Origin: Deltaproteobacteria bacterium
GTDB taxonomy: Bacteria; Desulfobacterota; Desulfarculia; Adiutricales; Adiutricaceae
Length of the DNA stretch: 44,203 nt
Direction of reading: 5' to 3'
NCBI GenBank assembly: GCA_031273455.1
Contig: JAISRZ010000082.1
Span: 1 to 44,203 of the forward strand
The notes under the pieces were generated by a model that worked only from the letters and a program-made list of their open reading frames with translations, had not been told where the DNA came from and did not search any database. The translations under genes and the position numbers were made by a program. Below are positions 1 to 44,203 of the stretch, piece by piece; the stretch's first letter is position 1, and every line of letters starts with the position of its first letter.

Positions 1-2567
1 GCCACCAGCTGGTTCATGTCATTGTCCTCCACCAAGAGGATCCTCGCGCCGACCACGTCTTTAATAGACTCTTTAGCCTGATCCATACCGCTCTGGGCGT
101 CTTTGGCGGCCCTTCGACCGAACAGATCTTGTAAGGTGTCATGGAGCCTGGAGGCGGAAATGGGTTTATCCAAGACCTTTCTGACCCCTAGCTTTCTAGT
201 GATCGGTAAGACCTCGTCCCGGTTATAGGCGGTGACCATGACAATGGGGACTTTACTCCTCTCCCCCCACTTACGCTGTAAAATCTTAATGGTGTCAATG
301 CCGTCCAAATCCGGCATCCGCCAGTCAATGACCAGTAAATCCGGCACCCAGTCGCGCTCTTCTAAGTAAGTGATGGCTTCTTGGCCCCCGGTTAGGGTGA
401 TGACCTCAAAAGCCACCCGCCGCAGAACCTCCGAGATGATCTCCAAGGCCACGTTGTCATCGTCCACGACTAAGGCGGTTAGGCCCTTAAAGGAAACTGG
501 GGCCCCGGTCTCCAGATCATGGGCGCCCTCGACCACCTTTAACTTAACGTTAAAGAAAAAGGAGCTTCCTTGGCCTAAGACGCTTTCCACCCAGATCTTA
601 CCGCCCATCATCTCGGTTAACCGCTTGGAAATGGTTAAACCTAGGCCCGTCCCCCCGTACTTCCGGGTGATAGAGGTGTCAGCCTGGGAAAAGGCGTTAA
701 ACAAGGCCCCGGTCTGTTCTGGGGACAAGCCAATCCCGGTGTCGCTCACCTTAAACTCCAATAAGGCCACCCCATCGAGGTTCTCGACCAAGCGGACGTC
801 CAAGGAGACCCCGCCCTCGTGGGTGAACTTAATGGCGTTGCTTAATAGGTTATTGATGATCTGGCCTAAGCGGACCTGGTCGCCTAAGTAGTGCGTGGGA
901 ATGTCATCGGGAAGGTTATACTGAAAGCTTAAGCCTTTGGTCTGGGCCTGGGAGTTTAAAAGCTTAAAGCTAGCGCTTAAGACGCTTTCTAGCTTCAGCT
1001 CGGTCACTTCCATTTCCAGTTTACCGGCCTCGATCTTGGAAAAGTCCAAAATGTCGTTAATGATGCGTAGGAGAGCTTGCGCGGCCACGGAAATGCGCTG
1101 GAGGTACTCGCCTTGCTGCTCATTAAGCTCGGTTTGGAGAACCAAGTGGGTTAAACCTAAGATGGCGTTCATGGGGGTGCGGATCTCGTGGCTCATATTA
1201 GCCAGAAACTCGCTTTTAGCCCGGGCGCTCTCCTCAGCCAGCTCTTTAGCTTGGCGCGAGGCTCGCTCGAGCTCAATCATCTTATAGATGTCCTCTTCCA
1301 TCTTTTTCTGCTGGGTAAAGTCAATGTGACCGCCCAGTAAGCGGACCGCCTGGCCATTCCGGTCCCACTGGACCACCCGGCCCACGTCATAGGCCCAGAC
1401 GTAATGGCCCTTTTTGTGCCTTAAGCGGACCTCGGTGGCGTAAACCATGGTCTGGCCATTAATGACCATCTCCAGACCAGCGTTAACCGCCGGCAGATCG
1501 TCCGGGTGGATGAGAAGCTCCCATTCCTCTAAGGTCTTGGCTAAATCCTGGGGCTGATAACCGAGTAGCTCATAGAAGATGTCATTGTAGGTCACCCGAC
1601 CGCTCATTAAATCCACGTCCCAGGTCCCAATCTTGGCGGCCCGGAAAAAGAGCTCCATCTTCTCTTTATTGTCGCTTAAATCGCGCTCAATCCGCTTCTG
1701 GCGGGTGACGTTAATCATCACCCCTAAAAGGCGGGTCGGCACCCCCACCTCATCGCGCTCCATGACCCGGCCCCGGTCCTGGGCCCAGATAACCGACCCA
1801 TCCTTGTGCTTTAGACGGTACTCGGCCATGTACATGGGGGTTTTGCCGTTAATGTGGTCTAAAAAAGCTTTGTCAGCCTCGGCTAAATCCTGGTCTAAAA
1901 CAAAGTTTTTCCGGTCCTTTAAGGAACTTCCCAGCTCTTCGACCTCGTAGCCAATGGTCTTGGCCCATAAAGGGCTATAAACCACCTGCCGGGTCCGCAA
2001 ATCGCAGTCCCAGGTCCCTAGCTCAGCGGCGTCAATGACTAAGGCTAGCCTTTTCCGCTCCATTTCCAGGTCTTTAGCGGTGCGAGCCTTTTCCTCTAAG
2101 GCCTCCACCAGGGCTTGCCGGGTTAAGTAGCCATTGTGGATGTCTTGGACAATCCCATCGACCGTCAAAAGGTTCGAGTTATCTAAAGTGGGGGCGCTTA
2201 CGTCACAGTTTAAGCTAAACCAACGCCATTGGCCTAAAATGTAGCTATTAAGCCTAATCTCCATTTCCAGATGATCGATCTGGTTCTGGAGGAGGGCGTC
2301 TAAACCGTCTAAAAAGCGGGCTCTTTCCCCGGGGTGGATCCAGAGATCCAGAAAATCCCGGATTAAAACCGTCCCCTCGCGCTTCTCTTCTGGCCGATTG
2401 TCGCCTAGTAAGCTTAAAAAACTCTGGCTAACGGCGACTTGGGCTAATTCCACGTCATCGCCTAGGAGCCTTAGGCGCCAGAGACCTATGCCGCTTAAGA
2501 AGAGATTATTGGCCAGACTGTCCAGAGATAGATCTTTGAAGAAGCCGCCTTTGGGGCTATCCGCCAT
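1..2567 (-). CDS. Hybrid sensor histidine kinase with three PAS domains (C-terminus beyond window)
   Basis: Cytosolic two-component hybrid kinase, about 855 codons visible; it runs off the left edge of the window. Translating the minus strand gives an N-terminal PAS-like region (about 20-145), two clear PAS domains (about 180-300 and 310-430, each opening with GTWD), a HisKA helix with FLANMSHEIRTPMN (phospho-His about 460), a HATPase domain (N box near 575, DTGIGL near 609, GGTGLGL near 641), a receiver (about 695-810, phospho-Asp about 748 in VIDWRMPD), and the start of a second receiver (ILLVEDNDMNQ). No membrane segment is seen, so sensing is probably intracellular. I chose the ATG at 2567 because a TAG stop lies twelve codons upstream in frame and no better start lies between. 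Architecture is clear; the signal and target are unknown. Confidence 0.9.
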   Translation of the reverse strand, partial: MADSPKGGFFKDLSLDSLANNLFLSGIGLWRLRLLGDDVELAQVAVSQSFLSLLGDNRPEEKREGTVLIRDFLDLWIHPGERARFLDGLDALLQNQIDHLEMEIRLNSYILGQWRWFSLNCDVSAPTLDNSNLLTVDGIVQDIHNGYLTRQALVEALEEKARTAKDLEMERKRLALVIDAAELGTWDCDLRTRQVVYSPLWAKTIGYEVEELGSSLKDRKNFVLDQDLAEADKAFLDHINGKTPMYMAEYRLKHKDGSVIWAQDRGRVMERDEVGVPTRLLGVMINVTRQKRIERDLSDNKEKMELFFRAAKIGTWDVDLMSGRVTYNDIFYELLGYQPQDLAKTLEEWELLIHPDDLPAVNAGLEMVINGQTMVYATEVRLRHKKGHYVWAYDVGRVVQWDRNGQAVRLLGGHIDFTQQKKMEEDIYKMIELERASRQAKELAEESARAKSEFLANMSHEIRTPMNAILGLTHLVLQTELNEQQGEYLQRISVAAQALLRIINDILDFSKIEAGKLEMEVTELKLESVLSASFKLLNSQAQTKGLSFQYNLPDDIPTHYLGDQVRLGQIINNLLSNAIKFTHEGGVSLDVRLVENLDGVALLEFKVSDTGIGLSPEQTGALFNAFSQADTSITRKYGGTGLGLTISKRLTEMMGGKIWVESVLGQGSSFFFNVKLKVVEGAHDLETGAPVSFKGLTALVVDDDNVALEIISEVLRRVAFEVITLTGGQEAITYLEERDWVPDLLVIDWRMPDLDGIDTIKILQRKWGERSKVPIVMVTAYNRDEVLPITRKLGVRKVLDKPISASRLHDTLQDLFGRRAAKDAQSGMDQAKESIKDVVGARILLVEDNDMNQLV

Positions 2568-2744
2568 GCGGGAGTACCTGTCCGAAAAGGCTTCGCCCGA
2601 CTAGTTACGTTGAGCGAGTCATGAGGTCAAGGGTAGGTTAAAGGTCCGCTAAGCGTGAGCTTTAAGCGACTTTAGGGGGGCTAAACCGCTGGCCCCCGCC
2701 ACTCCCCACCCGGGAAATATATCCCTTTAATTATAAGTTAATCT

Positions 2745-2798
2745 GAAGGAAAAACAAATAGCCAATCTTCGGTTATCTAAACCCTTGGCCAACCGAAG
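2745..2798 (-). terminator. Possible intrinsic terminator after the oligoendopeptidase gene
   Basis: On the minus strand CTTCGGTT (2798-2791) pairs with AACCGAAG (2774-2767) across a 16-nt loop. A T-rich stretch follows (ATTTGTTTTTCC). It lies about 55 nt after the peptidase stop. The loop is long and the T-run interrupted, so this is moderate at best. Confidence 0.35.
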
Positions 2799-2852
2799 GT
2801 TAGGCGCAAGGTTACGGCCTAAATTTAAGGGCTTAAGGCTTTGGCGTTCGGA

Positions 2853-4613
2853 TTATTGGCCGGAGCTAGCCTTTAATAACCCCTCAATGACCTCAAAACC
2901 CCCGGTCCAGAAGTCATCGTTTAAAGGCCCTAAACCAGCCTCGGCGATTAAGGTCAAAGGCGGGCCCGACCCGCCCTTGGCCAAAAGCCCCATTAACCGC
3001 TTGGCCAAAGGGGGCCCCTCTTTTTCGTAGAGGCGCCAGAGGCTATAGACCAGAAGCTGACCGAAACTATAGGCGTAGACATAGAAGGGCGAGTGGAAAA
3101 AGTGGGGGATAGAGACCCACTCATAACGAAACTCTGGGGCGATGTCCACTTCCGGGCCAAACTGGCCCTTTAAGTTGGCGTAGTAAGCTTCCGATAGCTC
3201 CTCCACCGTGGCCCCCGCCTCAATCATTTGGTGGGCTTCCCGCTCAAAAAGGGAGAAAAAGGCTTGTCGGCCCACGGTGGCGTAGGCGTCGTCCAAGAGG
3301 TGGAAATACAGGGCCTCTTTCTCGGTCGGCGAGACCTGGCTTAAAAGTTTACTGGCCAGGAGCATTTCCCCAAAGGTCGAGGCTGTCTCGGCTAAGGGCA
3401 AACAAGCGTGAAACTGAAAAATACTTAAATCCGCGGCCAACTGGCTGTGGGCCGCGTGGCCGAGCTCGTGGGCTAAGGTGAAAAGGTCTTGGGTTTTACC
3501 CTTAAAAGACATTAAGACCCACGGGGTTTGGCCAGGAACCAAGGAGGCGCAAAAGGCCCCGCTGGCTTTGCCGGGTTTAATGGCCGCGTCCAAACGCTTA
3601 GACTTAAAGACGTTTAAAGCCAATTGAGCCAGGTTCGGGTCAAATTCCCCAAAGCTTTTCTCAACTAGATCCATGGCCTCGGGAAAGGTCCAGTGGCCCT
3701 TATCCTCGGTTAAGGGGGCGTACAGATCGTAGCGCTTAAAGGTCGCAAGGTTAAGGCGTTTAGCTTTTTCCTGAAAGTAACGCCCAAAGACCGCTGGGCC
3801 TTTAGCTTGGCAGACTCTTAATAAGCTATCCACGGCCTCGGCCGGTAAATCATTGGCCTTATGCCGGACGCTAATGGGGGAGGCGTAGTTTCGAAGCTTC
3901 AGGTTCTCGACCCGCCAGTCCCGGACCAAAGCCTGGTAGATCTGGCCCAAGATGGGCCCATCCGCCCCAAAGACCCGGTACAATTCTTGATAGGCTAAAG
4001 CCCGATTTTCGGGTTTATGGCTCCTAACGTGGACCATTAGCTCTTCCCGATTGACCTTCTGGCCCTCGACCCCAGTGATCTTCGAGACGTCAAACTGGTA
4101 ACGGTTGGTCAGAGAGTCGTACAGGGTGACCAAAGCCTCCTGACCGTTGGCGTCTTTGAGGTTAATGACCTTTTCCTCGCCATCGGGCAAGGTGTGCGGG
4201 AGGTAAGAGCGCACCTGGGCCAAGTGGTAAGCGTAAGCCGGTTGGAAAGCCATATACTCTTTAGCCTTAGCCTCGGGCAACTCTTTCCACCAACGCTCAA
4301 AAAACAATAGATCGTTTTCCAGCTCGGCGTCCTCTTCCCGAAAGGCGGCTAAAAGAGATTGGACCTTTTGATCGCTTGTGTCCTCGCTAAACTTTAAGTC
4401 CGCGAACCCCAGTAAGTTGGACCCTAAGCGGCTAATGGCCTCCAGTTCCTTAATCACTTCGGCGAACTCGGCTAAGGTCGGCCCTTTAGCTAAGGTCTCT
4501 TGGTGGTTGACAAAGGTTCGCCGATAGTTTCTGAGCTTTTCCAGGTCGCTTTTAATTTCCGGGGAGTCTAAGACGTATAACTGCCCTAAATCCCAAGAGG
4601 GGGCCTTGGTCAT
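2853..4613 (-). CDS. M3B-family oligoendopeptidase (PepF-like)
   Basis: Zinc metallopeptidase of 586 residues that would cleave oligopeptides in the cytosol; no signal peptide is seen. The M3 zinc motif is at 382-386 (HELGH, in FTLAHELGHAAHS), and the third ligand is probably E409 in LAETASTFGE. An N-terminal helical region (about 1-200) precedes the catalytic domain, as in PepF-type enzymes, and the length is typical of the M3B group (about 560-610). The start ATG at 4613 gives MTKAPSWDLGQLY, a usual M3B beginning. The gene stands alone, with about 240 nt to the next minus-strand gene. The exact peptide substrates cannot be read from sequence. Confidence 0.92.
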   Translation of the reverse strand: MTKAPSWDLGQLYVLDSPEIKSDLEKLRNYRRTFVNHQETLAKGPTLAEFAEVIKELEAISRLGSNLLGFADLKFSEDTSDQKVQSLLAAFREEDAELENDLLFFERWWKELPEAKAKEYMAFQPAYAYHLAQVRSYLPHTLPDGEEKVINLKDANGQEALVTLYDSLTNRYQFDVSKITGVEGQKVNREELMVHVRSHKPENRALAYQELYRVFGADGPILGQIYQALVRDWRVENLKLRNYASPISVRHKANDLPAEAVDSLLRVCQAKGPAVFGRYFQEKAKRLNLATFKRYDLYAPLTEDKGHWTFPEAMDLVEKSFGEFDPNLAQLALNVFKSKRLDAAIKPGKASGAFCASLVPGQTPWVLMSFKGKTQDLFTLAHELGHAAHSQLAADLSIFQFHACLPLAETASTFGEMLLASKLLSQVSPTEKEALYFHLLDDAYATVGRQAFFSLFEREAHQMIEAGATVEELSEAYYANLKGQFGPEVDIAPEFRYEWVSIPHFFHSPFYVYAYSFGQLLVYSLWRLYEKEGPPLAKRLMGLLAKGGSGPPLTLIAEAGLGPLNDDFWTGGFEVIEGLLKASSGQ

Positions 4614-4853
4614 GTCCTGTCCTGTCCTTATAAGTTTGGCCGCTTAAGCCAAAAATAGCCTATTTATAATAAGAAAAGGCCAATGATGGCCTTAAAGCCC
4701 GCTTAAAGCCTCAAAACGGCCAAAGGCCAGAAACCTTAACGCCTAAAATCAGCCAAAATAAGCTTATCTGGCTGAGCTAAGCGGGCTTCTGGCCCTGGTC
4801 TTTTAGCTAGCGGTAATGAGATGACGGTGACAATAGGCTTATACCTTAGCCTA

Positions 4854-5411
4854 TTAGGGCCTCGGGGGTCTTAAGTTACCCACGCACTGAATATGATAAA
4901 GAACCCGGTGAGCCAGAATGGAGGAGCATTGGACCAACTCCCCGCCCCGATCTTGGCTCCACACCCTTTCAGCCTCATACCACCTTCTCTGGAAAGGCTC
5001 ATAATCCGAGGCCTTACGGTGCCGACCGCGATAACCGCCGCCCCGACCGGCGTTGGACCTTTCGATCTTGGCCTCGCCAGGTTGGGCGGGGGGAGCGACG
5101 GGGCTAGGCTCGCCCGGGAGGTTTTTAATGGCCCCATTGGCCCCGTTGCCGTTGGCTCGGGCGTCTTGGCCTTTGGAGGGCGGCTGAGCGGGGGGCGCGG
5201 CCTCATCGCCGGAGAACATCCTATTCAAAAGATCCTCTGGGTCGTCTTGGTTGGCCGCCCCCGGGGGAACCTGAGCTGAGCGCCCCTCGCCCCCTTGGCT
5301 GTTGTAATCCAGCTCCTCAAACTGAAAAGGATCATCCTGAGCTTTCGCGCTGACCGCGCCCAAGCCTAAGGCCAAAAACCCGACCAATAAAACGCCTAGC
5401 GTAAATTTCAT
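4854..5411 (-). CDS. Small secreted proline/glycine-rich protein of unknown function
   Basis: 185-residue protein with a good Sec signal peptide: MKFTLGVLLVGFLALGLGAV, with cleavage likely after AKA near residue 24. No lipobox cysteine is seen. The mature part starts acidic (DDPFQFEELDY), continues as a low-complexity Pro/Ala/Gly/Asn linker (about 40-125), and ends in a compact basic/aromatic segment (about 130-185, with YEPFQRRWYEAERVW) carrying two cysteines (VQCSS and IQCVG) that could form a disulfide. A ribosome-binding site AGGGG precedes the ATG. I do not recognise the family. The layout suggests an exported protein with a disordered linker and a small C-terminal domain. Confidence 0.6.
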   Translation of the reverse strand: MKFTLGVLLVGFLALGLGAVSAKAQDDPFQFEELDYNSQGGEGRSAQVPPGAANQDDPEDLLNRMFSGDEAAPPAQPPSKGQDARANGNGANGAIKNLPGEPSPVAPPAQPGEAKIERSNAGRGGGYRGRHRKASDYEPFQRRWYEAERVWSQDRGGELVQCSSILAHRVLYHIQCVGNLRPPRP

Positions 5412-5750
5412 AACTAACCCCTAAAACTGCCGCCACCCGTCGCCGGGCCAGATTATATACGCGCAAAAATCTCCCATAACGGCCTTAATGAACTAACCAC
5501 GCGAAAGAGGAGATCCTATTATCTCTGGTTATCTTGGCGATAAATTCTAACCTAATTGTTTGTCTAAGTCCACAAAAACTTAAAAACACAATAAGCGCTA
5601 ATTTCTCTAGGAAAAAGGGGTAGATCTTGGGGAATAACTTGGAAGGAGTCTTAACGATAATCGTGACGAAAGTCAGGTAAGGCCAGCGACTCTAATTTTA
5701 GAATCACGGATAGGGCTAATTTAAATTTTATCCATCGCGGAAAATAATAC
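5412..5750. other. Intergenic region between divergent genes
   Basis: Separates the minus-strand secreted-protein gene from the plus-strand ATPase gene. Base composition falls steadily toward AT-rich from about 5500, marking the edge of the accessory patch. Apart from the promoter at 5751 I see no gene or strong hairpin. Confidence 0.5.
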
Positions 5751-5779
5751 TTGACGCTAACTCCCTAAACGGCTATATT
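5751..5779 (+). promoter_or_regulatory. Sigma-70-type promoter for the AAA ATPase gene
   Basis: TTGACG (5751-5756) and TATATT (5774-5779) are separated by exactly 17 nt. The ATPase start codon follows about 118 nt later. Confidence 0.6.
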
Positions 5780-5896
5780 TATTATAGTGTCAATTTCGCT
5801 TATGACCATCAGTTTAATTATCCGCCAATAACCTTGGCCCTCGGAAATTTAGGACGCTCGCCTGACCAACCTCAAAAAGGGTTTTTAGCCAAAAAT

Positions 5897-7027
5897 ATGA
5901 TTACAAAAGTTGAGTTAAATAATTACCGTTGTTTTAATAACTTTTCAATCGATAAGATCACTCCTATTACGCTTATCTCTGGCCTAAATAATGTTGGTAA
6001 ATCAGCCTTACTTGAAAGTATTTTTTTGTTTTACGCTAGAAATTCCAGTGACGTCTTTTTTAAACTTAATAAGTTTCGTCAAATTCCGCCCTTGTTCCAT
6101 CCGTCACAGTTCAATGGGTCATGGTTACCACCAAAATCATCACCAAAATGGTTAACACCAAATTGGTTGTGGGGACATTTTTTCTCTAATATGAATTTGG
6201 ACAATGATATCAAAATTATTATTTACGAGAATAATAATAAACAAAGCCTTATTTTAAGTAAAGTTCATTTATCTTCTATTTATTTTGTTCTTGATATTTT
6301 GCCTCCAGACATATTTGATTTAAAAAATCCTAATTTAATAACAGATTTAATGGAAAATACGTTACTAATAAATTTTAAAAATCAAAAAAATAGTGATAAA
6401 TTTTATTATTTACTTTATGATAATGATATACATCGCTTCCCAGCTTCCAAAAAGAATATTGTTGACACTTTTATCCAATATTTAAGCAATAATATTTATG
6501 TACAACAAGGTAAACTCGCTGAATATTTTACCATACTTGATTTTAATGGGAATAAGTATAAATTAATTAATATTTTAAAATCAATTGAACCTAGTATAAA
6601 AGACGTAGCTGCTATAATGATGAGAGGTTTTAACTCTATATTTATTGATATAGGGTTACCAACAAAGCTACCTTTAAACTATTTTGGCTATGGAATTAAT
6701 AAACTCACCCAAATAGCTTTAACTATGCTATCTAACCCCAGAGCTTTACTTTTGATTGACGCGATCGATGAAGGGTTTCATTTCGAATTTTTGCCTAAAT
6801 TGTGGGAAATTATTGGGGATTTGGCCTGGGAAACCAATTCTCAAGTATTAGCGACCACCCATAATTTAGAATGTTTAAAGAGTTCTAAAGTTTTGATTTC
6901 TGATAAATTTCCATCAAAATTATTTAGTTATATCAGATTAGACAATATAAAAAACACTATAAAACCTATTTTATTTTCAAACGAAGAATTTAAATACGCT
7001 ATTGAAAACAATATTGAGTTAAGGTAA
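5897..7027 (+). CDS. AT-rich AAA/ABC-type ATPase of the family often paired with TOPRIM/DUF3226 proteins; Walker B glutamate missing
   Basis: 376-residue ATPase beginning MITKVELNNYRCF, the usual start of this family, so I prefer the ATG at 5897 over the upstream TTG at 5834. Walker A is GLNNVGKSA (29-37). Walker B and the H-loop follow: LLLIDAIDEGFH (D288) and ATTHNLEC. Relatives have IDEIENGLH here, so the catalytic glutamate appears replaced by Ala289. The gene is far more AT-rich than the flanking housekeeping genes, which suggests horizontal transfer. A remnant of a partner gene begins 5 nt after the stop. In intact systems such ATPases pair with a TOPRIM-like protein in phage defence or nucleic-acid processing. 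Here the altered Walker B and broken partner suggest loss of the original activity. Confidence 0.75.
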   Translation: MITKVELNNYRCFNNFSIDKITPITLISGLNNVGKSALLESIFLFYARNSSDVFFKLNKFRQIPPLFHPSQFNGSWLPPKSSPKWLTPNWLWGHFFSNMNLDNDIKIIIYENNNKQSLILSKVHLSSIYFVLDILPPDIFDLKNPNLITDLMENTLLINFKNQKNSDKFYYLLYDNDIHRFPASKKNIVDTFIQYLSNNIYVQQGKLAEYFTILDFNGNKYKLINILKSIEPSIKDVAAIMMRGFNSIFIDIGLPTKLPLNYFGYGINKLTQIALTMLSNPRALLLIDAIDEGFHFEFLPKLWEIIGDLAWETNSQVLATTHNLECLKSSKVLISDKFPSKLFSYIRLDNIKNTIKPILFSNEEFKYAIENNIELR

Positions 7028-7032
7028 TATTT

Positions 7033-7225
7033 ATGACTGATTTTAACAATTTTATACAACAAATCAACATTTAATTGTATACGAAGATAATGATTATTTA
7101 AAATATTTAACCGCTTTATTAAGACAATGACTTGTTTATGATAGTAAAAATGAAAACTTTCAGTTATATCAAGTTGGTAGAATAAATAATTTTTCTATTT
7201 TTTTCAAAACTATATCAAAAACATG
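7033..7225 (+). pseudogene. Remnant of the ATPase partner gene (TOPRIM/DUF3226-like, uncertain)
   Basis: An ATG 5 nt after the ATPase stop opens 13 codons and then hits TAA. A one-base shift restores a plausible frame, starting QHLIVYEDNDYLKYLTALL, which is interrupted by TGA and then continues as LVYDSKNENFQLYQVG to about 7225. The start resembles the acidic beta-strand opening of TOPRIM-like DUF3226 proteins (pattern LIVEGKDD). Composition matches the AT-rich ATPase and then jumps back to higher GC near 7235, so the 3' part seems deleted. The family call is tentative; the frameshift and stop are plain. Confidence 0.5.
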
Positions 7226-7783
7226 TAATATGGGTATAGCGTTCACGGGAACTTTTTGGTCCCTCCCCTTGGCCCCTTGGCCCCAGTATGCTTCATGGCG
7301 CCGGACGGAGACAATCTGTCCTAGCCAGTCTTTAGGCCATAACTCAGTTTTTTTGACAACTATTTATGGGTAATAGGTTAAAATCTTAGAGTCTTTAACT
7401 TTTGGGAATTTTCCTGTTCTAATGGTCAAGCTTTTTAAGAAAAAGGACGTGGTCCACGGTTACTGGGTGGCGGTTAACTAACCTTAGCTGATCACCACTA
7501 ACCCGTGAACGGTTACTAATTGGGTCTGGCGTCCTAAGAGCCAAATCCGCCTCAATTGGGGCCTCTTAGGTAGCTTCAATTGGGTCGGAGGCGCAATCGC
7601 GGGAACAGCCGTTAGCGGAACTCTTGACGGAATAGCTGGGGCTTTGGCGGGTTTGGTGGCTGGGGCCAGCCAAGTTAGGTAAAGAGGTCGATAAACGTGT
7701 TATCAAGTTTATCGGTGTCAGAAGTGTGGAAGGAAGATGATTGGCGTGAGCCAATCTAAAGGCTGGCCTGACTCCCTCGTTGT
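7226..7783. other. Gene-free debris region
   Basis: Composition switches abruptly from AT-rich to mixed at about 7235. No start-equipped gene is seen. A short reading frame (about 7507-7680, plus) contains a Gly/Ala-rich stretch but lacks a start codon. Three short AATTGGG-type direct repeats occur near 7517, 7553 and 7579. This looks like decayed sequence. Confidence 0.4.
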
Positions 7784-7816
7784 TTGTCCAACTCCCCTTA
7801 AAAGGGAGTTGGACAA
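7784..7816. repeat. Perfect 13-bp inverted repeat (hairpin), possible terminator of the nuclease gene
   Basis: TTGTCCAACTCCC (7784-7796) and its exact complement (7804-7816) enclose a 7-nt loop. It lies about 75 nt beyond the stop of the minus-strand nuclease gene. No clean T-run follows on the minus strand, and on the plus strand a T6 run comes only about 13 nt later, so the terminator role is uncertain. Confidence 0.55.
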
Positions 7817-7891
7817 GACAAGTCTAATGTTTTTTGAGGTTGAATATAGTTACCGGAAAGTTCCGAGCTTGAAACAGGCTGGCGCGGATGG

Positions 7892-8854
7892 TCACTTCGC
7901 TAGCGACCAATAACGTTCCTTTAGATACGTGTTCAGATTCGCGTAGTGGCCTGTCGTAACATCCTGCTTACTCCAGAACTCTTCCGGCGAGATGACGATG
8001 TACTTATTCTTCGATAGCTCGGTAAGGCAGCTCTTCCAAGTGTCCTCCATTCCTTGGCCGCTACACTTGTACTTCTTGTTAAGCAGTTGAGTGTTCGCCT
8101 CCGGGATGACGTGCAGGTGGAGATAGTCATCAGCCTCAAAACCATTAGGCTTGCGCTGCAAAACTTGGCCCACCCAGAGCGTCTGCCGCATAAGCTGATA
8201 GAACGGCTCAAACCAGCAGCACGACAGGATGTTTTCATTGAAGTATTTGGGTTCGCTTTTCTTTCTCTCCTCAATTAAGTCGAGGTAACGAGACTTGCGC
8301 GTCTCGCCTCCTTTTTGTTTAGACTTGTCTTCGTTGCTATAGGCCTCAACGTATTTCCACTCTATCATAATCAAGATGCGCCGCCCGTCATTGTGGAGGG
8401 CGTACATGCAGGCGTCAATGGACGTGCAGTTTCTACCTCTTCTATTAATTCCCTCGTTTAGGAAGTTGACATCGCCACCTACCACCTCGAACGCGATGTA
8501 TCCTGGCGAACTCTCCTCAATGGGCAAGACTTCCTTGAAGTCGTTCGAGACGGCTTTCAAGAGTTTAAGCGCGGCCTTCTCGTCCTTCCGTAGCGGGAAG
8601 AGATGGTTTAAACAAGCGATTTGCGATGACAGAATGTGCCCGCTGGGAGATCCACCCCACCAACCGATCTTGTTCTCCTCAAAGTACTGGAGCGTGTCTT
8701 CGCGGATGTCCGGAAATAGGTTACGACAGCCTTTCTCTAGCACAAATGGGTAAGAACTCTTATTAAAGAACTCACCACCGCCTTTGTCGCCATCAAAGAA
8801 ACCTTCATGTATAAGGTTCAAGCCAGCTTTTTTTTGGTCATTTTTGAATGTCAT
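7892..8854 (-). CDS. Putative restriction-type nuclease (PGN_0703-like, PD-(D/E)XK)
   Basis: 320-residue protein. It resembles, from memory, the PGN_0703 family of putative restriction endonucleases, sharing the N-terminal WWGGSPSGHILSSQIACLNH region and a basic KGGETRKSRYLDLI segment. A PD-(D/E)XK-like active site can be read as E123, D147 (TSIDACM) and E165-x-K167 (MIEWKYVE). The start ATG at 8854 has a strong ribosome-binding site (GGGAGGATGAGGA). Codon use is more balanced than in neighbouring housekeeping genes, which suggests acquisition. No methyltransferase is adjacent, so it would be an orphan or non-classical nuclease. Family naming is moderate; the nuclease fold is inferred from motif spacing. 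Confidence 0.55.
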   Translation of the reverse strand: MTFKNDQKKAGLNLIHEGFFDGDKGGGEFFNKSSYPFVLEKGCRNLFPDIREDTLQYFEENKIGWWGGSPSGHILSSQIACLNHLFPLRKDEKAALKLLKAVSNDFKEVLPIEESSPGYIAFEVVGGDVNFLNEGINRRGRNCTSIDACMYALHNDGRRILIMIEWKYVEAYSNEDKSKQKGGETRKSRYLDLIEERKKSEPKYFNENILSCCWFEPFYQLMRQTLWVGQVLQRKPNGFEADDYLHLHVIPEANTQLLNKKYKCSGQGMEDTWKSCLTELSKNKYIVISPEEFWSKQDVTTGHYANLNTYLKERYWSLAK

Positions 8855-9060
8855 TCCTCATCCTCCCTTAGAATGCCTGATCGTAACGCCAGCCAGTCTA
8901 ACCGCTTCCCGCCAACGGCCCCGTTCTCCCATTCAGACGAGCTAGACTATCGGTCCGGTCTCCCCAGCCGACAATAGATAAGCCGCCAGTCCTTGGTTTT
9001 AGTGACGGGTAGGTTTACGTTGTGGCCACAGGGGACACATTAAAGCGGAAAAAAGTTCTA
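8855..9060. other. Intergenic region upstream of the nuclease gene
   Basis: Contains the nuclease gene's ribosome-binding site and otherwise nothing recognisable. No convincing promoter hexamers were found by eye. Confidence 0.35.
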
Positions 9061-9063
9061 ATA

Positions 9064-9086
9064 AAAAAGGGGTTCCGCTGGAACCC
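9064..9086 (-). terminator. Intrinsic terminator (minus strand)
   Basis: On the minus strand GGGTTCC (9086-9080) pairs with GGAACCC (9076-9070) across a 3-nt loop, followed by C and a run of six T (9069-9064). No intact gene ends just upstream. An open stretch ending ...KTKEGEDWGR-stop (stop at about 9120) may be the tail of a decayed gene that used it. Confidence 0.6.
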
Positions 9087-9311
9087 AGAAGAAAAATCTG
9101 GTGGCGAAACGCTTAAGCGGCCTAACGGCCCCAATCTTCACCCTCTTTAGTTTTCGGGTTAATCACGACAATTTTCCACTTGTCAGAAGGCTTTTTAAGG
9201 GACTTAAGTCACGGGGAAAACGCCTAAAAGATCTTGGTGATATCTTAGCTATATCCCTATAACCATGGAAAGAGGCTTTAAAACCATCTTTAACACCTAA
9301 ATATTGTTTAT

Positions 9312-9770
9312 TTAGATTTTTTGAAGAATATAACTACTATTATTATGTTTACAGGTTATTTTCTTTTTAATTATCTTTACTGGCTTAAAATCACGAGAAT
9401 TAATATTATCAGTCAGATCGTAATTAACGCCATTAATAGTGCCTGTGGCCTGGAGAAAAATAATTGTCTCAATTTCCTCTGGGGAAAATAATTGGCCCAC
9501 TGGATACCAACTGGCTTCGGACGCGTCAATCGCGTTCGAAAAGGTTATATCGGCAAAATTAGTTTTTATGCCCAAGATTCCGGCCTTGTGGTCTACAGAA
9601 TATACAAAGACAGATGGTATCTTCGGTGGCTCTTAAAAGATAAAGAGGCCCTCCCACCGTCCATAAAAGCCCTCCGGGGATTTTTAACGTACAGGACTCC
9701 CACCGTAAGGTCAAAAATAATTGCCAGGACGTAGATTCGGTTACCCAAATGGGTCAGTACCACCGGGCTA
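9312..9770 (-). pseudogene. Possible frameshifted gene remnant of unknown family
   Basis: Two minus-strand frames together read as protein-like sequence. One ends near 9593 and contains NRIYVLAIIFDLTVGVLYV. The other begins near 9635 directly after a TAA, has no ATG, and contains YSVDHKAGILGIKTNFADI and ATGTINGVNYDLTDNI before stopping at 9312. A single frameshift around 9635 would join them. I do not recognise the family. It follows cheA on the same strand with different codon style. It could also be chance. Confidence 0.3.
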
Positions 9771-9857
9771 CCTACCAGGCCGAGGTATGGAGGGCCACCA
9801 TGACGCTGGCCGTCAATTTGGGGGTTTTCCGGCTCTTGTGAACGGTTACAAAAGGCC

Positions 9858-12017
9858 TTAGGAGTCCAAGAGCTTATCGGAATCAAGGATCAAAACCACC
9901 CGACCATCGCCCAGTAAAGTTAGGCCGTTAAAGTAAGGGAGCTTCCGAAACGTTTCCAGCTCAAACTCCTTAATCACGATCTTCTGTTGGCCTAAGATCT
10001 CATCGGCCAAGATGGATTTACGGGACTCGGTTTTCCCCCGAAGGATAATAAAGACGTGGGTCTCCCGCGACAGATCCTCGGCCTCGCTGGGCTCATAAAA
10101 GGCCCCTGCCCGCGGTAAGCCCAAAAGCCACTTAAGATCAATAACCGAGATAACCATATCCCGATGCCGAAAAACCGCCCCATCCTTATGCCGATGGACC
10201 GCTAAAGCCGGAACCGTGACAATCTCGTTCACAAACTCTAAGGGCAAGCAGAAGGTGGACTCCCCGACCCTCAGCATAATGGCTTCTTTGGTCAGTAAAG
10301 TGTTGGTGACCGGCAGCCTTAAGCCCACGGTTAAACCCTGGCCGGGTTGGTTGTTAATGAGGACCTCCCCATTCCACTTTTTGAGGTTGGTCATGACCAC
10401 GTCCATGCCCACGCCCCGCCCAGAAAGGTCCGTGGCCTGGTCTTTAGTGGACAACCCGGAGTTAAAGATGAGCATCTCGGCCTCCTTTTCCGAGATAACC
10501 TCCGCTTGCTCCGGGGTTAAAACCCCCCGCTCCACGGCTTTGGTCTTAATCTTCTCAATGTCCAAACCCCGACCGTCATCGGCCACCTCGATTAAGATGG
10601 CCGCCTCCTCCGGGGTGACCCGGATATTGACCGAGCCCCTTCGAGGTTTCCCCGCCGCCTCCCGAGCGGCGGGCTCCTCTAGGCCGTGATCCACGGCGTT
10701 GCGGACGATATGGACCATAGCTTGCTCCACATCGTCCAATAAGCTCTTATCAATGGGCACCCGTTCGCCAGTGATGTTCATTTCGGCTTCTTTGCCGATC
10801 TTATGGGAGATGTCCCGCACCAATCGCGGGAACTTTTTGAGGATGTTGTTCATCTCCACTTGGCGGACTTCCATGATGGACCTTTGGAGGTTAACGATGT
10901 CATTGGAGATGGTCCGGGAGACCGAGCCAAAATCCCGTAAAAGCCCCGTGTCAATGCCCGCTTGCCGAAAAGAGAACTGGAGGTGGTTTAGGATCTCGCT
11001 TTTGGTGATAAGTTTACCCACCGACTCCAAAAAGAGGTCTATCTTAGCCTCATCCACCCGGATGGTCTTAACCTGGGGCTCTTTGACCGCCCCCCCGCCG
11101 CCCCGGGTTCCGCCAGCGGCCTTCTGAGCTGGGGCTTCCACTTCCACATGAAATTTTTCTTTTAACTCACCCAGCATGGACCCAAAGAACTCGACCATCA
11201 TCTGGTCCATTTCCAGCTCTTTTTCCTCAAAAAGGCCCAAACCATCGCCCAGTTCGGCGATGAGCTGCATGGCGTCCTCATTGGCCACCTCAGCCAGGTT
11301 CTTGTATAACCGATTAGCCGCCTCCACAAAAACCTTAGCGGTGTCCGCTGTCCCTTTCCCGTCTTTAAAAAGGGTCAGGTTCTCATCCATGAGCCGAACG
11401 TCCTCGGTTAAATCGACCCCATTGTAGTTAAAGCGAATCTGGTTGGCCCCCTCTTCCTCCAAGGTGACTAAGGCTAACCCTGAAGCCATGTCAGCCATGT
11501 CCTTTTTCAGCCCTTCGGTGTCAATTTCCTCCAAAGACGGCATTAAGGACTCCAGATCGTCCAAAAGCTTCCGGGCCGCGTCCACCAAGTGGGAGTCCCG
11601 GCGGTTAATCTTATCGATCTGGCTCTGGATCTCCCCCACAAAGGCCACGTGGTCGGCGGTCATGGTGGTGTAGCTAATGTCGTCCTCGAGCCGGGCGATG
11701 ATGTCCCGAAAGATGTCATTGCCCTTAAACAGAAGATCGATGATTTTGGGGTGTTTGGAGAGGATGGCGTTGTTCTTATCGATCATGGACATGAGATCCT
11801 CAAGGCGATGAGCGATGTTGGCGATGTTGTCAACATTGAACATCTTCGAGGACCCTTTGAGGGAATGCATGTTACGGAAAAGAGAAAAAATGGTCTCGCT
11901 GGAGGTGGGATCCTGCTCAATGGCCACCAGCTCGTTATCCAGAGTCCCGATGGTTTCCCGGACCTCGTCCTTGTATTGCTCAAAAAGTTCAGCCAGGTTT
12001 TCGTCCGTAACGCTCAT
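9858..12017 (-). CDS. cheA: CheA-type chemotaxis histidine kinase
   Basis: 719-residue kinase that would transfer phosphate from an Hpt histidine to CheY. The Hpt domain carries the phospho-acceptor His51 (NMHSLKGSSKMF). A second acidic helical segment follows (about 190-290) with no obvious P2 domain, then a Gly-rich linker (about 300-310), a dimerisation domain (about 315-385), an ATPase domain (N box VRNAVDHG at N440, DDGRGLD at 480-486, GRGVGMD at 533-539), and a C-terminal CheW-like domain (about 575-719) for receptor coupling. The ATG at 12017 gives MSVTDENLAELF. It lies 100 nt downstream of cheY on the same strand, probably as one operon. No receptor, cheW, cheR or cheB is in the window. 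Confidence 0.93.
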   Translation of the reverse strand: MSVTDENLAELFEQYKDEVRETIGTLDNELVAIEQDPTSSETIFSLFRNMHSLKGSSKMFNVDNIANIAHRLEDLMSMIDKNNAILSKHPKIIDLLFKGNDIFRDIIARLEDDISYTTMTADHVAFVGEIQSQIDKINRRDSHLVDAARKLLDDLESLMPSLEEIDTEGLKKDMADMASGLALVTLEEEGANQIRFNYNGVDLTEDVRLMDENLTLFKDGKGTADTAKVFVEAANRLYKNLAEVANEDAMQLIAELGDGLGLFEEKELEMDQMMVEFFGSMLGELKEKFHVEVEAPAQKAAGGTRGGGGAVKEPQVKTIRVDEAKIDLFLESVGKLITKSEILNHLQFSFRQAGIDTGLLRDFGSVSRTISNDIVNLQRSIMEVRQVEMNNILKKFPRLVRDISHKIGKEAEMNITGERVPIDKSLLDDVEQAMVHIVRNAVDHGLEEPAAREAAGKPRRGSVNIRVTPEEAAILIEVADDGRGLDIEKIKTKAVERGVLTPEQAEVISEKEAEMLIFNSGLSTKDQATDLSGRGVGMDVVMTNLKKWNGEVLINNQPGQGLTVGLRLPVTNTLLTKEAIMLRVGESTFCLPLEFVNEIVTVPALAVHRHKDGAVFRHRDMVISVIDLKWLLGLPRAGAFYEPSEAEDLSRETHVFIILRGKTESRKSILADEILGQQKIVIKEFELETFRKLPYFNGLTLLGDGRVVLILDSDKLLDS

Positions 12018-12117
12018 TTTATCCTCCGGGCGATCCCACCCGAAACGCTCTTCAACGTTGACTCGCCCTATCCTATGGCCAAAGGCTTAACCAAAGGGGC
12101 CGACCCTTTAGGCGTCT

Positions 12118-12498
12118 TTAGGCGATATTAAGGGCTTTCCTGACCGCGGTCATGACCTTTTCCTCATCGTAGGGTTTAACGATGTACTGCCTCGCCCCTA
12201 TCTTCAGGCAATGCATCACCGTCCTGGCGTCGGAGACTGAGGAGGCCATGATAATATTGGATTCGGGATACTTACCGAGGATAATCTCTAACACTTCCGT
12301 GCCCCGCATCTTGGGCATGACGATATCCAAGGTGGTCAGCTCTGGCCGAAACTTCTCAAACAAAACTAGAGCCTCTTCGCCATCCGCGGCTTGAGCGACC
12401 ACATTAAAGCCGTGACTAACGAATAAATTGGTGAGCATCTGACGCATGACCGGGGAATCATCGACAATTAAGACGCTTTGACCTGAACCCAGAGACAT
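12118..12498 (-). CDS. cheY: CheY-like single-domain response regulator
   Basis: 126-residue receiver with no output domain. The acidic pair is D13-D14 (LIVDDSP), the phospho-acceptor D58 (TTLDIVMPKM), the switch serine in IIMASSVS, and the conserved lysine K108 (IVKPYDEEK). I chose ATG at 12498 because GGGTGA sits a suitable distance upstream; a GTG nine bases further upstream is the alternative. It precedes cheA, which should be its phosphodonor. In motile bacteria such proteins bind the flagellar switch; the flagellin in this window agrees with that, but control of another output cannot be excluded. Confidence 0.9.
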   Translation of the reverse strand: MSLGSGQSVLIVDDSPVMRQMLTNLFVSHGFNVVAQAADGEEALVLFEKFRPELTTLDIVMPKMRGTEVLEIILGKYPESNIIMASSVSDARTVMHCLKIGARQYIVKPYDEEKVMTAVRKALNIA

Positions 12499-13108
12499 GG
12501 CAATCACCCAAAAAAAAAGAAAAATATGGGAAATATGTTTAAAGGCCTTTTTCCAAGGATTTTAGGAGTCTTCTGGTAAGAGCCAGAACCTCAGCGACTT
12601 AGGGAAAAGGGCCCGAAATGGGGCGAGAAATTAGGGGCGCGGGATTTAGGGGGCTCATCGTCCTAGACCGAAAAACCCTGAAATCCGTTCGAAGGTTCCC
12701 CTTGAAAACCTTTATTAAATTATCACTATTACGACCTTAAGTCCAGATGACCTTTTAGCCAGCTTAAATATTAATTATTTCAAAAAGTATTTATATTTAA
12801 TTTTTATTCAGAATTTAACGACTACTAAATTATTGTTTTAAATAACATTATATAGTTATTAAGGTCATTTACGGCTGATATTTAAATCGCTCTAGCTAGC
12901 GAATTTGACTATATTTTCAAACAATGATTTATTTAAAGACAATTAAAAGTAGGGTAGGGAGCTGGCGCGGTAAAAATCGCAGGGAAATCCTTTTTGAACG
13001 TCGTGGCCTTCTGTGAGCGCCATTACCAAGCGCTATGGTAGGCGGCAAAGACTATTTTGAGAATCCAAAATTAGAATTGCTGACGCGAGGCAATTATTTT
13101 ATTATTTT
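12499..13108. other. Intergenic region, turning AT-rich
   Basis: Upstream region of cheY. Composition drops sharply to AT-rich at about 12715, the left edge of the accessory island. It contains the left copy of the 23-nt repeat (12949-12971). No gene is seen. Confidence 0.45.
12949..12971 (+). repeat. 23-nt direct repeat, left copy
   Basis: GTAGGGTAGG + GA + GCTGGCGCGGT. It matches 21 of 23 bases with 14821-14843 in the same orientation. Both GC-rich copies sit inside AT-rich sequence and bracket the MNT/HEPN segment. Confidence 0.7.
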
Positions 13109-13136
13109 TTGTGAATTTTTCGTCCTGTAGTATAAT
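13109..13136 (+). promoter_or_regulatory. Promoter for the first MNT gene
   Basis: TTGTGA (13109-13114), 16-nt spacer, perfect TATAAT (13131-13136), about 100 nt before the first nucleotidyltransferase start. Confidence 0.5.
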
Positions 13137-13238
13137 GGTTTAAGTGGTTATTTATGCCTCAAATGGCATGACAGATTCGGCCAACGATGCCAGTTCAGTT
13201 TTTCAGTTTTTCCTTTTGGGCCAAAAAAGGCGAGACAG

Positions 13239-13549
13239 ATGATTGATTTTAACACAGTTCAAAAAGTAATTTCCCATTTGGCTGAGGAATATAAGATAAA
13301 AAATGTATTCTGTTTTGGCTCATATGCTGATGGCTCACATAAAGAAGACAGCGATATTGATTTTTTAGTAAAATTTATTACACCAAATATTTCTTTAATT
13401 TAACTTTCAAGATTAAAACAACAACTAGAAGAACAATTTAGGTTAAGTGTTGATTTGGTTCATGCGCCAATTCCACCTGAATCAATCTTAATAATTAATA
13501 AAATGTTTTAGTTTATGAACGTATGCGATAAAAAAGTTTTAAGTCATAT
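13239..13549 (+). pseudogene. MNT-type nucleotidyltransferase, broken (first copy)
   Basis: Starts ATG at 13239 (MIDFNTVQKVI) and shows the nucleotidyltransferase motif FGSYADGSHKEDSDIDFLV (GS plus DxD). An in-frame TAA follows at about codon 54 (after NISLI). The frame then continues plausibly (LSRLKQQLEEQFRLSVDLV, ending near ILIINK), where a one-base shift is needed to reach NVLVYERMR and a stop. Intact relatives are antitoxins that AMPylate HEPN toxins. One stop and one frameshift make this copy non-functional. It is AT-rich like the rest of the island. Confidence 0.75.
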
Positions 13550-13676
13550 AGCTAATGAAATGACTAAAATCGCTGAATTTTTAAACGGATTAATTTTAGA
13601 AATATTTTTGAAAAATTAAAACGTGCAATTCCAATGTCTTTATATGGGTATATTGATGACGTGAGGGAAAAATAAT
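13516..13676 (+). pseudogene. HepT/DUF86-like HEPN toxin remnant
   Basis: Overlaps the end of the first nucleotidyltransferase frame. An ATG near 13516 reads MNVCDKKVLSHIANEMTKI then EFLNG, resembling the N-terminus of HepT/DUF86 proteins. A frameshift near 13600 is needed to continue as IFEKLKRAIPMSLYGYIDDV before stops at about 13676. The length is about a third of a normal HepT, so most of the gene, including the RX4-6H RNase motif, is gone. It was evidently the partner of the first MNT gene. Confidence 0.5.
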
Positions 13677-13678
13677 AA

Positions 13679-14020
13679 ATGCCTGATGGTAATATTAAAA
13701 TGTTAGAAAATATTGAATTAAGCAGATTAGTTAACTTTATTGTGTCTACTGTTTCACCAAAAAAAATCATCCTCTTTGGATCTAGAGCTAGAGGAGATCA
13801 TAATGAAGACAGTGATTATGATATTTTACTAATAATGGATACATCATTTAATAGAATTGATTTAATATCATCTTTATATTCTGCATTACGTCAAACTGAT
13901 TTAACAAAAAATATTGATTTTTTGGCTATTTCTTCTGATAGATATGATGAATTAAAAAGTGATATTGGATATATATATAAAGTAATTGAAAGAGAAGGAA
14001 AAGTTGTGTATGTCAAGTAG
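13679..14020 (+). CDS. MNT-type nucleotidyltransferase (antitoxin-like), intact second copy
   Basis: 113-residue minimal nucleotidyltransferase. The motif FGSRARGDHNEDSDYDILL at 33-51 holds GS (34-35) and catalytic D46 and D48; a later Asp in NIDFLAIS would be the third metal ligand. Length fits the minimal MNT family, which pairs with HEPN toxins and neutralises them by AMPylation. The ATG at 13679 follows GAGGG by about 12 nt. The next frame downstream encodes a HEPN protein. The gene is AT-rich and lies in the island between the direct repeats. It differs clearly in sequence from the broken first copy, so they are distinct families or anciently diverged, not a fresh duplication. Confidence 0.8.
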   Translation: MPDGNIKMLENIELSRLVNFIVSTVSPKKIILFGSRARGDHNEDSDYDILLIMDTSFNRIDLISSLYSALRQTDLTKNIDFLAISSDRYDELKSDIGYIYKVIEREGKVVYVK

Positions 14021-14479
14021 TATTTAAAATGGTTACAAAGAGCCAATTATAATTTTGAAATTTGTAATATTGAAAAGTTTAAAGATGACAAAGACGCATA
14101 TCCAGAGTTATGTTTCAATGCCCATCAAGCAGCTGAAAAAGCATTAAAAGGCTTTTTGGTGTTTTTGGATATTGAACTAATCAAGACTCATAATTTGGCA
14201 TTATTAACTAATAAATTGCAACAATACGTTGTTATTCCAGACGAAATATTAACTACAGCCGATAATTTAACCAATTATAGCGTTATAACTAGATATCCTA
14301 TTGAAGATGTAATTATTGAACAAGATGAATATGAGCAAGCTATTTTTAAAGCAAAAAATTGTATTAATTGGGTCATTTCTAGCATTAATCAGATAATTAA
14401 AAAACAAGAAGAAGACAATAATATTTCAAAAGTTGATCCATCATCTTCTTATCCAACAAATAGACCACGTATGAGTTAA
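14010..14479 (+). pseudogene. HEPN-domain protein (toxin-like), apparent 5' frameshift
   Basis: HEPN-family protein reading KWLQRANYNFEICN, FNAHQAAEKALKGFLVFLD and KTHNLALL, all typical of HEPN proteins paired with MNT antitoxins. The body is open to TAA at 14479. The natural start is the ATG at 14010, overlapping the MNT stop, but it reads five codons (MSSSI) then TAA. A -1 shift, or one missing T in the T/A-rich run, would connect it to LKWLQRA. Otherwise translation must begin at a TTG near 14156, deep in the domain. I call it a probable pseudogene, but a programmed -1 shift or a sequencing error would rescue it. Confidence 0.6.
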
Positions 14480-14525
14480 TTTATTTCAGTCAATAAAATT
14501 TAAAACTTAAAACTTTCTATTAAAG

Positions 14526-14568
14526 CTGATATTTTCCACTTGCTGAAACTTCAGTATCAGTTTTTTTT
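14526..14568 (+). terminator. Intrinsic terminator after the HEPN gene
   Basis: CTGATA (14526-14531) pairs with TATCAG (14555-14560), with an inner CTGAA/TTCAG helix (14543-14554) stacked on it. A run of eight T follows directly (14561-14568). It lies 47 nt after the HEPN stop. Confidence 0.55.
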
Positions 14569-14820
14569 ATCATCACAATTGATCATTATAAAATGCATAC
14601 AGTGAAAAAAACATCCAAATATAAAATTTTATGATTTATGCGCTTATAAATATTAACCTGAACATAATCTAGTTAGGTTAGTTTAGATAAAATTTGGTTT
14701 AGTTCAGATTTCACCCGTCCCAGCGAGTACAAACAGTTGCCTAACCGTCTAACTTTCCTAACCAGGATTTTATAAATGGTGGAAAAAATTAAATCTTTTT
14801 GTTCTTAATTCTTATATATA
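14569..14820. other. AT-rich gap up to the right direct repeat
   Basis: No gene seen. AT-rich sequence continues to the right copy of the 23-nt repeat. Confidence 0.4.
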
Positions 14821-14843
14821 GTAGGGTAGGATGCTGGCGCGGT
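14821..14843 (+). repeat. 23-nt direct repeat, right copy
   Basis: GTAGGGTAGG + AT + GCTGGCGCGGT. Same orientation as the left copy at 12949-12971, with two adjacent mismatches. A 10-nt core GCTGGCGCGG also occurs at 7878-7887 beside the nuclease gene. Confidence 0.7.
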
Positions 14844-14927
14844 GATCACTTGCACTGTACAACTGACTCCGTTTCCAGGCATCCCCAAAACCGGACGTAC
14901 GGCTTTCCCGTTTATGTCCAGACAAAT

Positions 14928-15115
14928 TATTTGATTAGTATAAAACTGTAACAATGTGGTCTTCCCAGATTGGCGCGGGGCATGGAGGATGAAATAATAT
15001 TTCCCCTCAATCATTTCGTCTAGCCCAGGTTGACGTTCCAATACCGGTAGCATGTAGTGTTCTTCAGCGAAGCATGGCCAACAGTGTTAAAAGTCTTGAC
15101 AACTGATTGACTCAT
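14928..15115 (-). pseudogene. N-terminal remnant of an AAA ATPase/PD-(D/E)XK gene
   Basis: The ATG at 15115 reads MSQSVVKTFNTVG, nearly identical to the start of the intact gene at 22711. One missing C then shifts the frame into EEHYMLPVLERQPGLDEMIE and YYFILHAPRQSGKTTLL (Walker A). Similarity to the intact copy stops abruptly around 14928, and the rest of the ATPase and the nuclease domain are absent. Truncated and frameshifted. Confidence 0.8.
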
Positions 15116-15444
15116 AGGTTTAGCTACCCCCAAGGTTAAACGCGAATTAATTGATTAACGGAAGGACAAAAAGGTTACATAATATTAGTCTATTTTCGGC
15201 GTCTCCACAAGATAAAGTTCCCTCTACCCTATCGCCAAGTGGCCTTACGGGGGCGTGTCGCGCCCCTAGCCCTTTGGCCTGGAACAGAAATAGAAAATAA
15301 TTAAAAAAAAACTATATATACCATTTAACAGAATATATAACTAAAAAACAATATTAACAATTATAAAATATGATATTTTATAATATAAACATCTTATTAC
15401 ACATCCTATATTAAAAAATAGAAATTTTATAACCTACCCAAAAA
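15116..15444. other. Gap between two ATPase/nuclease gene remnants
   Basis: The part next to 15115 resembles the leader of the intact gene at 22711 (AGGTTTAGC.. before the start). The rest is partly very AT-rich (15290-15420). No gene is seen. Confidence 0.35.
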
Positions 15445-15675
15445 TCAGGATGTCTCTGATTTCATCCGGCGCTGTGACTTGCCGTCATTTTTATGGCCGC
15501 CGCCTGAAAGTTTTTCAAACCAATCAGCGAGGCGTTTACGCGTATTAATTTCGATTTTATTCCATTTATCCCATATGCCCAAAACATTTTGAGGCTGAGT
15601 GTAATTTTGACCATAGCGCCTCGCCAAGACTATTTTCGCTTCCAAAGTTAGAATCGCTGGTAATATCATGGTCAA
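15445..15675 (-). CDS. Short open frame of unknown nature
   Basis: 76 codons, from TTG or from ATG two codons later. It contains LARRYGQNYTQPQNVLGIWD and a basic tail (KNDGKSQRRMKSETS). It overlaps, in another frame, the remnant at 15640-15767. It reads protein-like, but I recognise no family and it has no clear ribosome-binding site. It may be the displaced end of a decayed gene. Confidence 0.25.
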   Translation of the reverse strand: MTMILPAILTLEAKIVLARRYGQNYTQPQNVLGIWDKWNKIEINTRKRLADWFEKLSGGGHKNDGKSQRRMKSETS

Positions 15676-15767
15676 AAATCACTAACCAACCTTCATTCGC
15701 CCCGTAAATATCCCTATATTCCTTAATCCGCCATAAACTAGCTCTTTCACCTTGGGCGGATCGTTAG
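15640..15767 (-). pseudogene. C-terminal remnant of a second AAA ATPase/PD-(D/E)XK gene
   Basis: One minus-strand frame opens after a TAA and reads QGERASLWRIKEYRDIYGAN then EGWLVIFDHDI. This matches the final segment of the intact protein (EGWLVIFDRDRD near residue 525). The upstream nuclease core and the ATPase domain are missing. Because this C-terminal piece lies 5' of the N-terminal piece at 14928-15115 on the same strand, the two cannot come from one simple truncated gene. Confidence 0.6.
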
Positions 15768-15770
15768 ACT

Positions 15771-16099
15771 TAGGGGTTAGGGCTTTTAGGCGGGTCGATT
15801 TGGGAAGCGGTGGACATAGGAGTAAAGACCAAAGGCGGGGTTAAAGCCCAGGTTTAAGGGGTTCCTAACCGGAACGGCGTTTGGTCGAAAGGCTCAAAGC
15901 TGAATCCGGTTCTATGAGCCCCTAGCTTTTAGTTAAGTCGAGGGTCAGGCGCCCCTTCTTGAATCCTAACCCCTCATAAGGGATAATGGGCCTAAGTCAC
16001 CATCCGGCCCCAGCTTATTGTGGGCGCTTTCTTGGCCCGCCCGCCCCTGGCTCGCGCGGTTTTTTTCTGTAGTCTTCCGAAGAGTTCGGGGGAGGCCTT
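15771..16099. other. Intergenic region upstream of the aro operon
   Basis: Returns to the base composition of the core genome. It holds the strong ribosome-binding site of aroA (GGGGGAGG at about 16088). No clear promoter hexamers were identified by eye. Confidence 0.4.
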
Positions 16100-17359
16100 A
16101 TGCCTTTTATCGGTACCTTTAGCCCGCCTGGGGATAAATCGCTTAGTCACCGTCTTATACTAATGTCCCTAGTGGCTAAGGGCGAAACGCTTATTAAAGG
16201 TCTTTCCCACGGGGAAGACGTCTTAACCTCTCTGGCCGCTTTTCGAGCTTTAGGCGGGGAGGCTAGAGAAGAGGCTGAAGGGTTAAGGGTTAAAGGGTTA
16301 GCCGGAACCTGGCCGCGTTTTGAGTCCTTAGAGATTGATTGCCGTAACTCTGGGACCACCATGCGTCTGATCGCGGGGATCTTAGCCGGGGTTCCGGGGC
16401 GCTACATCTTGGACGGCGATGACCAACTAAGGCGTCGGCCCATGGAAAGAGTGGCTAAACCCTTACGCCTTATGGGGGCCAAAGTCTCTTCCAATGAGGG
16501 TCGCCCACCGTTAATCATTGACGGGGGCTCTTTAACCGGAGTGGATTACACCCCGGCCGACGCCAGCGCCCAGGTGAAAGGGGCCACCCTTTTAGCCGGC
16601 CTTTTGGCCAGCGGCCCAACCTCGGTCACCGAGATCCTGCCCACCCGAGGCCATACCGAGACTTTAATCAACCATTTTCATGGGCGAGCCGTGATTGAGG
16701 GTTTAACGATCACCGTTTGCCCCGGGCTCTTAACCTTGCCCCCGGTCTTTGACGTCCCCGGGGACCCTTCCTCAGCGGCCTTCTTTTTAACCGCCGCGGC
16801 CATGATCCCCGGGAGCAAGGTCACGGCCACCAACATCCTCCTGTCCCCAGGGCGGACTGGGTTTTTAAAGGTCCTAAACCGGATGGGGGCCGAGGTCACT
16901 TTAACTTTAACCTCGGATAACCCGGAACCCGTGGGGGACGTCCTTGTGGAGCACACTGGCCCTTTAAAGGCCACGGAAGTGACCCCCGAGGAAATCCCCT
17001 CTTTAATCGATGAGATCCCCATGCTGGCCTTAGCCGCCACCCAAGCCAACGGCCAAAGCGTTTTTCGGGCGGTCGATGAGCTACGGGTTAAAGAGACGGA
17101 TCGCTTAATGAGCTTAAGGCACCAACTGGGGGCTTTAGGGGCCAGAGTTAACGCCGAGGGGAACGATCTCATCATTGATGGGCCAACCTCCTTTATCCTC
17201 CCGGAAACCTTGGATTCTGGCCGGGACCATCGCTTAGCCATGACCTTATCCATCGCTTTGGCCGCGGCCAACGCTAAGGTCCCCATTATAGGGGCCGAGT
17301 CCATGGCCATTTCTTACCCCAGTTTTGAGGAGAGCTTAAAAGAGTTATGGCGGAATTAA
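16100..17359 (+). CDS. aroA: 3-phosphoshikimate 1-carboxyvinyltransferase (EPSP synthase)
   Basis: Joins shikimate 3-phosphate and phosphoenolpyruvate to form EPSP, the sixth shikimate-pathway step, in the cytosol. 419 residues, a normal length. Conserved motifs: PGDKSLSHR (10-18, catalytic Lys13), NSGTTMRL, DASAQVKGA, PGDPSSAAFFL, DEIPMLA, LRVKETDR and RDHRLAM. The ATG at 16100 follows GGGGGAGG at ideal distance. First gene of aroA-aroE-aroKB-aroC; its last 13 nt overlap aroE, so translation is probably coupled. Confidence 0.97.
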   Translation: MPFIGTFSPPGDKSLSHRLILMSLVAKGETLIKGLSHGEDVLTSLAAFRALGGEAREEAEGLRVKGLAGTWPRFESLEIDCRNSGTTMRLIAGILAGVPGRYILDGDDQLRRRPMERVAKPLRLMGAKVSSNEGRPPLIIDGGSLTGVDYTPADASAQVKGATLLAGLLASGPTSVTEILPTRGHTETLINHFHGRAVIEGLTITVCPGLLTLPPVFDVPGDPSSAAFFLTAAAMIPGSKVTATNILLSPGRTGFLKVLNRMGAEVTLTLTSDNPEPVGDVLVEHTGPLKATEVTPEEIPSLIDEIPMLALAATQANGQSVFRAVDELRVKETDRLMSLRHQLGALGARVNAEGNDLIIDGPTSFILPETLDSGRDHRLAMTLSIALAAANAKVPIIGAESMAISYPSFEESLKELWRN

Positions 17360-18177
17360 CCAACCCGGTTTTTTTGGGGTTATTAGGGGACGGACGGGTC
17401 TTAAGATCCCCTTCCCCCTTGATGCACGAAGCCGCTTTACTGAAGGCCGGTTTAGTTGGCCACTACTTACCTTTAAAGATCGAGGCCAAAGCTATCCCGG
17501 CGGCTATAAAGGGCTTAGTGGCCTTAGGGTTCCAAGGGTTAAACGTCACCGCCCCCCACAAAGAGGCCGTTATCCCTTATTTAACCACCCTTTCCCCTAA
17601 CGCTAAAGCCATCGGGGCGGTTAACACCTTGATCCCGGATGGGGAGGGCTTTTCCGGGGACAACACCGATGGCCCGGGGTTCACCGCGGCTTACTTAACC
17701 AACTCGCCCAATTCCTCGGCTTTAGTCTATGGCGCGGGCGGGGCCGCCCGGGCGGTCATCCACGGTCTTAGATCCCAAGGGATCCAAGTTTTGGTGACCG
17801 CCAGAAAGTTCGAGGCCGCCGAAAGGTTAGCCCAAGAGTTTGGCCAAAAGGCGGTTAGCTTAAACGAGCTTAGCTCTTTAGGGGCTCTAGCCATTGTGGT
17901 TAACGCCACTTCGGCCTCTTACGTATCTGATTTAGATCCCGTTCCGAGTCTGACCTTAGCCGCGGGGGCCCTAGTTATTGATCTAAACTATGGGCGACCG
18001 CGTAACCATTGGGAGACCCTGGCCCAAGCGGTTAACGGAACTTTTTACGATGGTTTGCCCATGCTGGCCCAGCAAGCTCGCCTTTCTTTTAACCTCTGGA
18101 CTAAAGCTAACCTGGCTCTGGACCCCTTCATGGACCAACTAAAAATCTACGCCAAAAGCTTAACGCCCCATGCCTAA
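17347..18177 (+). CDS. aroE: Shikimate 5-dehydrogenase
   Basis: NADPH-dependent reduction of 3-dehydroshikimate to shikimate. 276 residues. The substrate domain shows SPSPLMHEA (21-29), NVTAPHK with catalytic Lys72, and AVNT...GDNTDG with Asp108. The nucleotide-binding domain has GAGGAARA at 129-136. The C-terminal DGLPMLAQQARLSFNLW is typical. The family's usual SHSxSP is here RSPSP, a mild variation. The ATG at 17347 lies inside the end of aroA, and the stop overlaps the start of aroKB by 8 nt. Confidence 0.95.
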   Translation: MAELTNPVFLGLLGDGRVLRSPSPLMHEAALLKAGLVGHYLPLKIEAKAIPAAIKGLVALGFQGLNVTAPHKEAVIPYLTTLSPNAKAIGAVNTLIPDGEGFSGDNTDGPGFTAAYLTNSPNSSALVYGAGGAARAVIHGLRSQGIQVLVTARKFEAAERLAQEFGQKAVSLNELSSLGALAIVVNATSASYVSDLDPVPSLTLAAGALVIDLNYGRPRNHWETLAQAVNGTFYDGLPMLAQQARLSFNLWTKANLALDPFMDQLKIYAKSLTPHA

Positions 18178-19801
18178 CTTTGACCCGTACTTAGGGGAAA
18201 TCCCCCATAAGGCTCCTGGCCCCTTAGAAAAAACCATGGTCTTAATTGGTTTTATGGGGGCCGGAAAAACCACGGTGGGCGGAATATTATCTAAGCTTTT
18301 ACGGCGGCCTTTAGTGGACTTAGACGAAGCCTTGGAAAAAAGCGAGGGCTTAGACATTCCGACCATCTTCGCCACTAAGGGCGAAGACTACTTTCGGGAA
18401 CGGGAAACCGCCCAACTGGCTGAGCGCGTCAATCAAGCCGATCTCACCATCTTAGCCGCGGGCGGCGGGGTGGTGGAACGGGCGATTAACCGGGATCTTT
18501 TAAAGAGCGCCAAAACCTATTACTTACAAGCCCCGGTGGCGGATCTTTGGAGCCGCTTAACTGGCCCGGAAAAAGACCACCGGCCCTTAGCCCAAGATAA
18601 AGAGGGTTTCTTTAAGCGGTTCCAAAAAAGAAAAGCCCTGTACCTGGCCGCCGGGGAACCTATTTCGGCCACTAACGACCCTTTAACCATCGCCCAAGAG
18701 ATCGCCAACGATTATTTAGCTGGCCCGGACTTTGTCTTAAGGACCGAAGGCCACGAAACCTTGATCCGGACTAGCCTGTCCCCGGCCAAGATCTTCTTCC
18801 GCTTAAAGGAGCTGGCGCAAAGCCACCGCCTTTTAATCCTTTTGGACCGGGCCTTTTTGAGCGAGGCCGAGCTTTTCCAAGACTTAGGGCCGAACGTTCT
18901 GGTTCACTTCCCGGAAAAGGGGGGTGAAGAGGCTAAAACCTTACGGGAGGCCGAAAAACTTTTAACCCTCATGACCGAAAGGGGTTTAGACCGGAGCGAC
19001 TATCTGATCGCTAAAGGCGGGGGGGCCTTAACCGACCTCGGGGCTTTTACGGCTGGGCTCTTTAAGCGGGGCCTAAATCTGGCCTTATGGCCCACCACCT
19101 TATTAGGGGCCGTGGACGCGGCCATTGGCGGCAAAACGGCCATTAACCTTTTAGGGGCCAAGAACCAGGTCGGTCACTTTTATTTACCGAAAGAAGTCTG
19201 GTTAGAGCCCCAAACCTTAGCCGAGGCCCCGACCCATCTGATCGCCGAGGGGCTAGTTGAGGCCTTAAAAACCGGGTTACTTTTTGATCAGGATCTGGTT
19301 AACCTCATCTTGACCCGCTTGGAGTGGTTATTAAAGGGCGATGTCCCTTTAATCCTGGAAGTGGCCAGGCGCTCGGCTTGGGCCAAAGCCCAGCTAGTGG
19401 AAAAGGACTTTCGGGAGGAAAAAGGGACTAGAGACGTCCTTAACCTGGGGCACACTTACGGCCACGCGGTGGAAAGCTTTAACGCCCCGACCGTTAGCCA
19501 CGGCCGGGCCGTGGCTTTAGGTTTAGCCGTGGCCTTGGAGGTTTCCAAAGACTTTGGCTTTCCCGTTAGATTAGCTGATGATCTGGTGACCTTACTCGCC
19601 CGTTTGGCTTCGGGTTTTCCGCCATTGCCTTCCAAAGAGGAAACTCTTCGGCTCTTAACCTTTGACAAAAAGATCCGGGATGGGCGCTTAAAGTTTGTGG
19701 TCTTAAAGGGTCTAGCCGAGCCCCTTTTAGTTACGAGCTTTGACCCGGAGCAAGCTTTGGCGGCCGCCGACCAGGTGGCTAACCGGTTACCCGCTTATTA
19801 A
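18170..19801 (+). CDS. aroKB: Fused shikimate kinase / 3-dehydroquinate synthase
   Basis: 543-residue bifunctional protein. Residues about 20-185 are shikimate kinase: Walker A GFMGAGKTT (27-35), DLDEAL near 50-55, FRERE (75-79), GGG 98-100 and the lid RPL (138-140). Residues about 190-543 are 3-dehydroquinate synthase: KGGGALTDLGAFTA (282-295), GGKTAINLLGAKNQVG (320-335), E360/E364/K367, and the zinc-binding HTYGHAVE. It would thus catalyse both DAHP to dehydroquinate and shikimate to shikimate 3-phosphate, two non-consecutive steps. The synthase half is compact compared with free AroB. The start ATG overlaps the aroE stop. Confidence 0.95.
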   Translation: MPNFDPYLGEIPHKAPGPLEKTMVLIGFMGAGKTTVGGILSKLLRRPLVDLDEALEKSEGLDIPTIFATKGEDYFRERETAQLAERVNQADLTILAAGGGVVERAINRDLLKSAKTYYLQAPVADLWSRLTGPEKDHRPLAQDKEGFFKRFQKRKALYLAAGEPISATNDPLTIAQEIANDYLAGPDFVLRTEGHETLIRTSLSPAKIFFRLKELAQSHRLLILLDRAFLSEAELFQDLGPNVLVHFPEKGGEEAKTLREAEKLLTLMTERGLDRSDYLIAKGGGALTDLGAFTAGLFKRGLNLALWPTTLLGAVDAAIGGKTAINLLGAKNQVGHFYLPKEVWLEPQTLAEAPTHLIAEGLVEALKTGLLFDQDLVNLILTRLEWLLKGDVPLILEVARRSAWAKAQLVEKDFREEKGTRDVLNLGHTYGHAVESFNAPTVSHGRAVALGLAVALEVSKDFGFPVRLADDLVTLLARLASGFPPLPSKEETLRLLTFDKKIRDGRLKFVVLKGLAEPLLVTSFDPEQALAAADQVANRLPAY

Positions 19802-19818
19802 TTAAAGGATTGGCTCTT

Positions 19819-20880
19819 TTGGGCGATATCTTTGGCCAATATTTTCGCGTTTCAACCTTTGGGGAATCCCACGGAAAAGCCCTAGGCGCGGTCATTGAGG
19901 GGGTCCCGGCGGGGTTAGCCTTATCCTTAAGCTTAATCCAAAAGGACTTGGACCGCCGTAAACCGGGGCAATCGCCTTTTACCACCCCCAGAAAAGAGCC
20001 GGACGAGGTGGAGATCTTAAGCGGCCTGACCACGGAAGGTTTAACCAACGGCGCCCCTTTGGCTTTGGTCATTAAAAACCAAGGGGCCAGATCCAGCGAT
20101 TACGCGGATCTGGCCGATAAGTTTCGGCCAGGTCACGCCGATTACCCTTACTACCAAAAATACGGTCTAACCCCCCAACCCGGCGGGGGTCGAGCCAGCG
20201 GTCGGGAAACCGCCGCCCGGGTGGCCGCTGGGGCCGTGGCTCGGGCCCTTTTAACTAAAGTCACCAAGGGCGACCTAGTCGTGACCGCCGGAGCCCGGGC
20301 CATTGGCGTGGTTACGGCTATTAAAACCGATTTCGCCTTCGCCGAAACCGATCCTTTGCGCTTTTTAGACCCAGACTTCGCTCAAGTGGCCCAAGACGCG
20401 GTTAAAGGGGCCATGAGCGAGGGCGACTCCCTCGGGGCGGTGGTGGAGGTTAGAGCCACGGGCGTCCCCCAAGGGTTGGGGTCGCCGGTCTTTGATAAGC
20501 TGGAGGCTTTACTAGGGGCCGCGTATCTATCCATTGGGGCGGTCCGGGCGGTGGAGTTTGGCGAGGGTATCGCTTTAGCTAAAACCTCTGGCTCTAAAGC
20601 CAATGATCCCCTGGGCCCGAACGGGCCCACGGAAGATCGGCATGGGGGGATCTTAGGCGGTCTTTCCACGGGTCGGCCCATTATCGCTAGGCTCTTCGTT
20701 AAACCCACCCCGTCCATTAAAAAGCCCCAAAATAGCGTGAGCTTAAAGGGCGAGCCTTTGGAGTTAACCATCCACGGTCGGCATGACCCCTGCTTAGCCC
20801 CCCGCTTAGCCCCAGTGGCGGAGGCCATGACCTTACTCGTTCTAGCGGACCGCTACTTAGCCCCGCCCGCCAGGCTTTAA
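19819..20880 (+). CDS. aroC: Chorismate synthase
   Basis: Converts EPSP to chorismate using reduced FMN, the last shikimate-pathway step. 353 residues. Motifs: FGESHG (14-19), RPGHADYPYYQKYG, GGGRASGRETA, and HDPCLAPRLAPVAEAM near the end. I chose the TTG at 19819, giving MGDIFGQYFRVSTFGESHG, because AAGGAT ends about 8 nt upstream; the TTG at 19810 would sit directly on that ribosome-binding site. The gap to aroKB is 17 nt, so it is the last gene of the operon. No clear intrinsic terminator follows. Confidence 0.95.
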   Translation: MGDIFGQYFRVSTFGESHGKALGAVIEGVPAGLALSLSLIQKDLDRRKPGQSPFTTPRKEPDEVEILSGLTTEGLTNGAPLALVIKNQGARSSDYADLADKFRPGHADYPYYQKYGLTPQPGGGRASGRETAARVAAGAVARALLTKVTKGDLVVTAGARAIGVVTAIKTDFAFAETDPLRFLDPDFAQVAQDAVKGAMSEGDSLGAVVEVRATGVPQGLGSPVFDKLEALLGAAYLSIGAVRAVEFGEGIALAKTSGSKANDPLGPNGPTEDRHGGILGGLSTGRPIIARLFVKPTPSIKKPQNSVSLKGEPLELTIHGRHDPCLAPRLAPVAEAMTLLVLADRYLAPPARL

Positions 20881-21040
20881 AATCTTTCCTTAAAAGCCGC
20901 CCTTTAAACCTCCGCCGGGAACGGCCTTGACAAGCGGCGCGTAGCCCGTGGTTAACGCGGATCGCCACTCATTTCGCGCTAGGTATTTCCCCCCTCAGAG
21001 GGGACTCGCCCACGGTCTAATTCAGTTTACGCAGTCGCTT

Positions 21041-22711
21041 CTAGCACCTAACAATATAAATAGTATGCCCTTTATGCGAAGTTGTATCCCAAGTTATTTT
21101 ATCATCCCAGCTCTTATCTCTATCTCTATCAAAAATAACCAACCAACCTTCCTTCTCTCCGGCGGTATCTAAATATCCAGCCAACTGGTCTATACTGTCT
21201 TCCTCGCTTAAGTTTCCTTTAATTTTACATTCTATTAGGTATTTCCGGTCTTTAAAGGTTATGCGCAGATCCACGGCCCCTCGACCCTCGGCGAACTGAC
21301 GATGGACCAAAGCCCCGCCGTTCACGACCCTTTGAAGAAAGGCCATCAATATAATCACATAGGCCGCCTCGTCATACTTCTTGGAAACCAGTTCTAGTAT
21401 TTCTTTAATTAACGCTTTATTAGGCAAATTATCGATTTCTACTAAGAAAGATTGTATTTGAGTCTCATTGATCCTAAAAGGAAACGTAAAAGCGTTTTCT
21501 CGCCAAAAATCTTGAAATTTACGCAGAACAGCCGAGATAAAAACTATTTGGCCATCGTTCCAAGTGATTCGCTCAATATTCTCGTCTAAAAGCTCTTGAA
21601 CTGTATCGGTTAAAGTTCGGGAAATGATTTCCTGGTAAATAGCGTTGGCTGGCCTTAGACACTTTTTCTTGTCCAAGGCGACCAACCCCAAGTCTAAACA
21701 GTATTTTCGATCATCGATATATTCTGACCCCTTAAGGCTAGCCCCGGCGATAACTCCATTTATGACCCGGGCCACCCGCGGCTCTTTAAGCTTTTCTAAA
21801 AACGAGTCTATATGGACGTCTCTGAGCTTAATCAAGTTTTCGGCGGCTTGGTTTATTAGTAAGCCAGTAATCTTCGTTGATAGGTCGTTTTGTAAGATTT
21901 CCTCGATCGTCTCCTTGGCTAAGGCGTTAACCAACCAAGGTTGCCCTTCCGACCAATACCAAACCCTATCTATGGCGCTATCCGCAAAAACCTGTCCAAC
22001 GGCCTCGGTATGCTGGCGGTAAAGAATCCCGATATCCTCAAAAGTAAAGTTAGAAAGAGTTAACGATCTACTTTTGATATTAAAAGGACTAGGTGGCGGT
22101 CCTTTCACCTCCTCTCCTTTGGTGACTTGATAATCCCTGATGTCCCTCAGGCCCACCAACCCCAAGGATCTGGGAAATTTATTGCCAGGTTGGTGACGTA
22201 TTTGGTAGAAGTTTCTAATTTGCGTTAAAAATGAAAGGAGCCCGGGGCCAGACAGGCAATCGGCCTCGTCCAAAAAAAGTATCAACTCTTTATCAAGATC
22301 TTCGCATAAAGTATTTAAAAAAATACTAATTTTACTCGAACAATCATCTATTCCTGGTAGACTATTATATAAATACGCCTTTTCTTCAATAGCTGTAACC
22401 TTGGATTCCTTCATAAAGAAATTAAGGATATCTATAATTGTTGATATAGCTAAATTTTCATCAAATTTACTTCTTAAACCCATTAAAGAACAAGTTAAAG
22501 CGTAATATTTTCCCTCAGAATTAATTTTATCCGTCAGGGCTTCAAGAAAAGTGGTCTTACCGGACTGGCGAGGGGCGTGGAGAATAAAGTAACGCTTCCC
22601 CTCAATCAGACTATCTATCTTCGGCTGACGAGCCAACGTCGGCAACATATAGTGTTCTTCAGCGACACAGGGGCCAAATGTGTTAAAAGTCTTGACGATG
22701 GATTGACTCAT
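21041..22711 (-). CDS. AAA-like ATPase fused to a PD-(D/E)XK nuclease-type domain
   Basis: 556 residues from the ATG at 22711 (MSQSIVKTFN), a start supported by AAGGATAG upstream and by conservation in the remnant at 15115; a longer frame to 22765 exists. The N-terminal AAA domain has Walker A HAPRQSGKTT (45-54) and Walker B LILFLDEAD (143-151). The C-terminal domain has a PD-(D/E)XK site: D481 (GAVDL) then E494-C-K496 (LIECK). This matches the large family of ATP-binding proteins with PF08011-type domains that multiply in some bacterial genomes. Function is unproven; a mobile or defence-related role is often suspected. At least two remnants of relatives lie at 14.9-15.8 kb. Confidence 0.85.
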   Translation of the reverse strand: MSQSIVKTFNTFGPCVAEEHYMLPTLARQPKIDSLIEGKRYFILHAPRQSGKTTFLEALTDKINSEGKYYALTCSLMGLRSKFDENLAISTIIDILNFFMKESKVTAIEEKAYLYNSLPGIDDCSSKISIFLNTLCEDLDKELILFLDEADCLSGPGLLSFLTQIRNFYQIRHQPGNKFPRSLGLVGLRDIRDYQVTKGEEVKGPPPSPFNIKSRSLTLSNFTFEDIGILYRQHTEAVGQVFADSAIDRVWYWSEGQPWLVNALAKETIEEILQNDLSTKITGLLINQAAENLIKLRDVHIDSFLEKLKEPRVARVINGVIAGASLKGSEYIDDRKYCLDLGLVALDKKKCLRPANAIYQEIISRTLTDTVQELLDENIERITWNDGQIVFISAVLRKFQDFWRENAFTFPFRINETQIQSFLVEIDNLPNKALIKEILELVSKKYDEAAYVIILMAFLQRVVNGGALVHRQFAEGRGAVDLRITFKDRKYLIECKIKGNLSEEDSIDQLAGYLDTAGEKEGWLVIFDRDRDKSWDDKITWDTTSHKGHTIYIVRC

Positions 22712-22786
22712 GGGTGGAACTATCCTTAAAGTTAAGCGCGTATTGTCGAATAGCGGAAAGGCCATTTAGCCTTACAAATATAATTA

Positions 22787-22815
22787 ACTATACGCTACTT
22801 TGGTCATCGCCGCAA
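22787..22815 (-). promoter_or_regulatory. Possible promoter of the ATPase/nuclease gene
   Basis: On the minus strand TTGCGG (22815-22810), a 17-nt spacer, TATAGT (22792-22787), about 75 nt before the chosen start. Confidence 0.4.
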
Positions 22816-23125
22816 TATAAAATAAAAAACCGTCTAACTTTATTGTCGAGAGCTGTCGAATCGCGCTGAGTCAAACCAAAATTAAAAAATATTTCCAGCG
22901 CGCCTGTAGTTGAGCCTTTTGGACTTTAGGCCGGTCGGCGTGGCGCGCTAATACAAGCCGTTCCCGTCCGGCGCTGGTCAGCTTAGTTGGGACTTAGAAG
23001 TTTTTAATAAAAATGTCTGTCAGGGGCATTGTTGGGTATCAATTATTGGTAAACGTTTCTATACTTTTCAAAAATACCCCCAAAATTTATGGATGTTGTT
23101 AAGGGATTTCGCCGGAATGGCTTTG
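22816..23125. other. Intergenic region without recognisable gene
   Basis: Lies between the ATPase/nuclease promoter and the flagellin terminator. Nothing convincing was found on either strand. Confidence 0.4.
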
Positions 23126-23172
23126 GACAAAAAAAGGCCAAAAGCCCTAATCTTACAGGGCTTTTGGCCTTT
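23126..23172 (-). terminator. Strong intrinsic terminator of the flagellin gene
   Basis: A perfect 16-bp stem (23133-23148 with 23157-23172) and 8-nt loop. On the minus strand the 3' arm runs into a T-rich tail (TTTTTTT then GTCC). It lies about 235 nt beyond the flagellin stop, the only minus-strand gene upstream. Confidence 0.8.
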
Positions 23173-23406
23173 AGCGAACTTCTTTGACCAGTGTGGCGGT
23201 AGTTCCTAAAAGACCTCTGGCTTTTAGGGGGTTTGTTGTAAGGTGAACTATTAGCCGCTAATTTACGCGCTTTTTAAGGGCTTTCGGAGCCATTGTTTGA
23301 TCGAACCTTTGATTGAGCCTTTTTTTACCGATCCTTTGGTTTTACTAATCCTTGTTTGGTTGGCTAGGGGCGGGGCGCCCCTAGCCCAAGACTGTCTCCT
23401 TTAGGT

Positions 23407-26400
23407 TTAGGCGTTCAAGAGGGACAGAGCCATCTGCGGTAAGGAGTTGGCCTGGCTCAACATGGACACCGCGGCTTGGGCCAAGACCTGGTTCCTGACG
23501 AACTCGGTCATTTCTGTGGCCACATCCACATCCGAGATACGGCTCTCTGAGGCCTGGAGAGCCTCCATTTGAATCTCCAGGTTGGTGATGGTGTTTTCCA
23601 GACGGTTCTGGAGAGCTCCGATGTCCGCCCGGACCTTGTCTTTCCGTTCCATGGCACCGTTTAAGGCCTCCAAGGCTTCCTGGGCCGATGATTGGGTCCT
23701 AACTTCAGCTCCGGCCCATTCCCCGTTGGCCGCGTTCTGGATTTCCACAAAGCTGTGGCGATCCAAGCCGTTAATGATGCCGTCCGTTAGACCAGGGGTT
23801 TTAATCTCGTTTTCCCCATTATTAAGGGCGGCAATCCACAGGTCTCTTTGGGACCCCACGTCCCGTCCGTTTAAGGTTAGGTTCCAGACTTCCTTGCCCA
23901 TGCCGGCCTTGGTCTGGATAGGTTTAAAGGTGGCCCAGTTTTCCCCGCCTAGAGTGAAGGTGGTTCCTGACTGGTTAATCTCGTTAGCGGCCACGTTCTC
24001 GAACTCGATGGCTTGGAGAGCTTCCCTAGAGGCGACATCCCCGTCCGCCACGTCGCAGGCGAGTAAGCTATTGTAGTCGCCGCCTTTTTTGGTGAAGACG
24101 TAAACCATGTCGGCGCTTTGGCCATTGGAGTCATGGGATTGGACCATGGCCCAGAATTCGCTATCTTTGTTGTGGTTAATGGCCGAGGCTAAAGCCCAAG
24201 CCCCAAAGTTGGAGATCCCGGAGGCGTTGACGTAAGCCGTGCCCGCGCTGGCCACCAAGGTGGCGTGTTTGGTCTTGTCCACAATGCCCACGGTGGAGAC
24301 GGTCTGCGGCCCAGAGGCTTTTTTGTAGATATCCTCCCAATCTAGGTCTGTCACCTGCGCTTCGGTGGTGGGGCCTTTATGAGTGGAGGCGAGGATCTTA
24401 AACAATCGACCCGCTTGCATGCCTTTATCGGTTTGGGCCGTTTGGATTACTCTCTCAATATCATCGCTCAAAGCTTTCGCCAGATCCTTCATGCTGGTCG
24501 AAGTGGGCAATGGCGTTGTCGCCCAAGAGATTGATTTTCCATCCAAACTCACGGTAATGGCTAAATCGCCGACCGTCCCACCAGCGGTATTTCTGGTGGT
24601 ACCTGGATTGTAAGCGTTGACGCTGGCCGTAATATCGCTCAGCGTTGGAGCGGGAACTCCGGTCGTCCCACCTTTGGCGAGTTTGCCAGGTTCTAAGCCC
24701 GGGGTCGAGAGTTTCGCCGCCGCTTGAACCGCGCTTATAGCTTGCCCAATTGAAGTCGCGATGTCCTGACCAAGCTGCGTCATCCCTTGGACATTGTAAG
24801 TTGTCCCATCGAACAAATCACCCGTTGTCGGCGCGTAGAAAGTATTCCCTCCAAATTCGATAACCGCGCTGTAATAGCCCGATTGCGCTCCTGTTCCTCG
24901 ACTAAGAGTGTAGACCAGCTCTTCCATACCGAAGGCGGAAGCTATGGCTGAGTCTTGGGTCCAGTTGCCATTCCCGTCAACATAAACCCCTGTATTAACG
25001 GTAATCGAGCCTCCAGATATAATCTCACCTGCGCCCCCCGGAGCGGTCAGATTGGCCGCGTTTGACGGGGAACTGTAATCGATCGCCGAGGCGGTCAAGG
25101 CCGGGATACCCGCCCCGGTGTCGCCCGAGGTAAAAACCACGTTGGCCAGGGAGCCGTAAGTGGTCGCCCAGTAAGCTATAGCTTTGTTCTGGAGCTCAGT
25201 TAACGCCTCCGCGTTGGTGGCCGCTGACGCCGACAGATGGTAGTTAGCGGCCGAGAAAGCGGCCATGTTGAATCCGGCTTTGGCCAAGGCGCTATTGGTC
25301 GCGCTAGTCACATACAATCCACCGCTGGTCCAGTAGGCCGAGGTGCGATAATCGGCTGAGGCCACTCTCGGGGTATAGTCGTTATTCTCTACAGTATAGG
25401 TTATTTCCTTTAAACCCAAGGCCGAGGCTAGATCTTTATCACCGGTCCAGTTGCCAGCGGAGTCGGCGTACACCCCGGTGTGGACGATAAAAGACTTTTG
25501 CTCTTTCAAGGTCGCCGCGTCCCCTATCCCGGAAGTAGTCCCAGCGGTGGCGGAAGCCGTGATCTTAGCGGTGTCTAGAGCTGAATAACCAGAAGTTGCC
25601 CCTACGGAAACGGAGATGGCCGACATGTTGGCCATGTTCAAGGCTGACCAGATCTGGGCCAACTTATCCACGAGCATAGCTCTGGCGTCAGCGGAGCTGA
25701 CCTTGGAGGACGTGCTGGCCGAGATTATGGCCGAGGCCAGGTTAAGGTTAGTCAAATCAAGCCCAGCCGCCCTAAGGATGCTCAACTGGACGCTAGTTAA
25801 AGCGTAACCTTTGGTGGAGCTATAAACGTCCCCACTATTAGAGTAAGAGCCAGTGGCCAAGCTATAATCCAAAGTCCCTGAGTAGAACTCGGAGGTGACA
25901 TTAGGGTTATCAACCTCAGCCATCCCGTTAGGCCCGGATGGCGGAGTGGCCAAAGAGGAAACCACCCGACCGACGTCAATAAGACCTAGACCCGCTGGGT
26001 TAGTGGCGGTCGTCTGGAGAGAGGTCAAAAATTCGCTTAAACCGGTTTTCACGGCCAAGATTATGTTTCCTAAGTTAGTCGTGTTGGGCATCGGAGCTAA
26101 GGCTCCGGTGGTAATGGACGAGGTTAGGCCCGCGTAATCAATAGTGGTGGTCAGATCTCCCGTAGGCTGAATTTCAGTTGTGCTCGCGCCCGCCGCTTTT
26201 AATTCAGCGTAATCCTGGGGCGGCCATGGATCCGTACTCGGTGGGAAAATTGTTACATTTCCAGCGGTTCCCGTTAAACCTTGAGCGTTTTGACGCGCGG
26301 CGATTTCGTTCTTCAGAACAGTATTCAACCCACCAGTGCTTGAAAGAATATCACTTAAGGTCGTGGTATCGGCTGATAATGAGGGGAAAGTGACTCCCGC

Positions 26401-28434
26401 TGTCAGCGATCCACCGCTCAAAGAGAATATTAAATTATCATCCGGCCCCGCTGAATTTTTCACCGTGACAACAATTTCCGCAAAATTAGAGCCAAAAAGT
26501 TTGGCCACGGCTGAGTCAGTGGTGAAGTTACCATTGGAGTCAACGTAAACCCCAGTGTTGACCTTTATAGTCGCGCCATCTTTTATAACGCTGGCGCTAT
26601 TAGATCCGCTAATAGACGCCGTGTTGGCGTTGTAGACCGAAGTAGCGCTAATGTTGGCTAACCCAGCCCCAGTGTTCGCCGTGACCGCCAGCCCGCTATA
26701 GTTATTGCCTTGGTATTTGTTCTCCCACTCGGCCTTAATGTTGGCTAAAAACTGCGCTTGAGCGACAGCCGAACTTACATCGCTCACTGGCGGAGTCGAG
26801 GCGTTGGCGGACTCATGCCCGAAAGCGAGTTCGGCTAACAAACCAGCTTTATTAAAAGCCGAGTTCATTAAATAATTTTTGCCCCCGCTGGTCCCCGTAA
26901 AATAGTTCTCGCTAACGAACTTGTTGCCAGGCAGGGAGACTTCCTGGAGAGTCTTATCCTGGTTCAAGATATTGATGGTGATTTCCGTAAACCCTAAGGC
27001 CGAGGCGATCCGGGCGTTGTCCGTCCAGTTACCGTTAGCGTCAGCGTAAACCCCAGTGTGGACCACCAGAGTCTTTCCATCTTTGATGGTGGCCGTAAGC
27101 CCAGCGCCCGATAAAACATCGGATCCGGCGCTAGCTTTGACAATGGCCGAGTTCATAATGAACCCGGAGGTCACGCCCGCGCAGGTGGAGAGGGCGGATA
27201 AGGAGCTAAGCCCTAAGGCCACCCAAGCTTGATTCAGTCGAGCTATAAGTTGGGTTTTAGCTTGGGCTGAGCCAACTAGAGAAGTCCCACTGGCCGAAAC
27301 CTCGGCGACCTTTAAACCCATGGCTGTCAGGTCTAAACCAGCGTCCTCAAGTTTTTTGATTTGCTCCTGGGTTAGGCCATAGCCGTAACCAACTGTGTTC
27401 TTAACTGAGGAATACTCAAAGCCATCGTCATCGTATGATCCAGTGGCGGTGTACTTATCGACCCGACCCGAGACCGCCGGGATGGTGACGGTGCCGCCAG
27501 CTAAGGCCGCGCTCCCGAAGATATAAGCCTCATTGCCCATGCAGACAGCGGCGGTCCCACCATTTTTGATGGCCGCGGCTAAGGTTTCTCCGTCTAGCTT
27601 GATGCCCACGCGGCTTTGGGTGCCCTCATTAACCTTGTTTATCAGATCCTGGAGCGAATCGGAAGAGTTGACCGTGTACCGGCCAGCTAAGTACCGACCA
27701 TCCAAAAGGTCGGGGTCGTCGTCTTCCGTCCAATCCCAGTTGTAACCATAAGAGAAGGTCTGACCAGACTTAAACCCGGCCTTACCGTCTAGGGAGTCAT
27801 AACCAGCGGTGCAGCAACCAGGGCCAGCTAGACCCTTCGATCCAGCGGCCCCTTGACCCCAGATATCGTTTTTAGCGTCGCCGCCAATCCGAAGACCAGT
27901 GTGGCTGGTGGCCCGCACGTCGCCAGTATTGATGAAGTAGTAATCCTCATCCGCCGAGTTCCCCACGCCGAAGTGGATCTTCATGCCTAATCCGCCGTGG
28001 AGGTTGGTGATGGAGCCGTCAAGGAGCTTCACCCCATTAAAGTTGGTGGAAGTGGCGATACGGTCAATTTCCGCCGCCATGGCCTGATACTCGGAATTGA
28101 TGATTTCCCGCTGGAGGGTGGTGTAGGTGCCGGTGGCGGCTTGCTCAGCCAGCTCCTTCATACGGGTCAGTTTCTCATCGATGACGGCCATGCCACCATC
28201 GGCGGTCTGGATCATGCTAATGGCGTCGGCGGCGTTCCGGATGCCTTGCTGCATCGTGGTGATGTCGGCCCTCATGAGTTCCCGAATGGCTAATCCGGCC
28301 GCGTCGTCCGCCGCGGAATTGATTCGAAGGCCTGAGGACAGCCTCTCTACGCTTGAGCTAAGACGGCTGTACGTATTGTTGAGGTTCCTAGCCGTATTCG
28401 CTGCCATCATGTTGTGGTTGATAACGAGACTCAT
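23407..28434 (-). CDS. fliC: Giant flagellin with duplicated central domain
   Basis: 1675-residue filament protein; ordinary flagellins have about 270-600. The conserved ends are intact: N-terminal D0/D1 (1-140, MSLVINHNMMAANTARNLNN ... SGLRINSAADDAAGLAI) and C-terminal D1/D0 (about 1582-1675, ending SQANSLPQMALSLLNA). The middle (about 145-1580) is a huge Ser/Thr/Ala/Gly/Asn-rich insertion. It has two related blocks, about 331-700 and 861-1230, both opening TGSY, and each holding two modules with TGVYxDxxGN (residues 460, 627, 986, 1148). The family's filament core should polymerise and expose the insertion on the surface. No signal peptide, as expected for type III export. The ATG at 28434 follows AGGAGAA. 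A sigma-28-type promoter and terminator frame it as a single-gene unit. Confidence 0.93.
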   Translation of the reverse strand: MSLVINHNMMAANTARNLNNTYSRLSSSVERLSSGLRINSAADDAAGLAIRELMRADITTMQQGIRNAADAISMIQTADGGMAVIDEKLTRMKELAEQAATGTYTTLQREIINSEYQAMAAEIDRIATSTNFNGVKLLDGSITNLHGGLGMKIHFGVGNSADEDYYFINTGDVRATSHTGLRIGGDAKNDIWGQGAAGSKGLAGPGCCTAGYDSLDGKAGFKSGQTFSYGYNWDWTEDDDPDLLDGRYLAGRYTVNSSDSLQDLINKVNEGTQSRVGIKLDGETLAAAIKNGGTAAVCMGNEAYIFGSAALAGGTVTIPAVSGRVDKYTATGSYDDDGFEYSSVKNTVGYGYGLTQEQIKKLEDAGLDLTAMGLKVAEVSASGTSLVGSAQAKTQLIARLNQAWVALGLSSLSALSTCAGVTSGFIMNSAIVKASAGSDVLSGAGLTATIKDGKTLVVHTGVYADANGNWTDNARIASALGFTEITINILNQDKTLQEVSLPGNKFVSENYFTGTSGGKNYLMNSAFNKAGLLAELAFGHESANASTPPVSDVSSAVAQAQFLANIKAEWENKYQGNNYSGLAVTANTGAGLANISATSVYNANTASISGSNSASVIKDGATIKVNTGVYVDSNGNFTTDSAVAKLFGSNFAEIVVTVKNSAGPDDNLIFSLSGGSLTAGVTFPSLSADTTTLSDILSSTGGLNTVLKNEIAARQNAQGLTGTAGNVTIFPPSTDPWPPQDYAELKAAGASTTEIQPTGDLTTTIDYAGLTSSITTGALAPMPNTTNLGNIILAVKTGLSEFLTSLQTTATNPAGLGLIDVGRVVSSLATPPSGPNGMAEVDNPNVTSEFYSGTLDYSLATGSYSNSGDVYSSTKGYALTSVQLSILRAAGLDLTNLNLASAIISASTSSKVSSADARAMLVDKLAQIWSALNMANMSAISVSVGATSGYSALDTAKITASATAGTTSGIGDAATLKEQKSFIVHTGVYADSAGNWTGDKDLASALGLKEITYTVENNDYTPRVASADYRTSAYWTSGGLYVTSATNSALAKAGFNMAAFSAANYHLSASAATNAEALTELQNKAIAYWATTYGSLANVVFTSGDTGAGIPALTASAIDYSSPSNAANLTAPGGAGEIISGGSITVNTGVYVDGNGNWTQDSAIASAFGMEELVYTLSRGTGAQSGYYSAVIEFGGNTFYAPTTGDLFDGTTYNVQGMTQLGQDIATSIGQAISAVQAAAKLSTPGLEPGKLAKGGTTGVPAPTLSDITASVNAYNPGTTRNTAGGTVGDLAITVSLDGKSISWATTPLPTSTSMKDLAKALSDDIERVIQTAQTDKGMQAGRLFKILASTHKGPTTEAQVTDLDWEDIYKKASGPQTVSTVGIVDKTKHATLVASAGTAYVNASGISNFGAWALASAINHNKDSEFWAMVQSHDSNGQSADMVYVFTKKGGDYNSLLACDVADGDVASREALQAIEFENVAANEINQSGTTFTLGGENWATFKPIQTKAGMGKEVWNLTLNGRDVGSQRDLWIAALNNGENEIKTPGLTDGIINGLDRHSFVEIQNAANGEWAGAEVRTQSSAQEALEALNGAMERKDKVRADIGALQNRLENTITNLEIQMEALQASESRISDVDVATEMTEFVRNQVLAQAAVSMLSQANSLPQMALSLLNA

Positions 28435-28584
28435 GACGGTTCTCCTTTTAAACGAACGCCGTGCCCTCCGGCTGGCGGCGGAATTAATCGGTGTGGTTTT
28501 ATCCGGCCATACCGGTCGGAGGGTAAAACGGTCTAAAGGTCTTTTCCGTTTCCTTCTGGATTAACGGAACTTCCTTCAGTAATC

Positions 28585-28611
28585 TTATCGGAGTTCTTGG
28601 AAATCACTTTA
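28585..28611 (-). promoter_or_regulatory. Sigma-28 (FliA) flagellar promoter
   Basis: Minus strand: TAAAGTGA (28611-28604), 11 nt, TCCGATAA (28592-28585). Seven of eight -10 bases match GCCGATAA and the spacing is exact. It predicts a leader of about 145 nt for the flagellin mRNA. Confidence 0.8.
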
Positions 28612-29183
28612 ATATTTTTAGAAAAAAATTTATGGATATTCACCGCCCGCCAAACATATTTGGACATCCCACTCAATAACCTCAACATTTAGGGCTTATA
28701 ATTTGAAAACAACCTAACTTTTTTTAGTCGCTGGCTAGGAAGGCTCGAAGGTCATCTGGTTTGCGTCTATAAAAGTTGAAAAATATTGGAAAATTATTGG
28801 ACCAGCCTCGGGCGAAGCTTTAGCCAAACCTTTAGTGACAAGGAAAACTTAAGGGTTCGGGCCCCGTTTAATCGCGAAAATTCGATCTTTTTTCGCGCCC
28901 GTAGGTTTAAACTCTGGATAAAAAGACTTACGCGGAAGAAAAATCTAAAGTCATTAGGGAGGGTTAATGGCTGGCGGCGAGTAATGAGGGGCTTTCTGGA
29001 GATCTTGGGCGAGAGATGGAGCGTTAAGATAGGCTATAAGCCATGAAGCGAGGGGCTTTTAAGGCCGGGGCGCGCTTAAGGTTGATCATTATGATAGGTA
29101 GTGGGCTTAAGACTTGTGGTAAGCCGCGCCATATAATAAAAGGAACCCCTTTTTTCACCGGGGGTAGGCATTAGGCGTCTTAA
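28612..29183. other. Intergenic region upstream of the flagellin promoter
   Basis: A plus-strand open stretch (28786-29046) starts with TTG, lacks a ribosome-binding site and resembles no family I know, so I do not call it. Nothing else was recognised. Confidence 0.35.
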
Positions 29184-29356
29184 GGCTGGTTCTAGGCTGG
29201 GTTAAAGCCTGGTCTAGGCTGGCTCTAGGCCGGCTCTAGGCTGGTTCTAGGCCGGGTTAAGGCTGGGTCTAAGTTGGCTCTAGGCTGGTTCTAGGCCGGG
29301 TTAAGGTCTGATCTAAGTTGGCTCTAGGCCGAGTCTTGGCCAGTTCTAGCCTACTC
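29184..29356. repeat. Degenerate 11-bp tandem array with 44-bp higher-order unit
   Basis: About 15 units of the GGCTCTAGGCT / GGTTCTAGGCC / GGGTTAAGGCT / GGGTCTAAGTT type. The four variants recur as a 44-bp block starting at 29232, 29276 and 29320. Intergenic. Confidence 0.8.
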
Positions 29357-29554
29357 TTGGACCACCCCGGCCCTTAAGCCATTAGGCTAATAAAACGGCT
29401 AGCGGTGGCATCTTGCGGCCATAGATATGGTCAAAGCTTACGGCCTTTAACCGCTTGACCTTTAGTAGCTAAAGGTCAATCCGCCATTAATCACGAGTTA
29501 TTTCTAAACCAAGACTAAAGGGTTGGATAAAAGATGGGGCCGAGGCTGGGATAG

Positions 29555-29685
29555 ATGTAAAATCGACTGGGGCCGGGGTTGGGTTTTAGTCGCGCGACCG
29601 ACTGGGGTCGGGTCTGGGATGGACGCGCGATCGATTGGGGCCGTTACGAGGATAAAGGCGCGATCGACTGGGGCCGTAGCGGGAA
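29555..29685. repeat. 33-bp imperfect tandem repeat, four copies
   Basis: Core CGAYTGGGGYCG at 29564, 29599, 29632 and 29665 (spacing 35, 33, 33), the last three preceded by GCGCGAYC. It creates an 11-residue periodic open frame (29523-29747) that I do not regard as a gene. Confidence 0.7.
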
Positions 29686-29995
29686 GGCTCCTAAGGCCAA
29701 AGGGAGTTTTGTTCTTGATTGAAAGGCAAAGAAAAAGCGACTTGTAAATTTAACCTCGCTAAAGTTATCGTCAGCGCCTGGCGCCTTTGTTGAGCTTTAG
29801 CTAGGGCCCTAAGGAATCTATTCGATATTCTTTAAGAAAATTACGAGCTTTTTGACCTAGCGCCTTCTAGCTAGCCAATCCTCTGGGATTAACCGACCTC
29901 TTCGTTTTAGGCCACTGACAGTGATAAGTAGCTCTTAAGGCGCCGAAAAACTAGACAAAAGCGATTAGGGCTCTTGATCCCAATCATTATGGGCC
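29686..29995. other. Intergenic region downstream of the substrate-binding protein gene
   Basis: No gene or clear terminator recognised. Confidence 0.35.
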
Positions 29996-30910
29996 TTACT
30001 TACTGGCGTTAACTTCATAAAGGCTCGGGTGGAAGAACTTGGCTAAGGTCTCTACGGCCTGGGGGGCCCGTAAGCCCGATTCCAAGGAGTTTAAGGTCAT
30101 AATCAGGATCTTATCCAGCTTAACGGCCCGGGTCTGGGAGAGGACGGGATGGGCTTTTAAGCTAGCCACCTTCTTTTCCGCTTCCTCAGTCCCGTAATCG
30201 AGGACGATAATCGCCTCTGGGTCCCTAGCCAGTATTTCCTCCGGGGTGACCTTAGACCAGGCCTCTAAGTCGGAAAAGATATTGTCGCCGCCAGCCAGAT
30301 CCACTAACCGGCTCTCAAAGTCTGGGCCACCCGCTGTGTAGACGCCATCCGCCCGGATATCGTAGACCAAGGCTTTGATGGGCTCATAGCTGGTTAAACG
30401 GCTGGTGGTCTGGTAAAGTTTATCGTTAAGCTCGGTTAAAAGCCGGTCGGCCCGATCCTCCACCTGAAAGATCTGCCCGATCTCCCTAATCCGCTGATAG
30501 AGATCCTCTAAACTACCCGGCTCCAAGACGTAGACCGGTAGCCAGTCCCAGCGGATCTCCCGGGCGTCTTTGGGGAACTGGCCAAAGAAAAAATCCGCCC
30601 CTTTAACGATTTCCTGACTTTCCACGTCCGGGTCAAAGTATTTGGGCACCTCTTTCAAGGCCGCCTCATACTCAGGCAATAAGCCTTCCCGCCCCTGAAT
30701 CCGCCCGAGCATAAAGGGACCTAAGCCTAAAGCGGCCATAATCTCCGCGGCGGGCGTCCCAAAAGTCAGAGCCTTCTTAGGGGCGGCCCGGACCGTGATA
30801 ACCCGGCCTTTGTTCTCAAAGGACATGGGATAATCCGCGAACGCGTCGCTTAAGCTTAGCGAGAGCCCTATCATAAGGCCGAGCCAAAAATAGATAATCC
30901 GGCTCATCAT
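29996..30910 (-). CDS. Periplasmic substrate-binding protein for iron-siderophore/cobalamin-type ABC uptake
   Basis: 304 residues with a Sec signal peptide (hydrophobic 5-20, cleavage likely after AFA at about 26) and no lipobox. The body fits the Peripla_BP_2 (PF01497) fold: a start around VITVRAAPKKALTFG, AAEIMAALGLGPFMLGR, a long backbone helix (about 145-175), the GGDNIFSDLEAWSKVTPEEI segment, and RDPEAIIVLD. Such proteins bind ferric-siderophore, haem or B12 and hand it to an inner-membrane permease. No permease or ATPase gene is next to it, so partners must lie elsewhere. The ATG at 30910 follows GAGGA by 7 nt; a second ATG follows immediately. The ligand cannot be decided. Confidence 0.85.
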   Translation of the reverse strand: MMSRIIYFWLGLMIGLSLSLSDAFADYPMSFENKGRVITVRAAPKKALTFGTPAAEIMAALGLGPFMLGRIQGREGLLPEYEAALKEVPKYFDPDVESQEIVKGADFFFGQFPKDAREIRWDWLPVYVLEPGSLEDLYQRIREIGQIFQVEDRADRLLTELNDKLYQTTSRLTSYEPIKALVYDIRADGVYTAGGPDFESRLVDLAGGDNIFSDLEAWSKVTPEEILARDPEAIIVLDYGTEEAEKKVASLKAHPVLSQTRAVKLDKILIMTLNSLESGLRAPQAVETLAKFFHPSLYEVNASK

Positions 30911-31281
30911 GGCTTAATCCTCAAATAAGATCCGACCTTAAAAGACGCTTCTTAGCGCGGTCTAAAAACCCTAACGCGCCTTTTACCCGCCCTAGAAGGG
31001 GGCCCAACACCTGGCCAAAGGCGAGCCTTTGGCTAGGGCGATCGGTTACGCTACCTGTCTGATGGACAATAACAGTATAGGTTCAAAATATGTTTCTGAC
31101 AACCTCAAGCGAGCCGGGCGACCAGGAACGCGTATTGACGCGCTTTGGCGGCCAAAAACGCTCGGGTCACAAAAAAACTTGACAAGATTTCAAAAACGGG
31201 ATAATTTAAATGTGAAAATGCGAAAGAAAATTTCTATGTAATTAAAAATTTAATATTAATTTTAAATTAAAAAACTTTAAA
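30911..31281. other. Intergenic region, AT-rich at its right end
   Basis: No gene recognised. Composition falls to strongly AT-rich at about 31195. Confidence 0.35.
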
Positions 31282-31290
31282 GTGATATAT

Positions 31291-31665
31291 ATGTTAACAA
31301 GTTGTTTTATTGTATTAAATTTATTAACTATATCTTTTTGTATAATTTCATCTCGTGGTTATATTTTTTTAGCTAATTCAATTGTTGCATTGTTAATTTT
31401 TGCGATAATATTATTTAAAGATAATATTCTATCATTTAAAAATAACATTTTACCTAAAAAAACGATAAAATACATTGTTATAGCTGGATTAATTTTTAAT
31501 ATTATTGCGGCTTCTTATTATCTATTCAATGCTATTCAACCATTTATTAATCATAATAATTTAAGATCGTCATCAAGAGTTTTTAGATATAGTTTTATTT
31601 CTATTATATTAAATATAACTTATTTTTGTAGACTTTTTAAACTTTTACATTGGGAGGAAGATTAG
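31291..31665 (+). CDS. Small AT-rich integral membrane protein of unknown function
   Basis: 124 residues from the ATG at 31291 (GTG at 31282 is the alternative). Four hydrophobic segments: about 2-20, 25-42, 60-80 and 100-115, separated by short Lys/Asn-rich loops, with a charged end (HWEED). Codons are almost entirely A/T-ending, and the 31195-31760 stretch is far more AT-rich than its surroundings, which indicates recent transfer. The ribosome-binding site is weak. I recognise no family. The regular alternation of hydrophobic segments and loops supports a real gene, but expression is uncertain. Confidence 0.5.
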   Translation: MLTSCFIVLNLLTISFCIISSRGYIFLANSIVALLIFAIILFKDNILSFKNNILPKKTIKYIVIAGLIFNIIAASYYLFNAIQPFINHNNLRSSSRVFRYSFISIILNITYFCRLFKLLHWEED

Positions 31666-32401
31666 AGTTGAAATTAATTTTATAGCTAAATCGCTGATAT
31701 AAAATAAGCATAAATATGACTAAAACCGCTAGTTTGTTGAATAAAAATATGTCAATTCATTAAAACATCATTAAAACTATCCTAAGCGCCCCGCCACCAA
31801 ACTCCCACCAAACTCCCACGGGACACCCAGCCAAAACGCTGCCAATTCCACTCATTTAGGCGACTACGATGTTCCAGGTTTACGTTGTTCCAGGGTTACG
31901 ATGTCCCAGGTTATGGCGGTGGCCTTAGAACTTAACCTATTGGTGGTTTTTGGGTGATAGAGAAACTCCACACGGCTACGGATTGGCGGTTCCAAGCTCA
32001 ACTCAATCCCCTAAAAGACGCTATCGCGCGAGAATAATCGCGTAAGAATCATCGACCAGATAATTCCCTTAAAAACAATTTACGACCTAAGGTTAAGTCC
32101 CATCCAAGCCACTTTTCCGGATAGGCGCCCCTTCGCTCTAATGACTTTATCCAAGGTAGTGGCCTAAGCGGCGGAGGATTGGAAAAGGCCAAAAGCTTAG
32201 CGAGGTTTGATTTTCTAATCGTATCCGCGAGATAAGATTCTGGCCTTGGCTTTAAGAAATTCTTAGGGGCCGTTCCATAATTAGAAAGGTCCAATGGGCT
32301 TAAGCGACCACTTAAGACCCAAATTTACCGCCACCTTTTTTAAAAAGGATTTGGCGGTTTAATCTTGAAGGTCTAGGAGGTCTAGGAGGTTTTCCGGGGT
32401 T
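31666..32401. other. Intergenic region with small repeats
   Basis: Leaves the AT-rich patch at about 31770. It contains a duplicated CACCAAACTCC motif (about 31795) and the 16-bp triplication at 31866. A minus-strand frame at 32049-32294 begins with TTG and resembles nothing known; not called. Confidence 0.4.
31866..31913. repeat. 16-bp tandem repeat, three copies
   Basis: Units of the type ACGATGTTCCAGGTTT, each 16 bp, with 2-3 substitutions between copies. Confidence 0.75.
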
Positions 32402-32438
32402 AAAGGAGCTTAGAGGTTATTAGCCAGAGCTCCTTTTT
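32402..32438. terminator. Possible terminator hairpin below the transposase-like gene
   Basis: AAAGGAGCT (32402-32410) and AGCTCCTTT (32428-32436) form a 9-bp stem with a 17-nt loop. The T-run is better on the plus strand (TTTTT) than on the minus strand, where the nearby gene ends about 130 nt upstream. Confidence 0.4.
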
Positions 32439-32568
32439 GTTTAGCGTTTTTTAGGGCTAATTAGCTAAAAAACCGCTCCCCTTCTTAATTTAAGGGGGCC
32501 TTAAGCCAAGTAAATGGTTTAGCCTCTTTAACCTCTCTTTGGCCCCTCTTTAGCCTCTTCAGCCCCTC

Positions 32569-33645
32569 TTAACTCAAGACCTCGTAGTTAATCTCCTGAT
32601 TAACCTCCAAAGGGCGAAAGACCACTCGCCTTAGAGCCCGGGGGTGGGCTTCCCGGCCAAAGTCAAACCCAGCGTGGTCCACCCAGATGGTCGTCTGGGG
32701 GTCAACTAGTTTTTTAAAGGCCCCATCCAACCAGATGGTGGTCTTAAAACCACCAGGCCTTTGACCCCGCCAGGAGCTGGAGTAAAAGGAGCATAACGAA
32801 AAGACGGGGGACAGCTCAAAGGGCTCGGGGCTCCCACCCTCGACCTGGTGACAAACCCTTACGGGAAAGCCGCAAGTCGTGGCCAGGTTTTTTAGCCAGA
32901 CCTGCCACAGCTCGTCCCGATAACCGTTAATCATGGTCCCTTCCACCAAAAGGAGGGCGTAAGGCGGGTTAGGGTAAAGCGTCCGCCCTTCCGCGTCCCA
33001 CCAGGAGCGGAGCCAAGCTAAAACCAAGGAGGCGTCGTCCAAGTCCATGTCCACCATGGTCCGCTGACCGCTTAGGGTCAGCGGATAGAAATCCAGGTCT
33101 CTAATGGGCTTATAGTCCCAGAGAGCCACCTCTTCCCTGATGGGGGGCAATTCCGTGGGGCTGAGCCTTTTGGTGGAGACGATTAGAGCCGGGACCGCGG
33201 CTTTCCGGGCCGCTTCCAACTGTTCTTGGATGAACTGACTTTGGGAGATAGCCAAAGGCCTTCGGGACTTAAAGATCCTCCGGCCCTTTTCGAGGCCGAT
33301 GCCCTTTTGAAAACCAATGAACAACAGAATGTCGTGTAAGTCCTTCTTGCGGACCGTGGTTAAACCCATTCTATACAACTCATCTAAGAGGAGATCGTCG
33401 CTAGCCCGGGTCCAGAGCTTAAAGGAGCCTCCGTTTTGGCCATCTAAGCGTTTTTGAATAATCCGCCTTAAGGCTCGGGCCTGGGTTTTGATGTCCCGAG
33501 GATCCCCTTCGCCCCAAGGCGGAAGCTCCGCGGGTTGGGCGAGGATTTCCCCAAAGACATTTTGATCGACCGTCTGATCAACTTCATTGGCGGTGGGAGT
33601 GACTATATTTTGGTGGCCTTGGGCGGGTTTGTTTGGGGTTTTCAA
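32569..33645 (-). CDS. ISAzo13-type transposase derivative with altered catalytic residues
   Basis: 358-residue open frame, TTG start at 33645 with GGAG 7 nt upstream. The C-terminal half follows the ISAzo13 transposase pattern as I remember it: WWDAEGRTLYPNPPYALLLV, then NGYRDELW (240-247), LKNLATTCG, VCH (264-266), the WRG block (292-294), and an ending like NxEINYEV. Where the family has ISVDTKKKE, this protein has LIVSTKRLS (Asp to Ser157). Where it has ITADGGGSNGYR, this has LLVEGTMINGYR (Asp to Glu235). A Glu is kept at 277 (FELSPVFS). The N-terminal third is shorter than usual. No terminal inverted repeats were found. It is either a decaying transposase or one adopted for another job. 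Confidence 0.65.
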   Translation of the reverse strand: MKTPNKPAQGHQNIVTPTANEVDQTVDQNVFGEILAQPAELPPWGEGDPRDIKTQARALRRIIQKRLDGQNGGSFKLWTRASDDLLLDELYRMGLTTVRKKDLHDILLFIGFQKGIGLEKGRRIFKSRRPLAISQSQFIQEQLEAARKAAVPALIVSTKRLSPTELPPIREEVALWDYKPIRDLDFYPLTLSGQRTMVDMDLDDASLVLAWLRSWWDAEGRTLYPNPPYALLLVEGTMINGYRDELWQVWLKNLATTCGFPVRVCHQVEGGSPEPFELSPVFSLCSFYSSSWRGQRPGGFKTTIWLDGAFKKLVDPQTTIWVDHAGFDFGREAHPRALRRVVFRPLEVNQEINYEVLS

Positions 33646-34065
33646 TCTCTAACTCCGGGCGGGTCAAAAGGACGCGGAAAAAGGCTAAAAAAAGGCGATT
33701 AAACTCTTGCCAGAGCTTAACTTTTTGATTATAATCCCCGATGACTCTTCGCTGGAGCCCCTCGGCTCGGCGTAACGCTCAGTCACTAACCCCGTCAGAT
33801 TCGGAAGAAAGCAGCGGTCCGTGAACCTGGACGTGTCGTGGAGTACCGGGGGGTTCCATTGAGGAGTTTTCTTTTCTTGTAAGACTACTTGACGCACTAA
33901 TCAATCTTCTGGGCTAAAACCGCTTAAACTAACGCTTGATCTTTTTCGCCTAAATAACTTAAGCCGTTAATAGCCTTCGGCTATCCTCAGATCTAAAACT
34001 ATCTAAAAAACCGCCAAAAAAAACCAACCTGCCTAGTTTTTAAGCCCCTAAGACACAACGCTCTG

Positions 34066-34110
34066 GTTAAAACTAGGTCTGACTAAAGCTAGGTCTAGTC
34101 AAAACTAGGA
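34066..34110. repeat. 16-bp tandem repeat, about 2.5 copies
   Basis: Units AAAACTAGGTCTGACT and AAAGCTAGGTCTAGTC followed by AAAACTAGGAG. CTAGGTCT core. Confidence 0.7.
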
Positions 34111-34202
34111 GCCTTTAAAAGAGTAAGCTACCTAAAACCGCCCCTAAAGTCCAGACCCTATGACGCCCATTTATAGCCCTTTAATAACCCAAAAGGCTTT
34201 AG

Positions 34203-34233
34203 GGCCAAAAGCGCTTTTGAGGCGCTTTTGGCC
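34203..34233. repeat. Perfect 12-bp inverted repeat
   Basis: GGCCAAAAGCGC (34203-34214) and its exact complement (34222-34233) with a 7-nt loop. It lies about 220 nt beyond the phosphorylase stop. No T-run on either strand. A half copy (CCAAAAGCGC) recurs near 34319. Confidence 0.65.
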
Positions 34234-34327
34234 GGTGGCTTAAGATTAGGGGGGCCATTACGGCTAAGTTTTGGGTCAATAGCCTTTAAGCGACTATTGG
34301 GGTTTAGTTTTTTAGGGCCCAAAAGCG

Positions 34328-34460
34328 CCTTTAGGACCCATGCGTCTTTAAACCCTAAGCGGCTTTAAGCCATAGGTGTCTTTAGGACCTAAGCGGTTTT
34401 AGGCCCTAGGTGGCTTTAGGCCCAAGGCGGCTTTAAGCCCAAGTGGCTTTTAAGCCCAAG
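34328..34460. repeat. 17-bp tandem array reaching into the phosphorylase stop codon
   Basis: About eight degenerate copies of an AGGCCCTAAGCGGCTTT-type unit. The array runs through the glgP stop at 34450-34452, so the final codons of glgP lie in repeat-like sequence. Confidence 0.8.
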
Positions 34461-36984
34461 TCACTAGACCCATAACAAAGGGGTTACCCAGTTTATCCCG
34501 GCTGGGGGTGACTCTCACCGTGTAGCCAAACCGTCCGGCTTGCCGACAGTCTAGGCAAGCGGTGTAGCGCCAGACCCCGTTTTCTTGGGCCACGGGGGAC
34601 ATAGTTAAAGTCTCCCGGTCCGTGAAATCGCCCTGGTGATCCATGGGGCCGTAGTAAACCTCCACGGTGACGTCCTCGGGGGTTAAATCGCCTAATCGGG
34701 TCAAGGCGGTTAAGGCCACCTTCTCGCCCACGGTCTTTTCCCCGCCAGTATCCCCGGTCAGTTCCAAAACCGCCACCGAGCTCCAACTGGTCATGAGCTT
34801 CTGGCGCCAAGCGGCTTGCTCCGTGGCCACCTGGAAGCCATTGGCGGTTAAGTGGTTGTAACGATCCGAGCACTGCTTGTAAAAACGCTCGTAGTAGTCC
34901 CGAACCATGCGGTGGGAGCTAAAACGCGGCACCAAATCCCTAACGCTAGCCCGCATCATCTCGCACCAGGCCAACGGAATCCCGTCCACCGTGCGGTTGT
35001 AGAAGCTGGGGGCCACTTGCCGCTCCAGAAGGTTGTACAGAGCCTGGCTTTCGGTCAAATCTTGAAGCTCTTGGTTGGCTTCCTCCTCCCCACTGCCAAT
35101 GGCCCAGCCGTACTGGGGAGCGTAACCCTCGTCCCACCAGCCATCTAAGATGGACAGGTTCAGAACGCCGTTGGCCAAAGCCTTCATGCCGCTGGTCCCG
35201 CAAGCCTCTAAGGGCCTTCTGGGGTTATTGAGCCAGACATCGCAACCCGCGGTGAGGAGGCAGGCTAAAAAGATGTTGTAGTTTTCGATAAAGAGGATGC
35301 GGTTAGAGAAACGGTCCTCCCGGGAAAAGTGGATGATCTTTTTAATAAAAGCCTTCCCGTCATTGTCCTGGGGATGGGCTTTACCGGCCACGATGATCTG
35401 GATGGGCCGCTCCGGGTTGTTTAAGATCCGCGATAAGCGGTCTGGATCCGAGAACAACAAGGTGGCTCGCTTGTAAGTGGCGAACCGCCGAGCGAAGCCA
35501 ATGGTTAAGGTGTCCGGGCTAAAGATCTCCATGGCCCGCTGCAAACTGGAGGCCGGGGCCCCTTGCCTTTTTAGCTGCCGGAAAAGAGCCCGGCGGGCGA
35601 AAGCGATGAGCCGTTCCCGACAGTGACAGTGGGCCCGCCATAGCTCTGAAAGCGGAATCTGGCTAATAAACTGCCAAATGCGCTCGGGATCGGGATCCTC
35701 TTTCCAGTCTTGGCCTAAGTACCGGGAGTATAAGCGGGAGATCTCTCTGGAGGCCCAACTGGAGACATGGATGCCGTTGGTGACCGAGTCAATGGGCGTG
35801 TCCTCCACCGGGGTTTTCGGCCAAATGCTCTGCCACATGCGCCGACTAACCAACCCATGGAGCTTACTGACCCCATTGGCGTGGGAGGCTAAACGCAAAG
35901 ATAAAGGCGTGACCCCAAAGGCCTCATTGTCATCGCGGGGGTTGACCCGACCGTAACCTAAAAGAACCGGCCAACTGATGCCCAATTCTTTCCCGTACTC
36001 CTCTAAGTAAGCCCGAGCCAAATCTGGGTGGAAGGTGTCGTTGCCCGCCGGGACCGGGGTGTGGGTGGTGAAGACCGTGGAGGCCTGAACCACTTCCCTG
36101 GCCGCGTCAAAGGAGAGCCCGTTCTCGCGGCGGAGGATGTTAATCCTCTCCAAGGCCGAAAAAGCGCTGTGGCCCTCGTTCATGTGGATAACCGAAGGGG
36201 TGATGCCCATGGCTTTTAAAGCCCTAACCCCGCCCACGCCTAAGACGATTTCTTGGCGGATGCGCATCTCCCGGTCCCCGCCATACAGCTGGGCCGTGGT
36301 GGCTCGGATGTCCGGGGGGTTCTCGTCTAAATCCGTGTCCAAGACGTACAAGGGCACCCGACCGACTGGCACCCGCCAGACGGCGATGGCCGCTTGTCGG
36401 TCCTTAAAGTTGACGTAAACTTTGAGGGGTTGGCCGTTTTGGTCTTTGATCTGCTGGACCGGCATGGCGTCGAAGTTGTTGTTAGGGTAGTTCTCCATCT
36501 GCCAGCCATCGTTATTGAGATACTGGGCGAAGTAACCTTCCTGATACAATAGACCCACGCCCACTAAAGGGATGTTTAAGTCGGAAGCGGACTTTAAGTG
36601 GTCGCCGGCTAGGATGCCTAAACCCCCGGAATAGATGGGCACGCAGGTGGTTAATCCAAACTCAGCGGAAAAGTAAGCCACGCAGGTCTGGCCTTGGTCA
36701 ATGGGCGGGGCGCTCATGTAGAGGTCAAAGCGATGGGACACTTCCTCCAGTTGGGAGACAAAACCAGCGTCTTGAGCCAATTCGTCCAAGCGCGACTGTT
36801 CCACTAAGCCCATCAGGACCACGGGGTTATGCCCGGAGGCTTCCCAGAGCTGGGGGTCGATCCGCTGGAATATATCCCGGATCTCGCTGTGCCAGCTGAA
36901 AAAGACGTTGTAGGCCATGCGTTTGAGCGAGGCCAGCTTCTCCGGTAACCTAGGGACGACTTTAAATTCCTGCTTGGCTTTCAT
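34450..36984 (-). CDS. glgP: Alpha-glucan (glycogen) phosphorylase
   Basis: 844-residue GT35 enzyme that releases glucose 1-phosphate from alpha-1,4-glucans, using pyridoxal phosphate. The N-terminal region (about 1-110, NVFFSWHSEIRDIF) fits the DUF3417 extension of the bacterial GlgP group. Recognisable motifs include YFSAEFGL, IYSGGLGILAGDHLKSASDL, HMNEGHSAF, THTPVPAGNDTF, and the PLP site EACGTSGMKALANG with Lys601. A C-terminal domain of about 100 residues ends GNPFVMGLVTWA. The ATG at 36984 follows AGGAGAACC. No other glycogen genes are adjacent. Its stop codon lies within a 17-bp tandem array. Confidence 0.95.
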   Translation of the reverse strand: MKAKQEFKVVPRLPEKLASLKRMAYNVFFSWHSEIRDIFQRIDPQLWEASGHNPVVLMGLVEQSRLDELAQDAGFVSQLEEVSHRFDLYMSAPPIDQGQTCVAYFSAEFGLTTCVPIYSGGLGILAGDHLKSASDLNIPLVGVGLLYQEGYFAQYLNNDGWQMENYPNNNFDAMPVQQIKDQNGQPLKVYVNFKDRQAAIAVWRVPVGRVPLYVLDTDLDENPPDIRATTAQLYGGDREMRIRQEIVLGVGGVRALKAMGITPSVIHMNEGHSAFSALERINILRRENGLSFDAAREVVQASTVFTTHTPVPAGNDTFHPDLARAYLEEYGKELGISWPVLLGYGRVNPRDDNEAFGVTPLSLRLASHANGVSKLHGLVSRRMWQSIWPKTPVEDTPIDSVTNGIHVSSWASREISRLYSRYLGQDWKEDPDPERIWQFISQIPLSELWRAHCHCRERLIAFARRALFRQLKRQGAPASSLQRAMEIFSPDTLTIGFARRFATYKRATLLFSDPDRLSRILNNPERPIQIIVAGKAHPQDNDGKAFIKKIIHFSREDRFSNRILFIENYNIFLACLLTAGCDVWLNNPRRPLEACGTSGMKALANGVLNLSILDGWWDEGYAPQYGWAIGSGEEEANQELQDLTESQALYNLLERQVAPSFYNRTVDGIPLAWCEMMRASVRDLVPRFSSHRMVRDYYERFYKQCSDRYNHLTANGFQVATEQAAWRQKLMTSWSSVAVLELTGDTGGEKTVGEKVALTALTRLGDLTPEDVTVEVYYGPMDHQGDFTDRETLTMSPVAQENGVWRYTACLDCRQAGRFGYTVRVTPSRDKLGNPFVMGLVTWA

Positions 36985-37326
36985 CCGGTTCTCCTACAGG
37001 GGAAAGATACCCCCCAAAAAAGGGGGAAGATAAAGACGCGAAATTCGCGACCTCTATCCAAAAGGCCCTTTTAGAAGGGCTATAGGGCCAAAGGATACCC
37101 TTTTGGCCAACTCCAGGCAGATAACCATTAGCCATAAAGCCAATATTGGCTTAATGGGCCTTCTTGGGGCTCGCCGCCTCCTGGCTCAAGGCGTTCGGGG
37201 CCCCCTGGTTATCGCCCCAAGATTAAACAATCATATTCCGAAGCTAGCGTATTCCGAAGCTAGGGCCAAACGAATGGTCCCTAACCGCTTTTCAAGGTCC
37301 TGGTCTTAAAGGGCCAACTCCGCGTG
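36985..37326. other. Intergenic region preceding an orphan terminator
   Basis: Contains a tandem duplication of TATTCCGAAGCTAG (about 37233-37263). A TTG-initiated plus-strand frame (37103-37309) ends 18 nt before the terminator, but its composition and start make a protein doubtful. A small RNA is possible. Confidence 0.35.
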
Positions 37327-37355
37327 AATTACGCCAATTATTGGCGTAATTTTTT
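37327..37355 (+). terminator. Intrinsic terminator (plus strand) without an obvious gene
   Basis: A perfect 11-bp stem AATTACGCCAA (37327-37337) / TTGGCGTAATT (37341-37351), a 3-nt loop, then TTTT. The T-run is on the plus strand only. Confidence 0.7.
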
Positions 37356-38040
37356 AAGTCTCGCCCCCCATAATGGGGTCGCTAGGGGTTAAATCTAGCG
37401 GCTGGCCTAGCCTCTTCTTTTGGTCGTAAGCTAGGTCTTAACTAGGTCTTAAGCGAGGATTTAACAGCCTTTAGCTAGGATTCGCCCGATCTAACTTTGA
37501 TCTTGGCTAATCCTTATCTTAGGCCGTATTCGCGTCCTAACCCTCTTTAACCTTAGAGGATCTCTCGCCCCAAGGTCAACTTTTAACCGTTTAGCGCTTC
37601 GGCCTTACTTCTAAGAACAGAAGCCATTTTAAAAGAAAGGGCCTTAAAAGCCAAATTTTTCGTTTGGGAAAGGGTTTTTTCCGTTATCCCAGCCTTATGG
37701 CCGACCCTAAAACCCCAACTTTTAAACCTATTATATTATTTATTAACCAGCTTAAAGACGTGTTATTAAAGAAATATTTCTTTAACAAACTCTTTAAATG
37801 TTAATAATAGGCTTAAATAATATTTTAAGCTTCTTAAGTTAAGTTTAATCCAGACTAAGTTAGCTTATAACCTAAAAACGCCCTAAAAAGTTAGCTTAAT
37901 AGAGTTAACTAGCCCTTTAAGGGCGGTCAGGCTCAGACCTAACCGCGATCGGGTTAGTCTTGGGAAGCCTTAGTCATAGATAATCCCGCCAGAGCGACCG
38001 TCAGAACCCCCAGCTAAGAAAGAAAACATTCTTCCCCAAA
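37356..38040. other. Intergenic region with AT-rich centre
   Basis: Includes a CTAGGTCTTAA duplication (about 37431-37454), an AT-rich segment (37730-37860) with a 20-bp palindrome, and no gene that I can support. Confidence 0.4.
37766..37785. repeat. 20-bp perfect palindrome
   Basis: TTAAAGAAATATTTCTTTAA, self-complementary with no loop, inside an AT-rich stretch. It has the shape of a dimeric-regulator operator, but no gene start is near. Confidence 0.6.
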
Positions 38041-38350
38041 GCCCCCTAGAGCCCCAACGCTCCCAGAACCCCAAAGCCCCCTAGAACCCTAACGTCCCTA
38101 GAACCCTAACGTCCCCAGAACCTTAACGCCCCCAGAGCCCCAAAGCCCCTAGAACCCTAAAGTACCCCAGAACCCTAACGTCCCTAGAGCCCTAACGTCC
38201 CTAGCGTCCCCAAAGTCCATAGAGCCACAGCGTCCCTAGAACCCTAACGCCCCCCTAGCGTCCCCAAAGTCCCTAGAACCCTAACGCCCCTAGAGCCCTA
38301 ACGCCTCTAGCGTCCCCCAAGCCCCTAGAGACCCTAACGCTCTCAGAACA
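38041..38350. repeat. C-rich 17-bp tandem array, about 18 copies
   Basis: Degenerate units of the type CCCTAGAACCCTAACGT, mostly 17 bp with 1-3 bp length changes, over about 310 bp. Strong strand asymmetry: C on plus, G on minus. Confidence 0.85.
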
Positions 38351-38538
38351 AAAGATCCGCCCCTAAGCTGAGGCTAAGACCCTTCTTTTTTTTAAAACCC
38401 TAACCCCTTTAAGCCCAAGCTTCTAAACCCGGTTAGCTTCAAGGTACGCTCGGGGGGGTTGGCGGTCATTTTGGTTAACCGGTTATCTTGGCTAGAGAGC
38501 TTAAAAAAATAACTTTTCGCCTTTAAGTTACGGTTTTA
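38351..38538. other. Short gap after the TonB-like gene
   Basis: No gene or clear terminator. Confidence 0.3.
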
Positions 38539-39387
38539 TTAGGGGCCCGCTGGACGGTAGACAGCCCGGTAATCAAAGTGGAGCCGAAAGCTTAGTTGCT
38601 CATTGTGGGCCAACTCCGCTGGAAAAGGCTCATACGGGGCCGCGCCCCGTAAAGCTTCCATGGCCGCGTAGTCCAGTGAGGGGCTACCGCTGCTTTCCTC
38701 CACGGTGATTAAGACGATCCGCCCCTCTTTGTCCAAGGTCATGACCGCCGTGAACCGCCCGGGCTGAAAATTGTTCCGAGCTTCCGGGGGGAGGATCCAA
38801 CGTTGGGCCACGGCCCCTCTAACGGTAATGTTGTAAGACTTTAAACGCGGGGCCGTTTCCTCCAGTTTAACGGTGTTGTCGGGCCCAGGGTTGACCGGAG
38901 CGAAGGTCTGGGGCTCCGCTCCCTCCGGCCACAAACTAGCCCCGCCGTCCAAGACCGGGTTGGGATCCACTGAAGCCGGGGGGCTGGGGTCAGGGGTAAC
39001 GGGCTCGGTTTCGGTCGGCGGTTCCGGGCTGGGCGGGGCGGCGGTTAAAGGCTGGTCTAAAACGTTTTCCAAAAGATCGGGCGGGGCTTCCTCTTTAATC
39101 GGCTCTGGGGGGGGAGCGGTATTAGCGGTTGACTCTGGCGGCGGCTCTAAAGAGCGCGGGGGAGCCGGAGGGGCTAGGGCTTGGGGGTTCAGCTCTAAAG
39201 TTAGCTCCACTAAGCGTTGACTGTCATCTTCCCCGGGTAAATCCCCTAAATACTCAAAACCGATCCGCTCCCAGCCTAAAAAAGCCAGAAAATGGACCCA
39301 CCCAGCCAACACCAAAAAGAGGATAAAGCGCTTCCGGCCAGGATGTAAAAAAGGCTCGCGATATTCCTCCGAGGGGATTCTAATCAC
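38539..39387 (-). CDS. TonB-family energy transducer
   Basis: 282-residue protein with the TonB layout: a short cytoplasmic N-terminus (1-18), one membrane helix (about 19-38, FILFLVLAGWVHFLAFLGW), a long Pro/Glu/Ala-rich periplasmic spacer (about 65-170), and a C-terminal TonB_C-like domain (about 185-282) with WILPPEARN, LDKEGRIVLITVEESSG, and LDYAAMEALRGAAPYEPFP. It would couple the proton motive force to outer-membrane transporters, or be a TolA-like relative. ExbB/ExbD genes are not in the window. Its ATG overlaps the stop of the HD hydrolase gene by 4 nt, so the two are translationally coupled. Confidence 0.85.
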   Translation of the reverse strand: MIRIPSEEYREPFLHPGRKRFILFLVLAGWVHFLAFLGWERIGFEYLGDLPGEDDSQRLVELTLELNPQALAPPAPPRSLEPPPESTANTAPPPEPIKEEAPPDLLENVLDQPLTAAPPSPEPPTETEPVTPDPSPPASVDPNPVLDGGASLWPEGAEPQTFAPVNPGPDNTVKLEETAPRLKSYNITVRGAVAQRWILPPEARNNFQPGRFTAVMTLDKEGRIVLITVEESSGSPSLDYAAMEALRGAAPYEPFPAELAHNEQLSFRLHFDYRAVYRPAGP

Positions 39388-39980
39388 GACTCCTCCCCTT
39401 TAAGAGCTGGATTGATCCACAGTTCCGCCCGCCTTTTAAACCACCAACCATCGGGATCGGTTTGGCTGAGCTCTTTAGCCAAAGTTTTGGCTAAATCCGT
39501 TTTTAAGCGCAAAACCGCGTAACCAAACCATTCCGTGGCCTGGGTCAAACCTTGACTGGCCAACCGTCTTAACTCCAACATCATGTCCAGTTGGTCGGCG
39601 TCGGCGGCCAACTGAGCTTCCAAGGTCTCCCCGGCCCGCCACTCGTTAAAGAGCTCCATTAGCTCCGCCTCGAAAGGCAAACCCTTAACCGCGTCGGTCA
39701 TAGCCTCGGTTTCTAAGGCTTTAACGTACCTTTTATTGACGTAGTTAAGATCCCCGGTCCGAGCCTCAGCCAGATCGTGAAACAGGGCCATTTTAAGGAT
39801 CTTCTCCAAGTTGGCCCCTTTAGCTAACCGGGCCAAAACAAAGGCGATAACCGTCACCCCAAAGGAATGCTCAGCCACCGACTCTTGGCCTTGGCCTAAA
39901 AACTGGTAGCCAGTCCTAGGCGTCCTTCTTAAGCTGGCCGTCTCAAAGAGAAACTCCAATATTTTGGGGCTCTGGCTCAT
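39384..39980 (-). CDS. HD-domain hydrolase (YfbR/HDDC2-like)
   Basis: 198-residue cytosolic metal-dependent phosphohydrolase. The HD signature is H38 (VAEHSFGV), H68-D69 (ALFHDLAEARTGDL) and a later Asp in ADADQLDMM (127-132). Length and motif spacing match the HDDC2/YfbR group, whose studied members are 5'-deoxynucleotidases. First gene of a two-gene unit with the TonB-like protein. The functional link between the two is not obvious, so the pairing may simply be co-transcription. The ATG at 39980 gives MSQSPKILEFLFE, a normal start for the family. Confidence 0.85.
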   Translation of the reverse strand: MSQSPKILEFLFETASLRRTPRTGYQFLGQGQESVAEHSFGVTVIAFVLARLAKGANLEKILKMALFHDLAEARTGDLNYVNKRYVKALETEAMTDAVKGLPFEAELMELFNEWRAGETLEAQLAADADQLDMMLELRRLASQGLTQATEWFGYAVLRLKTDLAKTLAKELSQTDPDGWWFKRRAELWINPALKGEES

Positions 39981-40027
39981 CTTGATCCCAATTAAGGCCT
40001 TTTTGGGGTTAACAGTCTTAGCGATAT

Positions 40028-40137
40028 CTCGCCACTTTCTAGTTTGTCATTGTCTAGTTCGACATTGTCTAGTTCGCCCTAGCTCAAAACTGGTTAGTTC
40101 GCCCTAGCTCAACGCTGGTTAGCTCGCCATTATCTAG
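40028..40137. repeat. Short tandem repeats with TCTAGTTCG / GTTAGTTCGCCCTAGCTC units
   Basis: Two 15-16-bp units (TGTCTAGTTCGACAT type) followed by two units of about 25 bp (TTAGTTCGCCCTAGCTCAA...CTGG). Directly upstream of the HD hydrolase gene. Confidence 0.65.
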
Positions 40138-40218
40138 TTATAGCGCTTAACGGTGGCTAAGGGGGGAAATATAGCCAACTTTCCGGTTACCCACCCCCCA
40201 CGTTGGCCTTTAACCGCC

Positions 40219-40352
40219 GATCCAGGCTGAGCTAGGCTGATCCAGGCCGCTCCAGGCTGAGCTAGGCCGCTCCAGGCTGAGCTAGGCTGAGCTAGGCTGA
40301 TCCAGGTCGATCCTAGCCGATCCTGGCCGATCCTGGCCAATCTTGGCCAATC
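40219..40352. repeat. 10-bp tandem array, about 13 copies
   Basis: Units alternate GATCCAGGCT, GAGCTAGGCT and GCTCCAGGCC, then drift to GATCCTGGCC and AATCTTGGCC, keeping strict 10-bp phase with no indels. It also produces a spurious repetitive open frame on the minus strand (40134-40421). Confidence 0.85.
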
Positions 40353-40463
40353 TTGGCCCAGAGGCTGAGCCTTGAGGCTTAGGTTCTTTAGGTTTGGGGA
40401 GAGCCTTAGAGCCCACACCACAAACCAGGCCCCTATCGCCCGTAGCTCGCCTTCTTAGGGGGT

Positions 40464-43310
40464 TTAACGGCCTCTTTTTTTTAAGGAGCCGTTTAAGACT
40501 TTCCGTAAATAAAAGCCGGTTTGGGATTTAGTGACCATGGCGATGGCCTCTGGGGGGCCCTCGGCTAAGATCTGGCCGCCGTTCTCCCCACCCTCGGGGC
40601 CTAGATCAATGATATGGTCGGCCACTTTAATAACGTCCAAGTTATGCTCAATGACCACCACGGTGTTCCCTTGGTCCACTAAGCGCTCTAATACCTCCAA
40701 TAACTTCCGGACGTCCTCAAAATGCAACCCAGTGGTCGGCTCGTCTAGGATGTAAAAGTTCTGGCCCGCGCTCCGACGGCTTAACTCTTTACTCAGCTTG
40801 ATCCTTTGGGCTTCCCCGCCGGAGAGGGTGGTGGCCGGTTGACCGAGCCTAATATAGCCTAAGCCCACCTGGCTTAAGGTTAAGAGCTTGTTCCAGACCA
40901 TGGGCACATTCCGAAAAAGCTCCAAAGCCTGATCCACGGTCAATTCCAAAACATCGGCGATGTTTCGGCCATTGTAGCGAATCTCTAAGGTGTCCCGGTT
41001 ATAGCGATGGCCTTGGCAAGTCTCGCATTTAACGTAGACGTCCGGCAAAAAGTGCATCTCAATTTTGATGATGCCATCGCCCTGGCAGGTTTCGCAGCGC
41101 CCGCCTTTGACGTTAAAGGAAAAACGCCCGGGGAGATAACCTCGGGCCCGCGATTCGGGCAATTGGGCGAAAAGGTCGCGAATGGGGGCGAAAAGACCAA
41201 CGTAAGTGGCGGGATTGGACCTGGGGGTCCGGCCAATGGGGCTTTGGTCAATGTCAATGACCTTCTGAAGGCTCTCCCAACCGGAAAGCCCGGAGAATTT
41301 TCCGGGGCCTTTGGCGCGGCCCCGGGTTCTTAAGGCCTCATAAAGACACTGGATGACCAAGCTGGATTTACCCGAGCCCGAGACCCCGGTGACGCAGGTT
41401 AAGGCCCCCAAAGGAAAGCTCACGGTCAAGTTTTTGAGGTTATTGGCCGCGGCCCCTTTGATGGTCAGTTGTCCGACCGGGGCCCGGCGCTTTTGGGGGA
41501 TCTCGATCCGCCTTCGCCCGGAAAGGTATTGGCCGGTTAAAGAATCAGGGCAGTCAATAAGATCTTTAGTCTTCCCAGCGAAGATGAGTTTTCCGCCCAT
41601 TTCCCCGGCCCCCGGGCCTAAATCCACCACGTAATCGGCGGCCTCAATGGTCTCGGCGTCGTGCTCCACCACTAAAACGGTGTTCCCGCGATCGCGCATC
41701 TTTTTTAAGGCCGCTAAGAGCTTTTGGTTATCCCGTTGGTGTAAGCCAATGGAGGGCTCATCTAAGATGTACATGACCCCCACCAAAGGCGATCCGATTT
41801 GGGTGGCTAAACGGATGCGCTGACTTTCCCCGCCGGATAAGGTCCCGGACGAGCGGCTTAAGGTTAAGTAACCTAAGCCCACGTCCCGTAAAAAGCCCAG
41901 CCTTTCTTGGATTTCCTTAATCACCCGGCGGCCAATGGCGCTTTTTTGGGCGTCCAAACGGAGATCTTTAAAAAACTGTAAGCTGTCCATGACCGAAAGC
42001 TCCAAGAGCTCGGCCACGTTTTTTCCGGCCACTTTCACGGCCAAGGCCTCGGGCTTTAACCTTAGCCCGTGGCAGTCCGGGCATTTTCTGAGGCTGGTTA
42101 AGTAAGAGAGCCCGCTATTGACCATCTTGGACTCAGCCTCTTTTAAGCGCCGTTTTAAGTTGGGTATAACCCCCTCAAAGGGGCGGGAGTAAACATACTC
42201 CTCCCCCTCGCGCTCGTAGCTGAACTGGACCTCCACGCCGGAACTCCCATACAAGATCAGCTCCCGGTGGCTCTCTTTTAGAGACTCAAAAGGCGTGTCC
42301 ATGGAAAAACCGTACTGGGCGGCCACGCCCGCCAATAGGTTTTGGTAATAGAGGCTAAAATTGGACTCCCACGGGGCCACGGCCCCTTCGGCCAGGGTAA
42401 GGTCGGGCCTAGGGATGACCCGATCCGGGTCAAAATAGATCTCTTGGCCCAAACCGTCGCAGGTCGGGCAAGCCCCAGCGGGGTTGTTAAAGGAAAACAA
42501 CTGGGGGGTTAAATCGGGAAAGGACAAGCCGCAGTAATCGCAGGCGAACCGCTCGGAGAAAAAGAGCTCCTCTAAGATCTTCCCGGTCGAATCGACCGTG
42601 GCGGCCACCATGACCCCTTCCGCGGTCTTTAGGGCCAGCTCCACCGAGTCGGTTAAGCGACGATTTAAGCCTTCTTTAATAACTAAACGATCAACAACGA
42701 CCGAGATATCGTGTTTTTTACGCTTATCTAAGGTTAACTCGTCATTTAACTCCACAATCTTCTTGTCCAAGCGGATCCGGGCAAAGCCATCCTTTCTTAA
42801 ACGATCCAGTAAGCTGGACCACTCCCCTTTGCGGCCAGCTAAGACCGGGGCCAAGAGTAAGACCTTCGTCCCTAAGGGGAGCTCCATCAGCCGATCGACA
42901 ATGTCCACCGGGGTTTGGGCTTTAATGGGCCGACCGCATTTATAACAGAAGGGATCCCCCACCCGAGCGAAAAGGATTCTTAAGTAATCGTGGATTTCCG
43001 TGACCGTGCCCACGGTGGAGCGGGGGTTGTGGCTGGTGGTTTTCTGCTCAATGGAGATGGCCGGCGACAAACCCTCAATGAGGTCCACGTCCGGTTTGTC
43101 CATCTTATCCAAAAACTGGCGGGCGTAAGCCGATAGAGACTCCACGTACCGTCTTTGGCCCTCGGCGTAGATGGTGTCAAAAGCTAAAGACGACTTGCCG
43201 GACCCGGACAACCCGGTGATGACCGTAAAAGTGTCCCGGGGGATGTCCAGGTCCAGGTTTTTGAGGTTATGTTCCCTAGCCCCGCGAATGACGATCTTAT
43301 CTTGGCTCAA
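40464..43310 (-). CDS. uvrA: Excinuclease ABC subunit A
   Basis: 948-residue damage-recognition ATPase of nucleotide excision repair. Two ABC modules: Walker [10 protein letters not shown] (33-41) and GVSGSGKSS (about 637-645), signature [12 protein letters not shown] and [12 protein letters not shown], and Walker [11 protein letters not shown] and [10 protein letters not shown]. Zinc-binding cysteines occur in CYKCG, CDYCG...CPTC and CETCQG...CETCQG. Length is normal for UvrA. The start is TTG at 43310 ([21 protein letters not shown]), with AAAGG 7 nt upstream. It lies 24 nt after aroQ and is probably co-transcribed. Confidence 0.97.
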
Positions 43311-43334
43311 AAAAAAACCTTTAACCCTTAATCA

Positions 43335-43772
43335 TCAATCCAGAAGGGAAAACCAATGTAAAGCCAGAAAATAGGATTTGGCCCCAAACCCGGCGATGAC
43401 CCCTTTCGCGGCCCCGGCTAAAAACGATCTTTGGCGAAAGCTCTCCCGACCGGCTGGGTTGGTTAAATGGGTCTCCACCACTGGCTTATTGATAGAGAGA
43501 ACCGCGTCCCGAATGGCCACGCTGGTGTGGCTATAACCGGCGGCGTTTAAGATAACCCCATCAAAGTCGGTTCCGGCCCGATGGAGGGACTCAATTATTT
43601 TCCCCTCGCAGTTGGACTGGATAAACTCTAACTCAATACCCAAAGTTTTGGCCTTGGCCCTTAAAGCCGCGTTAATGTCCTCTAAAGTCTCGGAGCCATA
43701 CAGAGCCGGCTCTCTTGTCCCTAATAGATTAAGGTTAGGCCCATTAATGACCATTAATTTTTTGACGCTCAT
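43335..43772 (-). CDS. aroQ: Type II 3-dehydroquinate dehydratase
   Basis: Dehydrates 3-dehydroquinate to 3-dehydroshikimate. 145 residues, the usual length of the type II dodecameric enzyme. Active-site motifs: GPNLNLLGTREPALYG (catalytic Tyr25, Arg20), N76 in ILNAAGYSHTS, H82, E100 and H102 in VETHLTNPAGRESF, Arg113. It supplies the step missing from the aroA-aroE-aroKB-aroC operon at 16-21 kb. The ATG at 43772 gives MSVKKLMVINGPNLN; the ribosome-binding site is weak. It heads a two-gene unit with uvrA. Confidence 0.96.
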   Translation of the reverse strand: MSVKKLMVINGPNLNLLGTREPALYGSETLEDINAALRAKAKTLGIELEFIQSNCEGKIIESLHRAGTDFDGVILNAAGYSHTSVAIRDAVLSINKPVVETHLTNPAGRESFRQRSFLAGAAKGVIAGFGAKSYFLALHWFSLLD

Positions 43773-44203
43773 AATGTCTGATTAGATCCGTTTTTTCGTT
43801 TGAAGTTGTGGAGGAGGTTAGTGGCCTTGAGGTTAGCCCCTAATGGACGTCCAAGGGTTGTCCCTTAAGCTGGTCCCCAAAGGCGGCTCCTAAGAGTGGT
43901 CCCTAGGGGTCGCCCCTAAGGCTCGTCCCTATGGTCAATCCAAAGGCCCGTCTAAGACGCGGCCAACATAATGGCACATCCAGTCGGTATTCTCAAGTCA
44001 AGAGATTGGCCAGATTGGCCAGTCACCCCATTTAGCGGCGAAAACCTGGGTTCGTGATAAGGCTTTTCTCTAATTTAGATAATCATGGCCAATCCTTAGG
44101 TCCAGTCTGTCTAGCCACGGCTTATAAGTCGTTAAGTCAGTTTTCCCTCAATGACATTAAATTTCGCCAAAATAACATTCCGTCTGGCGATGACTAGGGC
44201 GGT
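43773..44203. other. Intergenic region at the window end
   Basis: Holds the 13-bp array at 43836 and a short duplicated GATTGGCCA. No gene was identified before the edge. Confidence 0.4.
43836..43956. repeat. 13-bp degenerate tandem array, about 9 copies
   Basis: Units such as GTCCCCAAAGGCG, GTCCCTAGGGGTC, GCCCCTAAGGCTC and GTCCCTATGGTCA in near-strict 13-bp phase. Confidence 0.75.

Follow-up and report, generated by a model that had tools for sequence, protein, structure and literature searches.

A giant flagellin with a duplicated outer domain array, probably the subunit of an unusually thick filament

Introduction

Contig JAISRZ010000082.1 of a Deltaproteobacteria bacterium (assembly GCA_031273455.1), which was analysed over its whole stretch of 44,203 nucleotides (the window), contains the gene of a flagellin of 1,675 aa, over three times as long as the classic flagellin of Salmonella. 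The locus raises the question of what the additional residues are, how they arose and what kind of filament they would build. The answer proposed here is that the protein probably keeps an ordinary filament core, from which a duplicated array of domains projects outward to give an unusually thick filament.

The giant flagellin gene

The gene lies on the minus strand, a point left out of an earlier sequence-only reading of this DNA, and its frame starts with an ATG and contains no internal stop; the product has a mass of 173 kDa and a pI of 4.7. The features of the gene and of its flanks are the following:

23407..28434, minus strand: giant flagellin gene, 1,675 aa (open reading frame and domain matches)
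28009..28422, minus strand: Flagellin_N (D0/D1, N-terminal half), residues 5-142 (Pfam, 131 bits, over the curated cut-off)
23416..23670, minus strand: Flagellin_C (D1/D0, C-terminal half), residues 1589-1673 (Pfam, 87 bits, over the curated cut-off)
28585..28611, minus strand: sigma-28-like promoter site TAAA-N15-TCCGATAA (motif match, and recurrence upstream of giants)
28441..28447, minus strand: likely ribosome-binding site AAGGAGA, 6 bases 5′ of the ATG (read from the sequence)
23133..23172, minus strand: intrinsic terminator, a 17-pair stem with a T-run (hairpin search; folding z = -4.7)

The two Pfam matches bear out the earlier view of a single intact flagellin with typical filament-forming ends, and with its ends intact the protein exceeds the length of 1,000 aa by which giant flagellins are defined. 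Apart from Flagellin_N and Flagellin_C, the Pfam scan of the whole protein found no family at an E-value of 0.001 or better. Among the NCBIfam models, the best flagellin model scored 209 bits (its equivalog cut-off of 531 was not reached) against 73.6 for the FlgL models, of which TIGR02550, at that value, stayed under its cut-off; by these scores the protein is a flagellin, not FlgL.

The source genome is a draft of 157 contigs, and the frame might be an assembly join of separate genes, which the sequence-only reading had named as a possible refutation, or a decaying pseudogene; either is scarcely credible. The join is refuted because full-length copies occur in other genomes: at least 11 genes were found in at least nine of the 41 genomes of the order, from the genera here numbered g1, g4, g6 and g10 (among the matches listed), with collinear copies in at least eight genomes other than this one, and at least 16 other database proteins, partly the same genes, measure 1,565-1,682 aa. 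The pseudogene reading is opposed by the stop-free frame and by the purifying selection described below.

The promoter site was called on the sigma-28 consensus, and alone it is no better than chance (one match in the window at up to one mismatch, against 1.72 expected). Support comes from recurrence, since the same box is found 177-201 bases 5′ of the start in eight of the ten giants examined, the window copy included; the two giants without it are a tandem gene pair in one relative, L073 (G028:C83). The earlier claim of a sigma-28-type promoter is thus supported in the form of a conserved flagellar-type site. The strong terminator that had also been proposed is confirmed by the hairpin, about 235 bases 3′ of the stop codon; the stretch shows no general enrichment of terminator-like sites (10 found, 8.2 expected).

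Architecture of the outer region

Comparisons within the family were based on a set of 46 flagellins obtained by pattern filters on fetched loci. Duplicates and truncated genes did not pass into this set, and neither did one or more full-length giants, among them G023 (1,656 aa), which is represented in the protein collection by P0022, with four beads. The sequence-only reading had described a single central insertion of about 1,430 residues in place of the usual outer region, and on all three points the picture had to be revised. In BLAST comparisons with the 626- and 579-aa flagellins of the same genome, the giant aligns over residues 1-312 (or 309) and 1412 (or 1414)-1674. Because these bead-free paralogues align through residues 143-312 and about 1412-1588, some 350-380 of the supposed 1,430 residues belong to a base outer region common to them, and the truly added insertion measures about 1,065-1,100 residues (about 316-1380/1411). 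The insertion therefore does not replace the outer region; it sits within a family-specific outer base that the short paralogues have too. The parts are:

27490..28008, minus strand: outer base region, N-terminal half, residues 143-315, common to paralogues without beads (BLAST)
23671..24294, minus strand: outer base region, C-terminal half, residues 1381-1588, common to paralogues without beads from about 1412 (BLAST)
24295..27489, minus strand: insertion, residues 316-1380, two duplicated blocks, predicted contiguous alpha/beta domains (BLAST and AlphaFold)
26446..27516, minus strand: similarity region of block A, residues 307-663 (40% identity with block B at E 1.4e-47)
24889..25926, minus strand: similarity region of block B, residues 837-1182 (BLAST against block A)
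26959..27156, minus strand: bead motif 1, residues 427-492 (bead profile)
26452..26664, minus strand: bead motif 2, residues 591-661 (bead profile)
25378..25590, minus strand: bead motif 3, residues 949-1019 (bead profile)
24898..25110, minus strand: bead motif 4, residues 1109-1179 (bead profile)
27811..27816, minus strand: vicinal cysteine pair C207-C208 (CC in 45 of the 46 family flagellins)

Nor is the insert unique, as the bead tree (below) and BLAST of the two halves of the protein revealed. Self-BLAST of the whole giant returned the identity line only; the duplication emerged after the sequence was split at residue 800, as the 40% identity between the blocks, an internal duplication of the kind seen in some giant flagellins. 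The insertion holds a block of about 516 residues twice over, and either copy includes two bead domains, which are marked by a motif like TGVYADxxGNWTDDxxLASALGLxEV. In ten giants (1,646-1,675 aa) the mean bead positions are 424, 593, 942 and 1107, near-constant and with the blocks about 516 residues apart. A tandem-repeat search on the DNA gave nothing, so that the duplication is visible only in the protein.

The structure prediction that had been suggested as a check was run with AlphaFold2 on residues 316-1380, using 14 sequences, and yielded well-formed contiguous alpha/beta domains with a mean pLDDT of 82; at a pTM of 0.36 the model does not fix how these domains are placed relative to one another, and they would form a projecting array. 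A single bead, predicted from 27 sequences, reached a pLDDT of 84.8 and a pTM of 0.66, its five models ranging from 65 to 85 in pLDDT. The secondary-structure string can be read as three predicted domains per block, namely two beads and a third, different domain. The insertion is rich in Ser and Thr and weakly charged.

The statement that the insertion matches no recognised domain was upheld. Fold comparison of the insertion and bead models with the PDB found no significant relative, and their sequence profiles gave no significant match there (best value 0.29 in one search, none in the other); against PDB flagellins, the bead profiles matched none at E≤1. No Pfam family passed its cut-off on the beads, and the candidates TyrRSs_C (best E 0.0027, under the cut-off) and CBM_25 (0.18), each seen in one of 18 bead rows, were rejected. 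Enzymes and known adhesins were likewise set aside, as no Pfam match over cut-off was obtained. An enzyme-carrying flagellin does have precedents in the flagellinolysins, whose outer region contains a metallopeptidase according to the available sections of PMC7643111; however, with the HExxH motif in none of the 46 family flagellins and no peptidase or other enzyme among the Pfam matches over cut-off, such a function is very improbable here.

The base region is marked by the cysteine pair listed above. Further cysteines recur in the family flagellins, at residues 298 and 1460 of the giant. Among the matches listed, 55 of 75 unrelated large flagellins contain no cysteine at all.

Distribution of the beads

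Within the genus of the window, four of seven genomes contain a complete giant and a fifth has one cut by a contig end, while none was found in the other two (80% and 64% complete). Within the family, 24 of 37 genomes match the bead profile, against none of the other 26 genomes of the class; when the sample was widened to the phylum, five of 395 genomes matched, all of the same family. With region 315-1340 as query, 13 proteins were retrieved, all with a flagellin domain, among 7,992 candidates scored out of 5.8 billion; such protein-collection searches scored the 7,991-7,993 candidates with the greatest word overlap, inside fixed length bounds. In these searches, beads are thus found in the flagellins of one bacterial family only.

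We infer that this family is Candidatus Adiutricaceae of termite guts and that the window itself is of termite origin. Tree labels put several of the relatives in 'Myxococcota'; the NCBI lineage of Candidatus Adiutrix is Thermodesulfobacteriota, Desulfarculia. Two studies, in their available sections, assign Adiutricaceae or Adiutrix to the termite gut, in part as acetogens that are putatively free-living, and congruent with the termite tree (PMC9137090, PMC10281810).

The 46-flagellin set revealed how bead number varies with length. All ten giants carry exactly four beads, the 21 short proteins (573-634 aa) carry none, nine proteins of 713-876 aa carry 0-2 and six of 1,076-1,150 aa carry 2-4. 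In the protein collection, where 120 of 1,061 matches were examined (from candidates with the greatest word overlap, inside fixed length bounds), all 17 listed family proteins of 1,565-1,682 aa, that of the window included and partly the same genes as in the set, have four beads. The 29 listed family proteins of 955-1,288 aa are more varied (no bead in four, one in two, two in 13, three in three, four in seven, two of the last being N-truncated giants). A strict law of length and bead number was rejected, as counts overlap below 1,500 aa: the two are tied in the giants and only loosely below them. None of the 75 unrelated flagellins of 922-1,511 aa among the matches listed was hit by the bead profile. 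A second architecture, in which four beads follow closely on one another within about 280 residues, was observed in flagellins of 1,039-1,104 aa (L016; P0028, P0031, P0032, P0036).

The three same-genus loci compared have the same genes around the giant, for a DUF3417 phosphorylase, for a periplasmic binding protein and of the aro type, and the phosphorylase is a neighbour also in two loci of other genera; six other loci have no common neighbour beyond one weak match in the stretch compared. Elsewhere in the window, a cheA-like chemotaxis kinase gene (9858-12017, minus strand) lies about 11 kb from the flagellin gene, and a bacterial small SRP RNA (33759-33855, plus strand) adjoins an ISAZ013-like transposase gene (32569-33645, minus strand).

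Evolution of the insertion

The bead tree splits beads 1 and 3 from beads 2 and 4 (support 100/99). Beads 1 and 3 are each grouped (93/85 and 97/82), whereas beads 2 and 4, because of long branches, are less firmly resolved as groups (64/35 for bead 4); the four positions need three changes, which is the minimum. The split suggests that a bead pair likely arose first and that the whole block was duplicated afterwards, before g1, g4, g6 and g10 separated, as both bead 1 and bead 3 are represented in all of these genera. The ten giants form one clade of the core tree, within which two flagellins of 1,130-1,135 aa are nested (99/98). The nested proteins are best read as the products of a loss of one block, which would be a later event in some descendants. 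A hybrid-block (b1+b4) origin of these two, suggested by some windows of the alignment and mainly in one of them, was not established.

Compared with three same-genus orthologues, the insertion has a dN of 0.46-0.60 and a dS of 1.9-2.9, and its dN/dS of about 0.21-0.27, taken with dS near saturation, indicates purifying selection. In the N-terminal core, dN is 0.02-0.03, so that the insertion changes about 20 times faster in amino acids; it is constrained yet fast-evolving, as expected for an exposed surface. Such rates are also those of surface-exposed binding or antigenic domains, and together with the Ser/Thr-rich, weakly charged composition they would suit a coat that serves as an adhesin or ligand-binding surface for host mucus, wood fibres, protist surfaces or sugars, with thickness as a by-product. 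This use is unlikely, as fast evolution is the rule for flagellin outer regions generally and no significant binding domain was matched in Pfam, or by fold in the PDB. A coat whose main effect is to thicken the filament is the reading retained here.

Other flagellins and oversized axial proteins

The host genome (G000, 94% complete) encodes three more flagellins, of 1,150, 626 and 579 aa, each with a sigma-28-like site; a fifth Flagellin_N match is FlgL. When the insert of the 1,150-aa flagellin was used as query, it matched itself and one giant only, among the candidates scored, which indicates that it is much diverged.

The presence of four flagellins, each with its sigma-28-like site, suggests that the giant could be a minor or segment-specific subunit (e.g., near the hook or in a separate flagellum), most of the filament being formed by the 579-, 626- or 1,150-aa flagellins. 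Filaments of several flagellins are known. Moreover, identity over the first 310 or so residues of the giant is 73-77% with the four flagellins of Smac51 (L015) and with L016 and L017, and 56% with the 579- and 626-aa proteins of the host genome, which makes co-assembly plausible. Against a minor role, the giant and its promoter site are conserved across genera; such a role is a real possibility that falls somewhat short of even, and the giant as the builder of a thick filament is preferred. In Smac51 (CP026657, a complete genome), four neighbouring flagellin genes encode proteins of 785-860 aa, and others of 713 and 815 aa lie elsewhere.

Other external parts of the flagellum are also long in this genome, which encodes an FlgE-like hook protein of 1,175 aa (L107:1182-4709, minus strand), an FlgK of 859 aa (L009:5989-8568, plus strand), an FlgL of 1,112 aa (L009:8581-11919, plus strand; 163 bits against the FlgL model, over its cut-off), an FliD of 789 aa (L106:3013-5382, plus strand) and also FliS. 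Among the matches listed, FlgE-like frames with both ends measure 1,128-1,395 residues in at least 17 genomes of genera g1, g4-g8, g10 and g11. Those listed for g2, a genus that yielded no full-length giant, span 640-1,033 residues, and those listed from beyond the family 425-850. Every genus with a full-length giant has long hook frames in this listing, as do g7 and g11, which yielded no such giant. FlgL frames of 1,010-1,217 residues are present in 20 of the 22 listed family rows, giant-less genomes included, and range from 246 to 1,432 outside the family; several frames are cut by contig ends. The oversized hook and FlgL are thus, for the most part, family traits that accompany the giant and do not strictly follow it. 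A link between the long FliD cap and the giant was rejected, because FliD frames are long throughout the class, also where beads are absent.

Genes of the Maf type and glycosyltransferase genes are linked to flagellin glycosylation. At L105:1589-10439 lies a cluster of glycosyltransferase genes that includes a match to the Maf N-domain and also encodes an MptE-like protein, and a TPR-glycosyltransferase (L106:454-2727) adjoins fliD/fliS; these genes hint at glycosylated filaments.

A model of the filament

In the proposed mechanism, the giant gene would be transcribed by sigma-28 RNA polymerase at a late stage of flagellar assembly, the chain would be passed unfolded through the channel by FliS and the export gate of the flagellum, and the protein would polymerise under the FliD cap via D0/D1. 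Once outside the core, every bead would fold as one contiguous unit and so contribute to a dense coat that may be glycosylated; since the genome also encodes the 1,150-, 626- and 579-aa flagellins, mixed or segmented filaments may occur. A mechanical use would be the likeliest, as a stiffer, wider propeller or an altered waveform in the dense, particle-filled termite gut, in line with proposals for giant flagellins (PMC6248924) and for the outer-domain sheaths of viscous habitats (PMC8931119), as far as the available sections of both go.

The available sections of PMC6248924 give the filament of Salmonella, with its 495-aa flagellin, as 24 nm wide, and report widths of at least 30 nm for the giant flagellins of the Oceanospirillales Bermanella marisrubri (1,020 aa) and Oleibacter marinus (1,190 aa). 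Calibrated on these three lengths and widths, a packing estimate for 1,675 aa gave 44, 38 and 36 nm, respectively, and slightly different fill values gave 37-47 nm, so that a diameter of 36-44 nm may be crudely expected. The thick surface that had been proposed for this filament is therefore likely, by analogy with Bermanella and Oleibacter (PMC6248924, available sections).

A bolder and doubtful extension is that one termite-gut family has scaled up the whole external flagellum. It would combine a coat module without known fold, present in up to four copies per flagellin, a filament some 40 nm across, which would exceed every width that we found reported, an equally oversized hook (FlgE-like proteins of 1,128-1,395 residues in eight genera, FlgL of about 1,110), a cysteine-bearing base that locks the coat, and a thickness tuned by gain and loss of whole blocks.

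Comparison with known giant and sheathed flagellins

Giant flagellins and thick filaments are already known, as described in the available sections of PMC6248924. The giants of the Oceanospirillales resemble the present one in their normal D0/D1 ends, internal domain duplication and length above 1,000 aa; unlike them, it belongs to another lineage, reaches 1,675 aa and appears to have duplicated first a bead pair and then the whole block, with block loss. The same sections predict one flagellin per genome for the Oceanospirillales giants, against four in the host genome here, and describe their DE repeat as a homologue of the Pseudomonas-type outer region; the comparison with it was made through the bead profiles, which hit no PDB flagellin at E≤1 and none of the 75 unrelated large flagellins among the matches listed.

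In the same bacterial family, the six distinct flagellins found in Smac51 (CP026657, 713-860 aa) share the base outer region and the cysteine pair with the giant. Beads were matched in four of the six, two of them weak (E 0.003), and these proteins carry 0-2 beads and no four-bead block array. Flagellins of outer-domain-sheath and screw-like filaments are near 400-600 aa. In Escherichia coli H7, Achromobacter and Sinorhizobium, such filaments likewise have a surface layer over a conserved core, and their outer domains affect the waveform in viscous habitats (PMC8931119, available sections); unlike the flagellins of such sheaths, the giant has beads whose profiles match no PDB flagellin by sequence. 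With the flagellinolysins (PMC7643111, available sections) it shares a large insertion in the outer region, but not the HExxH motif or a peptidase match.

In the mainly open-access literature searched, no report of a bead-bearing flagellin family was found, and the bead module, the history of its duplication and the large size of the hook are apparently new. Thomson et al. 2018 left open how tandemly duplicated inserts fold and whether the other flagellar parts are large to match (PMC6248924, available sections). The present family bears on both points, through beads predicted to be contiguous and through an FlgE-like protein of 1,175 aa, FlgK of 859, FlgL of 1,112 and FliD of 789 aa. Since the number of beads varies from zero to four among its members while the core is related, it offers a natural series for the effect of coat mass on the width, stiffness and swimming of flagellar filaments.
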